From NCBI RefSeq assembly GCF_014204935.1, contig NZ_JACHMJ010000001.1:1-64000 (forward strand): a DNA stretch of 64,000 nucleotides. The letters run 5' to 3'. Positions 1-64,000 of this stretch are shown here, piece after piece. How positions within the stretch are numbered: the first letter of the stretch is position 1; the number at the start of each line of letters is the position of its first letter. The translations under genes and the position numbers were made by a program. Below the pieces are notes generated by a model that did no database searches, had not been told where the DNA came from, and saw nothing but the letters and a program-made list of their open reading frames with translations. Source of the stretch: Conyzicola lurida. Lineage in GTDB: Bacteria > Actinomycetota > Actinomycetes > Actinomycetales > Microbacteriaceae.

Positions 1-536
1 GGATGCGGGTTGCTTTGCGGGGCTGCGGGGGCACACGTAGAGTAATCACTCGTCACCCCAAAGGTGCGGAAAGCCGCAGAGCTTCCCGGCCTCAAGCAGG
101 GGACTGAATCCCCACTATTTTCCGACTGTGTTCATGTGACCGGTTTGGTATGGTGTTTGGATGAGATTTCCGCCTCTGGCGTGGGGTCTATTGAGATGTT
201 GTTCGGACATGGAAGTGTCCGGCGGGTCGATTTGACACCGGGCCGGGACGTGGTAAGTTATACAGGTTGCCCTGAGCGAGACCGTGAGGTTGAATCAGGA
301 GCGTCCGATCCTTGAGAACTCAACAGCGTGCACAATGTCAAATGCCAAAAACCCGGGCATTCGGAGCCGTTTCTAGCGGCGATGGATGTCACGGATTCCT
401 TTGGAAATTGAATTAAACAAACAAAGCAAGTCAGTAATGATTTGTTCTGTCAGTTTCAAACTTGTCGCATCGACATCCTATTCCGGGTGCGTGCGGCGCT
501 AGATGTGCCGTCAGCTTGCTGGCGTGCAGTCAAACA
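1..536 (+). other. rrn upstream and leader region, no protein gene recognised
   Basis: I see no convincing protein gene here. The stretch holds a small hairpin (CGGACA at 204-209 pairing with TGTCCG at 216-221), the rrn promoter and the transcribed leader. The leader contains a boxA-like antitermination element (around 307-326, core TTGAGAACTC), of the kind known from actinobacterial rrn leaders. It also carries CAACAGCGTGCACAA at 321-335, the 5' arm of the 16S processing stem. Bases 1-200 show nothing I can name. Confidence 0.6.
232..259 (+). promoter_or_regulatory. rRNA operon promoter (sigma-70 type)
   Basis: A perfect -35 hexamer TTGACA lies at 232-237 and a -10-like TAAGTT at 254-259, with a 16-bp spacer. 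It sits about 280 bases before the mature 16S and ahead of the boxA-like leader element, where an rrn promoter is expected. The sequence match is seen; promoter use is inferred. Confidence 0.6.
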
Positions 537-5601
<5,065 letters not shown>

Positions 5602-5779
5602 ACACCTTCTGTCTGCAGCAATGCAGATGATGAGTATGCTTGCGTCCACTATGTGGTTCCTGATCTACGGTCGGGAACCGCGAACACAACCACTGTGTTC
5701 CACCCCCACAGCCACCAGGCTGCAGGACGGACACACAGTGCGCATGTTTCGCGAAACCTTTTTGATACAGATCAAAAGA

Positions 5780-5898
5780 GTTTCGGCGGCCATAGCGAGA
5801 GGGAAACGCCCGGTCACATTCCGAACCCGGAAGCTAAGACTCTCTGCGCCGATGGTACTGCAAGGGGGACCTTGTGGGAGAGTAGGACACCGCCGGAC
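5780..5898 (+). rRNA. rrf: 5S ribosomal RNA
   Basis: About 119 bases with a closing helix between the GTTTCGGCGG start and the CCGCCGGAC end. It has the conserved loop A/C segments GAACCCGGAAGCTAAG and GATGGTACTGC and the GGGAGAGTAGG motif of 5S rRNA. It lies about 180 bases after the 23S, in the usual order, and the operon terminator follows at once. Ends are accurate to a few bases. Confidence 0.95.
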
Positions 5899-5907
5899 AC
5901 AATTTGA

Positions 5908-5939
5908 AGAATAGCCAGCCCTTCGGGGCTGGCTATTCT
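5908..5939 (+). terminator. rrn operon terminator
   Basis: A perfect 14-bp stem (AGAATAGCCAGCCC at 5908-5921 with its complement at 5926-5939) is closed by a stable TTCG tetraloop. A short T run follows (CTTTAA). It comes 9 bases after the 5S rRNA and also sits at the 3' end of the convergent GH16-like gene, so it may work in both directions. Confidence 0.9.
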
Positions 5940-5963
5940 GCTTTAAAGCGCCGATCAGGCGAC

Positions 5964-6761
5964 TCAGACTGGCCCGTTCCAGCCCCGGAACGAGTGGATT
6001 CTGGCCTCTTTCGGGTACGCGGCGGCGTCATTCGAAGGCGGTCCGACCTCGAACAGGTCGACCATCAGCAGCATCGGATAGTCGGGCGCGGCAGACGAGC
6101 TCATGACCACGACTCCCTCGCATGCGATCACCGTGCCGGCCGGACCCCAGACCACCGTCCAGGTGTGCGGTCGGGACGCGTCAATCGGCAGCACTGCCTC
6201 CACCATCTCGGTGACGAGGGCGGGGTCGCCGTGGGCCTTGATCCCGGAGCGGACCGCTGTCGAACTCGGTCCGATCGCGGTCGCATCGATCTCGAAGACG
6301 CAGATCTCACCCGATTGCTCGGGCGACGAGTTCTCGACGCCGACGAGCCAGACAGCCAGCATGCACCCCTCGTCGACGCTCGCACTGACCGTCACCTCGA
6401 AGCGCCCTGACGCCGGCGCCCATAGCAGCCTCTCGAGCGTGGGGGTACGCACTCCGAGCCCGTCGGGGCGGTGCCGATGGGTTCCCCGCTCGGAGCCGAG
6501 CGGGCCCGAGAACACGCCGGTCTGCAGGTTCGACACCCGCAGCGGTGCGTCCTCCGGGCGCCAGTCCAGCTGGTCCCTCTCGATCAGGAGGCGGAGGCCC
6601 GCTTCACCGTCCAAGCTGTAGCGAGCCCGCGAACGTTCCGGGGTGGTCCAGTGCGGCAGATAGTGGTCGACCCACAGGTCGCGGCGAAGGGCGGGCGCCG
6701 AGAAGTGGTCCTCGACGTCCGGCGCGCGGTCGGGCGCCGGCGGGACCGTGTCTGTGACCAC
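5964..6761 (-). CDS. GH16-like (concanavalin A-fold) protein
   Basis: This 265-residue protein starts at a GTG. Its central part has the pattern seen in glycoside hydrolase family 16-like cytoplasmic proteins of actinobacteria: a DHFSAPALRRDLWVDHYLPHW start, then GRFEVTVSASVDEGCMLAVWLVG, the GEICVFEID segment near residue 152, and HTWTVVWGP. The GEICVFEID stretch occupies the place of the GH16 catalytic ExDxxE motif but has only part of its acids, so hydrolase activity is doubtful. There is no signal peptide. It is convergent with the rrn operon. The fold is inferred from sequence pattern; the substrate is unknown. Confidence 0.65.
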   Translation of the reverse strand: MVTDTVPPAPDRAPDVEDHFSAPALRRDLWVDHYLPHWTTPERSRARYSLDGEAGLRLLIERDQLDWRPEDAPLRVSNLQTGVFSGPLGSERGTHRHRPDGLGVRTPTLERLLWAPASGRFEVTVSASVDEGCMLAVWLVGVENSSPEQSGEICVFEIDATAIGPSSTAVRSGIKAHGDPALVTEMVEAVLPIDASRPHTWTVVWGPAGTVIACEGVVVMSSSAAPDYPMLLMVDLFEVGPPSNDAAAYPKEARIHSFRGWNGPV

Positions 6762-6811
6762 GTCAGCATTGTGCCCGCGCGACGGGCTCCCGCGGTAGTG
6801 ACGCGAGGTGC

Positions 6812-6829
6812 GTAACGCCCACGGCGAAC
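6812..6829 (+). promoter_or_regulatory. ClgR-type operator upstream of clpC
   Basis: Read on the minus strand the site is GTTCGCCGTGGGCGTTAC. It matches the published corynebacterial ClgR consensus (SWWCGCYNTNRGCGWNNW) at all defined positions but the last. It lies about 80 bases ahead of the clpC start, followed by AT-rich bases (around 6857-6870) suited to a -10 region. ClgR activates clp genes in actinobacteria. The regulator gene itself is not in this window. Confidence 0.6.
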
Positions 6830-6906
6830 ACGCCCCAGATCCGCGACATCCGTAGCTAGTCTCTCTATATCGGCACCAAAACCTGCATGGTGCTTAGGGA
6901 GTAAAC

Positions 6907-9402
6907 ATGTTTGAAAGATTTACCGACCGAGCACGTCGCGTTGTCGTCCTGGCCCAAGAAGAGGCCAAGATGCTCAACCACAACTACATCGGCACCGAGC
7001 ACATCCTCCTCGGACTCATCCACGAGGGTGAGGGCGTCGCAGCCAAGGCTCTGGAGTCACTCAACATCTCGCTCGACGCAGTGCGCGAGCAGGTCCAAGA
7101 CATCATCGGCCAGGGTCAGCAGCAGCCGACCGGCCACATTCCCTTCACGCCCCGCGCGAAGAAGGTCCTCGAGCTGAGCCTCCGCGAGGCGCTGCAGCTC
7201 GGACACAACTACATCGGTACGGAGCACATCCTGCTCGGCCTCATCCGCGAGGGTGAGGGCGTCGCAGCTCAGGTGCTCGTGAAGCTGGGTGCCGACCTCA
7301 ACCGCGTTCGCCAGCAGGTGATCCAGCTTCTCTCTGGCTACCAGGGCAAGGAGGCTGTCGCAGTGGGCGCTAACGACGCCGCACCCGACAAGGGTTCGCA
7401 GGTACTCGACCAGTTCGGACGCAACCTCACTCAGGCTGCGCGCGACGGCAAGCTCGACCCGGTCATCGGGCGCGAGAAGGAGATGGAACGGGTCATGCAG
7501 ATCCTGTCCCGTCGTTCCAAGAACAACCCGGTTCTCATCGGAGAGCCTGGCGTCGGAAAGACCGCTGTCGTCGAGGGCCTCGCCCAGGCGATCGTCAAGG
7601 GCGATGTGCCCGAGACGCTGAAGGACAAGCAGCTGTACTCGCTCGACCTCGGCTCGCTCATCGCCGGCAGCCGCTACCGCGGTGACTTCGAAGAGCGCCT
7701 GAAGAAGGTGACGAAGGAGATCCGCACGCGCGGTGACATCATCGTCTTCATCGACGAGATCCACACGTTGGTCGGTGCCGGTGCGGCAGAGGGTGCCATC
7801 GATGCGGCATCCATTCTCAAGCCCCTCCTCGCCCGCGGCGAGCTGCAGACGATCGGTGCGACCACCCTCGACGAGTACCGCAAGCACTTCGAGAAGGATG
7901 CCGCTCTCGAGCGCCGTTTCCAGCCCGTCCAGGTGCACGAGCCCTCGCTTCCCCACACGATCAACATCCTCAAGGGACTGCGCGACAAGTACGAGGCGTT
8001 CCACAAGGTCTCGATCACCGACGGCGCCATCGTCGCCGCGGCGAACCTCGCCGACCGCTACGTGAGCGACCGCTTCCTGCCGGACAAGGCGATCGACCTG
8101 CTCGACGAGGCCGGCGCACGCCTGCGTCTCTCGATCCTGTCGGCTCCGCCCGAGCTGCGCGAGTTCGACGACAAGATCTCCGTCGTGCGTGGCCAGAAGG
8201 AAGGCGCGATCGAGGATCAGGACTTCGAGAAGGCCGCATCGCTGCGCGACGAGGAGAAGAAGCTCCTCGGCGAGCGTCTGCGTCTCGAGAAGCAGTGGAA
8301 GAGCGGCGACGTCGGAGCCAGCGGAACGGTCGATGAGGGACTCATCGCCGAGGTACTCGCACAGGCCACCGGCATCCCGGTCTTCAAGCTGACCGAGGAA
8401 GAGTCGAGCCGGCTCATCTTTATGGAGAAGGCGCTGCACATGCGCGTCGTCGGCCAGGAAGAGGCCATCTCGGTTCTCGCCAAGACCATCCGCCGCACCC
8501 GCGCCGGACTCAAGGACCCGAAGCGCCCGAGCGGTTCGTTCATCTTCGCCGGCCCGACCGGTGTCGGTAAGACGGAACTCGCCAAGGCACTCGCCGAGTT
8601 CTTGTTCGACGACGAGAACGCGCTGATCTCCCTCGACATGTCGGAGTACGGCGAGAAGCACACGGTCTCGCGACTGTTCGGTGCTCCTCCCGGATTCGTC
8701 GGCTTCGAAGAGGGCGGCCAGCTCACCGAGAAGGTGCGCCGCAAGCCGTTCTCCGTGGTCTTGTTCGACGAGATCGAGAAGGCCCACCCCGACATCTTCA
8801 ACTCGCTCCTCCAGATTCTGGAAGAGGGACGTCTGACCGATGGCCAGGGTCGTGTCGTCGACTTCAAGAACACCGTGATCATCATGACCACGAACCTCGG
8901 TACGAAGGACATCACCGGAACCCCGATCGGCTTCACGTCGAGCACCGACACCGCCACCGGTTACGACCGTATGCGCGGCAAGGTCGTCGAGGAACTGAAG
9001 AAGCACTTCAAGCCCGAGTTCCTGAACCGCGTCGACGAGACGATCGTGTTCCCGCAGCTCAGCCCCGAGGAGCTGCTGCAGATCGTCGACCTGTTCATGA
9101 AGCGTCTGAGCGAGCGCATGCTCGACCGCGACCTCACGATCGAGCTCACCGTTCCCGCAAAGGAGCGCCTCATCAAGGTCGGCTTCGACCCGTCGCTGGG
9201 AGCCCGGCCGCTGCGCCGTGCCGTCCAGCACGAGATCGAAGACAAGCTGAGCGAGAAGATCCTGCACGGCGAGCTCAACTCGGGCGACCACGTGCACGTC
9301 GACTTCGCGGACAACGCGTTCGTCTTCACCACCGGTCGCCAGGCCGGCCTCGCCGAGGCCGAGCCGGTCGCTGTCGAAGCCGGAGCGCCCGCTCCCGAGT
9401 AG
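6907..9402 (+). CDS. clpC: ATP-dependent Clp protease ATPase subunit ClpC
   Basis: This full-length 831-residue Hsp100/Clp ATPase unfolds proteins and feeds them to the ClpP1P2 protease in the cytoplasm. Two ClpN repeats come first (each with [13 protein letters not shown], near residues 24 and 99). AAA module D1 follows with Walker A GEPGVGKT (about 215), then a UVR-like coiled segment near 420-450, then D2 with Walker [10 protein letters not shown] (about 549) and sensor motifs. The ATG is preceded by AGGGAG (6896-6901). A ClgR-type box lies upstream. No clp partner gene is adjacent. Confidence 0.97.
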
Positions 9403-9413
9403 TAGCAGTACGC

Positions 9414-9473
9414 GGATCGAGCCTGTCGAAATCCCTGACGTTGTGCGTCTGGGGGCTTCGGCAGGCTCAATCC
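9414..9473. repeat. REP-like inverted repeat after clpC
   Basis: An imperfect hairpin pairs GGATCGAGCCTGTCGAA (from 9414) with TTCGGCAGGCTCAATCC (to 9473). Its core, GAGCCTGTCGA, is shared with the better element at 16569-16627. It sits in the gap between clpC and the next gene. It may act as a terminator or be a dispersed palindromic repeat; neither has a T tract. Confidence 0.65.
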
Positions 9474-9501
9474 TGTTTAACGAACTCGTAGACTCGAACA
9501 C

Positions 9502-10005
9502 GTGAGTTTCTCCGTGCGCCCGGCCCGAACATCCGATGTTCCATTTATCCAGGCGCTCGTCGAACCCCTGGTGCAGCAGCGCATTCTGCTCGGTAAAGAC
9601 CTCGTCGTGTTCTACGAGGCGGTGCAGGAGTTCCGCATCGCGGTCGACGAGCACGGCACGCCCGTCGGGTGCGGCGCGCTTCACGTGATGTGGGAAGACC
9701 TGGCGGAGGTGCGCACCCTCGCGGTCGACGAGGCCTGGTTGGGCCGCGGCGTCGGTCGCGCGCTGCTCGAACAGCTCGAACGCGACGCCCTCGCGCTCGG
9801 CGTGCACCGTCTGTTCTGCCTCACCTTCGAGGTGCCCTTCTTCGAGCGCAACGGTTTCCTGCCGACGGGTGAGGGAGTGGTCGACCCGCAGGTCTTTGCC
9901 GAGCTCGCCCGCTCCTCCGACGAGGGTGTCGCCGAGTTCCTCGACCTCTCCCGCGTCAAGCCGAATACCCTCGGCAACACGCGCATGCTCAAGATCCTCG
10001 CCTGA
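9502..10005 (+). CDS. GNAT amino-acid N-acetyltransferase (ArgA-like)
   Basis: The 167-residue protein is a single GNAT domain. The beta-4 strand is AEVRTLAV (68-75) and the acetyl-CoA loop is GRGVG (81-85). The C-terminal part, FEVPFFERNGFLPTGE and onward, resembles the short actinobacterial N-acetylglutamate synthases (the Rv2747 type), which start arginine biosynthesis by acetylating glutamate. That specific role is inferred from pattern; no arg genes are adjacent. The GTG start at 9502 has no clear ribosome-binding site, so a leaderless transcript is possible. Confidence 0.75.
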   Translation: MSFSVRPARTSDVPFIQALVEPLVQQRILLGKDLVVFYEAVQEFRIAVDEHGTPVGCGALHVMWEDLAEVRTLAVDEAWLGRGVGRALLEQLERDALALGVHRLFCLTFEVPFFERNGFLPTGEGVVDPQVFAELARSSDEGVAEFLDLSRVKPNTLGNTRMLKILA

Positions 10006-10074
10006 CCCTAAATCCGCGGCCACACGCCGGTCGATCACCCGCGAGTTGCCGGGGACAAGGCTTACCCTGAGACC

Positions 10075-10686
10075 ATGTCGACGTTCCGAAACCCCGTTGG
10101 CCCGCAGTCGAGCAGCACGTACTGGCGCCGCCGCCTCGTCGTCGGCCTCGGACTCGTCGCGGTCATTGTCGTCATCATCCTGATCGCGTTCCCCCGCGGC
10201 GGTGCTACCCCCACCGCGGACGAGACCGACGCCCCGGCATCCACGTCGTCGCCGGCCGCAACCGACGAGGCCGTCGTGCCCGACGGCGAGTGCAACCCGT
10301 CTGTAGTCGAGGTCACCGCGATCACCGATGCCGGTGACTACTCGGCCGAACAGCAGCCGCTGCTGTCGCTCTCCATCACCAACATCGGCGCGACGGCGTG
10401 CACCTTCAGCGCCGGCTCCGACGTGCAGGAATACGTCATCACCAGCGGCGAAGAGCGCATCTGGTCGTCGAAGGACTGCCAGACCGACCCGGTCCCCGCG
10501 GCCACCCAGCTCGAGCCGGGAGTCGCCGTCACGACGACACCGTTCGCCTGGGACCGCACCCGTTCCGACCCGGCCGCGTGTGACGCGCAGCGCACCCCGG
10601 TCACCGCCGGCGGCGCGAGCTACCACCTCGGCGTCACCGTCAACGGGGTCGCCTCGACAGACACCAAGCAGTTCCTGCTTAACTAG
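10075..10686 (+). CDS. Membrane-anchored extracellular protein, DUF4232-like
   Basis: This 203-residue protein has one transmembrane segment at about residues 20-40 (LVVGLGLVAVIVVIILIAF), preceded by arginines. That puts the remainder outside the cell. A Thr/Ser/Pro/Ala-rich linker runs from about 43 to 68. The outer domain has four cysteines and alternating beta-strand-like segments (LSLSITNIGATACTF, VAVTTTPFAWDR), as in DUF4232-type beta-sandwich domains. It ends 4 bases before the SseB-like gene, so the two are probably co-transcribed. The function is unknown. Confidence 0.75.
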   Translation: MSTFRNPVGPQSSSTYWRRRLVVGLGLVAVIVVIILIAFPRGGATPTADETDAPASTSSPAATDEAVVPDGECNPSVVEVTAITDAGDYSAEQQPLLSLSITNIGATACTFSAGSDVQEYVITSGEERIWSSKDCQTDPVPAATQLEPGVAVTTTPFAWDRTRSDPAACDAQRTPVTAGGASYHLGVTVNGVASTDTKQFLLN

Positions 10687-10690
10687 AGGC

Positions 10691-11107
10691 GTGGCTAAAA
10701 AGACAACTCCCCGCGCGCCCGACTTCCGCTCCCAGCCCCTCGAAGAGGCTTTGAAGGCTCAGGATGCCGCGGCCGTCGCGTTCGCTCTGCGCAACGACAA
10801 AGTCATCGTCCCGCTCCTCCCGGTCGAGGGCCCGGCCCAGATCCGCGTGTTCCGGCGCGACGACGCCGATAAGTACATGCTTCTGCTCTTCTCGTCGGCC
10901 GCGACCTACGTGAAGATGCTCCCCAACGAGACCGACCACCGGGTGCTCGCTTACGACCGTGCCACGCTGCGCGAGTTCCTCGAAGTGAACATCGGCGTGC
11001 TCGAAGCCGTGTGGTTCGACGTCGCCGGTCCGCACGCGATGCAGGCCGCGCCGCAGGACGTGCTCGACGCGCTGCAGCTCGAGGCGCCGGCCGAGGATGT
11101 CAACTAG
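10691..11107 (+). CDS. SseB-like domain protein
   Basis: The GTG start at 10691 gives 138 residues, MAKKTTPRAPDFRSQPLEEA and onward. The segment VAFALRNDKVIVPLLPVEG and the following FRRDDADKYMLLLFSSAATY match the N-terminal domain of SseB-family proteins. These are small cytoplasmic proteins of unclear role, often found near translation or cell-wall genes in actinobacteria. The longer in-frame reading upstream overlaps the DUF4232-like gene and is not coding. Four bases separate it from that gene, so an operon is likely. Confidence 0.7.
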   Translation: MAKKTTPRAPDFRSQPLEEALKAQDAAAVAFALRNDKVIVPLLPVEGPAQIRVFRRDDADKYMLLLFSSAATYVKMLPNETDHRVLAYDRATLREFLEVNIGVLEAVWFDVAGPHAMQAAPQDVLDALQLEAPAEDVN

Positions 11108-11180
11108 GCGCGTTTCGCTTGCCCGTCGAACGTAACTCTCGCTAGCTTTGGCTCAGGCAGTGCTGCGCGAGGAGAACCCG

Positions 11181-11399
11181 ATGAAGAACTCACATTTCGA
11201 CCCGAGCTTCGACGAGGTTCCCGCGGTCGATAAGGCGGAATCGGCCGAGGGTCACCCCCACACTCTGGGTGTCGAGTACACGGACGACGAAACGCTCGTG
11301 ACGATCGAGTCGCCGGGGGCCGACGAAGAGTTCGGCGAAGATCCCGACGTGGAGACCCACGACGACGAGGCGTTCGGAGCGTACAACCCGGGCGTCTGA
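11181..11399 (+). CDS. Small acidic hypothetical protein
   Basis: The start at 11181 follows a good AGGAG ribosome-binding site (11170-11174); an upstream TTG is less likely. The 72-residue product is very acidic, with runs such as EYTDDETLV and EEFGEDPDVETHDDEAF. It has no cysteine, membrane segment or motif that I recognise. It lies between the SseB-like gene and an MFS transporter, with its own spacing. The high third-position GC and the ribosome-binding site argue for a real gene. Its function is unknown. Confidence 0.65.
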   Translation: MKNSHFDPSFDEVPAVDKAESAEGHPHTLGVEYTDDETLVTIESPGADEEFGEDPDVETHDDEAFGAYNPGV

Positions 11400-11495
11400 C
11401 GAGGCCCGGCGAAATCCATCGTGCGCCGATAGGGTGGACAGGTTCTCCGTCCCCCGTGATCTTCCCCGGCGGCGGTGGGCCTCGAAAGGCATAGC

Positions 11496-12992
11496 GTGAC
11501 CAAGTCCCCCTCATCCGGCTCGACCCATGGACCCGCGGATGACGACGGTGGACTGTCGGCACGCGACCGCCGCCGTCTGACCCGCGTCCACAGCGACCGC
11601 ACCATCATCGCGACGCTCGCCGGCACCGGTCTGATCGCCGCATTTATGCAGACGCTCGTGACCCCGATCATCCCCGAGCTGCCGCAGCTGCTCGACAGCG
11701 TGCCCTCCGACACCTCGTGGGTGCTCACGTCGACGCTGCTCGCCGCGGCAATCTCGACGCCGATCTCCGGCCGGCTCGGCGACATGTACGGCAAGCGCTG
11801 CATCGTCCTCGTGCTGCTGACCTTTATGGCCGTCGGCTCCGTCGTCGCCGCGCTCTCCGACTCGGTGATCCCGATGATCGTCGGCCGCTCGCTGCAGGGC
11901 ATCGGCCTCGGCGTGATCGCGCTCGGAATCAGCATCCTCCGCGACGTCATCCATCCCAAGAACCTCGGCGGCGCGGTGGCGCTCGTCAGCGCCACCCTCG
12001 GCATCGGCGGCGCGATCGGGCTACCGGTCGCCGCGGTCATCGCGGAGAACTTCTCCTGGCACTACCTGTTCTGGCTCGCGACCCTGCTCAGCCTCGTCGC
12101 CATCGCCGCGGTGGCCTGGGTGGTGCCGGTCAGCACGCTGCGCACCGCGGGAAGGTTCGACTTCGTCGGCGCTCTCGGACTCGGTGTCGGACTCATCGGC
12201 ATCCTGCTCGGCGTCTCGAAGGGCACCGAGTGGGGCTGGGCGAGCCCTGGCATCCTCGGACTGCTCATCGGCGGAGTCGTGGTGCTGGTCGGATGGGGCT
12301 TCTATGAGCTGCGCTCCGACCACGCGCTCATCGACCTCCGCGTCGCCGCCCGACGTCCGGTGCTGCTCACGAACCTCGCATCGATCTCGGTGGGCTTCGC
12401 GTTCTTCATCACCTCGGCGTCGTTGCCCATCCTGTTGCAGGGGGCGACGACCACCGGCGTCGCGTTCGGGCTGCCGCTGCTGCTCGCGAGCCTCTGCCTC
12501 ATGCCGCTCGGCCTGGTGATGTTCTTCACCTCGCCGCTGGCCGCGCGGCTCTCCGGCGCGAAGGGCCCTCGCACCAGCCTGATCCTCGGCACCGCCATCC
12601 TCGCCGTCACCTACGGCGCCGCGATCTTCCTCACCACCGAGATCTGGCACGTCGTGCTGATCTCGCTGTTCGTCGGTCTCGGCGTCGGCACCGCATACGC
12701 CGCGATGCCGACGCTCATCATGAGCGCCGTGCCGCCGAGCGAGAACGCCGCGTCGAACGGCCTCAACTCGGTCATGCGCACACTTGGTTCTACGGTCGCC
12801 GCCACCGTGGTCGGCGTCATCCTGTCGACCCAGGCCGTCGTGGCGGACGGGGAGTCGATCCCGACGACCGGCGCGTTCCAACTGAGTTTCGGAATCGGTG
12901 CCGTCGTCGCGCTGGTCGGAATGCTCATCGCCTTCTTCATCCCGCGGGGTAACGCGCGATTCGGCAACACGGCGAGCATCCCGGTGCAGTAA
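11496..12992 (+). CDS. MFS transporter, DHA2 (EmrB/QacA) type
   Basis: The protein of 498 residues has about 14 transmembrane segments, the size and topology of drug:H+ antiporter family 2. The motif GRLGDMYGKR after TM2 is the MFS motif A. VVGRSLQGIGLG and the GIGGAIGLPVAA region in TM5 correspond to the export motif C. I chose the GTG at 11496, after AAAGG, instead of an in-frame GTG at 11475. The hydrophilic first 40 residues are cytoplasmic. The substrate cannot be read from sequence; efflux of toxic organics is the family's usual role. Confidence 0.88.
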   Translation: MTKSPSSGSTHGPADDDGGLSARDRRRLTRVHSDRTIIATLAGTGLIAAFMQTLVTPIIPELPQLLDSVPSDTSWVLTSTLLAAAISTPISGRLGDMYGKRCIVLVLLTFMAVGSVVAALSDSVIPMIVGRSLQGIGLGVIALGISILRDVIHPKNLGGAVALVSATLGIGGAIGLPVAAVIAENFSWHYLFWLATLLSLVAIAAVAWVVPVSTLRTAGRFDFVGALGLGVGLIGILLGVSKGTEWGWASPGILGLLIGGVVVLVGWGFYELRSDHALIDLRVAARRPVLLTNLASISVGFAFFITSASLPILLQGATTTGVAFGLPLLLASLCLMPLGLVMFFTSPLAARLSGAKGPRTSLILGTAILAVTYGAAIFLTTEIWHVVLISLFVGLGVGTAYAAMPTLIMSAVPPSENAASNGLNSVMRTLGSTVAATVVGVILSTQAVVADGESIPTTGAFQLSFGIGAVVALVGMLIAFFIPRGNARFGNTASIPVQ

Positions 12993-13005
12993 CCGCGTCG
13001 AGCGG

Positions 13006-13221
13006 TTACCGCTGGTCGATGATCGTCGCGAGGGCACCCTCGAAGTCGATGGAGGAGGCCTCGATGCCGGCGTCTTTCAGGCGTTCGGTGAGCAGTGCGC
13101 GGGCGTCGCCGGCGTTCCCGAGGGCGATGTCGGCGCGGACCTGGCCGACGATCCCGTCGATCTTCTGAGCGTCGGAGGCGTTGTTGCTGTCTTGCAGCGG
13201 TTCGTTCTGGAAGTCGGTCAT
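13006..13221 (-). CDS. Small hypothetical protein
   Basis: This 71-residue soluble protein (MTDFQNEPLQDSNNASDAQK and onward) is divergent from the aminodeoxychorismate lyase gene and convergent with the MFS gene. It has predicted helices and a balanced charge, with no cysteine and no membrane segment. The pattern IVGQVRADIALGNAGDARALLTERL looks like a helical repeat or a short TPR-like hairpin. I do not recognise a named family. Confidence 0.6.
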   Translation of the reverse strand: MTDFQNEPLQDSNNASDAQKIDGIVGQVRADIALGNAGDARALLTERLKDAGIEASSIDFEGALATIIDQR

Positions 13222-13258
13222 GCCTCATCGTCGCACCGGACGATGCAGAATGGAACAA

Positions 13259-14149
13259 ATGCCACTCCACGTACTCGCGATTCTCAACCAACCGTCAGCC
13301 GATGCCGCGCCGCACGATCCGGACGCGCCGGCCTTTACGTTCGCCGACCCGTCGCAACCGCACCTCAGTGTGATGGACCTCGGGGCGACCCGGGGCGACG
13401 GCATCTTCGAATCGATCAGCGTCGGCAGCGGCCGGGCACAGGCGCTCGAGCACCACCTGCGCCGGTTCGCCAGCTCCGCGGCCAAGCTCGAGCTGCCCGC
13501 CCCCGACCTCGACGTCTGGCGCGAGGCGATCCTCGCCGCGATCGTCGAGCTCGAGCCCGGCGCAGAGTCGTGGGTCAAGACCGTGCTGACCCGCGGTGTC
13601 GAGGGCGACGGCCGCCCCACCGGCTGGGTCTACGCCGCCCACACCGCCGACTTCTCGGCAGCGCGCACCGAGGGCGTGCGCGTCGTCACGCTCGACCGCG
13701 GCTACCGTCACGACGTCGAGCAGACGTCGCCGTGGCTTCTCGCCGGCGCCAAGACGCTGAGCTACGCCGTCAACCGCGCGGTGCTGCGCGAGGCCCACCG
13801 CCGTGATGCCGACGACGTGATCTTCGTCTCGAGCGACGGTTATGTGCTCGAAGGCCCCACGTCGTCGGTCGTCTTCCGCCGCGGCAACACCCTGCTCACT
13901 CCCGGAACGGGCCTCGGCATCCTCGACGGCACGACCCAGGCGAACATCTTCCGATTTGCCGAGACTCTCGGTCTCGAGACCGGCTTCGAGCTGGTCACCC
14001 CCGACGAACTACGGGCAGCGGATGCCGCGTGGCTGGTGTCGAGCGTGCGCCTCGCCGCTCCGGTGCGAGAACTCGACGGTCTGCCGCTCGCGGTCGACTC
14101 CGAATTCACCGCCGCGCTCAACGACTATCTGCTGGCGCTGCGCGACTGA
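13259..14149 (+). CDS. pabC: Aminodeoxychorismate lyase / class IV aminotransferase
   Basis: At 296 residues this is a fold-type IV PLP enzyme. The family signature is spread over DLGATRGDGIFESI (about 40-53), the Schiff-base lysine K165 in GAKTLSYAVN, and the EGPTSSVVF segment near 203. The likely role is making 4-aminobenzoate from aminodeoxychorismate for folate synthesis. A branched-chain or D-amino-acid transaminase is the alternative. I took the ATG at 13259; an ATG at 13250 would add three residues. No pabAB genes are adjacent. Confidence 0.8.
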   Translation: MPLHVLAILNQPSADAAPHDPDAPAFTFADPSQPHLSVMDLGATRGDGIFESISVGSGRAQALEHHLRRFASSAAKLELPAPDLDVWREAILAAIVELEPGAESWVKTVLTRGVEGDGRPTGWVYAAHTADFSAARTEGVRVVTLDRGYRHDVEQTSPWLLAGAKTLSYAVNRAVLREAHRRDADDVIFVSSDGYVLEGPTSSVVFRRGNTLLTPGTGLGILDGTTQANIFRFAETLGLETGFELVTPDELRAADAAWLVSSVRLAAPVRELDGLPLAVDSEFTAALNDYLLALRD

Positions 14150-14236
14150 CAGTCGGGCCGCCCGGCGGGCCTATCACCCGTCGGGGGTAGGCGATAGGGG
14201 CTATGACCCGGGATGCCGACAGTGTGGACTGGGTTG

Positions 14237-14626
14237 ATGACGAGCACCGCCCCCGATACAGCAACTCTCACCTCCCGCCAACGATCGCACTTCCGCAAGC
14301 GCCTCGACGACGACCGCACCGAGACCGCCGAACTGATCATCCGACTCGACGCCGACGTCGCGTCCTTCCACGGTTCCCGCGCCGGGTCCTCGGTCGACGA
14401 CGAGCACGACCCCGAGGGCCCGACGCTCGCGTTCGAGCAGTCGCAGGCCTCCGCGATCCTCGAGCAGACGCGGGTCCACCTCTCCCAGATCGACAAGGCG
14501 CTCGAGCGCCTCGAAGCGGGCACCTTCGGTTCCTGCGTAACCTGCCTCCGGCCGATACCGGTGGCGCGCCTCGAAGCGCGCCCGTACTCGACGCAGTGCG
14601 TCGCGTGCGCGAGCGTGGCGCGCTGA
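14237..14626 (+). CDS. DksA/TraR-type C4 zinc-finger protein
   Basis: The 129-residue protein has a coiled-coil N-terminal half (FRKRLDDDRTETAELIIRL and LEQTRVHLSQIDKALERLE). A four-cysteine zinc finger follows: C100 and C103, then C121 and C124. This is the DksA/TraR architecture. Those proteins enter the RNA polymerase secondary channel, but the acidic coiled-coil-tip residues needed for that are not evident here. The start could be the ATG at 14213, eight codons earlier. Its stop overlaps the ATG of the alcohol dehydrogenase by one base (TGATG), so the two are translationally coupled. Confidence 0.8.
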   Translation: MTSTAPDTATLTSRQRSHFRKRLDDDRTETAELIIRLDADVASFHGSRAGSSVDDEHDPEGPTLAFEQSQASAILEQTRVHLSQIDKALERLEAGTFGSCVTCLRPIPVARLEARPYSTQCVACASVAR

Positions 14627-15810
14627 TGCGGGCCGTCACCTGGCAGGGTAAGCGCAAGGTCAGCGTCGACACGGTTCCCGATCCCGTGATCCTCGAGCCG
14701 ACCGACGCCATCGTGCGCGTCACCTCGACCGCGATCTGCGGTTCCGACCTCCATCTCTACGAGCTTCTCGGCCCGTTCCTCGACCAGGGCGATATCCTCG
14801 GCCACGAGTCGATGGGCGTCGTCGTCGAGGTCGGCAGCGCCGTCACCTCTCTCAAGCAGGGCGACCGCGTGGTCGTGCCGTTCAACATCGCCTGCGGTGC
14901 GTGCTTTATGTGCGTCCGCGGCCTGCAGAGCCAGTGCGAGACCACGCAGAACCACGATCAGGGAACGGGCGCCGCGCTGTTCGGCTACACCAAGCTGTAC
15001 GGCCAGATCCCCGGCGGACAGGCGGAGTACCTGCGCGTGCCGCTCGCGGACTACAACACGATCCCGGTCGGCTCGGAGCTCCCCGACGAGCGGTATCTGT
15101 TCCTCAGCGACATCCTGCCCACTGCCTGGCAGGGTGTGCAGTACGCCAACGTGCCCGAGGGCGGCACCCTCGCCGTGATGGGCCTCGGCCCGGTCGGGCA
15201 GCTGGTCACCCGCGTGGCCACGCACCTCGGCTACGACGTGATGGCCGTCGACCCCGTGCCCGAGCGCCGCGCGATGGCCGAGCGCCACGGCGTCGAGACG
15301 TACGACCTCACCGACCAGACGATTGCGGCGATCCGCGAGCGCACCATGGGCCGAGGCCCCGACTCGGTGGTCGACGCCGTCGGCATGGAGGCCCACGGCA
15401 ACCCCGTCGCCGGCTTCGCGCAGGCCGCCGTCGGCTTGCTGCCCGACGCGATAGCCAGAAAGGCGATGGATGCCGCGGGCATCGACCGGCTCGCAGCGAT
15501 GCACGCCGCGCTCGACCTCGTGCGTCGCGGTGGAACGGTCTCGCTGAGCGGCGTGTACTCGGGCGAGGCCGACGTTCTGCCGGTCAAGTCGATGTTCGAC
15601 AAGCAGGTCGCGCTGCGCATGGGGCAGTGCAACGTGAAGAACTGGATCGGCGACCTGATGCCGCTGGTCGAGGACTCCGCGGACCCTCTCGGCCTCACCG
15701 ACCTCGTAACGCACCGAGTGCCACTGGACGAGGCGCCCGAAATGTACGAGATTTTTCAGAAGAAGCACGACGGCTGCATCAAGGTCGTCATGACCCCGAC
15801 GGGAGCGTAA
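14626..15810 (+). CDS. Zinc-dependent alcohol/formaldehyde dehydrogenase-like protein
   Basis: The 394-residue medium-chain dehydrogenase has the catalytic-zinc region CGSDLHLYE (near 38-46), GHESMGVV (about 58) and a structural-zinc cysteine group CGACFMCVRGLQSQC. The Rossmann motif is GLGPVGQL (near 186). The insertion after the structural zinc, and the length near 390, are typical of the glutathione-independent formaldehyde dehydrogenase subgroup, but the substrate is not certain. It overlaps the preceding zinc-finger gene by one base. A tiny acidic gene begins directly after its stop. Confidence 0.85.
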   Translation: MRAVTWQGKRKVSVDTVPDPVILEPTDAIVRVTSTAICGSDLHLYELLGPFLDQGDILGHESMGVVVEVGSAVTSLKQGDRVVVPFNIACGACFMCVRGLQSQCETTQNHDQGTGAALFGYTKLYGQIPGGQAEYLRVPLADYNTIPVGSELPDERYLFLSDILPTAWQGVQYANVPEGGTLAVMGLGPVGQLVTRVATHLGYDVMAVDPVPERRAMAERHGVETYDLTDQTIAAIRERTMGRGPDSVVDAVGMEAHGNPVAGFAQAAVGLLPDAIARKAMDAAGIDRLAAMHAALDLVRRGGTVSLSGVYSGEADVLPVKSMFDKQVALRMGQCNVKNWIGDLMPLVEDSADPLGLTDLVTHRVPLDEAPEMYEIFQKKHDGCIKVVMTPTGA

Positions 15811-15963
15811 ATGAGCGACACCGCATCTACACCGGACCCGTACACCGATGGCTCGGTTCCGGAGGACGCCGATCTGAGCGCGGCCACCGAAGAACAGACA
15901 GCGGACGAGGGCGACGAGCGTCTCGACGAAGACGTCTCGCCCGTCATCCCGCCTCTCTCCTGA
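15811..15963 (+). CDS. Tiny acidic hypothetical protein A
   Basis: This 50-codon gene begins with ATG directly after the dehydrogenase stop codon (TAA-ATG) and ends with TGA at 15961-15963. The product, MSDTASTPDPYTDGSVPEDA and onward, is rich in Asp, Glu, Thr and Pro and has almost no basic residues. It looks disordered. There is no separate ribosome-binding site, so expression would be by coupling to the dehydrogenase. It is the first of several acidic, low-complexity small genes here. The function is unknown. Confidence 0.5.
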   Translation: MSDTASTPDPYTDGSVPEDADLSAATEEQTADEGDERLDEDVSPVIPPLS

Positions 15964-16000
15964 CCATCACCACCATCCACCAACAGAAAGCGAAAGCAAC

Positions 16001-16264
16001 GTGTCGAAATTTTGGTTAGTCGTCGGCTTTGCCGCCGGCTACGTCGTCGGCTCTGCCGCGGGACGTAAGCAGTACGAACGCATCAAGGGTGCAGTGCAGG
16101 ATCTCTGGGGCAACCCCGAGGTGCAGCGCACCGTCAAGAAGGTCGACGACTTCGTCGAGGAGAAGGCACCGACCGTGCACGACCTCGGCGCGGCCGCGGT
16201 CGACAGCGTGAAGGCGACCGCGGACTCGTCCGAGGAGCAGGCACCCGCGGGGTCCACCTCGTGA
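16001..16264 (+). CDS. YtxH-like small membrane protein
   Basis: The GTG start at 16001 gives 87 residues. An N-terminal membrane segment with glycine-rich packing (FWLVVGFAAGYVVGSAAG, residues 4-21) is followed by RKQYERIKGAVQDLWGNPEVQ and an amphipathic helical tail. This is the pattern of YtxH-like proteins, small envelope proteins of uncertain role linked to stress. Its stop overlaps the GTG of the next gene by four bases (GTGA), which indicates coupling. Confidence 0.7.
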   Translation: MSKFWLVVGFAAGYVVGSAAGRKQYERIKGAVQDLWGNPEVQRTVKKVDDFVEEKAPTVHDLGAAAVDSVKATADSSEEQAPAGSTS

Positions 16265-16380
16265 GCGGCAACCCGGGCAGCGAGCCCGCCCCCGACCCGA
16301 AGACCGAGACCGAGACACCGGCCGAGGAGTCGGCGCCCGATACCGTATCGGGCGGAGCACCGGAGGAGCCGGAGAAGTGA
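16261..16380 (+). CDS. Tiny acidic hypothetical protein B
   Basis: A 40-codon gene (39 residues) lies between two GTGA overlaps: its GTG overlaps the stop of the YtxH-like gene and its own stop overlaps the next GTG. The product, MSGNPGSEPAPDPKTETETP and onward, is made largely of Glu, Pro, Thr and Ala, and is expected to be disordered. The two precise overlaps are the main evidence for translation; composition alone would not prove it. The function is unknown. Confidence 0.5.
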   Translation: MSGNPGSEPAPDPKTETETPAEESAPDTVSGGAPEEPEK

Positions 16381-16556
16381 CCGATCCCGCTGACCACAAC
16401 CCCGACGCGCTCGTCAAGGGCAACCGCGTCACCAACGCCCGCGACATGGAGTCGAGCGACGAGCCCGGCTACGAGGGCGAGGCGCCGAACGCGCCGCTCG
16501 CGAGCCAGGGTTCGCGCGACGGCACGCCCGTGGGCGAGGACCAAGACGACGAGTAG
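16377..16556 (+). CDS. Tiny acidic hypothetical protein C
   Basis: The gene has 60 codons and begins at a GTG that overlaps the previous stop by four bases. The 59-residue product has a short ordered-looking part (PDALVKGNRVTNARDMESSD) and an acidic tail ending EDQDDE. It closes the small coupled run that starts at 16001. A REP-like hairpin and the convergent radA gene follow. I do not recognise a family. Confidence 0.5.
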   Translation: MTDPADHNPDALVKGNRVTNARDMESSDEPGYEGEAPNAPLASQGSRDGTPVGEDQDDE

Positions 16557-16568
16557 CAACTAGGCCGG

Positions 16569-16627
16569 TCGAGCCTGTCGAGACCATCCCCGCGGTGTAC
16601 CCGGGGTGATGATCTCGACAGGCTCGA
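16569..16627. repeat. REP-like palindrome, probable bidirectional terminator
   Basis: A perfect 15-bp stem pairs TCGAGCCTGTCGAGA (16569-16583) with its complement (16613-16627). The loop can fold again through ATCCCCG with CGGGGTGAT. It lies between convergent genes (tiny protein C and radA) and shares the core GAGCCTGTCGA with the element at 9414-9473. Both a terminator role and a dispersed-repeat origin fit. Confidence 0.75.
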
Positions 16628-16641
16628 TTAGCGTTTAACGA

Positions 16642-18000
16642 CTAGAACTGCGGCACGTCCACCCGCTCGACCGTCGAGCTCGCGAAGGCCTGTCGCAGCG
16701 CCTCGCGCAGGTGGACCGCCTCGGAGTCGATGAACGTCGTGAAGCCGAGGCGTCGGGCCTCGGTGATGCGCTGTTTCGCCGACGATGCGGAACGCACCTC
16801 GCCGGCGAGACTGATCTCGCCGACCGCCGCCTGCGTGATCGGGAAGGCCTTGTCGGCGAACGCGCTGGCGATGGCCAGGGCGATGGCGAGGTCGGCACCG
16901 GGCTCGGTGACGCGGATACCGCCCACCGTCGAGACGTAAACGTCGACCTCCGACAGCTTCATGCCGGCCCGCCGCTCGAGCACCGCGAGCAGCATGGCCA
17001 CGCGCGATCCGTCGACGCCGTTGACGACGCGTCGCGGCTGCGGGGCGCCGCTCTTCACGATGAGCGCCTGCACCTCGACGGGCAGCGCGCGCCGGCCTTC
17101 GACCGCGATCGTGACGCAGGTGCCGCTCACGGGCAGCCGCGCTCGCGAGAGGAACAGACCCGAGGGGTCGGCGACCTCGGCGATGCCGTCGCCGGTCATC
17201 TCGAAGCAGCCCACCTCGTCGGTGGGGCCGAACCGGTTCTTGTGCGCGCGCACGAAGCGGAGCGCGGTCTGGCGGTCGCCCTCGAACTGCAGCACGACGT
17301 CGACGAGGTGCTCGAGCAGGCGGGGCCCGGCGATCGAGCCGTCTTTGGTGACGTGGCCGACGAGCAGCACGGGCAGGTTGCGGTCTTTCGACACGCGGAT
17401 GAGGGTCGATGCGACCTCCTTCACCTGCGACGGTCCGCCCGCGAGCCCGTCGGACATCGACGACGAGACGGTCTGCACCGAGTCGACGATGACGAGCTGC
17501 GGGTCGACCTGGTCGATCTGGCCGAGGATGGTGGCGAGATCGGTCTCGGCGGCGAGGTAGAGCGTGGGCTGCAGGGCGTTGGTGCGCTGCGCTCGCAGCC
17601 GCACTTGGCTCACCGATTCTTCGGCACTGACGTAGAGCACGCGCTGGCCGGTGGCCGCGGCGCGCGAGGCAACCTCGAGCAGCAGGGTCGACTTGCCGAC
17701 GCCGGGTTCCCCGCTGAGCAGGATCGCGGCGCCGGGCACGATGCCGCCGCCGAGTACGCGGTCGAACTCGGCGATACCGCTCGGCCAGTGCGCCACCGAC
17801 TCGGCACCGATCTCGGTGATCGGCCGCGCGGAGCGGGCATCGGAGATCTTGACGGGGGTGACGGAACGGCTCGCAAGGCCGACGGTTTCTGCCTGGTCGA
17901 CGACCGTGCCCCACGCCTGGCACTCGCCGCAGCGGCCCACCCATTTGATGCTCGACCAGCCGCACTCGGTGCAGCGGTAGTTCGTGGTGACTCGGGCCAT
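16642..18000 (-). CDS. radA: DNA repair protein RadA (Sms)
   Basis: The protein is 452 residues, the family's usual length. It opens with a four-cysteine zinc finger (C10, C13, C24, C27). A RecA-like ATPase follows with Walker [10 protein letters not shown] (97-105), then the RadA-specific KNRFG motif in [16 protein letters not shown], and a Lon-like C-terminal domain. RadA is a DnaB-like helicase that drives branch migration in recombinational repair. It faces an unrelated acetyltransferase gene across a 102-bp gap. The identification is secure. Confidence 0.96.
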
Positions 18001-18064
18001 GCCGACAGCCTAGGCGTAGCCACCGACGGTCGTTATCGAGCCGGTATTCGCTCGTTACATTGGC

Positions 18065-18085
18065 GAAACGTTACGGGTACGTTTC
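18065..18085. promoter_or_regulatory. Inverted repeat in the radA/acetyltransferase gap
   Basis: GAAACGT (18065-18071) and ACGTTTC (18079-18085) form perfect 7-bp arms around a 7-bp spacer, 17 bases before the acetyltransferase ATG. It could be an operator or part of the promoter. No cognate regulator is evident. Confidence 0.35.
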
Positions 18086-18102
18086 TTTACTATCGTGTGG
18101 CC

Positions 18103-18663
18103 ATGGGGGCAACAATTCGTCGCGCGGAGCACACAGATGCTGCCGTGCTGGGCAAACTGCATTCCACGTGCTGGGGAGAACTTTTCCCCCGTGCACTGCA
18201 CCACGACGTACTCGAACAGCTGAGTCCCGACATGATGGCCATGCTCTGGCAGAAGTTCGTCTCGCGCGGTGACCCGTACAAGCAGTGGGTCGCCGAGATC
18301 GACCACGAGATCGTCGGCTTCGCGGGCATCGGCCCGGGCCGCGAACCGGGCGACGAACAGAAGACCGAGCTCTACTTCATCTACGTGACGCCGTCGGCGC
18401 GCACGAAGGGCGTCGGCGCCGAGCTGTTGGCGACGGCCGACCCCGACTACATGTGGGTCTGGGAGCGGCACAAAGTCACCCGCAAGTTCTACGGCCGCCG
18501 TGGCTTCCGCCCGGAGATCGTGCACGCCACCCGCGGCAAGGGCGAGCGCAGCCGGGCCAATCTGATGTTCGGCTCGTACCTCACCGAGTTCCGGCTGGAG
18601 CGCGAGAACGCCCGCGTCGTCGAGCCCGTGACCGAGGCCGAACCAGAACTCGTCAGCGAGTAG
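18103..18663 (+). CDS. GNAT family N-acetyltransferase
   Basis: The ATG at 18103 gives 186 residues. The GNAT core is visible: an N-terminal [20 protein letters not shown], the beta-4 strand ELYFIYV, and an acetyl-CoA loop variant [11 protein letters not shown]. It ends with [14 protein letters not shown], the usual GNAT beta-6/7 region, and an acidic tail of about 25 residues that varies in the family. The pattern resembles stand-alone acetyltransferases of unknown substrate. A strong bidirectional hairpin follows the stop. Confidence 0.8.
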
Positions 18664-18672
18664 CAACGACAA

Positions 18673-18701
18673 CGGGGTGCGTCCGTGATGGACGCACCCC
18701 G
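18673..18701. terminator. Bidirectional terminator hairpin
   Basis: CGGGGTGCGTCC (18673-18684) pairs perfectly with GGACGCACCCCG (18690-18701) around a GTGAT loop. It separates the convergent acetyltransferase and DUF5666-like genes. Confidence 0.75.
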
Positions 18702-18715
18702 TGTCGTAGTGGCGA

Positions 18716-19255
18716 CTACTCGGTCTCGGTGTCGTCGGTCGGGGGAGTTCCGCCGCCCATGCCCCCGCCGAAGCCGATCGCGCCCTCGGAGATCGAGGTG
18801 GCGGTGACGTTGCCGTCGTCGTCTGCCTCGCCGACGACGGTGAGCGAGTCGCCCTCGGCCAGGGCGTCGACGGTGCTCTCCTCGGTGGTGGTCACGGTCG
18901 TGTCATCCGTCGTCGTCACGGTCACGGTGGAACCGTCGGTGAGTTCGAGGGTCACGGTGGAGCCGTCGACAGCGGTGACCGTGCCGGAGGTGAACCCGCC
19001 CATGCCGCCGCCCGTCGGGGCCTCGCCGGTGGTGCCGGCCGCGCCATCCGGTCGTTCGCCGCCGCTGAAGCCGCCCGCGGCCTGCGAGCTCGACGCGGTG
19101 TTCTGGCCGATCAGCACGCCGCCGATGACGCCGATGCCGACGGCCGCGACGATCGCGAGGATCGGGGTGACGAAGCGGGTCGCCTTCTTCTTGGGGGCTG
19201 CCTCGGTCGAGGTGGTGGTGGATGACGCGGGGAGGGTCTTCTTGGGGTCAGACAT
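18716..19255 (-). CDS. Membrane-anchored DUF5666-like protein of the export cluster
   Basis: The 179-residue protein has a cytoplasmic N-terminus, one membrane segment at about 30-50 (PILAIVAAVGIGVIGGVLIG) and an outer part rich in Gly, Thr and Ser. The FTSGTVTAVDGSTVTLELTD and TVTVTTTDDTTVTT segments form the small beta-barrel pattern of DUF5666. It starts 39 bases after the permease gene on the same strand, so it is probably the last gene of the MacAB-like operon. The many ACG/ACC threonine codons make it compositionally simple. The role is unknown; a surface accessory of the exporter is an inference. Confidence 0.7.
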   Translation of the reverse strand: MSDPKKTLPASSTTTSTEAAPKKKATRFVTPILAIVAAVGIGVIGGVLIGQNTASSSQAAGGFSGGERPDGAAGTTGEAPTGGGMGGFTSGTVTAVDGSTVTLELTDGSTVTVTTTDDTTVTTTEESTVDALAEGDSLTVVGEADDDGNVTATSISEGAIGFGGGMGGGTPPTDDTETE

Positions 19256-19294
19256 TGTGATTCCTTCGTTTGGTCAGGAGGGGGACTAGGGGGA

Positions 19295-20512
19295 CTAGAT
19301 AGCGCGGAGGGCCTGGATCGGGCGCATCGCCGCGGCTCGCGCCGCCGGATACACGCCGAAGAACACGCCGATGGCGACGGAGACGCCGAGGGCGAGCGGG
19401 ATGGAGTAGTCGAGCACCACGGGTTGTGTGCCGTAGATCTCGTAGTTCGCGCCGATGAGGGCGGCGCCGACACCGAGCACACCGCCGAGCAGGGTGAGGG
19501 TCGCGGCTTCGGCGAGGAACTGGCCGAGGATGGCACCGCGGGTGGCGCCGAGCGCCTTGCGGATACCGATCTCCTTGGTGCGCTCGGTCACCGACACGAG
19601 CATCACGTTGGTGACGCCGATGCCGCCGACGAGCAGGCTGATCGCCGCGACGACACCGAGGAGCACGGTGAAGCTGTCGGCGCTCTCCTCCTGCGTCTCG
19701 AGCAGCGAGGTCTGGTTGCTGATCGAGTAGCTCTCGTCGTCTTCGGTCTGCCCGAGCAGCTGGTTCAGCATGATCTCGACCTCGGCCTCTGCGGCATCCA
19801 CAGAATCTGAATCGATCGCCTCGATCGACAGCGTCGAGACCGCACCGAAGCCGGTGTACGACTTCTGGATGCGGGTGATCGGGGCGATGACGACCGAGTT
19901 GGCGTCGGTCGTGCCGGTGCTGCTCTGGTTCTCGAGCACGCCGACCACGGTGAACGGGGTGCCGTCGACCACGATCGATTCGCCGAGCGCCGATCCGGTG
20001 GGGAAGAGGGTCGTGGCGAGGGTCTGCCCGATGACGGCGACCTTGGACGACGAGGTGACCTCGGCCTCGGTGAAGGCTTCGCCGGTGCCGACGCCGGTCG
20101 TGCCGACGTCGAAGTAGCCGGTCGTCGTGCCGATGATGCTGACGCTGTCGCTCGAGGCATTCGTCGACGACACCGTGAGGCTCGTGCTGACCTGGGGCAC
20201 GACGGATGCCACGTGGCCGAGATCGGCGGCGGCGAGTTGGTCGCTCACCGCGGTCGTGATGACCTTCTCGGTGCTCGCGGCGGTGGATTCCTGCGCTCCC
20301 CCGCCGCCCATGCCGCTCGCCCGCACCGTGATGGTGTTGGCGCCGAGGCCGGAGATCGCGCTCTTGACCTCCTGCGCCGAGCCGTTGCCGACAGCGAGGA
20401 GCAGGATGACGGACGCGACGCCGATCATGACCCCGAGCAGGGTCAGCACGGAGCGGAGCTTGTTGGCCGTGACGCCGCGGAGCGCGGAGATCAGGATCTC
20501 GAAGGGCTTCAT
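19295..20512 (-). CDS. MacB/FtsX-type ABC transporter permease
   Basis: The 405-residue protein has the MacB-type permease plan. One N-terminal TM (VLTLLGVMIGVASVILLLAV) is followed by a large outer MacB_PCD domain of about 220 residues and three C-terminal TMs. The last part carries the family signature GIRKALGATRGAILGQFLAEA. Its ATG overlaps the end of the ATPase gene by 4 bases. With the ATPase and adaptor it should form a mechanotransmission-type exporter in the cytoplasmic membrane. The outer domain is rich in Ser and Thr, as in related Gram-positive proteins. The substrate is unknown. Confidence 0.85.
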   Translation of the reverse strand: MKPFEILISALRGVTANKLRSVLTLLGVMIGVASVILLLAVGNGSAQEVKSAISGLGANTITVRASGMGGGGAQESTAASTEKVITTAVSDQLAAADLGHVASVVPQVSTSLTVSSTNASSDSVSIIGTTTGYFDVGTTGVGTGEAFTEAEVTSSSKVAVIGQTLATTLFPTGSALGESIVVDGTPFTVVGVLENQSSTGTTDANSVVIAPITRIQKSYTGFGAVSTLSIEAIDSDSVDAAEAEVEIMLNQLLGQTEDDESYSISNQTSLLETQEESADSFTVLLGVVAAISLLVGGIGVTNVMLVSVTERTKEIGIRKALGATRGAILGQFLAEAATLTLLGGVLGVGAALIGANYEIYGTQPVVLDYSIPLALGVSVAIGVFFGVYPAARAAAMRPIQALRAI

Positions 20513-21240
20513 GCGCGCACCGCCCGCGTTGTCGCTGCGCCCAGCTGGGGCGCGTGGCTGTTCAGGCGGTCGGCGATGATGAGGCCGTCGCTGATGGTGA
20601 TGACACGGTGGGCGCGCTCGGCCACGGGGTCTTCGTGGGTGATGATGACGATCGTGCGGCCCTGCGCCGCGAGGTCGTCGAAGATGCCGAGGATCTCGTC
20701 GGTCGACTCGTTGTCGAGGTTACCGGTCGGTTCGTCGGCCAGCACCAGGGTCGGGTTGGTGACCAGCGCGCGGGCGATCGCCACGCGCTGCTGCTGTCCG
20801 CCCGATAGCTGCTGCGGCTGGTGGTCGGAGCGCTCGCCGAGGCCGACGGCCTCGAGCGCGGCGAGTGCGCGCTCCCGGCGTTCGGCGCGCTTGACGCCGC
20901 CGTAGACGAGAGGCAGCTCGACGTTCGCCAGGGCGGACATGCGCGAGATCAGGTTGAACGACTGGAAGACGAAGCCGATCTCCTCGTTGCGCACCGTGGC
21001 GAGCTCGTTCTCGCTCAGCGTCGCCACGTCGTGGCCCGCGAGCGAGTACGTGCCGTGGGAGGCGATGTCGAGGCAGCCGAGCAGGTTCATCAGCGTGGAC
21101 TTGCCCGAACCGCTGGGGCCCATGATCGCGACGTAATCGCCGGCTTCGACGGCCAGGTTGATGCCGCGCAGCGCGTGTACCGCGGCTTCGCCCTCGCCGT
21201 AGACCTGCTGGATCTCGTCCAGCTCGAGTACGAGGCTCAT
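20509..21240 (-). CDS. ABC transporter ATP-binding protein (MacB/LolD type)
   Basis: The 243-residue ATPase has Walker A GPSGSGKST (41-49), the signature LSGGQQQRVAIARAL, Walker B LVLADEPTGNLD and the H-loop IITHED. The TGNLD form after Walker B is typical of the MacB/LolD/FtsE group. Its start touches the stop of the adaptor gene at 21240, and its stop overlaps the permease ATG, so the three genes form a tight operon: adaptor, ATPase, permease. Confidence 0.92.
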   Translation of the reverse strand: MSLVLELDEIQQVYGEGEAAVHALRGINLAVEAGDYVAIMGPSGSGKSTLMNLLGCLDIASHGTYSLAGHDVATLSENELATVRNEEIGFVFQSFNLISRMSALANVELPLVYGGVKRAERRERALAALEAVGLGERSDHQPQQLSGGQQQRVAIARALVTNPTLVLADEPTGNLDNESTDEILGIFDDLAAQGRTIVIITHEDPVAERAHRVITISDGLIIADRLNSHAPQLGAATTRAVRA

Positions 21241-22502
21241 CAGTTTCCGCCGGGGAAGGTGCCGCCGGTGGGAGGAGTTCCGCCGCCGGTGAAGCCGCCG
21301 GTACCTCCGCCGAAGCCGCCCTGCTGGGTGATCTCCTCGGTCGCGTCGTCGCCGGTGGATGCCGCGACTTCGCCGAGCACGATGGTCTGACCCAGCTCGA
21401 GGCCCGAGGTGATCTCGGTACCGGAGTCTCCGGCGACGCCGAGCTCGACCGTGGTGGTCGTCACTTCGTCGTCGTCGCCGACCACATCGACCGTCGACGT
21501 TCCGTCGGTGGCGGTGGTGATGGCCGCGGTGGGCACATAGAGCGCATCCTCGGCGGAGCTGACCGTGGTGATCGTCACCTCGGCGGTCTGGCCGAGCCGC
21601 AGTCCCTCGGGGATCGTGTCGAGCGTGATGGTGGTGGAGTACGTGACGACGGAGTTGCTCGTCGTGCCGGTGGGCGCGATCGCGGTCACCGTGGCCGTGG
21701 TCGTGACGTCGGTGAGGGCCGGGAACGTGACCGTGGCGGTCTGGCCGACGGCGACGAGCGCGATGTCGGCCTCGGCGATGGCGGCGGTCATGGTCATCTG
21801 CGAGACGTCGGCGATGGTCACGAAGCCGCTGGACGTGGTCGTGGTGCCGCCCGTGGTCGTGCTCGAGCTGCTCGACCCGCTGGCACTGCCGACGAGCCCG
21901 CCGACGGCGGTGACGAGACCGTTGATCGGGGAGACCAGGATCGCGGCGGCGCGGTTGTTCTGCGCGGTGACGAGTGCGTCGTTGGCGTCGTCGACCTTGT
22001 CGCTCGCGTCGGTGACCGCGGACTCGGCGCTCGCGACCGACTGCGCCGAGCTGCCGGACGAACCACCCTGGCCCGTGGATGCCGCGACCGCAGCTGCGGC
22101 CTCGGCGGCTTCCGCGGTCGTGACGGCCTCGTTCGCCGTGACGAGGTCGGCTTTGGCGCGGGTGACCGCGGTTGCGGCATCCGTCACTGCCTTATCGAGG
22201 TCGGTCGTGACGAGTGTTCCCAGCTGCTGGCCCGCCGTGACCGACGAGCCGAGTGCCACGTCGACCGTGGCGACGGTGCCGCTGACGGCGAAGTTGGCGC
22301 TGACTTCCCGCACCGCGGCGACGGAGCCGCTCGCGGTGATCGTGCTGCTCACGACACCCTGCTGCACGGTCGAGGTCAGCTGGGTGGCCTCGGTGGAGCT
22401 GCTGGCCTGGGCGGGGAGCAGGATGATCAGGCCGGCTGCGATGGCGCCTGCGATCACGACTCCGAGGGACGTGTTGATGAGCACGGGGCGGGAAATCTTC
22501 AT
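21240..22502 (-). CDS. MacA/HlyD-type efflux adaptor protein
   Basis: The 420-residue protein has an N-terminal signal anchor (about 8-30). A lipoyl-like half follows (SGSVAAVREVSANFAVSGTV), then a helical hairpin rich in Ala, Val, Thr and Asp (about 105-190), a second lipoyl half and a beta-barrel. The C-terminal tail is Gly/Phe-rich (GGFGGGTGGFTGGGTPPTGG). This is the membrane-fusion-protein plan seen in Gram-positive YknX-type adaptors, where it joins the ABC exporter to the outer face of the membrane. It is the first gene of the operon. The low-complexity tail resembles that of the DUF5666-like protein. Confidence 0.82.
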   Translation of the reverse strand: MKISRPVLINTSLGVVIAGAIAAGLIILLPAQASSSTEATQLTSTVQQGVVSSTITASGSVAAVREVSANFAVSGTVATVDVALGSSVTAGQQLGTLVTTDLDKAVTDAATAVTRAKADLVTANEAVTTAEAAEAAAAVAASTGQGGSSGSSAQSVASAESAVTDASDKVDDANDALVTAQNNRAAAILVSPINGLVTAVGGLVGSASGSSSSSTTTGGTTTTSSGFVTIADVSQMTMTAAIAEADIALVAVGQTATVTFPALTDVTTTATVTAIAPTGTTSNSVVTYSTTITLDTIPEGLRLGQTAEVTITTVSSAEDALYVPTAAITTATDGTSTVDVVGDDDEVTTTTVELGVAGDSGTEITSGLELGQTIVLGEVAASTGDDATEEITQQGGFGGGTGGFTGGGTPPTGGTFPGGN

Positions 22503-22617
22503 GACCGCAGGGTGACCGAGGCGTCTATGCGGCCTCTAGGGCGATCCTGTGAAACAGCCGTGAGGGGTTCTCGCGTGCTCTCAGGCCCTCGATTCTGGAT
22601 GCGGGCGATTCCTGTAC

Positions 22618-22623
22618 TAAGAT
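22618..22623 (+). promoter_or_regulatory. Putative -10 element of tRNA-Ser
   Basis: TAAGAT lies 7 bases before the first tRNA base, which would put the transcription start at or just before the mature 5' end. No convincing -35 hexamer is seen. Low confidence. Confidence 0.35.
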
Positions 22624-22630
22624 CGTCCTT

Positions 22631-22721
22631 GGAACCGTGTCCGAGCGGCCGAAGGTGCAACTCTCGAAAAGTTGTGTGGGTGTTGAGCCCACCGTGGGTT
22701 CAAATCCCACCGGTTCCGCCA
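22631..22721 (+). tRNA. tRNA-Ser (anticodon CGA)
   Basis: This is a class II tRNA of 91 bases with an encoded CCA. The acceptor stem pairs GGAACCG with CGGTTCC. The anticodon stem CAACT/AGTTG holds the loop CTCGAAA, so the anticodon is CGA, which reads UCG. The long variable arm (GTGGGTGTTGAGCCCAC) is diagnostic for serine. The T arm is GTGGG TTCAAAT CCCAC. UCG is a heavily used serine codon in this GC-rich genome. Confidence 0.96.
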
Positions 22722-22726
22722 GCTTT

Positions 22727-22780
22727 ACCACCACGCCACGCTTGACCGAATTTCTGTCGAGCGTGGCGTTTGGTGTTTTT
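22727..22780 (+). terminator. Terminator after tRNA-Ser
   Basis: ACGCCACGCT (22733-22742) pairs with AGCGTGGCGT (22760-22769) around a 17-base loop. A few flanking bases (ACCA with TGGT) can extend the stem, and TGTTTTT follows (22774-22780). Confidence 0.75.
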
Positions 22781-22793
22781 GGAGAATGGGAAG

Positions 22794-23024
22794 ATGACGC
22801 GCGAGACAGGACCATCACGGTACAAGTGGCGCTACGGACCACTCCGCCTGGCGATGCCCTGGCTGGCTGTCGCTGTGGGGATCGGCATGGCAGTCAAGGG
22901 CGGGCTCGCGCTCGCTCCGAGCGGTAGTGGCGATCCCGCGTTCTTGTACATGGGGTTGGGTCTCGTCGTTCTCGGGATCGTCGCCTTTTTCGTCTACCGA
23001 TGGATGGCTCGTCGAGGTCTCTGA
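22794..23024 (+). CDS. Small two-TM membrane protein
   Basis: The 76-residue protein starts at ATG 22794, after GGGAAG. It has a short basic N-terminus and two membrane segments (PWLAVAVGIGMAVKGGLAL and FLYMGLGLVVLGIVAFFVY), with a basic end RWMARRGL. The basic ends suggest a hairpin with both ends inside. It is the first of four small membrane proteins between the tRNA and the PEBP gene. I do not recognise a family. Confidence 0.6.
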   Translation: MTRETGPSRYKWRYGPLRLAMPWLAVAVGIGMAVKGGLALAPSGSGDPAFLYMGLGLVVLGIVAFFVYRWMARRGL

Positions 23025-23067
23025 CTGACACATCGGACGACTTGCTGAACCAGGCCCTGTCGCAGGA

Positions 23068-23289
23068 TCAGGATTTCTCCGGTGACATTCGAGGCTTCCG
23101 GATGCTCGCCACGCCCAGCACAAACGGGTAGATCATCGACAGGATGAGGGGAAGCCAGCTACCTAGTACGAGCGTATTGACGACGAGGTTCAGGGCGCCA
23201 ATTGCCAAGAGGAGACCCGAAGTGGCGGCCATCAGCCATCCCTGAGTCCTGGTCATTCGGTAAGCGAGGTGCGCGGCGACACGACTCAT
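23068..23289 (-). CDS. Small two-TM membrane protein
   Basis: The ATG at 23289 gives 73 residues with two membrane segments (GWLMAATSGLLLAIGALNLVV and LPLILSMIYPFVLGVASI). It overlaps the stop of the upstream small gene by four bases (ATGA), so the pair is coupled. A longer in-frame extension upstream is basic and arginine-rich, as expected for a shadow reading, and was rejected. It is convergent with the small gene at 22794. The function is unknown. Confidence 0.6.
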   Translation of the reverse strand: MSRVAAHLAYRMTRTQGWLMAATSGLLLAIGALNLVVNTLVLGSWLPLILSMIYPFVLGVASIRKPRMSPEKS

Positions 23290-23510
23290 GCCTGTTCCTG
23301 TCGTTCGCCTCGTGCGCGCGCAGGGTCGGACTTCGTCCACAGCAGCCGGAACGAGTACGCCGATGACGCCAACGTGATCACGGGAGCGCCGAGCGCGATC
23401 CATTTCTGATCCCAGCCCAGCGCGAAATTGAGGACGAAGAGGGTGAGCCCCAGAATGAGAACGACCATGTTCAGCCACCAGTGCCACGGCGCGTTCGTCA
23501 GTTTTCCCAT
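23286..23510 (-). CDS. Small two-TM membrane protein
   Basis: The 74-residue protein begins MGKLTNAPWHWWLNMVVLIL. It has two membrane segments (residues about 12-32 and 36-55) and a basic end, KSDPARARGERQEQA. It heads the coupled pair with the gene ending at 23068. The start has no clear ribosome-binding site, so the true start may differ or the mRNA may be leaderless. No known family is evident. Confidence 0.55.
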   Translation of the reverse strand: MGKLTNAPWHWWLNMVVLILGLTLFVLNFALGWDQKWIALGAPVITLASSAYSFRLLWTKSDPARARGERQEQA

Positions 23511-23591
23511 AAGGAGAGTCTCGCGCAGTGTGAGCGGGTGTAGAAACTGCCGGCAGGCCGAGTCCACCGGTGGCAGCCGAGGGGGAACACG

Positions 23592-23813
23592 ATGAGCGTC
23601 GAATCCAAAGACCGCGGGCAAGCGCGGCGATGGATCGCAGGCGGGGCAGCGCTGATGGTGGTCGGCGCAATCGTCTTCTATTTCATCGCACGCTTTGAGA
23701 TCCCGGTTCCAGGCCAAGCTGGCATCTTCTTGTTCCTCACCCCTCTCGGGCTCGGGTTGTTTGTCTACGGCCTCGGTCTCGCGTGGCGAGGTCGATCAAA
23801 GCCTGGGGAATAG
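23592..23813 (+). CDS. Small two-TM membrane protein
   Basis: The 73-residue protein starts MSVESKDRGQARRWIAGG and has two hydrophobic segments (ALMVVGAIVFYFIARF and GIFLFLTPLGLGLFVYGLGL). It diverges from the coupled pair of small membrane genes. Codon choice is less GC-biased than in the neighbours, and the whole 22794-23813 stretch shows this, which may mark transferred DNA or weak selection. The function is unknown. Confidence 0.6.
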   Translation: MSVESKDRGQARRWIAGGAALMVVGAIVFYFIARFEIPVPGQAGIFLFLTPLGLGLFVYGLGLAWRGRSKPGE

Positions 23814-23878
23814 AACGAGCCCTGGCGTCACGAGCACCCGCCAGCAACGTCGCAGCGCCGCGACGTAAACTCGCCTCC

Positions 23879-24418
23879 ATGACTTCCAACAATCCGTTCG
23901 CGCGCCTGCCCGAGGTGCCCGACTTCACCGTCACCAGCACCACCGTCATCGACGGCCAGCCGTGGGCCGCGGCCCAGTACTCCGGCGCGTTCGGCGTGCC
24001 CGGCGGCGAGGACGTCTCGCCCCAGCTTTCCTGGAGCGGCGCTCCCGAGGGCACCAAGAGCTTCGCGGTCACGGTCTATGACCCCGACGCTCCGACGATG
24101 TCGGGCTTCTGGCACTGGGCCGTCGTGGGAATTCCCGCTGCCGTCACCGAGTTGCCCGAGGGCGCCGGCGACGACAGCGGCTCCGGGCTTCCGGATGGCG
24201 CGTTCCAGCTGTCGGGCGACGGGGGAGCCGCGCGCTTCATCGGCGCAGCGCCGCCCGCCGGGCACGGCGAACACCGCTACTTCGTCACCGTGCACGCGCT
24301 GGATGTCGAGGACATCGGTGTGCCGGCCGAGGGAACGCCCGCGTTCCTCGGCTTCAACATCGCCTCGCACATCCTCGGCCGCGCCACCCTCGTGGCGACC
24401 GGCGAGATCCCCGCGTAA
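23879..24418 (+). CDS. PEBP family (YbhB/YbcL, Raf-kinase-inhibitor-like) protein
   Basis: The 179-residue protein has the bacterial PEBP pattern: SPQLSWSGAPEGTKSFAVTV, then DPDAPTMSGFWHWAVVGIP, and GHGEHRYFVTVHALD. These segments line the anion-binding pocket in family members. It is cytoplasmic, without a signal peptide. The family's bacterial role is unclear. A hairpin that can serve both strands separates it from the convergent MFS gene. Confidence 0.88.
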   Translation: MTSNNPFARLPEVPDFTVTSTTVIDGQPWAAAQYSGAFGVPGGEDVSPQLSWSGAPEGTKSFAVTVYDPDAPTMSGFWHWAVVGIPAAVTELPEGAGDDSGSGLPDGAFQLSGDGGAARFIGAAPPAGHGEHRYFVTVHALDVEDIGVPAEGTPAFLGFNIASHILGRATLVATGEIPA

Positions 24419-24444
24419 AGACGCCCTATAGAGCAACGACGGAA

Positions 24445-24464
24445 GCCGCCCCGCGAGGGGCGGC
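24445..24464. terminator. Bidirectional terminator hairpin
   Basis: GCCGCCCC (24445-24452) pairs with GGGGCGGC (24457-24464) around a GCGA tetraloop, with further pairing of flanking GAA and TTC across one bulged base. It lies between the convergent PEBP and MFS genes. Confidence 0.75.
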
Positions 24465-24469
24465 CTTCG

Positions 24470-25831
24470 CTATGCCCGCCGTCTGGTCGTCACCAGTGCG
24501 ATCACCGCGGCCGCCGCAGCGACGAGGCCGCCGGTCAGGAGCGCAATCGGGAGCCCGGGCAAGAACTCGTCCGGAACCGCGTTGGCCGCATAGACCGACA
24601 CGACGACGGCGACGACGAGTGCGCCGCCGAGCTGCTGCGACATCTGTAGCATCCCTGACGCCGCTCCAGCGTCTGAGTCGGCGACTCCGTCCATCGCGGC
24701 GAGGGTGCCGCCGGTGAAGATCAGCGCGACGCCGGCAGCGTGCACCAGCAGCGGGATGACGACGCCGACATACGAACTCGAACCGTTCAGACCCGCCCAG
24801 AGCACGAAGCTCAGGGCGACGAGCGCGCCGCCGGCGACGAGCACGGCACGCGTGCCGAATCGCGACACCCATCCGGGTACCCAGCGGGTGACAACGAACA
24901 CCGTGACCGTGAGCGGAAGGAACGCGAGGCCGGCCAGCAGCGGGCTGAAGTGCAGGGTGCGCTGCAGGTACAGCGCGATCAGGAAGAGCATCGCGAAGTG
25001 CGCCCCGCTCGTCAGCGCCATGTTGACGAGAGCTCCCGTGCGGGCGCGGTCGGCGAGCAGGTGGATCGCAATGAGCGGACTGGCCGTGCGCCGCTCGACG
25101 ACGACGAGCAGCGCGATCAGCACCGCGGCGACGCCGAAGGAGATCGCGGTACCGGCGGTCGCCCAGCCATGGTCGGCCGTGTTGAGGAACGCCCAGACCA
25201 GGGTCACCGACGCGAGCGTCGCCAGAATTGCACCTGGGATGTCGAATCTGCCGGTCTGCGGATGTGACTCGTTCATCACCAGACGTACGACGATAGCGAT
25301 CACGACGATCCCGATCGGCACATTGACCAGCAGCCCCCAGCGCCAAGAGGCGAGGTCGGTGAGGATCCCGCCGAGGATCAGGCCGAACGATGCCCCGATC
25401 GCCGACATCACCGTGAAGTACGCGAGACCCCGGGCACGTGCGGCGGGCGACGGCGCCATGGTCGAGATCAGCGCCAGCACACTCGGCGCGGCCAGCGCCG
25501 CGCCGAGTCCCTGGGCGACGCGGGCGGCCACCAGCAACCCGGCGTCGGGTGCCAGCCCGCCGATGAGCGAGGCCACGACGAAGAGTCCGGCACCGATCGC
25601 GAACATGCGCACGCGTCCGAACCGGTCGCCGAGCCGACTCCCGAGCAGGATGAAGCCGCCGAAGGCGAGCGCGTAGGCGTTCGGGATCCACGTCAGGCCC
25701 GAGGCACTAAACCCCAGATCATCTTGGATGGTCGGCAGCGCGACGGTCATCACCTGCGAGTCCAAGGCGAACATGAACTGCAGCGCGAGAATCGCGGCGG
25801 TCGCGACCCCGGTCGATCGGTTGCGGAACAC
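24470..25831 (-). CDS. MFS transporter, DHA2 type
   Basis: The GTG start at 25831 gives about 453 residues; the longer in-frame reading upstream overlaps the aldo/keto reductase and is not coding. About 14 transmembrane segments are visible. Motif A is GSRLGDRFGRVRM and the TM5 region reads SAIGASFGLILGGIL, as in DHA2 exporters. The gene begins 5 bases after the reductase stop, so both are in one operon, read from the palindromic operator at 26901-26926. The likely role is efflux of a compound that the reductase also handles; this is inference. Confidence 0.85.
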   Translation of the reverse strand: MFRNRSTGVATAAILALQFMFALDSQVMTVALPTIQDDLGFSASGLTWIPNAYALAFGGFILLGSRLGDRFGRVRMFAIGAGLFVVASLIGGLAPDAGLLVAARVAQGLGAALAAPSVLALISTMAPSPAARARGLAYFTVMSAIGASFGLILGGILTDLASWRWGLLVNVPIGIVVIAIVVRLVMNESHPQTGRFDIPGAILATLASVTLVWAFLNTADHGWATAGTAISFGVAAVLIALLVVVERRTASPLIAIHLLADRARTGALVNMALTSGAHFAMLFLIALYLQRTLHFSPLLAGLAFLPLTVTVFVVTRWVPGWVSRFGTRAVLVAGGALVALSFVLWAGLNGSSSYVGVVIPLLVHAAGVALIFTGGTLAAMDGVADSDAGAASGMLQMSQQLGGALVVAVVVSVYAANAVPDEFLPGLPIALLTGGLVAAAAAVIALVTTRRRA

Positions 25832-25836
25832 GGGTA

Positions 25837-26889
25837 CTAGATCACCGGCGTCGTGGGCAGGATGAACCGCTCCGGTTCGCCGTCGAGCATCGCGGTGCGC
25901 GTCATCGCTTGGATTTCGGGGGAGACGCCGAGCGCGGGAAGGCTGACCTCGTCGAGGCGGGTGTACTGCTCGGCGGTCAGCGTCACGTCGAGTGCGCCGA
26001 GGTAGTCCTCGAGCTGTGCCATGGTGCGCGGGCCGATGATCGGCACGATGGCGGTCGACGACCGGTTGCCTCGCTCGCGCAGCCAGGCCATGGAGACCTG
26101 GGCCGCACTGGCGCCGGTTTCGGCGGCGACGGCGAGCACCGCGTCGATGGTCGCCGTGGTCTGGGCGGTGGCCTCGGAGACGAACCGGCTGGGGTCGGTC
26201 TTGCGGCCCTCGTCGCCGGTGCGGTACTTGCCGGTGAGCAGGCCGCCGGCGAGCGGCGACCACAGGTTCACCGCGAGCCCCAAGGCTTCGGCCATCGGCA
26301 GGATCTCGTTCTCCGCCCCGCGCTCGGCGAGGCTGTACTCGGTCTGGATGCCGACGACGGGTGCCCAGTCGCGGAGGTCGGCCTCCTTGGCGGCGAGCGC
26401 GACCCGCCATGCCGGGAAGTTCGACAGGGCACCGTGGTGGATCTTGCCGGCGCGCACGAGGTCGTCGAGTCCGCGCAGGATCTCGTCGACGGGGGTGAAC
26501 GCGTCGGGGAAGTGCACCCAGAACACGTCGAGGTAGTCCGTGCCGAGACGTCGGAGGCTCGCGTCGACGGACGACATCATCGCTTTGCGAGAGGCGCCGT
26601 TGTTGGTGCGGTCGGTCTTCTCGGGGTTGCCGAGTCCGTACTTGGACGAGATGACGAACTCGTCGCGCGTCGTGGCGAGCATGTCCCCGAGCATCGATTC
26701 CGACTGTCCGCCTTGGTACATGGCGGCGGTGTCGAGGTAGGTGCCGCCGGCGTCGACGAAACGGTCGAAGATCGCGTGGGCGTCGGTGGTGTCGACTCCG
26801 CTCGACCAGGCCGTGCCGAAATTGCCGGTGCCGAGTGCGTATTCGGAGACTCGCAGACCGGAGCGGCGGCCAAAGCTGGTGTAGCGCAT
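25837..26889 (-). CDS. Aldo/keto reductase
   Basis: This 350-residue TIM-barrel oxidoreductase has the catalytic tetrad D53, Y58, K83 and H126 (in LDTAAMY, SSKYG and FWVHF). The NADPH-binding end is near residue 270-300 (GPRTMAQLEDYLGAL). The long form of about 350 residues resembles the YghZ/Gfo-type AKR subgroup that reduces small aldehydes and ketones. It heads an operon with the MFS exporter. A palindromic operator lies 12-37 bases before its start and matches the one before the gene at 27727. Confidence 0.9.
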   Translation of the reverse strand: MRYTSFGRRSGLRVSEYALGTGNFGTAWSSGVDTTDAHAIFDRFVDAGGTYLDTAAMYQGGQSESMLGDMLATTRDEFVISSKYGLGNPEKTDRTNNGASRKAMMSSVDASLRRLGTDYLDVFWVHFPDAFTPVDEILRGLDDLVRAGKIHHGALSNFPAWRVALAAKEADLRDWAPVVGIQTEYSLAERGAENEILPMAEALGLAVNLWSPLAGGLLTGKYRTGDEGRKTDPSRFVSEATAQTTATIDAVLAVAAETGASAAQVSMAWLRERGNRSSTAIVPIIGPRTMAQLEDYLGALDVTLTAEQYTRLDEVSLPALGVSPEIQAMTRTAMLDGEPERFILPTTPVI

Positions 26890-26900
26890 GGTGATCCTTC

Positions 26901-26926
26901 GTTTCTGTAGTGATTACTACTGAATA
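26901..26926. promoter_or_regulatory. TetR-type operator, copy 1
   Basis: The core TGTAGTGATTACTACTGAA matches the perfect palindrome at 27691-27718 in 22 of 26 compared positions. It lies 12 bases before the aldo/keto reductase start, in the gap shared with the divergent TetR gene at 27054. Repression of the reductase operon, and perhaps of the regulator, is inferred. Confidence 0.75.
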
Positions 26927-27053
26927 ACCTCGGCGGGGGTCGTTTATTCCTCGGCGACGCACATTGCCTCGGCCGGCCTAGGGGATTTGCCTGCGCGACC
27001 GCGATCGCGCGGCGATTTCCGCTTAAGCTCGTGGAGCAGGAGAGGAAGCAGCC

Positions 27054-27665
27054 ATGGAGGTCGTGACGCGAGGGCGCCCGCGGGGATTCGATGTCCAAGT
27101 CGCACTCGACCGTGCGATCGACGTCTTCTGGCGCGAGGGCTACGACGGCGCGAGCCTCACCGAGCTCACCGGCGCCATGTCGATCACCGCCACGAGCATG
27201 TACGCGGCCTTCGGCAACAAGCGAGCGCTGTTCGAGCAGGCATTCACCCGCTATCTCGCCGTCGACATGGCCTACGCCGTGCGCGCCCTGGGCGAGGCGC
27301 GCCTGGCCGACGTCTTCCGGGCGTACCTGCTCGATGCGGTGGATTCGATGACGCGCGACGACCGCCCCCACGGCTGTATGTCGGTGCAGATCGGCGGCTC
27401 GCGCACCGCCTTGACGCCCGCCGGCAACGAGGTGCGCGACTTCGTCGCCGTGAAGCGCGACGAGGGCCTCGACCGGCTCACCGCGCGGATCGAAGAAGGT
27501 CGCGACATCGAAGGGTTCGATCTCAAGGGGATGACCCCGGCCAGCATCGCCGAATACCTCGCCAGCGTCAGCAACGGAATCGCTGTGCGCGCCGCGGACG
27601 GCGTCGAGCGGGCAGAGCTGCGCACCGTGGCGGAGATTGCCCTGCGCGCACTCGTTTCCCGCTGA
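27054..27665 (+). CDS. TetR/AcrR family regulator of the two flanking operons
   Basis: The 203-residue protein has the TetR DNA-binding domain in residues about 8-58 (ALDRAIDVFWREGYDGASL then MSITATSMYAAFGNKRALF). A C-terminal ligand-binding domain follows. The ATG is preceded by GGAGAGGAAG. It lies between two copies of a palindrome (26901-26926 and 27691-27718), each in front of a metabolic gene, so it most likely represses the reductase/MFS operon and the gene at 27727. HGCMSVQIGGS in the ligand domain is typical of regulators of the YxaF/LmrA-like group. The inducer is unknown. Confidence 0.88.
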   Translation: MEVVTRGRPRGFDVQVALDRAIDVFWREGYDGASLTELTGAMSITATSMYAAFGNKRALFEQAFTRYLAVDMAYAVRALGEARLADVFRAYLLDAVDSMTRDDRPHGCMSVQIGGSRTALTPAGNEVRDFVAVKRDEGLDRLTARIEEGRDIEGFDLKGMTPASIAEYLASVSNGIAVRAADGVERAELRTVAEIALRALVSR

Positions 27666-27690
27666 TCGGGAATAGCCCACCCCGGCCGAG

Positions 27691-27718
27691 GCTTTCAGTA
27701 GTGATCACTACTGAAAGC
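27691..27718. promoter_or_regulatory. TetR-type operator, copy 2: perfect 28-bp palindrome
   Basis: GCTTTCAGTAGTGA is followed directly by its exact reverse complement. The palindrome ends 8 bases before the ATG at 27727. The same site, with four differences in 26 bases, precedes the aldo/keto reductase gene. This is strong sequence evidence for one regulator acting on both genes. Confidence 0.88.
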
Positions 27719-27726
27719 GAGAAATC

Positions 27727-28740
27727 ATGAACACCACCGTTCTCATCTACGGCGCCACTGGCTACACCGGACAACTCGTCGCTCGGGAGGCCGTGCGACG
27801 AGGCCTTCCGACGATCGTCGCGGGCCGCGACGCCGCGAAGGTGGCACGACTCGCCGACGAGCTCGGCGTGGACGGCCGCGCCTTCGACCTCGCCGACTCC
27901 GAAGCGACCCGCGAGGGCCTGCGCGGCATCACCGTCGTGCTGAACGCGGCGGGACCGTTCGCGATCACCGCCGCTCCGTTGCTCGCCGCGGCGCTGGAGT
28001 TGGGCGTGCACTACCTCGACACGACGGCAGAGCTCGGGGCGTTCCTGCACTCGGAAGCCGCGGACGCCGCGGCGATCACGGCGGGCGCGATGGTGATGAG
28101 CGGCACCGGGTGGGACGTCGTGCCCAGCGACACCCTCGCCGCGCGTACGGCGGCCCGGGTCACCGATCCCGTCTCGCTCATGCTCGCTCTGAAGATCTTC
28201 GTCGGCACTCCCGGCGAGCGGATCCCGCTGCTCTTCTCGCAGGGCTCGATCACGAGCGCCGCGGGGTTCGCGGACTACACCGGCTCGGTCAGAGTGGACG
28301 GCGCCATCACCCGACGCGAGGACGCGGAGCCCCGCGAGGTCGACTTCGGCTTCGGCCCCGAAGACGTTACCCCGGCGCCGATGGGCGATCTCGTGACCGG
28401 GTGGAAGTCCACCGCCATCCCGAACATCGAGGTCTTTATCGCCGGCGGGATCCCCGCCCCGAGCGAGATCGCCGGTGAGAACACACCCGCCGGGCCGGAC
28501 GCGGCGGACCGTGCGATCGGCCGCGCGCGCGTCTACGCCAAGGTCGTCGGAAGCGACGGGTCGAGCGCGGAGGGGATCGTCGATACCCCCACCGGATACG
28601 GGTTCACCCAGCTGGCCGCGGTCGAGATCGTCTCCCGGGTGCTCGCGGGCGACTTCGTACCCGGATTCCAGACGCCGGCGTCGGCGTACGGCGCCGACCT
28701 GCTGACCAGCATCGGCGACAGCGTGTTCATCGACCTGTAG
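27727..28740 (+). CDS. Saccharopine dehydrogenase-like NAD(P)-binding protein
   Basis: The 337-residue protein opens with a Rossmann segment VLIYGATGYTGQLVAREAVRRGL, the motif GATGYTG being typical of the saccharopine-dehydrogenase-like/trans-acting enoyl reductase group. VLNAAGPFAITAAPLLAAAL and HYLDTTAELG follow. A YHWA-type membrane association is not seen. The true reaction is unknown; related proteins include enoyl reductases and oxidoreductases annotated only by fold. A perfect palindromic operator is just upstream, so it belongs to the same regulon as the aldo/keto reductase and MFS exporter. Confidence 0.82.
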   Translation: MNTTVLIYGATGYTGQLVAREAVRRGLPTIVAGRDAAKVARLADELGVDGRAFDLADSEATREGLRGITVVLNAAGPFAITAAPLLAAALELGVHYLDTTAELGAFLHSEAADAAAITAGAMVMSGTGWDVVPSDTLAARTAARVTDPVSLMLALKIFVGTPGERIPLLFSQGSITSAAGFADYTGSVRVDGAITRREDAEPREVDFGFGPEDVTPAPMGDLVTGWKSTAIPNIEVFIAGGIPAPSEIAGENTPAGPDAADRAIGRARVYAKVVGSDGSSAEGIVDTPTGYGFTQLAAVEIVSRVLAGDFVPGFQTPASAYGADLLTSIGDSVFIDL

Positions 28741-28750
28741 GCGGACTGCC

Positions 28751-29350
28751 TCAGAGCTGCGCCACGGCGTCGAACGCCTCGTCGAGTAGGCGCGAATACG
28801 ACTGGTCGGAGCCCGACGACCAGGCCGCGGTGGCCACGTAGAGACACGCGAGGGCGCTCTGCGTGATCGCCTCCGCGGCCATCGCTGCTCGTTCGCCCGT
28901 GCCGTCGAGGCGACGCGCGACGATCGGGGCGAGGACGGCCGCCCACGCGGTGTGTCGTTCGATCGTCTTCGCCCGGAGCCCGGGTGTACTCAACGCGACG
29001 CGTGTCGAGCGGCGGACGTTGTCGGGGTCGCTGTCGGCGATGCGCACGAGTGGTCCGAGCGCTGCGCGTAACGCGGCCCACGCTGTCTCGTCCTCGGGCC
29101 GCTCGAGGAGCGCCTTCTCTACGAGGTCACCCATGGGCATGAGGTCGCCGATCGCGACGTCTTCTTTATTCGGGAAGTACCGGAAGAAGCTCCGTGGCGA
29201 AATGCCCACCGCGGCCGAGAGCTCCTCGACCGTGGTCTGGTCGAAGCCGCGTTCGTCCAGCAGGGCAATGGCTCGCTGGGTGATCTCGGCTCTGACGGCT
29301 TGTCGGGCGATGGATCGCAGGTCGTCCCGCGAGGGTGTCGCGTCGTTCAT
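28751..29350 (-). CDS. TetR/AcrR family regulator
   Basis: The 199-residue protein has an N-terminal TetR helix-turn-helix (VRAEITQRAIALLDERGFDQ, then AVGISPRSFFRYFPNKEDV). A C-terminal domain with TetR_C-like spacing follows. The FFRYFPNKE form is characteristic of this family. It is divergent from the alpha/beta-hydrolase gene at 29514, and an inverted repeat (29397-29411) in the shared gap is the likely operator. It is convergent with the saccharopine-dehydrogenase-like gene, from which only 10 bases separate it. Confidence 0.86.
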   Translation of the reverse strand: MNDATPSRDDLRSIARQAVRAEITQRAIALLDERGFDQTTVEELSAAVGISPRSFFRYFPNKEDVAIGDLMPMGDLVEKALLERPEDETAWAALRAALGPLVRIADSDPDNVRRSTRVALSTPGLRAKTIERHTAWAAVLAPIVARRLDGTGERAAMAAEAITQSALACLYVATAAWSSGSDQSYSRLLDEAFDAVAQL

Positions 29351-29396
29351 TCGCGTCGTCTTTCGTTCGATTTCTCTCCCTCGATCCTAACAAATA

Positions 29397-29411
29397 TGGC
29401 AGAGGCTGCCA
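29397..29411. promoter_or_regulatory. Inverted repeat, candidate TetR operator
   Basis: TGGCAG-AGG-CTGCCA is a perfect repeat with 6-bp arms, in the 163-bp gap between the TetR gene (starts at 29350, minus strand) and the hydrolase gene (29514, plus strand). Position and symmetry suggest an operator; no second copy was seen. Confidence 0.5.
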
Positions 29412-29513
29412 AAGCGGGCATAAAACGCCACCCACGCCGGTTGGGACGACTACATGATCCGCAGGACAGGCCATCCGGCTGGTTCCGAATCACACCCAAG
29501 GGCAGAAGAAGTC

Positions 29514-30266
29514 ATGACTGAGACAACAACCACACCGACCATCGTCCTTGTTCACGGAGCGTGGACGGACGCGAGTTCGTTCGGACGGGTGCAGGGGATG
29601 CTGAGCGAGGACGGCTACGACGTCGTCGAGTTCGCGAACCCCCTGCGCTCGCTGGACGGCGATGCCGACTATCTCGCCGGATTCATCGACGCCAGAACCG
29701 AAGGCCCGGTCCTGCTCGTGGGTCACTCCTACGGAGGCGCTCTCCTCGGCGCCGCGGCGCTCCGCACCCCACGGGTTCGCGGCCTCGTTTACGTGAACGC
29801 CTTCGTTCCGGCCTCCGGTGAAAGCCTGCTCGACCTGCTCGGCAGCGCCGGACCGGTCGATCCCGGCCAGCTCTTCGACATGGTGCCGTATCCCGACGCT
29901 CCCGCGGGAGATGTCGATCTCTACATCAAGCGGGGTGCATTCGAACCGGCCTTCGCCACCGGGCTGTCGCCCGAACTCCAGACGGAGTTCTACGCCAAGC
30001 AACGCCCCATCACCCTCGCCGCGGTCGGCGCCCCTGCCGCCGCCGGGCAGGCCTGGGAGTCGCTGCCGTCGTGGTACGTCGCCGGCACGCTCGACGGCAG
30101 TATCCCGCTCGCGCTCCAGCTGCGGATGGCGACCCGCGCTGGATCGACGTTGGCCGAGATCGAGGCAGGTCACCTCTCGATGGTCAGCAATCCGCGGGAG
30201 GTCGCGAACGTCATCCGCGAGGCTGCGCTCAGCCTCGGGATGAGCGCCGTCAGCGAGGCCGCATGA
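29514..30266 (+). CDS. Alpha/beta hydrolase
   Basis: The 250-residue protein has the alpha/beta-hydrolase plan. HGAW at 14-17 is the oxyanion segment, the nucleophile is S72 in GHSYGG, an acid follows near GTLDGSIP, and the catalytic histidine lies in EAGHLSM. The protein is short and close to the family of small esterases (salicylate-esterase/methylketone-synthase-like, PHA-type). No signal peptide is seen. I chose the ATG at 29514, with GAAGAAG upstream. It overlaps the next gene by four bases (ATGA). It is probably controlled by the divergent TetR regulator. Confidence 0.86.
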   Translation: MTETTTTPTIVLVHGAWTDASSFGRVQGMLSEDGYDVVEFANPLRSLDGDADYLAGFIDARTEGPVLLVGHSYGGALLGAAALRTPRVRGLVYVNAFVPASGESLLDLLGSAGPVDPGQLFDMVPYPDAPAGDVDLYIKRGAFEPAFATGLSPELQTEFYAKQRPITLAAVGAPAAAGQAWESLPSWYVAGTLDGSIPLALQLRMATRAGSTLAEIEAGHLSMVSNPREVANVIREAALSLGMSAVSEAA

Positions 30267-30640
30267 GCTCCGAGGGACAACCGGTTCACGCCGCTGTGCA
30301 GACGGCGGCCACCCGGGCGCTCGAGATCCGCGCGCTCTACGAGATCCTCGAACTGCGGATCAACGGCAGGGTGTGGTCGCTGCACGAGCTCATGCTCGGG
30401 TTCGCCAACGACGTCGGCACGGTCGGGCGCCTCGTTCTCGCGAATGACGGCACGTGGACGACCGACGGCGATGTGACGGCCCAGCTGAAGCACAAGCTCG
30501 CCGAGTCGATGTGGTGGGTGCTGGTGATAGCCGACCGTCTCGGGATCGACATGGCGGATGCGTTCGACTCGACGATGAACCGAATCGAGAGCGAGCTCGC
30601 GGCGGCCATCGGGTCCGCGGGGCAGTCGCAGCCGTCGTAG
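30263..30640 (+). CDS. MazG-like/hypothetical helical protein
   Basis: The 125-residue soluble protein starts MSSEGQPVHAAVQTAATRAL and is helical. The second half, DVTAQLKHKLAESMWWVLVIADRLGIDMADAF, has the pattern of MazG-like/all-alpha NTP pyrophosphohydrolases (a helix with acids, then a DxxD-type metal region). Only part of the metal-binding acid set is evident. It is translationally coupled to the alpha/beta-hydrolase gene by an ATGA overlap. The family assignment is tentative. Confidence 0.6.
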   Translation: MSSEGQPVHAAVQTAATRALEIRALYEILELRINGRVWSLHELMLGFANDVGTVGRLVLANDGTWTTDGDVTAQLKHKLAESMWWVLVIADRLGIDMADAFDSTMNRIESELAAAIGSAGQSQPS

Positions 30641-30650
30641 CAGGAGCGCG

Positions 30651-31511
30651 CTACGCGTCGACGTCGCGCAGCGCCGTCGCGTGCAGGGCACCGAGCAGCG
30701 CCAGTGCATCAGCGCTGGCGCTGCCGGCGACGGGCGTGCCGACGAGCAACTGCTGTCCCGGAGCGTCGTGCACGTCGAACGTCTGATAGACGAGCTCGAT
30801 GCGCCCGACCGAGGGGTGCACGAAGACCTTGTAGGCGCGGGCGAGGCCGCCGACCGTCTGGTCGTTCCACAGCGCGCGGAAGGCGTCCACCACCAGCATC
30901 TCGTCGACCAGGGTCAGGATGGCGCGGTTCGACGGGTCGATGCCGGCGTTCAGCCGCAGGGCGTGCACCGTGGCGCGGGTCACCGAGTCCCACTCGACGA
31001 ACACGGTCTTCGCGTCGGGGTGCAGGAACAGCACCCGCACCATGTTGACCGGGGCGTCGTCGCCGGCTTCCGCGAAGGGCGACAGCAGCGCGGCCGCGGG
31101 GCCGTTGGTTGCGAGGATATCGAACGACGGCCCGAGCACGTACGCGGCCGCAGCGGGGAACGAGTCGAGCAGGGCCAGCAGCGCGGGGTCCAGGAGGTCG
31201 CGGGAAGTGCCGGTCCGAAGGCTCGGAGTCATCCCTGCCAACCGGAAGAGGTGCCCGCGCGAATCGGCGTCGAGGTGCAGCGCCCGCGCGATCGCGTCGA
31301 GCACCTGGGCGGACGGGCCGCGCTCGCGCCCCTGCTCCAACCGCGTGTAGTAGTCGGCACTTACGCCCGCCAGCCCGGCGACTTCTTCGCGGCGAAGGCC
31401 GGGCACCCGGCGGTTCTCCCGGTCGCCCGAGAATCCCGCGTCGGCGGGCGCGACCTTGCCACGGCTCGCGCGCAGGAAATCGCCGAGTGCGTTGCCGGGG
31501 AGAGGTTGCAT
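30651..31511 (-). CDS. XRE family regulator with MmyB-like ligand domain
   Basis: The 286-residue protein has an N-terminal helix-turn-helix (VPGLRREEVAGLAGVSADYY then TRLEQGRERGPSAQVLDAIA) and a C-terminal MmyB-like PAS-type domain (about 100-280). The GLRREEVA-type motif is characteristic. Such regulators often sit beside, and control, an oxidoreductase gene. Here it is divergent from the NTF2-like, LtrA and SDR genes, which it probably regulates. Confidence 0.88.
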   Translation of the reverse strand: MQPLPGNALGDFLRASRGKVAPADAGFSGDRENRRVPGLRREEVAGLAGVSADYYTRLEQGRERGPSAQVLDAIARALHLDADSRGHLFRLAGMTPSLRTGTSRDLLDPALLALLDSFPAAAAYVLGPSFDILATNGPAAALLSPFAEAGDDAPVNMVRVLFLHPDAKTVFVEWDSVTRATVHALRLNAGIDPSNRAILTLVDEMLVVDAFRALWNDQTVGGLARAYKVFVHPSVGRIELVYQTFDVHDAPGQQLLVGTPVAGSASADALALLGALHATALRDVDA

Positions 31512-31602
31512 TCGTCCAACCTAGTCCCGGTGCCTCCGGCCGGCGCGAGACGGGGAGCACCGCACCCTGTTTGCTTCTGGCGGCCGCGCACACGATGGAG
31601 TC

Positions 31603-31983
31603 ATGACAAACACAACGACAACGCAGCCCAGAACCGAGTCGATCACCGAGTGGGTCAACGCCTACCTGCTCGCGTGGACCACCAACGACCGCAAGGACAT
31701 CGCCGCGCTCTTCACCGAGGACGCCGAGTACCACGAGTCGCCGTACGACACCGAGTGGGTCGGCCGAGACGAGATCGTCGATGGATGGCGCAGCCGATGG
31801 GATTGGCAGCAGGGAGGCTGGACGTTCGAATGGTCGATCGCCAGCGTCGAGGCGTCGACCGTCGTCATCACCGGCATCGGCCACTACACGGAGCTCGGCG
31901 ACTTCGACAACGTCTGGACTGTCACCTTCGACGAGACCGGACGCTGCAGCCGGTTCGTGATGCTGAACACCGAACGCGTCTGA
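31603..31983 (+). CDS. NTF2/SnoaL-like small protein
   Basis: The 126-residue protein has the cone-like alpha+beta fold pattern of the NTF2/SnoaL family: an N-terminal helix (WVNAYLLAWTTNDRKDIAALF), TEDAEYHESPYDTEWVGRDEIVDGW, then beta strands. The acidic positions near residues 42-48 lie at the pocket entrance. The reaction or ligand is unknown. It starts 92 bases after the divergent XRE-MmyB regulator and its stop is adjacent to the LtrA gene start. Confidence 0.78.
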   Translation: MTNTTTTQPRTESITEWVNAYLLAWTTNDRKDIAALFTEDAEYHESPYDTEWVGRDEIVDGWRSRWDWQQGGWTFEWSIASVEASTVVITGIGHYTELGDFDNVWTVTFDETGRCSRFVMLNTERV

Positions 31984-31984
31984 C

Positions 31985-33001
31985 GTGACAGCGACACACG
32001 AAACCGCTCGCTCCGCCACGGCACAGCGCACCCGCGCCACCCCGCTCGAGCTGTTCTTCGACCTCGTCTACGTCTTCGCCTTCACCCAGGTGACCCACCT
32101 GATGGCCGACGGCGCGAGCGTCGAGAGTGTGCTCGGCGGCCTCGCCGTGCTGGGCGTGCTCTGGTGGTCGTGGGCGTCGCACGCGTGGCTGGCGAACCAG
32201 CAGGTCGCGGACCGCGGACCCGTGCGCGTCGGCATCCTGATCGCCATTGCGATCGTGCTGCTGCTCTCAATCGCGATCCCCGAGGTGTACCCCGCCGAGG
32301 GCGAGAGCCTCTTCGGCGCGCTGCTGTTCTCGGTCGGGTTCGTCCTGCTGTCGCTCGTCTACACGGCGGTGAACCTGGTCGCGGCCCGGCACGATGCCGC
32401 GCTCCGTCGTCAGGTGCTGCGCACCATGGGCGTCACCATCGTGCCCGTCTCCGTGGCGCTGATCAGCGGGGCGTTCCTCGGCGGCACCCCCCAGCTCGTA
32501 CTCTGGCTCGCCGCGGTCGTCGTCGAGGGGATCACCATTTTCGCGACCTCGCAGGGCGGGGCGTGGCTCCTGCCGTCCGCGGCCCACTACGCCGAGCGCC
32601 ACGGCCTCGTCGTGATCCTCGCCCTCGGCGAATCGATCATCTCGATCGGGCTCGGGGCGTCGCACTCGAAACTCACCCCGCAGGTCGTGCTGGCCTCGCT
32701 CGTCGCGATCGTCGTCGCCCTCGGCATGTGGTGGACCTACTTCGGCCGCATCGCCGACACTGCCGAACACCGCATCCACGTGCTGACGGGCAACCGCAGA
32801 ACCGCCGTGGCGACGATCGGCACCTACCTGCACTTCGGCATCGTCGCTGGCGTCTTGCTCGCCTCGCTCAGCATGGGCGGTGCGATCGAGCACATCGGTG
32901 GCGGGCACCCGATCGCCCCGTTCGACTGGACCGTGCTCGGTATCGGTCTCGCGCTCTTCCTCCCGGCCACCGGCGCCTACGCCCGGGTGTCGCGCGCCTA
33001 G
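31985..33001 (+). CDS. Low-temperature-requirement A (LtrA) family membrane protein
   Basis: The GTG start at 31985, one base after the preceding stop, gives 338 residues. RTRATPLELFFDLVYVFAFT is the LtrA signature, and about 9 transmembrane segments follow, including LVVILALGESIISIGLGASH with the conserved GES motif. Family members are membrane proteins of unknown function, some needed for growth in the cold. It is the middle gene of a probable operon NTF2-like, LtrA, SDR. Confidence 0.88.
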   Translation: MTATHETARSATAQRTRATPLELFFDLVYVFAFTQVTHLMADGASVESVLGGLAVLGVLWWSWASHAWLANQQVADRGPVRVGILIAIAIVLLLSIAIPEVYPAEGESLFGALLFSVGFVLLSLVYTAVNLVAARHDAALRRQVLRTMGVTIVPVSVALISGAFLGGTPQLVLWLAAVVVEGITIFATSQGGAWLLPSAAHYAERHGLVVILALGESIISIGLGASHSKLTPQVVLASLVAIVVALGMWWTYFGRIADTAEHRIHVLTGNRRTAVATIGTYLHFGIVAGVLLASLSMGGAIEHIGGGHPIAPFDWTVLGIGLALFLPATGAYARVSRA

Positions 33002-33068
33002 TTTTCTCTCTCCCCGCAGCACCAGCTGACGGGGTTTCCCAACCACATCACCACACCCAGGAGTCTCC

Positions 33069-33812
33069 ATGACCAGCACACCCTCGAACACCGCCGGCGC
33101 CGTCCTCATCACGGGAGCAAGCAGCGGCATCGGCGAAGCAACCGCGCGGCACCTGGGCGCCCTCGGCTACCCGGTCGTTCTCGGCGCCCGCCGCGTCGAC
33201 AAGCTGGCCGCCGTCGTCGACGACATCAGGGAGGCGGGTGGCCGGGCCGAGTTCCACGAGCTCGACGTCACGGACCTCGCCAGCGTGCGCGACTTCGTGG
33301 CGTTCGCGACGACCGTCTACGGCCGCGTCGACGTGCTCGTCAACAACGCGGGAGTCATGCCGCTGTCGACGATGAACGCGCTGCGCATCGACGAGTGGAA
33401 TCAGATGATCGACGTGAACCTGCGCGGCACCCTACACGGGATCGCCGCGGTGCTGCCGCTGATGGAGGCGCAGGGGAGCGGGCACATCGTCAACGTCGCG
33501 TCCGTGTCCGGGCTGCGGGTCGACCCGACCGCCGCGGTCTACAGCGCCACGAAGTTCGCGGTGCGCGCGCTCTCGGAAGGCCTGCGGCAGGAGAGCCGTG
33601 TCGTGCGGGTGACGATCGTGAGCCCGGGTTTCACCGTCAGCGAGTTGACCGAGCGCGGCGGCGATGTGGCGACGCTGGATGCCGTACGGGCGACCACCGC
33701 GCAGATGGGGCTGCCCGCATCCGCGGTGGCGGAGGCCATCGCCTACGCCATCGGTCAGCCCGCCACCGTCGACGTGAACGAGATCATCGTGCGGCCCACG
33801 CTGCAGGGCTAG
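33069..33812 (+). CDS. SDR family oxidoreductase
   Basis: The 247-residue protein is a classical short-chain dehydrogenase. TGASSGIGE is the nucleotide-binding loop (near 16-24), NNAG follows (about 91), and the active-site set is VNVASVSG with YSATK. The basic residue after beta-2 (GARRVDKL) suggests NADP(H). It lies 67 bases after LtrA, on the same strand, next to an XRE-MmyB regulator, a context usual for this SDR group. The substrate is unknown. Confidence 0.9.
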   Translation: MTSTPSNTAGAVLITGASSGIGEATARHLGALGYPVVLGARRVDKLAAVVDDIREAGGRAEFHELDVTDLASVRDFVAFATTVYGRVDVLVNNAGVMPLSTMNALRIDEWNQMIDVNLRGTLHGIAAVLPLMEAQGSGHIVNVASVSGLRVDPTAAVYSATKFAVRALSEGLRQESRVVRVTIVSPGFTVSELTERGGDVATLDAVRATTAQMGLPASAVAEAIAYAIGQPATVDVNEIIVRPTLQG

Positions 33813-33839
33813 CGGCGATACCGCGACGCGGGGCGCCCT

Positions 33840-33956
33840 ATTTCGCTACACCCGCCGAAATTCTTCTTCACGAGCGCGTAATGCGCCCGTAACGACCCGT
33901 ACCTAGCCTCGTCACCAAGCCACTCGGCCCGATTTCGCTATATCCGCCGATTATTC
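33840..33956. promoter_or_regulatory. Direct repeats upstream of the sugar ABC locus
   Basis: ATTTCGCTACACCCGCCGA (33840-33858) and ATTTCGCTATATCCGCCGA (33932-33950) differ at only two positions. The first also reads ATTTCG and CGAAAT as inverted arms. They lie in the gap between the SDR gene and the binding-protein gene. They could be binding sites for the ROK regulator at 37144, which is the only regulator in the locus. Confidence 0.5.
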
Positions 33957-33993
33957 ATCTTGCACCGACACCCCACCGATTCAGGAGACTTGC

Positions 33994-35295
33994 GTGCCCC
34001 CACTCACCCATTCCCGACCGGTCCGGCTCACAGCCGGGCTCGCCATGGTCGCCAGCGCCGCGCTCGTCCTCTCCGGCTGCGGCCGAGTCGACAACGCCGG
34101 AACGTCGGCGAGCACCGCCGTCGACGACAAGCCCGCCACGGGCACCGTCTCCCTCTGGGCTCCTGACGGCGACGCCAACGCGCTCGACGACACCATGGCG
34201 ACGTTCAAGGAGGAGAACCCCGACCTCGACCTCGAGGTGACGCTCATCCCCGAGTCGGAGTACAACACCAAGCTCCAGGCCGCGATCGCGTCTGGCACCG
34301 GTCCCGACATCGCGCAGACCTACACCGAGGCGCAGGCCGGCTTCATCAAGGGCGAGGCCTTCGCCGCCGTTCCCGACCGCCTCGTCGACGAAGACTCCTT
34401 CTTCCCCGGCTCCTGGGCCGCGGGCGAGGTCGACGGTGTCGCGTACACCGTGCCGTGGTACGCGTACACCTACACGCTCGTCTATCGGAAGGACCTCGCC
34501 GACGCGGCTGGACTGACCGCCCCCGCCACGTGGGAAGACGCGATCCCGTTCTTTGAGGGCCTCCAGTCGGCCGGCGCCGTCAAGGGCTTCGGCGCAAGCA
34601 TCGGCTGGGACAGCTACACCGGCCAGGACCTCGCCCAGCTGGTCTGGCAGGCCGGCGGCGAGCTGATCAGCGACGACGAGTCCGAGTGGACGCTCGACAC
34701 CCCCGAGATGATCGAGGCGATCAACTACAGCGCCTCCTACTTCACCTCGGGTGCGGCCGATACCTCCAGCCCCGGATTCCTCGACACTCAGCCCTACTTC
34801 GTCTCCGGCAAGTCCGTGTCGATGATCACCGGTCCCTGGGTCATCGGCCAGTTCGACGCCGTCGCCGAGGAAGACGGCTGGACCGCTGAGAACGTCGGAA
34901 GCACGCTCGTGCCCGCCGGTTCCGCCGGCAGCGTCGGCGCGATCGCCGGTGGCAGCCTCGGTGTGCTCGCCGACAGCGACAACCAGGATGCCGCGTGGAA
35001 GGTCGTCCGCTTCCTCTCCGAGTCCGACACGCAGATCGCGCAGTACGAGTCCTACGGATCGCTCCCCGCCGTACAGGCCGCGTGGGATGACCCCGCGATC
35101 GCCGACCAGCCGCTCCTCGACGCGTTCTTCGAGCAGCTGCAGAGCACGCGGTCCTACCCGCAGCGCACCACCTGGCTGCAGATCGCCACCCAGATGGGCA
35201 CCGAGATGGAGTCCGTCGCCAAGGGCCAGGAGACCGCCGAAGAAGCAGCGGCCAACCTCCAGGCATTCGCCGACGGCGTCGGCACCGGCGAGTAA
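33994..35295 (+). CDS. Sugar ABC transporter substrate-binding lipoprotein
   Basis: The 433-residue protein is a family 1 extracellular binding protein. An arginine-bearing N-terminus and hydrophobic segment end in a lipobox VLSGC, with C29 as the lipid-bearing cysteine. GTVSLWAPDGDANALDDTMATFKEENPDLD is the start of the mature domain and IASGTGPDIAQT a further family pattern. It should bind a sugar or oligosaccharide outside the cell. Two permease genes follow. No ATPase gene is in the locus, so a shared MsmK/MsiK-type ATPase is expected elsewhere. The start is a GTG after AGGAG-like GGAGAC. Confidence 0.9.
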   Translation: MPPLTHSRPVRLTAGLAMVASAALVLSGCGRVDNAGTSASTAVDDKPATGTVSLWAPDGDANALDDTMATFKEENPDLDLEVTLIPESEYNTKLQAAIASGTGPDIAQTYTEAQAGFIKGEAFAAVPDRLVDEDSFFPGSWAAGEVDGVAYTVPWYAYTYTLVYRKDLADAAGLTAPATWEDAIPFFEGLQSAGAVKGFGASIGWDSYTGQDLAQLVWQAGGELISDDESEWTLDTPEMIEAINYSASYFTSGAADTSSPGFLDTQPYFVSGKSVSMITGPWVIGQFDAVAEEDGWTAENVGSTLVPAGSAGSVGAIAGGSLGVLADSDNQDAAWKVVRFLSESDTQIAQYESYGSLPAVQAAWDDPAIADQPLLDAFFEQLQSTRSYPQRTTWLQIATQMGTEMESVAKGQETAEEAAANLQAFADGVGTGE

Positions 35296-35302
35296 CGAGC
35301 TC

Positions 35303-36220
35303 ATGACTGCACTGAACACCTCGGGGGTGCCGCGCAAGCGGCGCCCCCGCGGCGTGCGCACAAGCGCCATCGCGTGGATCTTCCTCGCGCCCTTCGCCAT
35401 CGTCTTCCTCACCTACACGGCGATCCCGGCGCTCGCCGCGATCGGCTTCAGCCTCACCGACCTGCAGGGCCGCGACCTGCGCAACCCGTTCAACGTCGAT
35501 TTCGTCGCCATCGACAACTACGTGCGGCTCTTCGCCGACGCGCGCTTCATCCGCGACATCGGCAACACCCTCCTCTTCGTCGTGGTCGGCGTGCCGCTCA
35601 CCATGGCCCTCGGCTTCGCGCTCGCCGTCTCGCTGAACTCCGGCATCCGCCGCCTGCGCGGCGTCTTCCGCACGATCTTCTTCGCCCCCGTCGTTACGAA
35701 CATCGTCGCCATCGCCCTCATCTGGCAGTACGCCTTCAACAGCGACGGCACCGTCAACAACGTGCTCGCGAACTTCGGTTTCGCCGGCCCCAACTGGCTC
35801 GACGACACCAACACGGCGATGCCCGTCGTCATTCTGCTCGGCATCTGGCGCAACTTCGGCACCGCGATGCTGCTGTTCCTCGCGGGCCTCCAGGCGGTTC
35901 CCGAAGACGTGCAGGAAGCGGCATCCCTCGACGGCGCCGGCTGGTGGAGCCGCATGTGGCACATCACGCTGCCCCTTCTCCTCCCCACGATCCTGCTGAT
36001 CTCGGTTCTCCTCACCGTGTTCTACCTGCAGGTCTTCGACGAGCCGTACCTGCTCACCGACGGCGGCCCGCTCGGGTCGACCGAGTCGATCGCGCTCTAC
36101 ACCTACAACCAGTTCGGATTCGGCAACTACGGCATCTCGTCGGCCGCCTCCGTCGTCACCCTCGTGCTCGTCGCTGTCGTCAGCGTCGTGCAGTTCCGTC
36201 TGCTGAGGCCACGCACATGA
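35303..36220 (+). CDS. Sugar ABC transporter permease (MalF/UgpA type)
   Basis: The ATG at 35303 gives 305 residues with six transmembrane segments. The EAA loop is DVQEAASLDGAGWWSRMWHITLP, typical of the MalF/UgpA group. The in-frame reading upstream overlaps the binding-protein gene and is not coding. The stop overlaps the second permease's ATG by four bases. The pair forms the membrane pore for the sugar taken up by the binding protein at 33994. Confidence 0.92.
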   Translation: MTALNTSGVPRKRRPRGVRTSAIAWIFLAPFAIVFLTYTAIPALAAIGFSLTDLQGRDLRNPFNVDFVAIDNYVRLFADARFIRDIGNTLLFVVVGVPLTMALGFALAVSLNSGIRRLRGVFRTIFFAPVVTNIVAIALIWQYAFNSDGTVNNVLANFGFAGPNWLDDTNTAMPVVILLGIWRNFGTAMLLFLAGLQAVPEDVQEAASLDGAGWWSRMWHITLPLLLPTILLISVLLTVFYLQVFDEPYLLTDGGPLGSTESIALYTYNQFGFGNYGISSAASVVTLVLVAVVSVVQFRLLRPRT

Positions 36221-37104
36221 CCGCAACCATCGACCGAATGACGGATGCCGCGGCCGGCACCCATACCGCCGCGGGCCCGCGCCCCCGCCGGGTCCCCGTC
36301 GTGCTGTTGTACATCGGCCTCGCGCTGATCGCGATCGTCACGCTCCTGCCGTTCTTCTGGGTGATCAGCGGCTCGCTGCGCAGCCTCGACGAGATCCGCG
36401 CCGATCCCGGAGCCTGGCTGCCGACGGCGCCGACGCTCGACAACTTCGCGCGGCTGTTCAGCAAGGAGAACTTCGCCGGCTACCTGTTCAACAGCGTCGC
36501 CGTGGCGGTCATGGTCGTGCTCGGCAACATCGTCGCGGCCGCCGCCGCGGGGTACGCGCTCGGCAAGCTGCACTTCGCGGGCAAGAAGATCGCCTTCGCG
36601 GCGGTCATGGCCTCGCTCATGGTGCCGTTCACCGCCGTGTTCGTGCCGCAGTTCGTCGTCACGGTGAACCTCGGCCTCATCGACACCCTCGCCGGCATCG
36701 CGCTGCCGAGCCTGGCGCTGCCGATCTCGATCTTCATCATGCGACAGTACGCATCGTCGATTCCCGACGAATTGCTCGAGGCCGCGCGCATGGACGGTGC
36801 CGGCGAATTCCGGCTGTTCTTCACGATCTTCCTGCCGCTCTCCGGACCGGCCGTGGCGACCGTCACGATCATGTCGTTCCTCAACTCGTGGAACAACTTC
36901 ATCTGGCCGCTCATCGTCGCGCAGAGCAACTCGACCTACACGCTGCCCGTCGGCCTCGCCGCGACCAGCCAGGCGTCGGCGAACGTCACCGACTACGGGC
37001 TCGTGCTCGCCGGTGCGATCGTCGTGATGTTGCCGGTGCTCGTGCTCTTCCTGTTCCTGCAGCGTTACTTCGTCCAGGGCATCGCCGCGTCCGGCCTAAA
37101 GTGA
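36217..37104 (+). CDS. Sugar ABC transporter permease (MalG/UgpE type)
   Basis: The 295-residue protein begins MTATIDRMTDAAAGTHTAAG and has six transmembrane segments. The EAA loop DELLEAARMDGAGEFRLFF is followed by IFLPLSGPAVATV, as in MalG/UgpE proteins. It is coupled to the first permease by an ATGA overlap. The ROK regulator gene follows about 40 bases later. Confidence 0.92.
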   Translation: MTATIDRMTDAAAGTHTAAGPRPRRVPVVLLYIGLALIAIVTLLPFFWVISGSLRSLDEIRADPGAWLPTAPTLDNFARLFSKENFAGYLFNSVAVAVMVVLGNIVAAAAAGYALGKLHFAGKKIAFAAVMASLMVPFTAVFVPQFVVTVNLGLIDTLAGIALPSLALPISIFIMRQYASSIPDELLEAARMDGAGEFRLFFTIFLPLSGPAVATVTIMSFLNSWNNFIWPLIVAQSNSTYTLPVGLAATSQASANVTDYGLVLAGAIVVMLPVLVLFLFLQRYFVQGIAASGLK

Positions 37105-37143
37105 GCAAAGCAACCATTCGACGCGGTGGCGGGAAAGGCACAG

Positions 37144-38283
37144 ATGCCCGGTCTTGATCCGAAGGCGCTCCGGCGCCTCAACACCTCCGTCACGCTGCGC
37201 GCCCTCGCCGTGGAGTCGGAACCGGTCGGTATGTCGGCGCTCGCCGTGCAGGCGGGGCTGTCGCGCCGCACCGTCGAGCTCATCCTCGACTCGCTCGTCG
37301 AGGCCGGCTGGGTGACTGAGCTCGACAGGGTTCCGACGACCGGCGCGGCCGGGCGGCCGTCGCGGCGCTTCGAACTGCGAGCCGAACACTCGGTGCTCGC
37401 GGCCGTGCGGGTCAGCACGCTCGAGGCCAGCGCGGTCGTCGCCGACGTGCGCGGCAACATCCTCGGCAGGGCGGCACGCGCTCTCACCGACTACTACGAC
37501 CCTGCTTCCTCGCTCGACATCGCCGCGGCGATCGTGCACGAGGCCCTCGCCGCCGCGGGCGCCTCGACCGACCAGCTGCGCGCGGGAGCCATGGCGAGCG
37601 GTGGTGCGATCGACGAGAACGGTGTGGTGCGCCGCCTCGTGCACGCCGAGAAGTGGACCGACGTCGACCTTCCCGCGGAGATGGCGGCACGAATCCCCGT
37701 CGCCTGGTTCGCCGACAACGACGCGAACCTCGGCGCCCTCGCCGAACGCTGGCGGGGGACAGCCCGCGACCACGAGAACGTGGTCTGGGGAATCTTCGGA
37801 AACCGCAGCGGCCTCGGCATCCTGATCCGCGGCTCCGTGTACCGCGGCTTCCAGGGCGCAGCGGGGGAGATCGTCGAGGCGGTGCCGCTCGCGGTCGCCT
37901 CGTTCGACACCCGGCCGGTCGCGTTTCTCACCTCGCCGGTCGCGGCCGAGCGGCGCACCGCCGACGCGGTCTTCGATGCCGCCCGCGTGGGCGACACGGC
38001 GGCGCTCGCCGAGGTCGACGCGTTCGCCCGCCACATCAGCGACATCCTGCTCACTGTCTCGTGGACGATCGCCCCGTCGCTGGTCGTGCTCGGCGGCGGC
38101 CTCGAGAACGGCGCCGACCTGCTGCTACCGCGGGTACGCGAGTCGCTGCGGACGGCGCGAGCCCCCGACGTCGAGCTGGTCGCCAGCTCGCTGGGCGCCG
38201 ACGGCCCGCTCGTGGGTGCGCTCAAGTTCGTGCTCGACCGCATGGACACCGAACTGTTCGGCCCGCTGATGCCCGGCGCCTAG
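37144..38283 (+). CDS. ROK family transcriptional regulator
   Basis: The 379-residue protein has an N-terminal winged helix (SALAVQAGLSRRTVELILDS) and then a ROK sugar-kinase-like domain. The kinase part has GNRSGLGILIRGSVYRG near 220 and GAAGEIVEAVPL. The usual zinc motif of ROK kinases (CxCGxxGCxE) is absent, which points to a regulator and not a kinase. ROK regulators sense sugars and repress sugar uptake genes. Start chosen at ATG 37144, after GGGAAAGG; the GTG at 37126 is possible. It lies inside the sugar locus and probably controls it. Confidence 0.88.
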   Translation: MPGLDPKALRRLNTSVTLRALAVESEPVGMSALAVQAGLSRRTVELILDSLVEAGWVTELDRVPTTGAAGRPSRRFELRAEHSVLAAVRVSTLEASAVVADVRGNILGRAARALTDYYDPASSLDIAAAIVHEALAAAGASTDQLRAGAMASGGAIDENGVVRRLVHAEKWTDVDLPAEMAARIPVAWFADNDANLGALAERWRGTARDHENVVWGIFGNRSGLGILIRGSVYRGFQGAAGEIVEAVPLAVASFDTRPVAFLTSPVAAERRTADAVFDAARVGDTAALAEVDAFARHISDILLTVSWTIAPSLVVLGGGLENGADLLLPRVRESLRTARAPDVELVASSLGADGPLVGALKFVLDRMDTELFGPLMPGA

Positions 38284-38332
38284 GCGCCCGCGGGTCCCAC
38301 GCTCTCAGAACCACAGCACCAGGAGAAACACA

Positions 38333-39856
38333 ATGACTGACACCACCGACACCGACGTGCTCATCGTGGGCAGCGGGATCATGGGAGCCGCCGCGGCCCG
38401 GTTGCTCCGTGAGTCCGACCCGCGAGTGCGCATCGTGATGGTCGACGGCGGATCGCCGATCGGCGGCACGGCCGGACTGCACCTGCACGACGTCGAGGAG
38501 CCCGACCTCTGGCAGCTCTACAACCAGCGGGTGTCCTCCGGAATCCAGGGCCTCTACACCGGGGCGGCGGTGACGGATGTCGTGGCCGACGACCTGCGGT
38601 CGATCGCGCCGGGCATGTTCCACAGTCAGACCTTCGGCGAGGATGCCGCCGCGATGCCCGCCAGCGCGCTGGCGTGGAACACCGGGGGCATGGGCGTGCA
38701 TTGGACCGCCGCGACCCCGTGGCCGGCCGGACACGAGACCTTCGCGGACGGCGACGACGAGGCGTGGAACGCCGACCTCGCGACCGCCCGCCGCGTGCTC
38801 GCCGTGTCGCCGTCGCCGATCGGCCCGACAGCGGCGGGTTCGGTCGTGATCGAGCGGCTGCGTGGACTGCTCGCCGGCACCGCGCCCGTCGGACGCGAAC
38901 CGCAGCCGATGCCGATGGCCGTCGTGCCGACCGAGACCGGCTTGCGCCCGCGAACCTCGCCCGCGACAATCTTCGCACCGATCGCCGGTGCCGACGACCC
39001 GGCCTTCACCCTGCTCACCGGCACCCTCGCCATCCGGATCCTCGTCGACGGGACGCGGGCGACCGGCGCCCGTCTACGCACGGTGGCCGACGGGGCGGAG
39101 TTCGAGATCCGGGCGCAGACCGTCTTGATCTGCGCCGACACCCTGCGCACCCCGCAACTGCTGTTCGCTTCCGGCATCCGCCCCGAAGCTCTCGGCCGCT
39201 ATCTCAACGAGCACGCCTTCGTGACCAGCCGGGTTCTCATGGATCTGGACCGCTTCGGCCTCGACGTCGCCGAGCTGCCGATCGCCCGCGAGGGGGAGTT
39301 CTGCACGGACTCGATCTGGATCCCGCAGAACGGCGACGCGCAGCCGTTCCACGGGCAGGTGATGAACAACACGTACGTCGACGAGGATGGCGCGCCCCTG
39401 GCGTATTCGGTCGGGCTCTCGCTCTACACACCGGTCGAATCGCGGGCCGAGAACCGGCTGGTTTTCTCGGACACGGAGACCGACATCGCGGGCCTACCGA
39501 AGATCGGCTACGAGTTCGCCTACTCGGAGAAGGACCTCGCTCTGATCGACCGGGCCCTCGACCAGACGGAGGAGCTCGCGCTCGCCTTCGGGGACTTCGA
39601 CCCCGAGACCGAGCGGATGCTGCTCCCGCCGGGATCGTCGTTACACCTCACCGGCACCGTGCGCTCGGGGACCGTCGACGACGGCACGAGCGTGTGCGAC
39701 ACCGACGGCCGCGTCTGGGGATTCGACAACCTCTACCTCGCCGGCAACGGCGTCATCCCGACGGCGGTCGTCGCCAACTCGACCCTCACCGGAACCATCA
39801 CCGCCGTGCGCGCGGCCCGCGCCGTGAGCCGCGCGCTGGCCGCTGTCAGCCACTAA
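38333..39856 (+). CDS. Pyranose-oxidase-like GMC oxidoreductase
   Basis: The 507-residue FAD enzyme has the dinucleotide-binding GSGIMGA at 13-19. GGMGVHWTAATP (118-129) matches the GGMxTHWTCATP segment of pyranose 2-oxidase, in which the histidine carries the covalent FAD link; here the candidate is H123. The C-terminal pair H438 (SSLHLTGT) and N482 (VVANSTLTG) fits the GMC catalytic His/Asn. It should oxidise a sugar or a glycoside at C2 or C3. It follows the sugar importer genes and ROK regulator and precedes an isomerase/epimerase-like gene. An actinobacterial relative type, C-glycoside 3-oxidase (CarA), is the closest known parallel by pattern; this needs alignment. Confidence 0.85.
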   Translation: MTDTTDTDVLIVGSGIMGAAAARLLRESDPRVRIVMVDGGSPIGGTAGLHLHDVEEPDLWQLYNQRVSSGIQGLYTGAAVTDVVADDLRSIAPGMFHSQTFGEDAAAMPASALAWNTGGMGVHWTAATPWPAGHETFADGDDEAWNADLATARRVLAVSPSPIGPTAAGSVVIERLRGLLAGTAPVGREPQPMPMAVVPTETGLRPRTSPATIFAPIAGADDPAFTLLTGTLAIRILVDGTRATGARLRTVADGAEFEIRAQTVLICADTLRTPQLLFASGIRPEALGRYLNEHAFVTSRVLMDLDRFGLDVAELPIAREGEFCTDSIWIPQNGDAQPFHGQVMNNTYVDEDGAPLAYSVGLSLYTPVESRAENRLVFSDTETDIAGLPKIGYEFAYSEKDLALIDRALDQTEELALAFGDFDPETERMLLPPGSSLHLTGTVRSGTVDDGTSVCDTDGRVWGFDNLYLAGNGVIPTAVVANSTLTGTITAVRAARAVSRALAAVSH

Positions 39857-39880
39857 GACACCCACCCAACGGAGAACACC

Positions 39881-40837
39881 ATGAAGAACCTTGCCGCCGA
39901 CCGCGTCGCGCTCAACCCGATCCAGTGGATCAACGTCAAGGCCGACCCGGCCGACCCGGGCAGCGAGAGCCTCTGGCTGTTCGCCGAGCCCTCCTTCCGC
40001 GCCGACTACCCCGGGGTGCTCGCCGCGATCAAGGCCGCCGGGTTCGCCTCCACGATGATGGAGGTGCTCGACACGCAGACGCTGCAGAACTACAAGGGGA
40101 TGGTCGACGACGCGGGCCTCACCCTCGCGCCCGGCTACGCCAGCATCGCGCTGCCCGAGGACCACGGCGTGACCCTCGAGCCGGGCAGCGCCGCCGAGGT
40201 GCGCTGGTACGACATCATCCGCCGCCGCGCGGAGGAGTCGAACTACTTCGGCCTCGACACGGTGTTCCTCGCACCCGAGGTCTGGTGGGGCGACGTCACC
40301 GTGCGCACGAACCAGCAGGTCGCCGTGGGGGCAGCGTTCGACCAGGGGCGCCTGAACCGGGTCATCGACACGATCGGCACCGCGGCCGAAATCCTCGCCG
40401 CCGAGGGAATCCGCGCCGGGCTCCACAACCACATCGGCACCTGGGTCGAGACGGAGGACGAGATCGAACAGGTACTCGCGGCGGTGCCGTCCAACTTGCT
40501 CGGGGCGTCGTTCGACGTCGGCCACCTCGCCTGGGCCGGAATCGACCCGGCTGCGATGATCACGCGTCACGCCGACCGGCTCGTCGACCTGCACCTCAAA
40601 GACCTGAACATGACGATCGCGAACGCGACCCACGAGACGCCGACGCCGTACAACACGGCGACCGACGCGGGCCTCTTCCTCGAGCCCGGACTCGGCGACC
40701 TCGACCTCGACGGCGTCATCGCGGCGCTGCCCGAGGCGTGGCGCGGCTGGGTCATCATCGAGGTCGACCGCGCGTCGATGCCGCCCGTCGCGAGCGCCGA
40801 CGTCAGCTGGAACTGGGTGCAGAACCGCCTGGGCTAG
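39881..40837 (+). CDS. Sugar phosphate isomerase/epimerase-like TIM-barrel protein
   Basis: The 318-residue protein is of the xylose-isomerase-like TIM-barrel family. Metal-site patterns are visible: GLHNHIGTWVETEDEI (about 185-200), FDVGHLAW (about 213) and DLHLKDL (about 240), with EVDRAS near 300. These give the usual Glu/Asp/His metal ligands. It comes 25 bases after the GMC oxidoreductase, so both belong to one operon. Relatives next to such oxidases act on 3-keto-glycosides or in C-deglycosylation (CarB/CarC-like); the role here is inferred from context. Confidence 0.85.
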   Translation: MKNLAADRVALNPIQWINVKADPADPGSESLWLFAEPSFRADYPGVLAAIKAAGFASTMMEVLDTQTLQNYKGMVDDAGLTLAPGYASIALPEDHGVTLEPGSAAEVRWYDIIRRRAEESNYFGLDTVFLAPEVWWGDVTVRTNQQVAVGAAFDQGRLNRVIDTIGTAAEILAAEGIRAGLHNHIGTWVETEDEIEQVLAAVPSNLLGASFDVGHLAWAGIDPAAMITRHADRLVDLHLKDLNMTIANATHETPTPYNTATDAGLFLEPGLGDLDLDGVIAALPEAWRGWVIIEVDRASMPPVASADVSWNWVQNRLG

Positions 40838-40847
40838 GCGCGCACCG

Positions 40848-41726
40848 TCAGCGGAACCGCGACGCCGCCTCGACCAGCACGTCCTCCGACCCCGCGTAGA
40901 TGCCGTCGCGGCGCGGCCAGTGCGAGATCACGTCGGTGAACCCGAGCTCGGCCGCCCGCCCCGCCGCCTCCTCGAACGCGTCGACGCTGGCCAGGGAGAA
41001 CACCTTCTCGGAGTCGAGCGAGAGGTAGCGGTCGAGCGTGCCCGGGTCGCGGCCGGCGGCGTCGGCCGCGTCATCCAATCTCTTGGACAACTCGGCGACG
41101 CCGTGCCACCAGTCGTCGCCGACCAGTCGCTCGTCGCCGGTGGTGACCCAGCCTTGACCGAAGCGGGCGGCCAGCGCGAGTCCCTTCGGCCCGTTGGCGG
41201 CGATCACGAACGGCAGGCGCGGCGTCTGGGCGGGGGTGCCCACCATCCGCGCACCGACGGCGGTGAACCATTCGCCGTCGAACGAGATCCCGGCGTCATC
41301 CGGCCCCTCGAATCTCAGCAGCGTGTCGAGTCGCTCGACGAACTCGGCGAACCGCTCGTGCCGCTGGCGGGGCGTGTACCCGGGCTGCCCGAGCACGAAC
41401 GCGTCGAAGCCGGTGCCGCCGGAGCCCACTCCGAGCAGCAGGCGGCCGCCGGAGATGTCGTCGACGGTCGCGAGCTCCTTGGCGAAGGGCACGGGATGCC
41501 GGAAGTTCGGCGACGCCACGAATGTGCCGAGCCGGATGGTCGAGGTCGCGGCCGCGGCGGCGGTCAGCGTGGGCACGGTGGCGCCCCACGGCTCGTCGGC
41601 GAGCGAACGCCAGGAGAGGTGGTCGTAGGTCCACGCGTGGTCGAAGCCGAGCTCTTCGGCGAGCACCCACTTGCGGCGTGCTTCGGGCCAGCTGTCCTGG
41701 GCGAGAATCGTGATTCCGTGTCGCAT
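40848..41726 (-). CDS. LLM class flavin-dependent oxidoreductase
   Basis: The 292-residue protein has a luciferase-like monooxygenase TIM barrel. GFDHAWTYDHLSWRS and the IRLGTFVASPNFRHP strand/loop are typical, as is GRLLLGVGSGG. This class uses F420 or FMN to oxidise or reduce diverse substrates. The start is an ATG at 41726. An upstream in-frame extension is arginine-rich and was rejected. It is convergent with the sugar locus and not obviously part of it. Confidence 0.86.
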   Translation of the reverse strand: MRHGITILAQDSWPEARRKWVLAEELGFDHAWTYDHLSWRSLADEPWGATVPTLTAAAAATSTIRLGTFVASPNFRHPVPFAKELATVDDISGGRLLLGVGSGGTGFDAFVLGQPGYTPRQRHERFAEFVERLDTLLRFEGPDDAGISFDGEWFTAVGARMVGTPAQTPRLPFVIAANGPKGLALAARFGQGWVTTGDERLVGDDWWHGVAELSKRLDDAADAAGRDPGTLDRYLSLDSEKVFSLASVDAFEEAAGRAAELGFTDVISHWPRRDGIYAGSEDVLVEAASRFR

Positions 41727-41803
41727 GACCCCAGTGTGCACCATCCGTCGAACGAGGGGTCGGGATGTCGGCGGGGCGACGCAGCGACGGGTGGCGCCGG
41801 TTC

Positions 41804-42319
41804 TCAGCGCGTGGCGCGCACCTCGGCGGACATCGCCTCGTAGGTCGGCGCGAGCTCGCCCCAGCGGTCCACCCAGGGCACGGGGTCGCGGCCCGCGATA
41901 TGGGCCGCGAGGTCTTCGAGGTGCGCCTGCCAACCGGCGCCGTGTGCCGAGATCGTCTCGAGCGGCAGGCCGCGTTCCTCGACGAGGAGGTCGGTTGCGC
42001 CGTCGGCCGCCGTCAGCCGGGCCTCGAACACCGTCTCGTCCTCCTCGCCCGGACGCATCGTGACGACGAGATGCGTATGCGGCTCGCACACGTCGACCCG
42101 GGCGGTGCCCTCCCAATGGCTGGTGAGCCTGGCGCTGAAGCTGCCGCCCACGCGCAGATCGCCGTCGATCCGGCCGATCCACCGGGCGACGCGGTCGGGC
42201 TCGGTCATCGCCGACCAGAGATCCTCGATCGAGGTGTCGAACCTGTCGTGCATCCGCACCGTTCCCGTGCCGGGAGCGTTGTCATCCAAGGTCAGAATTT
42301 CTCCCAGAATGCCGGTCAT
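41804..42319 (-). CDS. SRPBCC (START/AHSA1-like) domain protein
   Basis: The 171-residue protein has the SRPBCC pattern: TVRMHDRFDTSIEDLWSAMTEPDRVARWIG, then DLRVGGSFSARLTSHWEGTARVDVCEP. These segments fit the AHSA1-like group, which is commonly paired with an ArsR regulator. Its start lies 3 bases after the stop of the ArsR-type gene, so the two form an operon. The ligand is unknown. Confidence 0.85.
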   Translation of the reverse strand: MTGILGEILTLDDNAPGTGTVRMHDRFDTSIEDLWSAMTEPDRVARWIGRIDGDLRVGGSFSARLTSHWEGTARVDVCEPHTHLVVTMRPGEEDETVFEARLTAADGATDLLVEERGLPLETISAHGAGWQAHLEDLAAHIAGRDPVPWVDRWGELAPTYEAMSAEVRATR

Positions 42320-42322
42320 CGT

Positions 42323-42643
42323 CTAACTCCTTGTCTGTCGCTTTCCGCGCGCCACTTCGGTGTGCAGGGCGTCCAGACGCTGGGTCCAGAGCGCGCGGTA
42401 TCCGTCGAGCCAGTCGTCGAGTTCGGCAAGCGGCTCAGGATGCAACGAGTACACGCGGCGTTGCGCGTCGGTGCGCACCTCGACCAGGCCCGCCTCCCGG
42501 AGCACGCGCAGGTGCCGCGATACCCCGGGGCGGGCGATGGGGAGGAGGTCGGCGAGCTCGCCGGCCGTCGCGGGGCCCTGCCTCAGCTGTTCCAGCAGAG
42601 TACGTCGACCGGGGTCCGAGAGAGCCTGCAGTACCGCATCCAT
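42323..42643 (-). CDS. ArsR-type winged-helix regulator
   Basis: The ATG at 42643 gives 106 residues; the upstream in-frame reading is not supported. The winged helix is clear: LQALSDPGRRTLLEQLRQGP then IARPGVSRHLRVLREAGLVEV and RRVYSLHPEPL. It pairs with the SRPBCC gene, a frequent actinobacterial arrangement. A perfect inverted repeat GTACCCG-GT-CGGGTAC lies 10-25 bases before its start, so it is likely autoregulated. Confidence 0.9.
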   Translation of the reverse strand: MDAVLQALSDPGRRTLLEQLRQGPATAGELADLLPIARPGVSRHLRVLREAGLVEVRTDAQRRVYSLHPEPLAELDDWLDGYRALWTQRLDALHTEVARGKRQTRS

Positions 42644-42652
42644 GGCGTTAAT

Positions 42653-42668
42653 GTACCCGGTCGGGTAC
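42653..42668. promoter_or_regulatory. ArsR-type operator
   Basis: GTACCCG and CGGGTAC are perfect 7-bp arms around GT. The site is just upstream of the ArsR-type gene and downstream of the MBL gene, where the ArsR promoter must be. Confidence 0.7.
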
Positions 42669-42684
42669 GTAACGCACAAGGTAC

Positions 42685-43407
42685 TTACTTGGATTCCTGC
42701 GCGGCAGCCTCGACCACTGCGACGGCTGCCGCGACACCTCCGCTCCACGGGGCTCCGTGGCCGGGCAGCACCCACGTCGCGCCGGTGGGCAGCAGGGCGC
42801 GCAGCGAGGCGATGGCCTGGGCGGGCTCGTCGGTGAACGGCGCGGGCTGCGGGCCGACGCTGCCGGTGAGCACGTGGCGTGTGGTGAGAGCGTCGCCGAC
42901 GAACACCGCGTCCACCGCCGGGATGTAGACCGCGATGCTGCCAGGGGAGTGTCCGGGCATGCCGATGATCTGCGGGGCGCCGGGCAGGTCGAGGGTGTCG
43001 CCCTCGCGCGCGTCGACTACCTCGGTCAGGTTGGTCGTGCGCAGGCCGTTCTTGCGCAGTGTGTAGCCGATGAAGCTGAGCAGGCCGCCGAGCTTCATCT
43101 GCTGCTTGGCGTTGGCGGGTTTCGGTCCGCCCTTTGCGCGCTCCGCGTCGGCGGGGTGCACGTAGACCGGCACTCCGTGGTCGCGGCGCAGGCGTTCGGC
43201 GAAACCGATGTGGTCGCCGTCGCCGTGGGTCAGGATGACGCCCTTGATGTCATCGAGGGTGCGACCCATCGATGCCAGTTCGGTCACCAGCTCGTGCCAG
43301 TGTCCGGCGAGGCCGGCGTCGATGACGGTCACCCCCTCGGGAGTGTCGACGAGGTAGACGGCGACGATGTCGTTGCCGATGCGGTGGAGGGATTCGCTGA
43401 GCTTCAT
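42685..43407 (-). CDS. MBL-fold metallo-hydrolase
   Basis: The 240-residue protein has the MBL HxHxDH-type motif in the form THGDGDHIGFAERL (residues about 60-73). The further metal ligands are in IIGMPGHSPGSIAVY and the final LPGHGAPW. The overall pattern is like small hydrolases of the glyoxalase-II or lactonase-like groups. It is divergent from the TetR gene at 43461. A 27-bp inverted repeat overlaps its own start codon, so it is probably repressed by that TetR protein. Confidence 0.88.
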   Translation of the reverse strand: MKLSESLHRIGNDIVAVYLVDTPEGVTVIDAGLAGHWHELVTELASMGRTLDDIKGVILTHGDGDHIGFAERLRRDHGVPVYVHPADAERAKGGPKPANAKQQMKLGGLLSFIGYTLRKNGLRTTNLTEVVDAREGDTLDLPGAPQIIGMPGHSPGSIAVYIPAVDAVFVGDALTTRHVLTGSVGPQPAPFTDEPAQAIASLRALLPTGATWVLPGHGAPWSGGVAAAVAVVEAAAQESK

Positions 43408-43432
43408 GATGGCTATGGTACATAGCCATCAT
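43406..43432. promoter_or_regulatory. Inverted repeat operator between MBL and TetR genes
   Basis: ATGATGGCTATG (43406-43417) and CATAGCCATCAT (43421-43432) are perfect 12-bp arms around GTA. The repeat overlaps the start codon of the MBL gene. A related half-site pair (GGCTAT and ATAGC) follows at 43433-43448. Confidence 0.8.
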
Positions 43433-43448
43433 GGCTATCGTCAATAGC

Positions 43449-43454
43449 TATACT
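43449..43454 (+). promoter_or_regulatory. -10 element of a leaderless TetR transcript
   Basis: TATACT lies 6 bases before the ATG at 43461. Transcription would start at or next to that ATG, giving a leaderless mRNA. The -10 lies just beyond the operator repeats, so repressor binding could block it. Confidence 0.55.
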
Positions 43455-43460
43455 GGAAAC

Positions 43461-44003
43461 ATGCCCACACCGGAACGAACCTCGCTCGACGCCATCGTGC
43501 TCGCCGCCCGCGACCTGCTCGAAGAGGAGGGGCTCGCGGCACTCACGATGAACGCGGTCGCCCTGCGGGTGGGCGTGCGTGCGCCATCCCTCTACAAGCG
43601 TGTGGAAAACCGCGACCGGCTGATTCAGCTGGTCGCCGAGGCGACGCTCACCGATCTGGCCGGCCGCGTCGACGACGAGGCCGGGATCGCCGAGATCGTG
43701 AACGAGCTGCGCGCGTTCGGGCGGGAGCGTCCCGCCGCGTTCCAGCTCGTGATGACGCCGGCGGCGGGTACCGCGGTGGCCGACCTCCAGTTCCGCGTCG
43801 CCGCGAGCGAGGGCGTGCTCCGCGGGGCCGGGCGGCTCGCGGGCGAGGAGCAGGCGCTCGAGGCGGCCCGCACGGTCACCGCGTGGGCCACCGGGTTCAT
43901 CAGCATGGAGCTGAACGGCGCGTTCCAGCTCGGCGGCGACGTCGACGCGGCGTGGGACTACGGGGTGGAGCGGATCGTCGCGGCGATCAGCGAGCGGGCT
44001 TAG
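43461..44003 (+). CDS. TetR/AcrR family regulator (TetR_C_33/WHG-like)
   Basis: The ATG at 43461 gives 180 residues. An ATG at 43431 lies inside the operator repeat and is less likely. The helix-turn-helix is [20 protein letters not shown] then [19 protein letters not shown]. The C-terminal domain ([28 protein letters not shown]) is the WHG type. It is divergent from the MBL gene and shares its inverted repeats, so it most likely represses both. It ends with a 4-base overlap with the convergent GH13 gene. Confidence 0.87.
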
Positions 44004-46255
44004 GCCTCGGGCTCCTCGTCCTCGACGAGCAGGAACAGGCCGGCGTAGGGCGCGAGCGAGACGGGGAAGCTGAGCAGGTCGTCGACCGCCCCGATCGTGC
44101 GGCCGGTGACCGCGTTACGCACGTTGCGGCGGGCGATGAGCGCGTCCGACCGCACGGTGCCCTGGATGGCCTCGCCGCTGAAGTTCAGCACGGTGATCTG
44201 CACCGGTGCGTCCGTCTGGGTGGCGTCTCCGCCGTCGAGGCGGTGCACGAGCACGAGCATGCCGGGGTGGGCGACGTCGGGCACGTCGATCTGGCTGCCG
44301 ATCGCGATGTCGAAACGCTCGCGGATCGCCAGCACCGTGCGCAGCTTGGACGCGAACGAGTTGCGGTCGGTGAGCTGCTCGGGCAGCGACCCGTACAGCG
44401 AGCGGCCGCGGGGCATGCCGGAGCTCGAGGTCGCGGCATCCGGGTTGCCGTCGATGAGGTCGTGTGCGCCGCGTTCGACCCAGCGGGTGTCGCCGCCCTC
44501 GATGAGGTCGTGCACCTGGTCGGCCGGCAGCGGGAGCAGGCCGAGGAGGTCCCAGGCCGAGAGCGCGAAGACTCCGGGCTGCCAGGCGTTGAACATGGCG
44601 AGCAGCAGGTGGGCGCTGCGGATGTCGTCGACGTGCTCGTCCTTGATGGCGTCGAGAGTCGTGTGGCCCTGGGCCGCCGCGATCACCGATGCCGTCGTGC
44701 AGGCGATTCCGTTGGTGGTGAAGACGAGGTTGTAGTCGGCCGCGTCACCCGTGAGCTTGTCGAGGAGGTCCTGGCGGATGACCTCGGCGAGCTGCGAGCC
44801 GGCGATCTCTTCTCCGCGGAACGGGTAGAGGTCGGCGTGGTGCTCGGTGTCCCAGTGCACGAGCTCGTAGGTGAGCTCGTCGTGGTTCTGCAGTGCGTGC
44901 ACCAGTGTGACGGGGTCGACGCCCACTTCGAGCGAGGTACGCAGGGTGAGGCGCAGGAACTCGGTGTCGCCGGTGGCGAGGGCGTGGTGGTACGCCGGGC
45001 GGTTGATGAAGTCGTAGGAGAGGTCGGCACCGACGCGGCCGGTGTCGCGGATGTCCTCCATCGCCAGGTTGAGCTCCTGGAAGGAGAACCCGCCGACCTT
45101 GCGCACCATGCTGGCGATGAGGTGGTTCGCGGCTTCGGAGAGCGGGTGGCCCTCGGACCATGCCGGACCCTCCACGCTCTTCTCGACGCCGAGGAAGCCG
45201 TTGGCGTCGAGGCGCAGGGCGCTGGTGCGCAGGTCGCCGAGCGAGTGCAGGGCATCGCCCATCACGAGGCGCATACCGGCGAACGTGGGGTCGAGCCAGT
45301 TGATCGAGGGCTGGCCCTGCTTGAAGTAGTGCAGGTAGACCCAGCGGCGGGTGCGGCCGTCGACGCCGAGGACGGGACCGGTGGCGCTCCAGTTGGTCTC
45401 TTTGATGCCAGGGGCGTAGAAGATCACGCGCTGCAGGCGGCCGATGATGTAGCCGCTGTCGGCGAGCCCGGCCTCGGAGGCGGTGTCGAGGTTCACGGCG
45501 TCGCGGCCCTCGGGCACGTCGGGCAGCAGTCCCCAGTCTTCCTCGGGGATCTCGACCATGTGGTAGATGCCGGGGAAGTCCTTGTACGCCATCTCGGCGA
45601 GGCGGAAGTCGGCGCCCTTGCCGGTGTGGCCGGGCACGATGTCGTCGATGACGCTGCCGCCGTGCTGCTCCGCCACGTCGGTGAGGGCGCGGAAGTCGTC
45701 CTCCGTGCCGAAGGCGGGATCGATCTGCGTGCTGATGCGGTCGAAGTGGCCGTCGACGCTCGGGGTGAGCGCCCAGCCGGTGATGCCGCCGGCGACCTTC
45801 ACGGGGCCGGTGTGCACGGCGTCGATGCCGATGCGCTGGAACATCTTCCACAGTTCTTCGTCGCCGAGCGCGCGCAGGTAGGTCTGGCCGGGCCGGGTGA
45901 TGAGAGAGATCGGGTAGGCGGTGAACCAGACAGAGGCGGTCTGGATGGCGCGCCGGGCGTCAGGGCGGGCATACGGGTTGCGCCACATGCTGGGCTGACC
46001 GGACAGGCCACGGCTCAGCACGTCGGCGTCGCCGAGCATCGACTGGCGCTTGAGCCACTCGACGTACGACGGGTTCGAGGCGTCGGCCGCGCGCGGGTCG
46101 GAGAAGGTGCGCTGGATCTTGCTCGCCGCCAGCGGCGCGCGCGTGCGGAGCCGGGCCGGGCGCGCCGGATACCTGTCCTCGTCGTACGTGATTTCGCTCG
46201 GTTCGCGCACGCTGTCGTCTTCGGTCACGATTCCCCCATAAGGTCGATGCTCCAT
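44000..46255 (-). CDS. Glycoside hydrolase family 13 (trehalose-synthase-like) protein
   Basis: The 751-residue protein has a GH13 barrel. The nucleophile region is ALRLDANGF with D350, the general acid is E394 in FSFQELN, and the third acid is in [10 protein letters not shown]. The N-terminal region and the [11 protein letters not shown] start differ from typical alpha-amylases. The order and length are closest to trehalose synthase/maltosyltransferase-like enzymes. A C-terminal beta domain follows ([17 protein letters not shown]). It has no signal peptide. The exact reaction is unproven. The GT2 gene next to it is on the same strand but transcribed toward other DNA. Confidence 0.8.
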
Positions 46256-46318
46256 TGTCGCCCCTAAACGAGGGGACGTGTCACCGACCGGCTGCGCGCC
46301 GCCTCGGGTCGCGTGGTG

Positions 46319-47089
46319 TCAGGCCCGCGCCGCCCGGCTCTTCCAGACGCGTGCGGCCCGCAGCCACGGCAGGTCCTGCGGCCAGTGGATGGCGATCGAG
46401 CGGAAGCCGCGCACCACGCGGATGCTCCCGCGGCCGTCGTAGAACGGGCGCATCGAGATGCCCATGCCGAGTCGACGGTCGCGGCGGATCAGGTGGTCGG
46501 CGCCGAGGTGGAACGACAGGTCCATGTCGTCGTGCACCATGGCGTCGTGACGGTGCACCTCGAGCCGCACCGCCTCCCAGCCGGAGCGGCGCATCGCGAA
46601 GTTGGAGCCGAAGAGCGGCACGTGGCCGAGCGCCGCGGAGACGGTGCCGAAGTACGCGCCGAGGTAGAGGGTGGCGGCGAGGGCGCGGAGGTGGCGGGGC
46701 CCGTCGATGAACCGCGCCCCGTTGGTCACGGCGACCGTGCCGGGCTCGTCGGCGAACGCGGTCTCGATCCGCTGCAGCCAGTCCGCGGCGGGGATGCAGT
46801 CGGCGTCGAGCCGGGCGATGATGTCGCCGCGGGCGTGGTCGTAGCCCGCGGCGCTCGCCGCGGGGATGCCCGGGCGGGTCTCGCTGATCACGGTCGCGCC
46901 GAGACGGCGGGCGCGGTCGGCCGTGTCGTCGCTCGAGTCGTTGTCGACCACGACGATCTCGTCGGCGGGGCGCGACTGCAGCGCGAGCGCCCGGAGGCAG
47001 CGCTCGAGCAGGTCGGCGTCGTCCTTGGCCGGGATGACGACGGAGATCGTGGCGACGGACGTGGCGGGCTGTTCAGGTGCGGGGTGCAT
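46319..47089 (-). CDS. Glycosyltransferase family 2
   Basis: The 256-residue protein has a GT-A domain: ISVVIPAKDDADLLERCLRAL, then IVVVDNDSSDDTADRA, and the metal motif LDADC (DxD). A C-terminal segment near residues 195-240 carries hydrophobic stretches that may bind the membrane. It should transfer a sugar from a nucleotide donor, with acceptor unknown. It starts about 200 bases upstream of the terminator that closes the SDR gene, so it has its own promoter region. Confidence 0.86.
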   Translation of the reverse strand: MHPAPEQPATSVATISVVIPAKDDADLLERCLRALALQSRPADEIVVVDNDSSDDTADRARRLGATVISETRPGIPAASAAGYDHARGDIIARLDADCIPAADWLQRIETAFADEPGTVAVTNGARFIDGPRHLRALAATLYLGAYFGTVSAALGHVPLFGSNFAMRRSGWEAVRLEVHRHDAMVHDDMDLSFHLGADHLIRRDRRLGMGISMRPFYDGRGSIRVVRGFRSIAIHWPQDLPWLRAARVWKSRAARA

Positions 47090-47192
47090 CGGTGTTCCGG
47101 TCTGGTCGGGCGGCGGGGCGGATTGCCGACATCCTCACTCTGCGTCAGACCCGGCCACACGCCAAACCGGGCCCGGGCCCTTGATTAACGAG

Positions 47193-47222
47193 AAAGGACC
47201 GTCCCGGCCGGGGCGGTCCCTT
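47193..47222 (-). terminator. Terminator after the SDR gene
   Basis: A GC-rich stem pairs AGGACCG...CCC with GGG...CGGTCCCT (one G-T wobble) around GGCC. Read on the minus strand it is followed by TTTCTC. It lies 15 bases after the SDR stop at 47237. Confidence 0.75.
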
Positions 47223-47236
47223 GTCTGCGGTGCTGG

Positions 47237-48019
47237 TCAGTACTTCTGCGACTGTCCGCCGTCGATGGCGATGACCTGCGCGTTGACGTACGACGCGGCG
47301 TCGGAGAGCAGGAAGGCGACGACCGATGCGACCTCTTCGGCCTTGCCGTAGCGCTTGGTCGGGTTGGCCTGGATGAACTGCTCGGCGGCCTTCTCGGGGT
47401 TCTCGGCGTCGAGCTGCTTCATCGAGTTCTCGACCATGGGGGTCCAGATGGCGCCGGGGGCGACGGCGTTGATCGTCACGCCGAACTCGCCGTACTCGAC
47501 GGCCGAGTTGCGGGTGAGGCCGACGACGCCGTGCTTGGCCGCGGCATAGCCGGACTGGTTGCCGATGCCGCGGATGCCGCCGACGGAGGCGGTGTTCACG
47601 ATGTGGCCGGAGCTCTGCTTCTTCATCACGGCGAGCACGTGCTTGAGGCCGAAGAAGACTCCGCTGAGGTTGATCGACAGCACGCGGGCGAACTCATCGG
47701 ACGCGTAGTCCTCGGTCGGGTTCTGCTTGCCTTCGATGCCGGCGTTGTTGAAGAAACCGTCGATGCGGCCGAACTCGGCGACGGTGGCTGCGACGTACGC
47801 CTCGACCTGGGCCTCGTCGGAGACGTCGGCGGTCACGACGATGGTCTTCGCCTCGGGGGAGGCGGCGAGCACGGCGGCCTGCGTCTCGGCGAGGCCCTTC
47901 TCGGAGACGTCGACGAGCGCGAGCGAGGCGCCCTGGGCGGCGACGGCGAGAGCGGTGGCGCGTCCGAGGCCGGAGCCGGCGCCGGTGATGAGAACGACCT
48001 TGTCGGTGAAGCTAGTCAT
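47237..48019 (-). CDS. SDR family oxidoreductase
   Basis: The start at 48019, after AGAAGGA, gives 260 residues; a GTG at 48073 is possible but less likely. The classical SDR motifs are present: TGAGSGLGRA, DVS near 60-62, NNAG, VNTASVGG and YAAAK. ALVDVSEKG after beta-2, with an aspartate, points to NAD(H). The region just upstream has GATGC/GCATC arms (around 48041-48055). The substrate is unknown. A terminator hairpin follows the stop. Confidence 0.9.
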   Translation of the reverse strand: MTSFTDKVVLITGAGSGLGRATALAVAAQGASLALVDVSEKGLAETQAAVLAASPEAKTIVVTADVSDEAQVEAYVAATVAEFGRIDGFFNNAGIEGKQNPTEDYASDEFARVLSINLSGVFFGLKHVLAVMKKQSSGHIVNTASVGGIRGIGNQSGYAAAKHGVVGLTRNSAVEYGEFGVTINAVAPGAIWTPMVENSMKQLDAENPEKAAEQFIQANPTKRYGKAEEVASVVAFLLSDAASYVNAQVIAIDGGQSQKY

Positions 48020-48195
48020 AATTCCTTCTCTGTGTTCGGTCGATGCGTTTGCATCTATATACATAACCAACACATGTAGCTTTCCATTTATGCCGGGGAA
48101 CCTGCCGAAAGGTAGAGATCGACCGATGGATGACGCGAGCGACGTCTGAGGACGCGAAAGTCAATGCCCTCTTTCCGATCGCCGTTTCGGGGTTG

Positions 48196-48211
48196 GATGG
48201 GCAGGCCCATC
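48196..48211. promoter_or_regulatory. Inverted repeat upstream of ctaF
   Basis: GATGGGC-AG-GCCCATC, perfect 7-bp arms, lies 18 bases before the ctaF start. It may be an operator or a leader hairpin; no further evidence. Confidence 0.35.
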
Positions 48212-48228
48212 AATCGTGAGGAACCCCC

Positions 48229-48690
48229 GTGAATGTCAATGCCCGACTCTTCTGGCTGCTCGCCGCGTTCTTCGCGTTTATCTCCGTGGTCTACACGGTG
48301 TGGACACTGCTCTACGGCGCGCAGGACCTCGCGCAAGATCCCGGCGCCGGCGGCGACCCCGGAATCCACATCGAATGGGCTGGCAGCCTGGGCCTGCTGC
48401 TCGCCGCCGTCGCGGCGGCGTTCATCGCGTTCTACGTCGGACGTGTCCACTCCACCCAGGGCGGCGTGCTCCCCGAAGACCGGCTCGACGCCGAAATCGA
48501 CGACGGCGACGCCGAACTGGGCCACTTCAGCCCGTGGAGCTGGTGGCCGGTCACCCTCGCCGGAGCGCTCGCGCTGATGTTCCTCGGGCTCGCGGTCGGA
48601 GTCTGGATCGCTTTCATCGGGGCCGGACTGCTCATGATCGCGCTCGTCGGCTGGGTCTTCGAGTATTACCGCGGCAACTTCGCTCGCTGA
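48229..48690 (+). CDS. ctaF: Cytochrome c oxidase subunit 4 (CtaF)
   Basis: The 153-residue GTG-start protein has four transmembrane segments: LFWLLAAFFAFISVVYTVWTLL, LGLLLAAVAAAFIAFYVGRV, WWPVTLAGALALMFLGLAVG and the last, GLLMIALVGWVF. PEDRLDAEIDDGDAELGHFSPWSWWP is the actinobacterial subunit IV pattern between TM2 and TM3. CtaF is part of the aa3 oxidase and normally lies in a cta operon, but no other oxidase gene is in the window. It may be a second copy. A TGAGGA ribosome-binding site precedes the start. Confidence 0.88.
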   Translation: MNVNARLFWLLAAFFAFISVVYTVWTLLYGAQDLAQDPGAGGDPGIHIEWAGSLGLLLAAVAAAFIAFYVGRVHSTQGGVLPEDRLDAEIDDGDAELGHFSPWSWWPVTLAGALALMFLGLAVGVWIAFIGAGLLMIALVGWVFEYYRGNFAR

Positions 48691-48739
48691 CGTAAAACAA
48701 ACTCACCGGGCATGGTTTGAGCAGCCCTCAGCGCCTACC

Positions 48740-49114
48740 GTGAAAACGACCGGACAACCCGGCCGGTCACGTTCCGCCGTTCGATGCTTCGCAGGCTTAC
48801 CCCGCAGTGCGACACACGTGCTGCGAGACGGCGTATTTTCGACCCCGAATGCGAATCCTGTGCCCGATACCTACCTGGCCGAAATTACCGAGGCTCTCCC
48901 TGCGAGCCACGCGGGAGCGTGCCTGTCGCTGTTCTTCCAGACCGGGGAGACGCCCGCCGGATGCGTCACCGACCCCGTCGTCGTGGGGGAGCAGTCTGCC
49001 CGCGGGCACTGGCAGCTCCTGGGCGTCGACGACGAGCGCCGCCGCGCCTACTACGCGCGCGTCGAGCACGGTGCCGGATTCGACTGCGACGGCCCGATCG
49101 GGCGCGCGGAGTAG
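48740..49114 (+). CDS. Hypothetical protein, start uncertain
   Basis: A reading frame runs from GTG 48740 to 49114 (124 residues). Only the part from about 48860 looks coding, with strongly GC-rich third positions, so the GTG at 48860 (84 residues, MPDTYLAEITEALPASHAGA) is also plausible. It has cysteines and the segments LSLFFQTGETPAGCVTDPVVV and GHWQLLGVDDERRRAYYARVE, which read like a small beta-rich domain. No family is recognised. It precedes the gamma-butyrolactone-receptor-like gene by 71 bases. Confidence 0.4.
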   Translation: MKTTGQPGRSRSAVRCFAGLPRSATHVLRDGVFSTPNANPVPDTYLAEITEALPASHAGACLSLFFQTGETPAGCVTDPVVVGEQSARGHWQLLGVDDERRRAYYARVEHGAGFDCDGPIGRAE

Positions 49115-49185
49115 TCCCCGCGACATCCGGTTTCGACCAAAGCTTGGGCCGCTACGATGTGGGCACGAGCAGAGGGGGACGCCCG

Positions 49186-49827
49186 ATGGCGCAACAGGTG
49201 CGGGCGCAGATAACGCGCGAGCGGCTGATCGACGGCGCCGCCGAGGCGTTCACCCGGCTGGGCTACATCTCGGCCACCACGACCGACATCGCGCGGTCCG
49301 CGGGCGCCACCCGCGGTGCCCTCTACTTCCACTTCCAGTCGAAGGAAGAGATCGCGCGCGCCGTCGTCGACAAGGAGCAGCGCCTCGCCGTCGAGTCCGG
49401 CACGCGCATCGTCGACCTGGGCCGCCCGGCGCTCGAGACGATGCTGCTGCTGAGCGTGGACCTCGCCGAGCGCATGCAGGTCGATCCCGTGGTCAAGGCC
49501 GGCATCCGCCTCACCACCGAGAACTCCAACTTCGATCCCCCGCTGCGCGCGCCCTACGAGCAGTGGCTCGCCACCTTCGGCGCCATCGCCGCGGTGGCCG
49601 TGGAGCAGGGCGACTTCCGCGGCGATCTCGACCCCGCGATGTTCGCCCGCTTCCTGATCCCGTCGTACACCGGCATCCAGCTCGTCTCCGACACCTTCAC
49701 CGGCCGGGCCGACCTGCTGCCGCGCATCCGCGAGATGTGGCTGTTCATCTTCCCCGCGGTGGTGCCCGCGGAGCGCATCGAGAACGCGCGGGCGGTGCTC
49801 GACGGGCTGATTCCCGAGGCCCTGTAG
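49186..49827 (+). CDS. Gamma-butyrolactone-receptor-like TetR regulator
   Basis: The 213-residue protein starts MAQQVRAQITRERLIDGAAE and has the TetR helix-turn-helix (SAGATRGALYFHFQSKEEIA). Over its whole length it follows the ArpA/ScbR pattern: TRERLIDGAAEAF, GYISATTTDIA, ALYFHFQSKEEIARAV, DPVVKAGIRLTTEN, APYEQWLATF and IPSYTGIQLVSDTF. W127 aligns by position with the tryptophan conserved in the CprB/ArpA ligand pocket, as I recall it. It lies 68 bases ahead of the carboxylase gene on the same strand. Whether it senses a butyrolactone is unknown. Confidence 0.82.
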   Translation: MAQQVRAQITRERLIDGAAEAFTRLGYISATTTDIARSAGATRGALYFHFQSKEEIARAVVDKEQRLAVESGTRIVDLGRPALETMLLLSVDLAERMQVDPVVKAGIRLTTENSNFDPPLRAPYEQWLATFGAIAAVAVEQGDFRGDLDPAMFARFLIPSYTGIQLVSDTFTGRADLLPRIREMWLFIFPAVVPAERIENARAVLDGLIPEAL

Positions 49828-49875
49828 CGGCCACGCGTTACCCAGATTTAACACGGCGGCGGCTTCGCGAAACAA

Positions 49876-49893
49876 TTCTGTCAGATGATAGAA
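49876..49893. promoter_or_regulatory. Operator-like sequence upstream of the carboxylase, copy 1
   Basis: TTCTGTCAGATGATAGAA is a near-palindrome with 14 of 18 positions symmetric. It ends 2 bases before the carboxylase GTG. A related sequence (13 of 18 identical) precedes the binding-protein gene at 54380-54397. GATAGA could also be a shared -10 element. Control by the TetR protein at 53544 is inferred from this and from gene order. Confidence 0.6.
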
Positions 49894-49895
49894 AC

Positions 49896-52800
49896 GTGAC
49901 TACGACCACCCCTCTCCCGCGAACCGCCGCCGAGCCCCTCACCTACGGCACGGTGCTCGTCGCCAACCGCGGGGAGATCGCCTGCCGCATCATCCGCTCG
50001 GCGAAGGCGATGGGGCTGCGTACCGTCGCGGTGTACTCCGACGTCGACCGCGGCGCGCCGCACGTCAAACTCGCCGACGTCGCGGTCAACATCGGGGCCG
50101 CATCGCCGCGGGAGTCGTACCTCAACGGGCCGAAGATCCTCGCCGCCGCGATCGAGAGCGGCGCCGGCGCGATCCACCCCGGCTACGGTTTCCTCTCCGA
50201 GAACGCCGAGTTCGCGGCCAGTGTCGAAGCGGCCGGTATCGCGTTCGTCGGCCCGACCGTCGAACAACTCACGGTCTTCGGCGCCAAGCACACCGCCCGG
50301 GCCGCCGCGGCCGAGGCGGGCCTGCCGATGGTGCGCGGCACCGGCATTCTCGCTGACGCCGACGACGCGGTCCGCGCCAGCGAGGAGCTCGGGTTCCCCG
50401 TCATCCTCAAGGCCACCGGCGGCGGCGGCGGAATCGGCATGCAGGTCTGCCGCAGCGTCGCCGAGGTGCGCGACGCCTTCGTCTCCATCGAACGGATGGC
50501 GCAGCAGAGCTTCGGCAGCGGCACGATCTTCGCCGAGCGGTACATCGAGAACGCGCGGCACATCGAGGTGCAGGTGTTCGGCGACGGCCGCGGGTTCGTC
50601 GTGAGCCTCGGCGACCGCGACTGCTCGCTGCAGCGCCGCAACCAGAAGGTGGTCGAAGAGGCCCCCGCGTTCGACCTCGACGACGAGCTGCGCGAGCGGC
50701 TGCACTCCACCTCGCGCGCCCTCTGCGCCGCGCTCGACTACCGTTCCGCCGGCACCGTCGAGTTCGTCTACGACACCGTGCGCCACGAGGCGTCGTTCCT
50801 CGAGGTGAACACGCGCCTGCAGGTGGAGCACCCCGTCACCGAGGCGATCACCGGCGTCGACCTGGTCGAGTGGATGCTCGCGCTCGCCGGCGGCGACGAC
50901 TCGTTCCTCGACGCCTACCGCGAGACCGCGACCGTGCCCACGAGCGGCAACGCCGTCGAGGCCCGCGTCTACGCCGAAGACCCGGTGCGCGGGTTTCAGC
51001 CCTCATCGGGCACGATCACCCGGGCCGTGTTCCCGTCCGCGGCGCGCGTCGACGCGTGGGTCGAGACCGGCAGCGAGGTGCCCAGCTCGTACGACCCGAT
51101 GCTGGCCAAGATCATCACGAGCGGCGTCGACCGCGCCGCCGCCTGGCACGCGCTCGCCGACGCGCTGCGCGACACCCGCATCGACGGCATCGAGACCAAC
51201 CTTGGTCTGCTGCGGGCGATCAGCATGGACGAGGATGTCGCGGCCGGCGCCCACATCACGTCGACGCTCGCCTCGCTGACCGACACCGAGCCGCGCATCG
51301 CCGTCGAGCGCCCGGGGCTGATGACCACCGTGCAGGACTGGCCCGGCCGCACCGGCTACTGGCAGGTCGGCGTGCCGCCGAGCGGCCCGATGGACGACCT
51401 CTCCTTCCGTCTCGGCAATGTCGCGCTCGGCAATCCCGAGGGTGCGCCCGGCCTCGAGTGCACCGTCTCCGGCCCACAGCTGCGCTTCGACGCGGAGACC
51501 GTCGTGTGCGTCACCGGCGCGACGGCCCCGGTCACCGTCGACGGCGAACCCGCGCCCATGTGGGAGCCGGTCGTGGTGCCGGCCGGCGGCACCTTGAGCG
51601 TCGGTTCGGTGAGCGACGAGGGGCTGCGCGTCTACGTGCTGTTCGCCGGCGGGCTCGACGTTCCGCTCTACCTCGGCAGCGCGTCGACCTTCACGCTCGG
51701 CCAGTTCGGCGGCCACGGCGGCCGCGCGCTCACGAGCGCCGATGTGTTGCGCGTCGCGGCATCCGGCCCTCAAAAATCTGCCGGCGTGCCGGCCGAGGCC
51801 CGCCCCGAGATCACGCACCACTGGCAGCTGGCAGTCACCGAGGGGCCGCACGGCGCCCCCGAGTTCTTCACCCGCGCCGACATGGACCAGATCTACGCGG
51901 CCGACTACTCCGTGCACTTCAACTCGGCCCGCACCGGCGTGCGGCTCGTCGGACCGAAGCCGACCTGGGCGCGCACCGACGGGGGAGAGGCGGGGCTGCA
52001 CCCGTCGAACATCCACGACAACGCGTACTCGATCGGCGCGGTCGACTTCACCGGCGACACCCCGATTCTGCTCGGCCCCGACGGTCCCAGCCTCGGCGGA
52101 TTCGTCTGCCCGGTTACGGTCGTGTCGGCCGAGCGCTGGAAGCTCGGGCAGCTCAAGCCCGGCGACACGGTGCGTTTTGTGCCGATCCGGGCCGCAGCGG
52201 CACCCTCGTTGCGGGCCCTCGACGAGTCGCGGTTCGTCGTCAACGCGCTGCTTGGCAGCGGCGGCGACGGGGACGACGGCGTGATCCTGCGCCAGGACGG
52301 CGACCCCTCCGTCACCTACCGCCGCAGCGGCGACGACAACGTGCTCGTCGAGTACGGCGACATCGTGCTCGACCTCGCGCTGCGGGCGCGGGTGCACGCG
52401 CTGTACACGAGAGTTCAGGATGCCGCGTGGCCCGGCGTTCTCGACCTCACCCCGGGTATCCGCTCGCTGCAGGTGCACTTCGACCCGACCGTGCTGTCGG
52501 TGACGACGGTGCTCGGCCGGTTGCGCGAGCTCGAGGAGCGCATCCCCGGCGCCGCCGAGCTCGTCGTGCCCAGCCGCCGCGTGCGGCTGCCGCTGTCGTG
52601 GGACGACCCGGCGACGCGCGAGGCGATCGAGCGCTACATGAACGGCGTGCGCGACGACGCCCCGTGGACACCCTCGAACATCGAGTTCATCCGCCGCATC
52701 AACGGGCTGCACACCCCCGAAGACGTCTACCGCACGGTGTTCGACGCCGAGTACCTCGTGCTCGGGCTCGGCGACGTCTACCTCGGCGCGCCCGTCGCCA

Positions 52801-53540
52801 CCCCGCTCGACCCGCGGCACCGCCTCGTCACCACGAAGTACAACCCCGCGCGCACCTGGACGGCCGAGAACTCGGTCGGCATCGGCGGCGCCTACCTGTG
52901 CATCTACGGCATGGAGGGGCCGGGCGGCTACCAGTTCGTCGGCCGCACCACGCAGGTCTGGAGCCGCTACGGCTCGTTCGCGCCCGCCGGAACGCCGGCC
53001 GACGCGCCCAAGCCGTGGCTGCTCAACTTCTTCGACCGCATCTCCTGGTACCCGGTCGGCGCCGACGAACTGCTCGACATGCGCGCCGAGGTGGCAGCGG
53101 GCCGGGGCGTGTTCGACATCGAAGACGGCACGTTCTCGCTCGCCGAGCACGAGCGGTTCCTCGCCGACAACGCCGAGTCGATCGCCGAGTTCCGGTCGAT
53201 GCAGGCCGGCGCCTTCGGTCTCGAGCGGGAGGCGTGGACCGCCTCAGGCGAATTCGACCGGGCCGAGAGCATCGAGGCGGTCGCGCCGCCCCAGGAGGAC
53301 GTACTCGACCTGCCCGACGGCGCCATCCTCGTCGACTCGCCCTTCATCTCTCACGTCTGGAAGATCGACATCGCAGACGGGCAGCGGGTCGCCGAGGGCG
53401 AGCTGCTGGTGTCGCTCGAGGCGATGAAGATGGAGACGAACATCGTCTCGCCGGTCGCCGGCACAGTGCTGATGCTGCGGGTCGCGCTCGGTCAGCAGGT
53501 GCGCGCGGGCGAGACCATCGCGATCATCGTCCCCGACTAG
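49896..53540 (+). CDS. Biotin-dependent urea/guanidine carboxylase
   Basis: The GTG start at 49896 gives 1214 residues, the full length of urea carboxylases. Domains in order: biotin carboxylase with GGGGGIGMQ near 174 (about 1-455), a carboxyltransferase formed of KipA-like (from about 465, ERPGLMTTVQDWPGRTG) and KipI-like halves (about 890-1130), and a BCCP with EAMKMET and biotin-bearing K1178. It carboxylates urea, or guanidine in the CgdAB-linked pathway, using ATP and bicarbonate. The DUF1989 pair downstream favours guanidine. The upstream part of this frame overlaps the TetR gene and is not coding. A leaderless mRNA is possible. Confidence 0.9.
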   Translation: MTTTTPLPRTAAEPLTYGTVLVANRGEIACRIIRSAKAMGLRTVAVYSDVDRGAPHVKLADVAVNIGAASPRESYLNGPKILAAAIESGAGAIHPGYGFLSENAEFAASVEAAGIAFVGPTVEQLTVFGAKHTARAAAAEAGLPMVRGTGILADADDAVRASEELGFPVILKATGGGGGIGMQVCRSVAEVRDAFVSIERMAQQSFGSGTIFAERYIENARHIEVQVFGDGRGFVVSLGDRDCSLQRRNQKVVEEAPAFDLDDELRERLHSTSRALCAALDYRSAGTVEFVYDTVRHEASFLEVNTRLQVEHPVTEAITGVDLVEWMLALAGGDDSFLDAYRETATVPTSGNAVEARVYAEDPVRGFQPSSGTITRAVFPSAARVDAWVETGSEVPSSYDPMLAKIITSGVDRAAAWHALADALRDTRIDGIETNLGLLRAISMDEDVAAGAHITSTLASLTDTEPRIAVERPGLMTTVQDWPGRTGYWQVGVPPSGPMDDLSFRLGNVALGNPEGAPGLECTVSGPQLRFDAETVVCVTGATAPVTVDGEPAPMWEPVVVPAGGTLSVGSVSDEGLRVYVLFAGGLDVPLYLGSASTFTLGQFGGHGGRALTSADVLRVAASGPQKSAGVPAEARPEITHHWQLAVTEGPHGAPEFFTRADMDQIYAADYSVHFNSARTGVRLVGPKPTWARTDGGEAGLHPSNIHDNAYSIGAVDFTGDTPILLGPDGPSLGGFVCPVTVVSAERWKLGQLKPGDTVRFVPIRAAAAPSLRALDESRFVVNALLGSGGDGDDGVILRQDGDPSVTYRRSGDDNVLVEYGDIVLDLALRARVHALYTRVQDAAWPGVLDLTPGIRSLQVHFDPTVLSVTTVLGRLRELEERIPGAAELVVPSRRVRLPLSWDDPATREAIERYMNGVRDDAPWTPSNIEFIRRINGLHTPEDVYRTVFDAEYLVLGLGDVYLGAPVATPLDPRHRLVTTKYNPARTWTAENSVGIGGAYLCIYGMEGPGGYQFVGRTTQVWSRYGSFAPAGTPADAPKPWLLNFFDRISWYPVGADELLDMRAEVAAGRGVFDIEDGTFSLAEHERFLADNAESIAEFRSMQAGAFGLEREAWTASGEFDRAESIEAVAPPQEDVLDLPDGAILVDSPFISHVWKIDIADGQRVAEGELLVSLEAMKMETNIVSPVAGTVLMLRVALGQQVRAGETIAIIVPD

Positions 53541-53543
53541 CGC

Positions 53544-54251
53544 TCAGGCGACGTCGTCGAGCAGCGCGTGACCGGCCGACGTGATCGCGGCCACGGCACC
53601 GGCGTCGAAGCCGAGCACGTGCAGGCAGCTGCTCGCGACGACCTCGACCAGCACGGCCGGCTCGTCGTCGGGGTGGTCGGCGCGGATCGCGATGACGCTC
53701 TCGACCAGGGCGAAGACCACCTCCGTGAGGTACTTGCCCTCGTGGGCGCGCGGCGCCGAGGGGGCGCCGGGGCCGTCGGCCGCGAGCACCTGGGCGATCA
53801 GCGACGCGTAGACGTTCTGCAGCGACATCCGCTCGTCTTGGAATCTTTCGAAGCCGCCCGCCCGCACCTCGGGCAGCAGGTAGAGCGTGCCGACGTTGTG
53901 CGGCGCCCGCACCAGCTGGCCGACGTCGTAGGAGATGAGAGCGAACAGGCGCACTGACGCGGGGGCGTCGAGCTCGGCGAGGGTCGCGGCCATCGTCATC
54001 GACGGCTCGACCGTGCGCAGCAGCAGCACGTCGAGCAGCCGCTCCTTGCTCGGGAAGTGGTAGTAGAGAGAGGCCTGGCGGATGCCGACCTCGTCGGCGA
54101 TCGCCCGGGTCGAGGTGGCGGTGTAGCCGCGCTGCACGAAGAGGCGGGCGGCGGCGTCGAGGATCTGGTCGGCCGGGCTGAGGTCGGGTCGCAGAGTCGT
54201 GCCGGAACGGGGTCGGCCGACCTCGCTCTTCTTCGGGAGATCGTCGGCCAT
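53544..54251 (-). CDS. TetR/AcrR family regulator
   Basis: The ATG at 54251 gives 235 residues (MADDLPKKSEVGRPRSG start); a longer start at 54323 is possible. The helix-turn-helix lies in ILDAAARLFVQRGYTATSTR then EVGIRQASLYYHFPSKERLL. A ligand domain of about 170 residues follows. The gene is convergent with the carboxylase gene, 3 bases apart, and divergent from the transporter operon. It is the obvious candidate regulator for both, through the sequences at 49876 and 54380. Confidence 0.88.
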   Translation of the reverse strand: MADDLPKKSEVGRPRSGTTLRPDLSPADQILDAAARLFVQRGYTATSTRAIADEVGIRQASLYYHFPSKERLLDVLLLRTVEPSMTMAATLAELDAPASVRLFALISYDVGQLVRAPHNVGTLYLLPEVRAGGFERFQDERMSLQNVYASLIAQVLAADGPGAPSAPRAHEGKYLTEVVFALVESVIAIRADHPDDEPAVLVEVVASSCLHVLGFDAGAVAAITSAGHALLDDVA

Positions 54252-54379
54252 GCGGCCATCGTGCCACAGATCGCGGGGTGGGCCGCGTCGCTCGCGGCCC
54301 TCGACGGCCCCAGACGGCGTCAAAGCTAAACATGCCCGTTACATGGCTGAAACGAACGGGCGGTTGGATAGTGACATAA

Positions 54380-54397
54380 ACCTGTCAAGCGATAGAA
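54380..54397. promoter_or_regulatory. Operator-like sequence upstream of the transporter, copy 2
   Basis: ACCTGTCAAGCGATAGAA shares 13 of 18 bases with 49876-49893, with the same spacing between CTGTCA and GATAGAA. It lies 76 bases before the binding-protein ATG and 129 bases before the TetR start. It is either an operator, a promoter, or both. Confidence 0.5.
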
Positions 54398-54472
54398 ACA
54401 AACTGGTTTGATCCACAGTTGTCCCGCACCGTCCCCACCACGCCCCGCACCACGGAACTGAAGGACTCACCC

Positions 54473-56035
54473 ATGACTACGAAGAGAATCGCCGGGGTCG
54501 TCGCGTCGGCGACCGCGCTGCTGCTGATCGCGACGGCCTGTTCGAGTGCCGCCCCGGCCGCCGAATCGTCGGACACGACCCTCCGCCTCGCGCTGAGCTC
54601 GGACATGACCACCCTCGATCCGAGCACCGTCTACCAGTTCGAGGGCAACCAGGTTCTCACCGCCGTCTACGAGGGGCTGCTCGAGTACGCGAGCGACTCG
54701 TCGCCCGACATCGAGCCGCTGCTCGCCGAGAGCTACACCGTCTCCGACGACGGGCTCACCTATACCTTCTCCCTGCGCACCGACGTCACCTTCGCCGACG
54801 GCAGCATCATGACCTCGGCCGACGTACAGCAGAGCTTCGAGCGCCTCGGCGTCGAAGAGGTCGGCTCGCAGATGTCCTACATGCTGATGGGCGTCGCGAG
54901 CTACGAGACCCCGGATGACGCCACCCTGGTCATCACCCTGGCCCAGCCCGACGCGTCGTTCCTGAGCCTCCTCGCCAGCCCGTTCGGGCCCAAGGTGATC
55001 GACCCCGCCGTGCTCGACGAGTACAGCGCCGACAACGCACTCGAGTACCTGAGCGCCAACACCGCGGGCACCGGTCCCTACGAGGTGACGCAGTTCACCG
55101 AGGGCCAGGAGTACGTGCTGACCCGCAACGACGACTACTGGGGCGACGAGCCCTACTTCGAGACGGTCAGCTTCAAGATCATCCCGGATGCCGCGACCCA
55201 GGTGCTCCAGTTGCAGGGCGGCGACCTCGACCTGATCACCGGCCAGCCGATCGCCACCGTGCAGAGCTTCGTCGGCAACGACGAGTTCCAGATCCCGACC
55301 CTGCCGACCCTGCTGAAGGCCCAGCTGCACCTGCAGACCACCGGCAACCTCGCCGACGTCGAGGTGCGTGAGGCCCTGCGTTCCGCCATCGACCGCCCGG
55401 CGCTCGTCGAGCAGATCTGGGGCGACTACGCCACCGAGTCCACCCAGCTCTACCCCGTCGACAACGTCCCCGAAGGAACCGCGACGGACGAGTGGGAGTA
55501 CGACACCGCCCCGCTCGAGGAACTCGCCGCCGGAAAGACCTTCTCGCTCGGCTACGTCACCGGCAGCGCGCAGAACAAGCAGGTCGTCGAGGCGTTGCAA
55601 GCCCAGTGGGCCGCGGCCGGCGCCGACGTCACCCTCGTGCCCCTGCAGTCGGGCGACCTGTACGGCTTCAGCGGCGACCTCTCCGCCGCGCCCGACATGA
55701 TCTACGAGACCGCCTTCCCCGACTCCTCGCACCCCGACACCTGGGCGCGGCTGTTCTGGTACAGCGACACCTCGATGGGTAGCGGCGCGCTGAACTACAT
55801 CGGCGGCGGTTCCCCCGAGGCCGACGCGGCGATCGACGCGGGCATCAGCACCGTCGACCCGGACGAGTCGCTCGCCTCCTACGGCGAGGCCGGCGACCTG
55901 ATCGAGGAGCAGGCGAGCTTCATCACGCTCGCCGACCTCGAGGACACCTTCATCGCCCGCGCCGGGCTCAGCGGATTCGCCCACTGGCTGCCCGCGGCCA
56001 GCACCGTCGACCTGCGCGAACTCACCGGAGAGTAA
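54473..56035 (+). CDS. ABC transporter substrate-binding lipoprotein (peptide/nickel type)
   Basis: The 520-residue protein starts at ATG 54473 (after AAGGA). A basic N-terminus and hydrophobic segment end in LLIATAC, with C23 as lipid site. TTLRLALSSDMTTLDPSTVYQFEGNQV and ANTAGTGPYEVTQFTEGQEYVLTRNDDYWG are typical of family 5 binding proteins (OppA/DppA/NikA). It should bring a small molecule to the permease pair. In this locus, between a urea/guanidine carboxylase and two DUF1989 genes, a guanidino or ureido compound is more likely than a peptide. That is inference. Confidence 0.9.
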   Translation: MTTKRIAGVVASATALLLIATACSSAAPAAESSDTTLRLALSSDMTTLDPSTVYQFEGNQVLTAVYEGLLEYASDSSPDIEPLLAESYTVSDDGLTYTFSLRTDVTFADGSIMTSADVQQSFERLGVEEVGSQMSYMLMGVASYETPDDATLVITLAQPDASFLSLLASPFGPKVIDPAVLDEYSADNALEYLSANTAGTGPYEVTQFTEGQEYVLTRNDDYWGDEPYFETVSFKIIPDAATQVLQLQGGDLDLITGQPIATVQSFVGNDEFQIPTLPTLLKAQLHLQTTGNLADVEVREALRSAIDRPALVEQIWGDYATESTQLYPVDNVPEGTATDEWEYDTAPLEELAAGKTFSLGYVTGSAQNKQVVEALQAQWAAAGADVTLVPLQSGDLYGFSGDLSAAPDMIYETAFPDSSHPDTWARLFWYSDTSMGSGALNYIGGGSPEADAAIDAGISTVDPDESLASYGEAGDLIEEQASFITLADLEDTFIARAGLSGFAHWLPAASTVDLRELTGE

Positions 56036-56037
56036 CT

Positions 56038-56928
56038 ATGTCCCGTCTGCTGTCGGCCCGCGCACCGGGCCTCGTGCCCGGTGCCGGGCCGGTGCCCGGT
56101 GCCCGGCGGTACGACCTGTTCGGCGCGTTCCGGCGCAAGCGGGTCGGCTACGCCGAGCGGGTCGCGGTCGTGCTAATCGGCATCCTCACCGTCGCCCTGC
56201 TCGCGGCGGCGTGGATCGCGCCGCATTCGGCGAGCGAGATCGTCGGCACGGCGTTCACCCCGCCCTCCGCCGAGGTGCCGTTCGGTACCGACAGCCAAGG
56301 CAGGGACGTCTTCTCGCGGGTGATCCTCGGGCTGCAGGCCAGCTGGTTCGGCGCCCTCGGCGTGATCGCGTTCGGCGTCGTGTTCGGCGGCGCGATCGGC
56401 CTGGTCGCAGGCATGGCCGGCGGTGTGATCGACACGATCCTGATGAGATTGACGGATGCCGCTCTGGCACTACCCGGCACGCTCGTCGCGCTCATGGTGG
56501 TCGCCGCTCTGGGCCCGAGTCTGCAGAACACGCTCATCGCCGTCGCGGTCACCTGGTGGCCCTGGTACGCGCGCATCGTGCGCGGCTCCACGCGCAGCAT
56601 CGTTCATCTGCCGCACGTCGACGCCGCCCGGCTCGGCGGTTTCTCCAAGTTCCGTCTCGCGGTCGTGCACGTGCTTCCCGGCAGTATCGGCCCGGTGCTC
56701 GTCGCCGCGTCGCTCGACGTGGGCGGCGTGCTGCTCGTGCTCGCCTCGCTGTCGTTCATCGGCCTCGGTTCCCCGGCCCCCGCCGCGGAGATCGGCAGCA
56801 TGGCGGCCGACGGTCTCACCTACCTGTTCAACGCGCCGTACATCGCGCTCGCCCCCGCGCTGGCGCTGTTCGCCGTCGCCTTCATCGCGAACTACGCCGG
56901 CGACGCGCTGCGCGAGCTGACGGAGTAG
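56038..56928 (+). CDS. ABC transporter permease (DppC type)
   Basis: The 296-residue protein starts MSRLLSARAPGLVPGAGPVP and has six membrane segments. The N-terminal part and ITLGTDSQGRDVFSRVI-like segment (PFGTDSQGRDVFSRVILGL) are typical of DppC. The EAA-type loop is IVHLPHVDAARLGGFSKFRL. Its ATG is 2 bases after the binding-protein stop. Confidence 0.92.
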   Translation: MSRLLSARAPGLVPGAGPVPGARRYDLFGAFRRKRVGYAERVAVVLIGILTVALLAAAWIAPHSASEIVGTAFTPPSAEVPFGTDSQGRDVFSRVILGLQASWFGALGVIAFGVVFGGAIGLVAGMAGGVIDTILMRLTDAALALPGTLVALMVVAALGPSLQNTLIAVAVTWWPWYARIVRGSTRSIVHLPHVDAARLGGFSKFRLAVVHVLPGSIGPVLVAASLDVGGVLLVLASLSFIGLGSPAPAAEIGSMAADGLTYLFNAPYIALAPALALFAVAFIANYAGDALRELTE

Positions 56929-56931
56929 CCG

Positions 56932-57930
56932 ATGGTCAAAGCAATCGCCACCCGCATCGGCTCGACCGCCGCCGTGCTGCTCGTGCTCTCGCTCGCGGTC
57001 TTCTTCATCCAGCGCACGCTGCCCGCCGACCCGGTGCGCGCCCTCGTCGGACGCACCGCCAGTCCCGAGGTGATCGCCGCGGCTCGCGAACGCCTCGGCC
57101 TCGACCAGCCCGTCATCGTGCAGTACTTCCAGTTCCTCGGCGGACTGCTGCGCGGCGACGCCGGAACCTCGCTGCGCACCCGCAACCCGGTGCTCGACGA
57201 CATCGCCGCGTACCTGCCGGCGACGCTGGAGCTCGTCGTGGTCGCGATCACGATCGCGCTCGTCGCCGGGTTCGTGCTCGGCGTGGTCAGCTCGCGCGGC
57301 GGCTGGCTGTCGACCGGCGTTACCGCGGTCTCGGTCGCGGGATCCTCGGCCGCCACCTTCCTCGTCGCGATCCTCGCCGTGCTCGTCTTCTACCGCAACC
57401 TCGGCTGGTTCCCGGCTGGCGGACAGAGCAGCTCGGGTGCGGCCGTCGGTCCCACGGGGTTCGTGCTCGTCGACACCCTGCTCAGCGGCGATCTCGGCGC
57501 GTGGTTCGACGCCTGGCACCACGTGCTGCTGCCCGCCGCCGTGCTCGCCGTCGGGCCCGCGGTGGCCATCGGCCGCACCTTCCGCGGCTCGCTGCGCAGC
57601 ACCCTGCAGAGCGAGTTCATCCGCTCGGCCTACGCCAAGGGCTTCGGCTGGCACACGGTCGTGCTGCGGCACGCGACCCGCAACGCGCTCGGCCCCGCCG
57701 TCTCGATGGCGGGTCTGCAGCTGGGCATGCTCTTCGCCGGGTCGATCGTGGTCGAGAAGGTCTTCTCCTGGCCGGGTGTCGGCGGCTACCTGTTCAACTC
57801 CATCGGGGTGTCCGACTTCCCCGCCATCGTGGGCGTCGTGCTCGTGATGGGCCTCATCTACGTGGTGGTCAACTTCGCGGTCGACATGATCCAGCTCGCG
57901 GTCGACCCGCGTCAAAGGAAGGTCGCATGA
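56932..57930 (+). CDS. ABC transporter permease (DppB type)
   Basis: The 332-residue protein begins MVKAIATRIGSTAAVLLVLS. It has six membrane segments and the DppB pattern: LPADPVRALVGRTASPE after TM1, then GLDQPVIVQYFQFLGGLLRG, and the loop FIRSAYAKGFGWHTVVLRHATRNAL. It starts 3 bases after the other permease gene and its stop overlaps the ATPase start by four bases. Order (DppC before DppB) is the reverse of most dpp operons. Confidence 0.92.
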   Translation: MVKAIATRIGSTAAVLLVLSLAVFFIQRTLPADPVRALVGRTASPEVIAAARERLGLDQPVIVQYFQFLGGLLRGDAGTSLRTRNPVLDDIAAYLPATLELVVVAITIALVAGFVLGVVSSRGGWLSTGVTAVSVAGSSAATFLVAILAVLVFYRNLGWFPAGGQSSSGAAVGPTGFVLVDTLLSGDLGAWFDAWHHVLLPAAVLAVGPAVAIGRTFRGSLRSTLQSEFIRSAYAKGFGWHTVVLRHATRNALGPAVSMAGLQLGMLFAGSIVVEKVFSWPGVGGYLFNSIGVSDFPAIVGVVLVMGLIYVVVNFAVDMIQLAVDPRQRKVA

Positions 57931-59555
57931 ACGTCCCGACGAAAGAACTCGTGGCGCAGGTCGTCGACCTGCGTGTCAGCTTCGCCACCGAGGACGGTCT
58001 CGTGCAGGCGGTCAAGGGTGTCGACCTCGAGATCCGCGCCGGCGAGATCCTCGCCATCGTCGGCGAATCGGGCTCGGGCAAGACCGTGCTCAGCAGCTGC
58101 CTGATGGGGCTGCCGCCGACCAGCCGTAAAACCACCGTCACCGGCTCCGTGCTGATCGCGGGGGTCGACATGATCGAGGGCGACGAGAAGCTGCGCCGCG
58201 AGGTGCGTCGCAACCTGCTCGGTGCGGTGTTCCAGGACCCGCTCACCTCGCTCGACCCGATGATGAAGATCGGCGCGCAGGTGCGCGAGCGTGGCGCGAC
58301 ACAGCAGCGCGGCGTCGACGCCCTCGTCGACTGCGGCGTGCCCGAACCCGAGATGCGTATGGACCAGTGGCCGCACGCGCTGTCGGGCGGGCTGCGGCAA
58401 CGTGTCAGCATCGCGTCGGCTCTCACCACCGACATCCGGCCCCCTGTATCTTCTGGAGTGGACTCGACCCGCATCGGCGAGCTCGTGGCCGCGCAGGACG
58501 GCACACCGATTCTGCTCATCGCCGACGAGCCGACCACCGCGCTCGACGTGCGGGTGCAGGCGCAGATCATCGCGCTCTTCGCCCGGCTGCGGGAGGAGCA
58601 CGACTGCTCGATCGTGCTGATCACCCACGACCTCGGGGTTGCCGGTCAGATCGCCGACCGGGTCGCCGTGATGTATCAGGGCGAGCTCGTCGAGGTCGGA
58701 CCGACCGAGCAGGTGCTGCGCGACCCGCAGCACGAGTACACGAGAAGGCTGCTCGACGCGCGCCTCGACATCAAGAAGGTGTTCGCGACGGCCGAACGCG
58801 AGCCGGCGGTCGACGTGTCCGCCGCTCCCGACCTCGTGCTGACCGACATCGTCAAGAGCTACCCGAAAGCCGGCGGCAGGCGGGGCGAACGGCTCACCGT
58901 CGTCAACGGCGTCTCGCTCTCGGTGCCGCGGGGTGGATCGCTCGCCCTCGTGGGGGAGAGCGGCTGCGGCAAGTCCACGCTGCTGAGGATCGCGACCGGG
59001 CTCACCGCGGCCGACTCGGGAACCGTGGGCAGCCGCGACGGCGAACGGCCGCAGCTGGTCTTCCAGGACGCGGGGTCGTCGCTGACGCCGTGGCTGAGCA
59101 TCGAGTCGCAGATCGGCGAGCGGCTGCGGTCGCGCCGGTTCTCGCGGGCCGAACGCGCCGAGGAGACCAACCGGCTGCTGGGCCGGGTGGGCCTCGACAC
59201 GCGTGCCGCCCGGGCCAGGCCGCGCGAGCTCTCGGGCGGGCAGCGGCAGCGCGCCGCCATCGCCCGGGCGCTGGCTTCGAACCCCAACATCCTCGTCTGC
59301 GACGAACCGGTGAGCGCGCTCGACGCCTCGCTCGCCGCCCGCGTGCTCGACCTGCTCGAAGAGCTACGCGAGACAATGGGCATCGCGATCCTGATGGTGA
59401 CCCACGACCTCGCGGTCGCGAAGCGCATCAGCAATACGGTGGCCGTGATGTACGCCGGGGAGATCATCGAGCGCGGCTCCTCGTCCGAGGTCTTCGCCTC
59501 GCCACAACACCCCTACACGCGGGAGCTGCTCGCGGCATCCCCGACTATCTACTGA
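57927..59555 (+). CDS. Fused two-module ABC ATPase (DppD-DppF type), with an insertion
   Basis: The 542-residue protein joins two ATPase modules. The first has Walker A GESGSGKT (46-53) and signature LSGGLRQRVSIA starting at L152; the second has Walker A GESGCGKST from G343 and LSGGQRQRAAIA. In module 1 about 26 residues (169-194) lie between the signature helix and Walker B ILLIADEP, against about 5 in DppD-type proteins, so some 21 residues appear inserted. The second module is regular. The Opp-type C-terminal motif (EVGPTEQVLRDPQHEYTRRL) ends module 1. It powers the importer. The ATG overlaps the permease stop. Confidence 0.9.
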   Translation: MNVPTKELVAQVVDLRVSFATEDGLVQAVKGVDLEIRAGEILAIVGESGSGKTVLSSCLMGLPPTSRKTTVTGSVLIAGVDMIEGDEKLRREVRRNLLGAVFQDPLTSLDPMMKIGAQVRERGATQQRGVDALVDCGVPEPEMRMDQWPHALSGGLRQRVSIASALTTDIRPPVSSGVDSTRIGELVAAQDGTPILLIADEPTTALDVRVQAQIIALFARLREEHDCSIVLITHDLGVAGQIADRVAVMYQGELVEVGPTEQVLRDPQHEYTRRLLDARLDIKKVFATAEREPAVDVSAAPDLVLTDIVKSYPKAGGRRGERLTVVNGVSLSVPRGGSLALVGESGCGKSTLLRIATGLTAADSGTVGSRDGERPQLVFQDAGSSLTPWLSIESQIGERLRSRRFSRAERAEETNRLLGRVGLDTRAARARPRELSGGQRQRAAIARALASNPNILVCDEPVSALDASLAARVLDLLEELRETMGIAILMVTHDLAVAKRISNTVAVMYAGEIIERGSSSEVFASPQHPYTRELLAASPTIY

Positions 59556-59573
59556 TCGCTTCGAAAGGTCTCC

Positions 59574-60401
59574 ATGTCAGAGTCAGCCACTAACGACCCG
59601 AACGGCGCCCGGGCCCACGCCCGCGCGCAGGGCGGCGTCAGCATCGAGACGATGCCCGTGTTCCCGCCGTCCGCGGCAGACCACTGGCCCGAGGGCGTCG
59701 AGCCCGAGAGCGCGGTCTGGGCCGAGACGGTCGGCGCCGGCAACTACACGGCGCTCGCCGTGGCCGCGGGCACCGTGATCGAACTCACCGACCTCGAGGG
59801 CGACGCCTGCGCCCACCTCGCGCTGTTCAACTCGCTGCAGACCGACGAGCGCCTCAACGTCGCCGACACCGTCAAGGTGCAGTGGCAGGCCTACCTCGCG
59901 GCCGGGCACCTGCTGCTCTCCGACCGTGGTCGGGTGCTCGCCACGATTCTCGCCGACACCTCCGAGCACCACGACACCTTCGCCGGCACGTCGACCCGTC
60001 GCGTCAACGAGGCCCGGTACGGCAGCGGCAGCGCGCACGGCGGCAGCCCCGCCGGACTCGAGCTGCTCACGCTCGCCGCGGCGAAGTTCGGCCTCGAACC
60101 GCGCGACCTGCCGCCCACGGTGACGCTGTTCCAGGGCGTCTTCGTCGAACCGACCGGCGCGCTGACCTTCACCGGTTCCGCCGGCGCCGGCGCGACCGTG
60201 CGCCTACGCGCCGAGCTGCCGCTCATCGTGCTCCTCGCCAACGTGCCGCACCCGCTCGACCCGCGGCCCGAGTACACCTCGTCACCGCTGCGCATCCGGG
60301 CCTGGGCCGGTTCGCCCGCGACCGGAGCCGACTCGGACACCCCGGAGGCAGCCCGTGCCTACGCCAACACCATCGCCTACTCGAACCTCAGGGGAATCTG
60401 A
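59574..60401 (+). CDS. DUF1989 protein, urea-carboxylase-associated (CgdB/UAAP2-like)
   Basis: The 275-residue protein has the DUF1989 pattern: AGTVIELTDLEGDACAHLALFNS, then DRGRVLATILADTSEHHDTFAGT, and AAKFGLEPRDLPPTVTLFQGV. The pattern fits the larger subunit type of the carboxyguanidine deiminase pair (CgdAB, earlier called urea-carboxylase-associated proteins). CgdAB removes ammonia from carboxyguanidine to give allophanate. It follows the ATPase gene by 18 bases and its stop overlaps the next ATG by one base. Confidence 0.85.
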   Translation: MSESATNDPNGARAHARAQGGVSIETMPVFPPSAADHWPEGVEPESAVWAETVGAGNYTALAVAAGTVIELTDLEGDACAHLALFNSLQTDERLNVADTVKVQWQAYLAAGHLLLSDRGRVLATILADTSEHHDTFAGTSTRRVNEARYGSGSAHGGSPAGLELLTLAAAKFGLEPRDLPPTVTLFQGVFVEPTGALTFTGSAGAGATVRLRAELPLIVLLANVPHPLDPRPEYTSSPLRIRAWAGSPATGADSDTPEAARAYANTIAYSNLRGI

Positions 60402-61021
60402 TGAGTCTCACCGCCACAGCCACCGTCGTCAGCGACGACACCGTCGAGCGCCGCGGGCCGTGGTCGAAGCTGCTCACCGCGGGCCAGTCGCTGACCATCG
60501 TCGACCTGCACGGCAACCAGGCCGTCGACTTCCTGGTCTACGACGCGCACGACACTGCCATCCGGTACAGCGCGCAGCAGACCATGGCCCGCCAGGGCAA
60601 CATCTTCCTGACCACCGGGTCGACCCTGCTCGCGAACACCGGGGACGCGCTGATGACCATCGTCGAGGACGAGGTCGGCCGGCACGACACCATCGGCGGA
60701 GCGTGCAGCAAGGAGTCGAACTCGCTGCGCTACGGCGCGCACACCGTGCACGAGCACGCCTGCGTCGAGAACTTCCTCGCCGAGGGCGCCCGCTGGGGAC
60801 TCGGCAAGCGCGACCTGGTGAGCAACGTCAATTTCTACATGAACGTGCCGGTCGAACCCGACGGCGTGCTCGGCATCGTCGACGGCATCTCGGCCCCCGG
60901 CCTGTCGCTCACGCTGCGCGCGGACCGCGACGTGATCGTGCTGGTCTCCAACTGCCCGCAGATCAACAACCCCTGCAACGGCTTCGACCCGACGCCCGTG
61001 CGCATGGTCGTGACCGCGTGA
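60401..61021 (+). CDS. DUF1989 protein, urea-carboxylase-associated (CgdA/UAAP1-like)
   Basis: The 206-residue protein has the DUF1989 pattern with a conserved cysteine set: GGACSKESNSLRYG, EHACVENFL and NCPQINNPCNGFDPTPVRM. HGNQAVDFLVYDAHDTAIRY is the N-terminal family segment. It pairs with the larger DUF1989 protein, as in carboxyguanidine deiminase (CgdAB), where a metal is bound. Its ATG overlaps the previous stop by one base and its stop overlaps the MBL start. The pair strongly suggests the carboxylase acts on guanidine or a derivative. Confidence 0.88.
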   Translation: MSLTATATVVSDDTVERRGPWSKLLTAGQSLTIVDLHGNQAVDFLVYDAHDTAIRYSAQQTMARQGNIFLTTGSTLLANTGDALMTIVEDEVGRHDTIGGACSKESNSLRYGAHTVHEHACVENFLAEGARWGLGKRDLVSNVNFYMNVPVEPDGVLGIVDGISAPGLSLTLRADRDVIVLVSNCPQINNPCNGFDPTPVRMVVTA

Positions 61022-61845
61022 GCGTGCGTGCCTGGGGGCCCGCGGAGGCACTCGCCGTCACCGGCCGGCCGCTGCGCATCCACCCCATGGTCGTGGGCTA
61101 CGAGCCGATCCGCGAGGACATCTCGATCATCGGCGGGGACGACCACGTCTTCCTGCTCGAGCCGGTGACCGCCACGGCGGTCGTCTACGCGGACGGTTGG
61201 GTACTGCTCGACTCCGGATTCAACGTCGACGTGATCCGCGATCCCGAGGAACGCCGCTACTACTTCAACTACGACAGCTACACCGCGCTCGTGCCGCCCG
61301 GCGACCCGCTGCCCGAGCAGGTCGCGGCCCTCGGCCTCGAGTGGTCGCGGCTGCGCGGCTGCGCCATCTCGCACGTGCACGTCGACCACACGGGCGGGCT
61401 GCGGTTCGTGCCCGCGGACGTGCCGGTCGTCTTCCAACGCGCCGAGTACGAGTTCGGCGCGACGATCAGCCCGACGATGGGCGGCGACTACGCGGCCGTG
61501 CCCAAGGACTACCTGCGCGACGGCCTCGACATCGTGCTGATCGAGGGCGACGTCGAACTCTCCCCCGGTCTCACTGCCATCGACACGGCCGGTCACACCC
61601 CCGGCCACCAGTCGTTCGTGGTCGAGCTCGCCTCCCGCACGGTCGTACTTGCCTGCGACGCCGCCGACCTGCGCAAGAACATCGTCGAGGCGATCCCCTG
61701 CGGCACACAGATGAGACCCGAGGATGCCGCCGCAGCACAGACCGCCGTCGACCGGCTGCGCGAGCTCGACGAGAGGCCGGGCGTCGAAGTCTGGCCCGGC
61801 CATGACCCCGAGTGGTGGGGGTGGAAGGAGCGGGTGGTGGAGTAG
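61018..61845 (+). CDS. MBL-fold hydrolase, N-acyl-homoserine-lactonase-like
   Basis: The GTG at 61018, overlapping the previous stop by four bases, gives 275 residues. The metal site has SHVHVDHTGG (H119, H121, D123, H124), H193 in TAGHTPGHQS, D214 in CDAADL and H262 in PGHDPEWW. This is the AiiA/AttM lactonase-like pattern of the MBL superfamily, not a beta-lactamase. In an operon with a carboxylase and CgdAB-like proteins it could hydrolyse a lactone, an amide or a related bond. A lactonase role is not proven; allophanate or another carboxylated intermediate is also possible. Confidence 0.87.
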   Translation: MSVRAWGPAEALAVTGRPLRIHPMVVGYEPIREDISIIGGDDHVFLLEPVTATAVVYADGWVLLDSGFNVDVIRDPEERRYYFNYDSYTALVPPGDPLPEQVAALGLEWSRLRGCAISHVHVDHTGGLRFVPADVPVVFQRAEYEFGATISPTMGGDYAAVPKDYLRDGLDIVLIEGDVELSPGLTAIDTAGHTPGHQSFVVELASRTVVLACDAADLRKNIVEAIPCGTQMRPEDAAAAQTAVDRLRELDERPGVEVWPGHDPEWWGWKERVVE

Positions 61846-61952
61846 GGGGACACAGCCGCATCCGTCCCGTTTTCACCCATGAGACCGGTTCACCTGCAAC
61901 CCCGTGGGCGTGATTCGGGCTGATGTCGGTGGTCGCCATTTGAGTTCGTGGC

Positions 61953-63383
61953 ATGACAGACCTGCTCCCCATCACGCCGCCCCCGCCGCCGGACCCGTTC
62001 CGCCCGCTCGGCACCCTGGGCCAGATCCTGAACGCGGTCGAAGAGGCCGACCGACTCGCTCGGGCCGCCACGGCGATCCGCGCCGGGCTCATCGACGACG
62101 CCCGCATGTTCGCCGAGCTGCTCGTCGGGCTCGACCCCGAGGTCACCGAGCGTGACGGCTGGACGCCCGACGTCCGGGGCCGCCGCGAACTGGTCTTCGA
62201 TCTCGCCGCCCGGTTGCGCATCCCCGAGCGCAGCGCCGAGAACCTCGTCGGCGAATCGAAGGTACTCGTCTGGAGTTTGGCGAGCACTCTCGGCTACCTG
62301 CGCGAGGGGTACATCGAGTACGGTCACGCGAAAGTCATTATCGAGGTGTGCGGGGGCCTCAAAGACGAGGTGCAGCGCGGCTTCGAGATCGAGCTGCTGG
62401 GGCACGCGATCGAGCTGACCGTGCCGAAGTTCAAGGCGCTCGCCCGCCGGCTGCGCGAGGCCCTCGACCCGCACACGGCCGACAAGCGGCACCGCGACGC
62501 GGTGGAGGAACGACGGGTGTACCTCGATCCGCAAGAGGACGGCATGTCTCTGCTGAGCGTGCTGACCACGGCCGAGAAAGCGGCTGCGGCACACGACCGC
62601 ATCACCCGCATCGCGCTGGCGCTCGGGGCGGTCGAAGCGGCGGCGGAAGGGGCGGCGGGCGACGGGGTAGGGGCGACCGACGCAGCCGAGCCCGACACAC
62701 GCACTCTGGCGCAGAAGCGGGCCGACGTGTTCGCCGACCTGCTCATCGACGGCGACCTCTGCGAGACGGGAGAGCCGGCCGCCCACGGCATCCGGCCGAA
62801 CGTGCTCGTCACGGTTCCCGTCCTCACGCTCGTCGGCGCCGAAGAGATCCCGGGCACCCTCGAGGGGTACGGACCCATCGCGCCCGAGACCGCCCGGGAT
62901 CTCGCGGCCCGGGCACCGAGCTTCGCCAGGATCCTCACCGATCCGGTCAGCAGCGCCATCCTCGACTTCGACCGCTCCAAGTACGCCGTCCCGGCCGACC
63001 TGCGCACCATCATCCGACTGCAGAACGAGACCTGCACCGCGCCGGGCTGCACCCGGCCCGCATCCCAGTGCGACTACGACCACACTGTCGCGTGGCAAGA
63101 CGGCGGTACGACCTGCCTGAGCAATCTGAGCCCGCTCTGCCGCACCCACCACAACCTCAAACACCACACCCGCGTACAACTCCGCAATCTCGGCAACGGC
63201 CAGATGGAGTGGACCACACCCACCGGGCACGTCGCGGTCACCCGCCCCACCACGGAACTCGGTGCGGGCATGCTGAAACGCGGTTCGCCCCGTGGAGCGG
63301 AGAAGACCGAGCCTCCGCCACCGGAGGCGTTGCCCGAGCCGCCGCCGTCCGAGCAGTCCCCGCCACAACCCTTCGATTCCTGA
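61953..63383 (+). CDS. DUF222 and HNH endonuclease domain protein
   Basis: The 476-residue protein has an N-terminal DUF222 region (LRIPERSAENLVGESKVLVW, then YIEYGHAKVIIEV). The HNH nuclease is near residues 355-405, with CTAPGCTRPASQCDYDHTVAW and NLSPLCRTHHNLKHH (the H...N...H set). Proteins of this type occur in many copies in actinobacterial genomes, and their role is unclear. The C-terminal tail is proline-rich (PPPPEALPEPPPSEQSPP). It stands alone after the carboxylase locus. Confidence 0.9.
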   Translation: MTDLLPITPPPPPDPFRPLGTLGQILNAVEEADRLARAATAIRAGLIDDARMFAELLVGLDPEVTERDGWTPDVRGRRELVFDLAARLRIPERSAENLVGESKVLVWSLASTLGYLREGYIEYGHAKVIIEVCGGLKDEVQRGFEIELLGHAIELTVPKFKALARRLREALDPHTADKRHRDAVEERRVYLDPQEDGMSLLSVLTTAEKAAAAHDRITRIALALGAVEAAAEGAAGDGVGATDAAEPDTRTLAQKRADVFADLLIDGDLCETGEPAAHGIRPNVLVTVPVLTLVGAEEIPGTLEGYGPIAPETARDLAARAPSFARILTDPVSSAILDFDRSKYAVPADLRTIIRLQNETCTAPGCTRPASQCDYDHTVAWQDGGTTCLSNLSPLCRTHHNLKHHTRVQLRNLGNGQMEWTTPTGHVAVTRPTTELGAGMLKRGSPRGAEKTEPPPPEALPEPPPSEQSPPQPFDS

Positions 63384-63432
63384 CAGTCGAGCGCCGGGCG
63401 TGGCTCTCATGGTTGACCCCTCGGCGGCGCGG

Positions 63433-63449
63433 TGTTAGCGTTGCTAACA
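63433..63449. promoter_or_regulatory. TetR-type operator upstream of SDR
   Basis: TGTTAGC-GTT-GCTAACA is a perfect inverted repeat with 7-bp arms, 42 bases before the SDR start. The form GTTAGC-N3-GCTAAC is common for TetR-family operators. Confidence 0.7.
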
Positions 63450-63451
63450 TC

Positions 63452-63469
63452 AAGCACGAAACAGTGCTT
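63452..63469. promoter_or_regulatory. Second inverted repeat upstream of SDR
   Basis: AAGCAC and GTGCTT are perfect 6-bp arms with a 6-base spacer, two bases after the first repeat. The pair may bind a second regulator or be part of the promoter. Confidence 0.5.
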
Positions 63470-63491
63470 ACAATCCAGCCAAGGAGTCACC

Positions 63492-64000
63492 ATGACCACC
63501 ACATCCCGCGTCGCCCTCGTCACCGGTGGATCCGGAGGCATCGGTCGTGTCACCGTCGAACGCCTCGTCGCCGACGGGTTCGCCGTCGCCGTGCACTACG
63601 CCGGCAACCGCGCGAAGGCCGACGACACCGTCGCGCAGATCGTCGCCGCGGGCGGAGAGGCCGTGGCCGTCGGCGGCGACGTCGCCGACGAGATCGCGAT
63701 GACCGAGCTGTTCGACACGGTCGAAGCGGAATTCGGCGGAATCGACGTCGTGGTGAACACCGCCGGACGCATGATCCTCGGGCCGGTCGCCGAGTTCGAC
63801 CTCGACCAGTTCGACGCGATGATGCGCACCAACGTGCGCGGCACCTTCGTCGTCAGCCAGCTGGCGGCGAAGCGTGTGCGCGCCGGCGGCGCTATCGTCA
63901 ACTTCTCCTCCACCGTGGTGAAGCTGGCGATGCCGACCTATGCGCCGTACGCGGCGACCAAGGGAGCGGTCGACGCGATGACCCTGATCCTCGCCCGCGA
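63492..64000 (+). CDS. SDR family oxidoreductase, cut off by the window end
   Basis: The gene starts at ATG 63492, after AAGGAG, and has no stop in the window. The visible 169 residues show TGGSGGIGR (the nucleotide-binding loop), NTAGRM in place of NNAG, and YAPYAATKGA with the active-site tyrosine and lysine. SSTVVK holds the active-site serine. The basic part AGNRAKADD after beta-2 suggests NADP(H). Two inverted repeats lie just upstream, so it is under tight control by a regulator outside the window. Confidence 0.88.
   Translation, partial: MTTTSRVALVTGGSGGIGRVTVERLVADGFAVAVHYAGNRAKADDTVAQIVAAGGEAVAVGGDVADEIAMTELFDTVEAEFGGIDVVVNTAGRMILGPVAEFDLDQFDAMMRTNVRGTFVVSQLAAKRVRAGGAIVNFSSTVVKLAMPTYAPYAATKGAVDAMTLILAR

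Follow-up and report, generated by a model that had tools for sequence, protein, structure and literature searches.

What compound is served by an operon that couples a carboxylase of the guanidine/urea kind to a peptide-type importer and ends in a metallo-beta-lactamase-fold (MBL) hydrolase? The question is raised by positions 49,896-61,845 of the first 64,000 nucleotides of Conyzicola lurida contig NZ_JACHMJ010000001.1, the stretch called the window here. Several riboswitch classes sense guanidine, and PMC12186494 still calls its natural origin an open question. The recurrence of an MBL gene beside guanidine genes in Actinobacteria is a new point; no description of such an enzyme in guanidine operons was found among the matches listed from the open-licence PMC literature. 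This linkage suggests that some microbes draw guanidine from a larger compound.

Layout of the locus

Every feature that an earlier note, made from the letters of the DNA, had named (carboxylase, TetR regulator, importer, DUF1989 pair and MBL gene) is present, each where the note had placed it. All genes but one are on the forward strand. A ScbR-type (gamma-butyrolactone receptor-like) TetR-family regulator (49,186-49,827; NF041196, 174.8 bits, cut-off 150) lies 5' of the carboxylase (49,896-53,540), a chain of 1214 aa with biotin carboxylase, carboxyltransferase and biotin-carrier domains that matches TIGR02712 at full length (1739 bits, cut-off 1304). The reverse strand carries a second TetR-family regulator (53,544-54,251; PF00440), for which the carboxylase stretches taken from 16 family relatives contain homologues of 37-58% identity in 15 cases.

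The importer comprises a family 5 (peptide/nickel type) solute-binding lipoprotein (SBP_bac_5; 54,419-56,035; PF00496, 235.5 bits), BPD_transp_1 permeases of the C type (56,038-56,928; PF00528) and the B type (56,932-57,930; PF00528 and PF19300), and a 542-aa ATPase, recognised from its sequence, in which two ATP-binding domains are fused into one chain (57,927-59,555) and whose start overlaps the stop of the B-type permease gene. The binding protein and the ATPase are 62% and 68% identical, respectively, to their counterparts in an Amnibacterium locus (L080). There follow two DUF1989 genes for putative carboxyguanidine deiminase subunits, one of the UAAP1 type, named CgdA here (59,574-60,401; TIGR03425, 261.6 bits, cut-off 206), and one of the UAAP2 type, named CgdB (60,401-61,021; TIGR03424, 321.8 bits, cut-off 284.7). 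The last gene encodes the 275-aa MBL hydrolase (61,018-61,845; PF00753, 59.6 bits), its GTG start at 61,018 overlapping the CgdB stop by four bases. Searches with Rfam 15, which covers at least Guanidine-I, detected no guanidine riboswitch in the window, either at gathering score or at E up to 5, and an isochorismatase-like gene was found neither in the window nor in stretch L010.

Carboxylase and deiminase

At the position of K. lactis residue 1330, Asp marks the guanidine type and Asn marks urea carboxylase, according to PMC11410670. Asp717 of the window enzyme aligns with Asn1330 of the K. lactis urea enzyme, and Asp960, in an LGLGD motif, with Asp1584. Judged by this signature the carboxylase is of the guanidine type and not of the urea type; the earlier note had left the matter to an alignment, and a urea-type active site, which it had named as evidence against its proposals, is not what the alignment shows. 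Urea in place of guanidine was rejected on the Asp at this position; no match to urease alpha was obtained. Among the 16 family relatives a single Asn occurs at this site (L048/G034), in a carboxylase stretch with no CgdAB or MBL matches. In 30 genomes chosen by hand from the 80 MBL loci, the guanidine-type Asp was present in the carboxyltransferase region of 27.

The DUF1989 pair, which the earlier note had read as CgdAB, adjoins the carboxylase in the same operon and, with both subunits above their curated cut-offs, is classed by sequence as UAAP1/UAAP2, that is, CgdAB. Over 29 rows, the conserved residues of CgdB include Cys102, His119, Cys121, Cys185 and Cys192; the same analysis found no Cys among the conserved residues of CgdA.

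Linkage of the MBL gene with guanidine genes

MBL orthologues of at least 53% identity occur in 4 of 149 other genomes of the family, and all four are among the 16 with a carboxylase (Fisher p 9e-5, a value uncorrected for kinship). In Paenibacillaceae, a close MBL is present in 6 of 295 genomes, all six among the 89 that carry a carboxylase, and none of the 11 genomes with a weaker MBL has one. Class-wide, where a search at E 1e-30 gave 21 hits in all, a carboxylase match was found in 6 of 11 strong-MBL genomes versus 1 of 10 weaker-MBL genomes, the dividing line of 295 bits having been set after the scores were seen. Genome-wide presence of a carboxylase is a weak contrast, because two genomes with a distant MBL (L151, L154) also carry one.

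Within the compared stretch, 18 of the 80 MBL loci have a carboxylase, AtzF or guanidinase gene, and many MBL homologues lie without guanidine genes nearby. In G222 and G442, importer, isochorismatase-like and MBL genes are accompanied by no carboxylase match, and in G327, G194 and G444 the MBL gene follows an era-like GTPase gene in a stretch devoid of guanidine genes. In a tree of 106 MBL rows the guanidine-linked rows do not form one clade; 16 label changes are needed, at least 14 of them forced by supported branches, and all of 500 shuffles gave higher values (mean 25.7). The labels were assigned by tblastn, 13 of them by hand, and depend on the length of flanking DNA, since they were scored only within the compared stretch. 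Gene calling relied on codon statistics of the window and was unreliable in low-GC Paenibacillus, and it called no genes in L144; ORF listing and tblastn took its place for those loci.

In each of the four other genomes of the family that carry a close MBL, a cyclase-family gene adjoins the MBL gene. Across the MBL loci such a gene appears within the stretch for 6 of 13 near ones, 4 of 58 mid ones and none of the 9 far ones, and the pairing is therefore not general; an obligate MBL-cyclase pair was rejected on these counts. A single stretch of Agreia (L081) contains importer, amidohydrolases, cyclase, MBL, AtzF, carboxylase and CgdAB, and the homologues of these genes make up two separate loci of the window genome.

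Guanidine-I riboswitches and a probable substrate upstream of guanidine

A Guanidine-I riboswitch precedes the MBL operon in all six Paenibacillaceae loci found with a close MBL, and in none of the three examined among the 11 weak-MBL loci. In three actinobacterial MAGs (L101, L140, L144) an MBL gene and a guanidinase gene lie behind such a riboswitch, and in one of them (L140), a single instance, the MBL is fused to an isochorismatase-like domain. No carboxylase match was found in the L140 and L144 genomes, MAGs that may be incomplete. Since the MBL thus pairs with both known guanidine routes, through carboxylase and through guanidinase, its substrate should precede guanidine, and it probably lies upstream of it.

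Gene content, the guanidine-type signature, the presence of atzF in the genome, and the recurrent MBL linkage with guanidine genes and Guanidine-I riboswitches are computational observations. The reading we prefer, with about even confidence, is that of a guanidine-nitrogen assimilation operon in which the MBL frees guanidine from a larger imported guanidino compound and a split AtzF finishes the route. The peptide-type importer would take in the guanidino compound and the MBL-fold enzyme would cleave it to guanidine, perhaps assisted by further hydrolases encoded at the second locus, the cyclase-family enzyme among them, if the two loci cooperate. Guanidine carboxylase and CgdAB would then convert guanidine to allophanate, which would be hydrolysed to ammonia and CO2 by the split AtzF, whose genes lie at about 2.16 Mb. 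The earlier note had offered two proposals, that the operon may serve a larger guanidino or ureido compound or that the MBL enzyme may replace a hydrolase step; a larger guanidino compound is the better supported of the two, and replacement of the allophanate-hydrolase step is not supported. More tentatively, and with somewhat less than even confidence, an MBL-fold hydrolase family, often near an isochorismatase-like hydrolase and an importer and once fused with the former, may act in two phyla to free guanidine from a guanidino compound of natural origin, either conjugated or cyclic. If so, an MBL hydrolase behind Guanidine-I riboswitches and linked with both known routes of degradation would be a testable enzyme for the missing guanidine source. 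The step would be a new way into both guanidine routes, and it would indicate where the free guanidine sensed by riboswitches comes from in nature.

Alternative roles

It is possible, but unlikely, that the MBL acts on or after free guanidine, either by accelerating carboxyguanidine hydrolysis or by clearing a cyclised or mis-carboxylated by-product. The overlap of its gene with that of CgdB would fit this role, as would its position directly 3' of AtzF in Microbacterium (L083, L086, L089-L091) and the riboswitch-led unit of two Paenibacillaceae loci (L273, L274), where, of the queries used, only importer genes and the MBL matched. However, the guanidinase route of the three MAGs involves neither carboxyguanidine nor allophanate, two of those genomes have the lack of a carboxylase match noted above, and 12 of the 16 other carboxylase-bearing family genomes are without a close MBL orthologue.

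It is unlikely that the operon handles plain guanidine only, with the peptide-type importer as guanidine carrier and the MBL in a minor or unrelated role. Guanidine-I riboswitches do sense guanidine itself, PMC12186494 and PMC12508155 describe carboxylase operons of other genera with ABC importers that are presumed guanidine carriers, and in three genomes (G054, G022, G124) carboxylase and CgdAB occur with a family 5 importer and no close MBL orthologue. Against this stand the repetition of the MBL-guanidine gene linkage in two phyla, the fusion of the MBL to a second hydrolase, and the presence of more hydrolases in the clusters.

Ureide (allantoin-type) catabolism as the role of the MBL family, its presence in guanidine operons then reflecting shared nitrogen regulation, is quite improbable. 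An allantoicase gene is found in 20 of 58 mid-identity MBL loci, in one of which (L098) it follows hydantoin-racemase-family and amidohydrolase genes, and the single stretch L245 (G486) contains carboxylase, AtzF, MBL and allantoicase; yet none of the 13 near MBL loci has an allantoicase match, and it is Guanidine-I riboswitches that precede the MBL operons in Paenibacillaceae and the three MAGs.

Substitution of the MBL for allophanate hydrolase in the window operon, the second proposal of the earlier note, is hardly credible. The note was right that the window has no allophanate hydrolase (none of seven family matches genome-wide falls inside it), but the genome has a split atzF, two overlapping genes at 2,161,661-2,163,327, unlinked to the window. 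On the strength of this atzF, and of the finding that 13 of 16 family relatives carry one close to their carboxylase, the substitution was rejected: the MBL does not replace AtzF. Such adjacency in close relatives, which the note had named as evidence against its proposals, counts against this one alone. Moreover, of the 13 nearest MBL loci, 9 (L079, L081, L083, L085, L086, L088-L091) contain both atzF and the MBL gene within a single stretch, refuting substitution as a general role.

No more plausible is a quorum-quenching lactonase present by chance and perhaps tied to the ScbR-like regulator upstream. The nearest solved structures of the MBL (AlphaFold model pLDDT 93.6) are AiiA-type N-acyl homoserine lactonases, alike in fold and in metal-ligand positions; the latter, H119, H121, D123, H124, H197, D214 and H262, do not vary in any of the 22 aligned rows and are taken, by assignment from AiiA, to bind a dinuclear centre. 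Identity to those lactonases is only 24% over the structural alignment, though, and the position of AiiA Tyr194, an active-site residue, is occupied by Asp217, again in all 22 rows. Scored against NCBIfam models, the protein reaches 98.9 bits for AttM and 87.4 bits for AiiA, far below the curated cut-offs of 390 and 375 bits, and in L079 a divergent atzF precedes the carboxylase where the window has the ScbR-like gene. The lactonase reading was rejected on the cut-offs and the Tyr194 position.

Comparison with known systems

With guanidine carboxylase pathway operons (GC, CgdAB, AtzF) the locus shares the guanidine-type carboxylase, the UAAP1/UAAP2 pair, an ABC importer and an AtzF in the genome. 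It differs in its AtzF, which is split over two genes and not linked to the operon, and in having a TetR regulator, no detected riboswitch, a family 5 importer and the added MBL gene. A carboxylase operon with additional enzymes for producing guanidine from a derivative is described in PMC12508155 for Vreelandella boliviensis, whose methylguanidine operon (mgdH, mgdL) has a dioxygenase and a lyase where the window would have the MBL hydrolase.

In the Paenibacillus MBL operon an isochorismatase-like gene is placed between ABC importer genes. PMC9800807 places the guanylurea hydrolase of P. mendocina MET in the isochorismatase superfamily, and a cysteine-hydrolase gene on plasmid pMET-2 (CP098607), judged by its deaminase neighbour, would be that enzyme; it too sits between ABC importer genes. 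The isochorismatase-like proteins of the MBL loci are 28-34% identical to this cysteine hydrolase, as against 40-58% among six members of their own group, and a plain GuuH as the partner is unsupported at that identity. Unlike the MBL loci, pMET-2 gave no match to the MBL over the part compared (50,000 of 90,221 bases). On this plasmid an ABC importer and an isochorismatase-like hydrolase feed the guanidine pathway, as their counterparts in those loci would, and its permease and ATPase share 49% and 46% identity with the corresponding proteins of the Paenibacillus MBL operon.

The operon and its carboxylase

The window opens a single-contig genome of 3,643,329 bases, to judge by its nearest named relatives probably one of the Microbacteriaceae, and all of the operon parts named in the earlier note are present in it. 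The carboxylase gene (49896-53540) is followed by a TetR gene on the opposite strand (53544-54251), by genes for a family 5 solute-binding protein (SBP), two permeases and a fused two-domain ATPase (54419-59555), by two DUF1989 genes (59574-61021), the only ones in the whole genome, and by the gene for a metallo-beta-lactamase-fold (MBL) protein (61018-61845). Four-base overlaps link the B permease gene to the ATPase gene and the second DUF1989 gene to the MBL gene. Directly 5' of the carboxylase gene lies a ScbR-type (gamma-butyrolactone receptor-like) TetR gene (49186-49827); the most closely related operon that the searches located, in a Herbiconiux MAG (L079), has no such gene at that place. 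The slot after the MBL gene, filled in L079 by a phosphotriesterase-like gene, here holds a 476 aa ORF (61953-63383), presumably an HNH endonuclease of the 13E12-repeat type. Rfam scans of the window detected no guanidine riboswitch.

The carboxylase scores 1739 bits against TIGR02712 and is the sole full-length member in the genome, in which urease alpha has no match. PMC11410670 gives the residues at 1330 and 1584 as criteria separating guanidine from urea carboxylase. Aligned at these substrate-determining positions, as the earlier note had proposed, with the K. lactis urea amidolyase (5i8i), the enzyme has Asp at the Asn1330 position, while the Asp of its LGLGD motif falls on 1584 and is kept; judged by these residues, it is guanidine-type, and a urea-type active site is not seen. 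Position 1330 is Asp in 15 of 16 family relatives and Asn in one (L048).

Allophanate hydrolase and a second locus

The view that allophanate hydrolase (AtzF) is missing holds for the window but not for the genome, where the search called for earlier finds a copy on the same contig at 2161661-2163327 (8662-10328 of the fetched stretch L010). Its amidase part scores 521.6 bits against a cut-off of 511. The C-terminal domain has a gene of its own, which begins with a GTG that overlaps the stop codon of the amidase gene (GTGA), whereas a single ORF of 559 aa is called in L079. An amidase gene lies near the carboxylase gene in 13 of 16 family relatives (within fetched stretches of up to 20 kb), and two of the three others are contigs that start inside the carboxylase gene. 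The order in L079 is AtzF (minus strand), carboxylase, TetR (minus strand), the DUF1989 pair CgdA and CgdB, MBL and the phosphotriesterase-like gene. Since atzF is present elsewhere in the C. lurida genome and lies near the carboxylase gene in relatives, including L079, it was probably split off from the operon in this genome. The MBL enzyme is no substitute for AtzF, contrary to the proposal that it replaces the allophanate hydrolase step.

The 2.16 Mb locus has a cyclase-family gene (PF04199) 5' of atzF, and 3' of it genes for an alpha/beta-hydrolase, an amidohydrolase, a second peptide-type ABC importer and another amidohydrolase. In Agreia VKM Ac-1783 (L081), homologues of this locus (77-86% identity for eight genes compared without AtzF; 56% for AtzF) directly join MBL, TetR, AtzF, carboxylase, CgdB and CgdA, and L037, the fetched part of genome G140, is similarly arranged. 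From these joined arrangements, cooperation between the two C. lurida loci is plausible.

Recurrence of the MBL gene beside guanidine genes

The MBL gene recurs beside guanidine genes. Of at least 565 loci matched in a contig scan, the 80 best were taken and divided into near (L079-L091; 13 loci, 48-72% identity), mid (L092-L148 and L157; 58) and far (the remaining 9). Within the 4 to 21 kb covered per locus, the near, mid and far counts were 9, 4 and 0 for carboxylase, 9, 6 and 0 for AtzF, 9, 2 and 0 for CgdA or CgdB, 5, 40 and 0 for an ABC permease pair, 4, 30 and 0 for an isochorismatase-like gene, and 0, 3 and 0 for guanidinase. Carboxylase, AtzF or guanidinase accompanies 18 of these best 80 loci, and none of the three is found in the other 62 stretches of 4 to 21 kb. 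Whole genomes were checked for 30 of these loci, of which 25 had no carboxylase match at the locus itself. In 27 of the 30, a carboxyltransferase region carrying the guanidine-type Asp was found, seven of these proteins having no biotin-carboxylase part in the same match. Because the genomes of L151 and L154, with far or long-branch MBL, are also positive, the presence of carboxylase in a genome is by itself a weak contrast.

Among 150 family genomes, carboxylase occurs in 17 and the MBL query matches 26 at E 1e-10, of which five, own genome included, form a separate group with at least 53% identity, against 40% for the next match. All four other genomes with close MBL have carboxylase (one-sided Fisher p 9e-5, uncorrected for kinship), and close MBL is absent from 12 of the 16 other genomes with carboxylase. 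In the class sample, carboxylase matches at E 1e-200 in 51 of 393 genomes and MBL at E 1e-30 in 21, with carboxylase in 6 of the 11 strong (at least 295 bits) versus 1 of the 10 weaker; without the own genome, 5/10 strong-MBL genomes have it versus 45/382 others (p 0.004). In Paenibacillaceae, the MBL protein of L143 matches 17 of 295 genomes at E 1e-25, 6 closely (at least 64% identity, query genome included) and 11 weakly. Carboxylase, found in 89 genomes, is present in all six of the former and none of the latter (without the query genome, 5/5 versus 83/289, p 0.002), and all six carboxylases have the guanidine-type Asp. A Guanidine-I riboswitch lies 5' of the MBL operon in all six close loci, four of which have a divergent carboxylase operon with a Guanidine-I riboswitch of its own; none was found in the three weak-homologue loci fetched and scanned.

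Riboswitches and the guanidinase route

Rfam scans of 23 loci detected a Guanidine-I riboswitch in 10. In L140 it precedes importer genes, guanidinase, MBL fused to an isochorismatase domain, and urease genes, the last named from sequence. This guanidinase scores 628 bits to 9fek (labelled putative agmatinase 2) and 555 bits to 7esr, which is identical in sequence to 7oi1, the Synechocystis GdmH according to PMC11410670. L144 and L101 combine riboswitch, MBL and a protein 78% and 83% identical, respectively, to the L140 guanidinase, and urease accompanies the guanidinase route in L140 and L144. Since MBL accompanies the carboxylase route in some lineages and guanidinase in others, it most likely acts on a substrate upstream of guanidine. 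L110 has its riboswitch 3' of MBL and 5' of a CgdA-like gene, and the only carboxyltransferase-like match in that genome (G864) has Met at position 1330.

In L101 (187-5850), the riboswitch is separated from the MBL and guanidinase genes by an arginase-family-like ORF and a 412 aa gene, and a further arginase-family-like ORF stands before the riboswitch on the opposite strand. A homologue (59%) of the 412 aa gene also precedes MBL in L094.

The MBL enzyme and its isochorismatase-like partner

The predicted MBL model (pLDDT 93.6) finds its best solved-structure matches in AiiA and related lactonases (E 1e-21, TM 0.78, 24% identity). Metal-ligand positions are invariant in 22/22 aligned rows, and the position of AiiA Tyr194 is an invariant Asp in the MBL family. 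Fold and metal site point to a hydrolase, and these name no substrate.

Six isochorismatase-like proteins or domains were compared; such a gene was absent from the window and from L010, the two stretches searched for it. The five from MBL loci are mutually 40-58% identical and 28-34% identical to the cysteine hydrolase of pMET-2 (CP098607), which, from its deaminase neighbour, is taken for the guanylurea hydrolase reported in PMC9800807. In the pMET-2 region as in that of Paenibacillus, SBP is followed in turn by hydrolase, permease and ATPase (permease 49% and ATPase 46% identical to those of the Paenibacillus MBL operon), except that a deaminase gene separates SBP from hydrolase in pMET-2. 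This degree of identity and like gene order make it plausible that the partner, too, acts on a guanidino substrate, with an activity related to but distinct from that of the pMET-2 enzyme.

Carboxylase operons of this kind are already known. In Vreelandella boliviensis, as described in PMC12508155, two extra genes of the carboxylase operon make guanidine from methylguanidine, a pattern that the MBL gene, as an extra gene in such an operon, fits. None of the papers listed in searches of open-licence literature describes an MBL gene in guanidine operons, and confirmation of the MBL step would make it a new one.

MBL genes away from guanidine genes

The MBL tree has no single guanidine clade. Allantoicase genes occur in 20 of the 58 mid loci and a 2-oxoglutarate/Fe(II) oxygenase gene near MBL in 31 (e.g. 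L098, L102), and with such neighbours a link to guanidine may not hold for every member of the MBL family. A gene for a protein of ~176 aa, without a Pfam match for the one tested, also lies near MBL in 31/58 mid loci. Two genomes of the class sample (G222, G442) have importer, isochorismatase-like gene and MBL without carboxylase, and in three others (G327, G194, G444) MBL adjoins an era-like GTPase gene. At L241, L242 and L243, from three genomes of one family, same-family MBL directly follows the gene that resembles era GTPase, and none of the queried catabolic genes was found in these loci. Clusters near MBL homologues contain a cyclase-family gene (L092, L093, L097, L107, L079), glutamine-synthetase-like and Rieske genes (L092, L093, L097, L079) and gamma-glutamyltranspeptidase (L092, L093, L097, L107), a combination that we take to resemble gamma-glutamyl amine catabolism.
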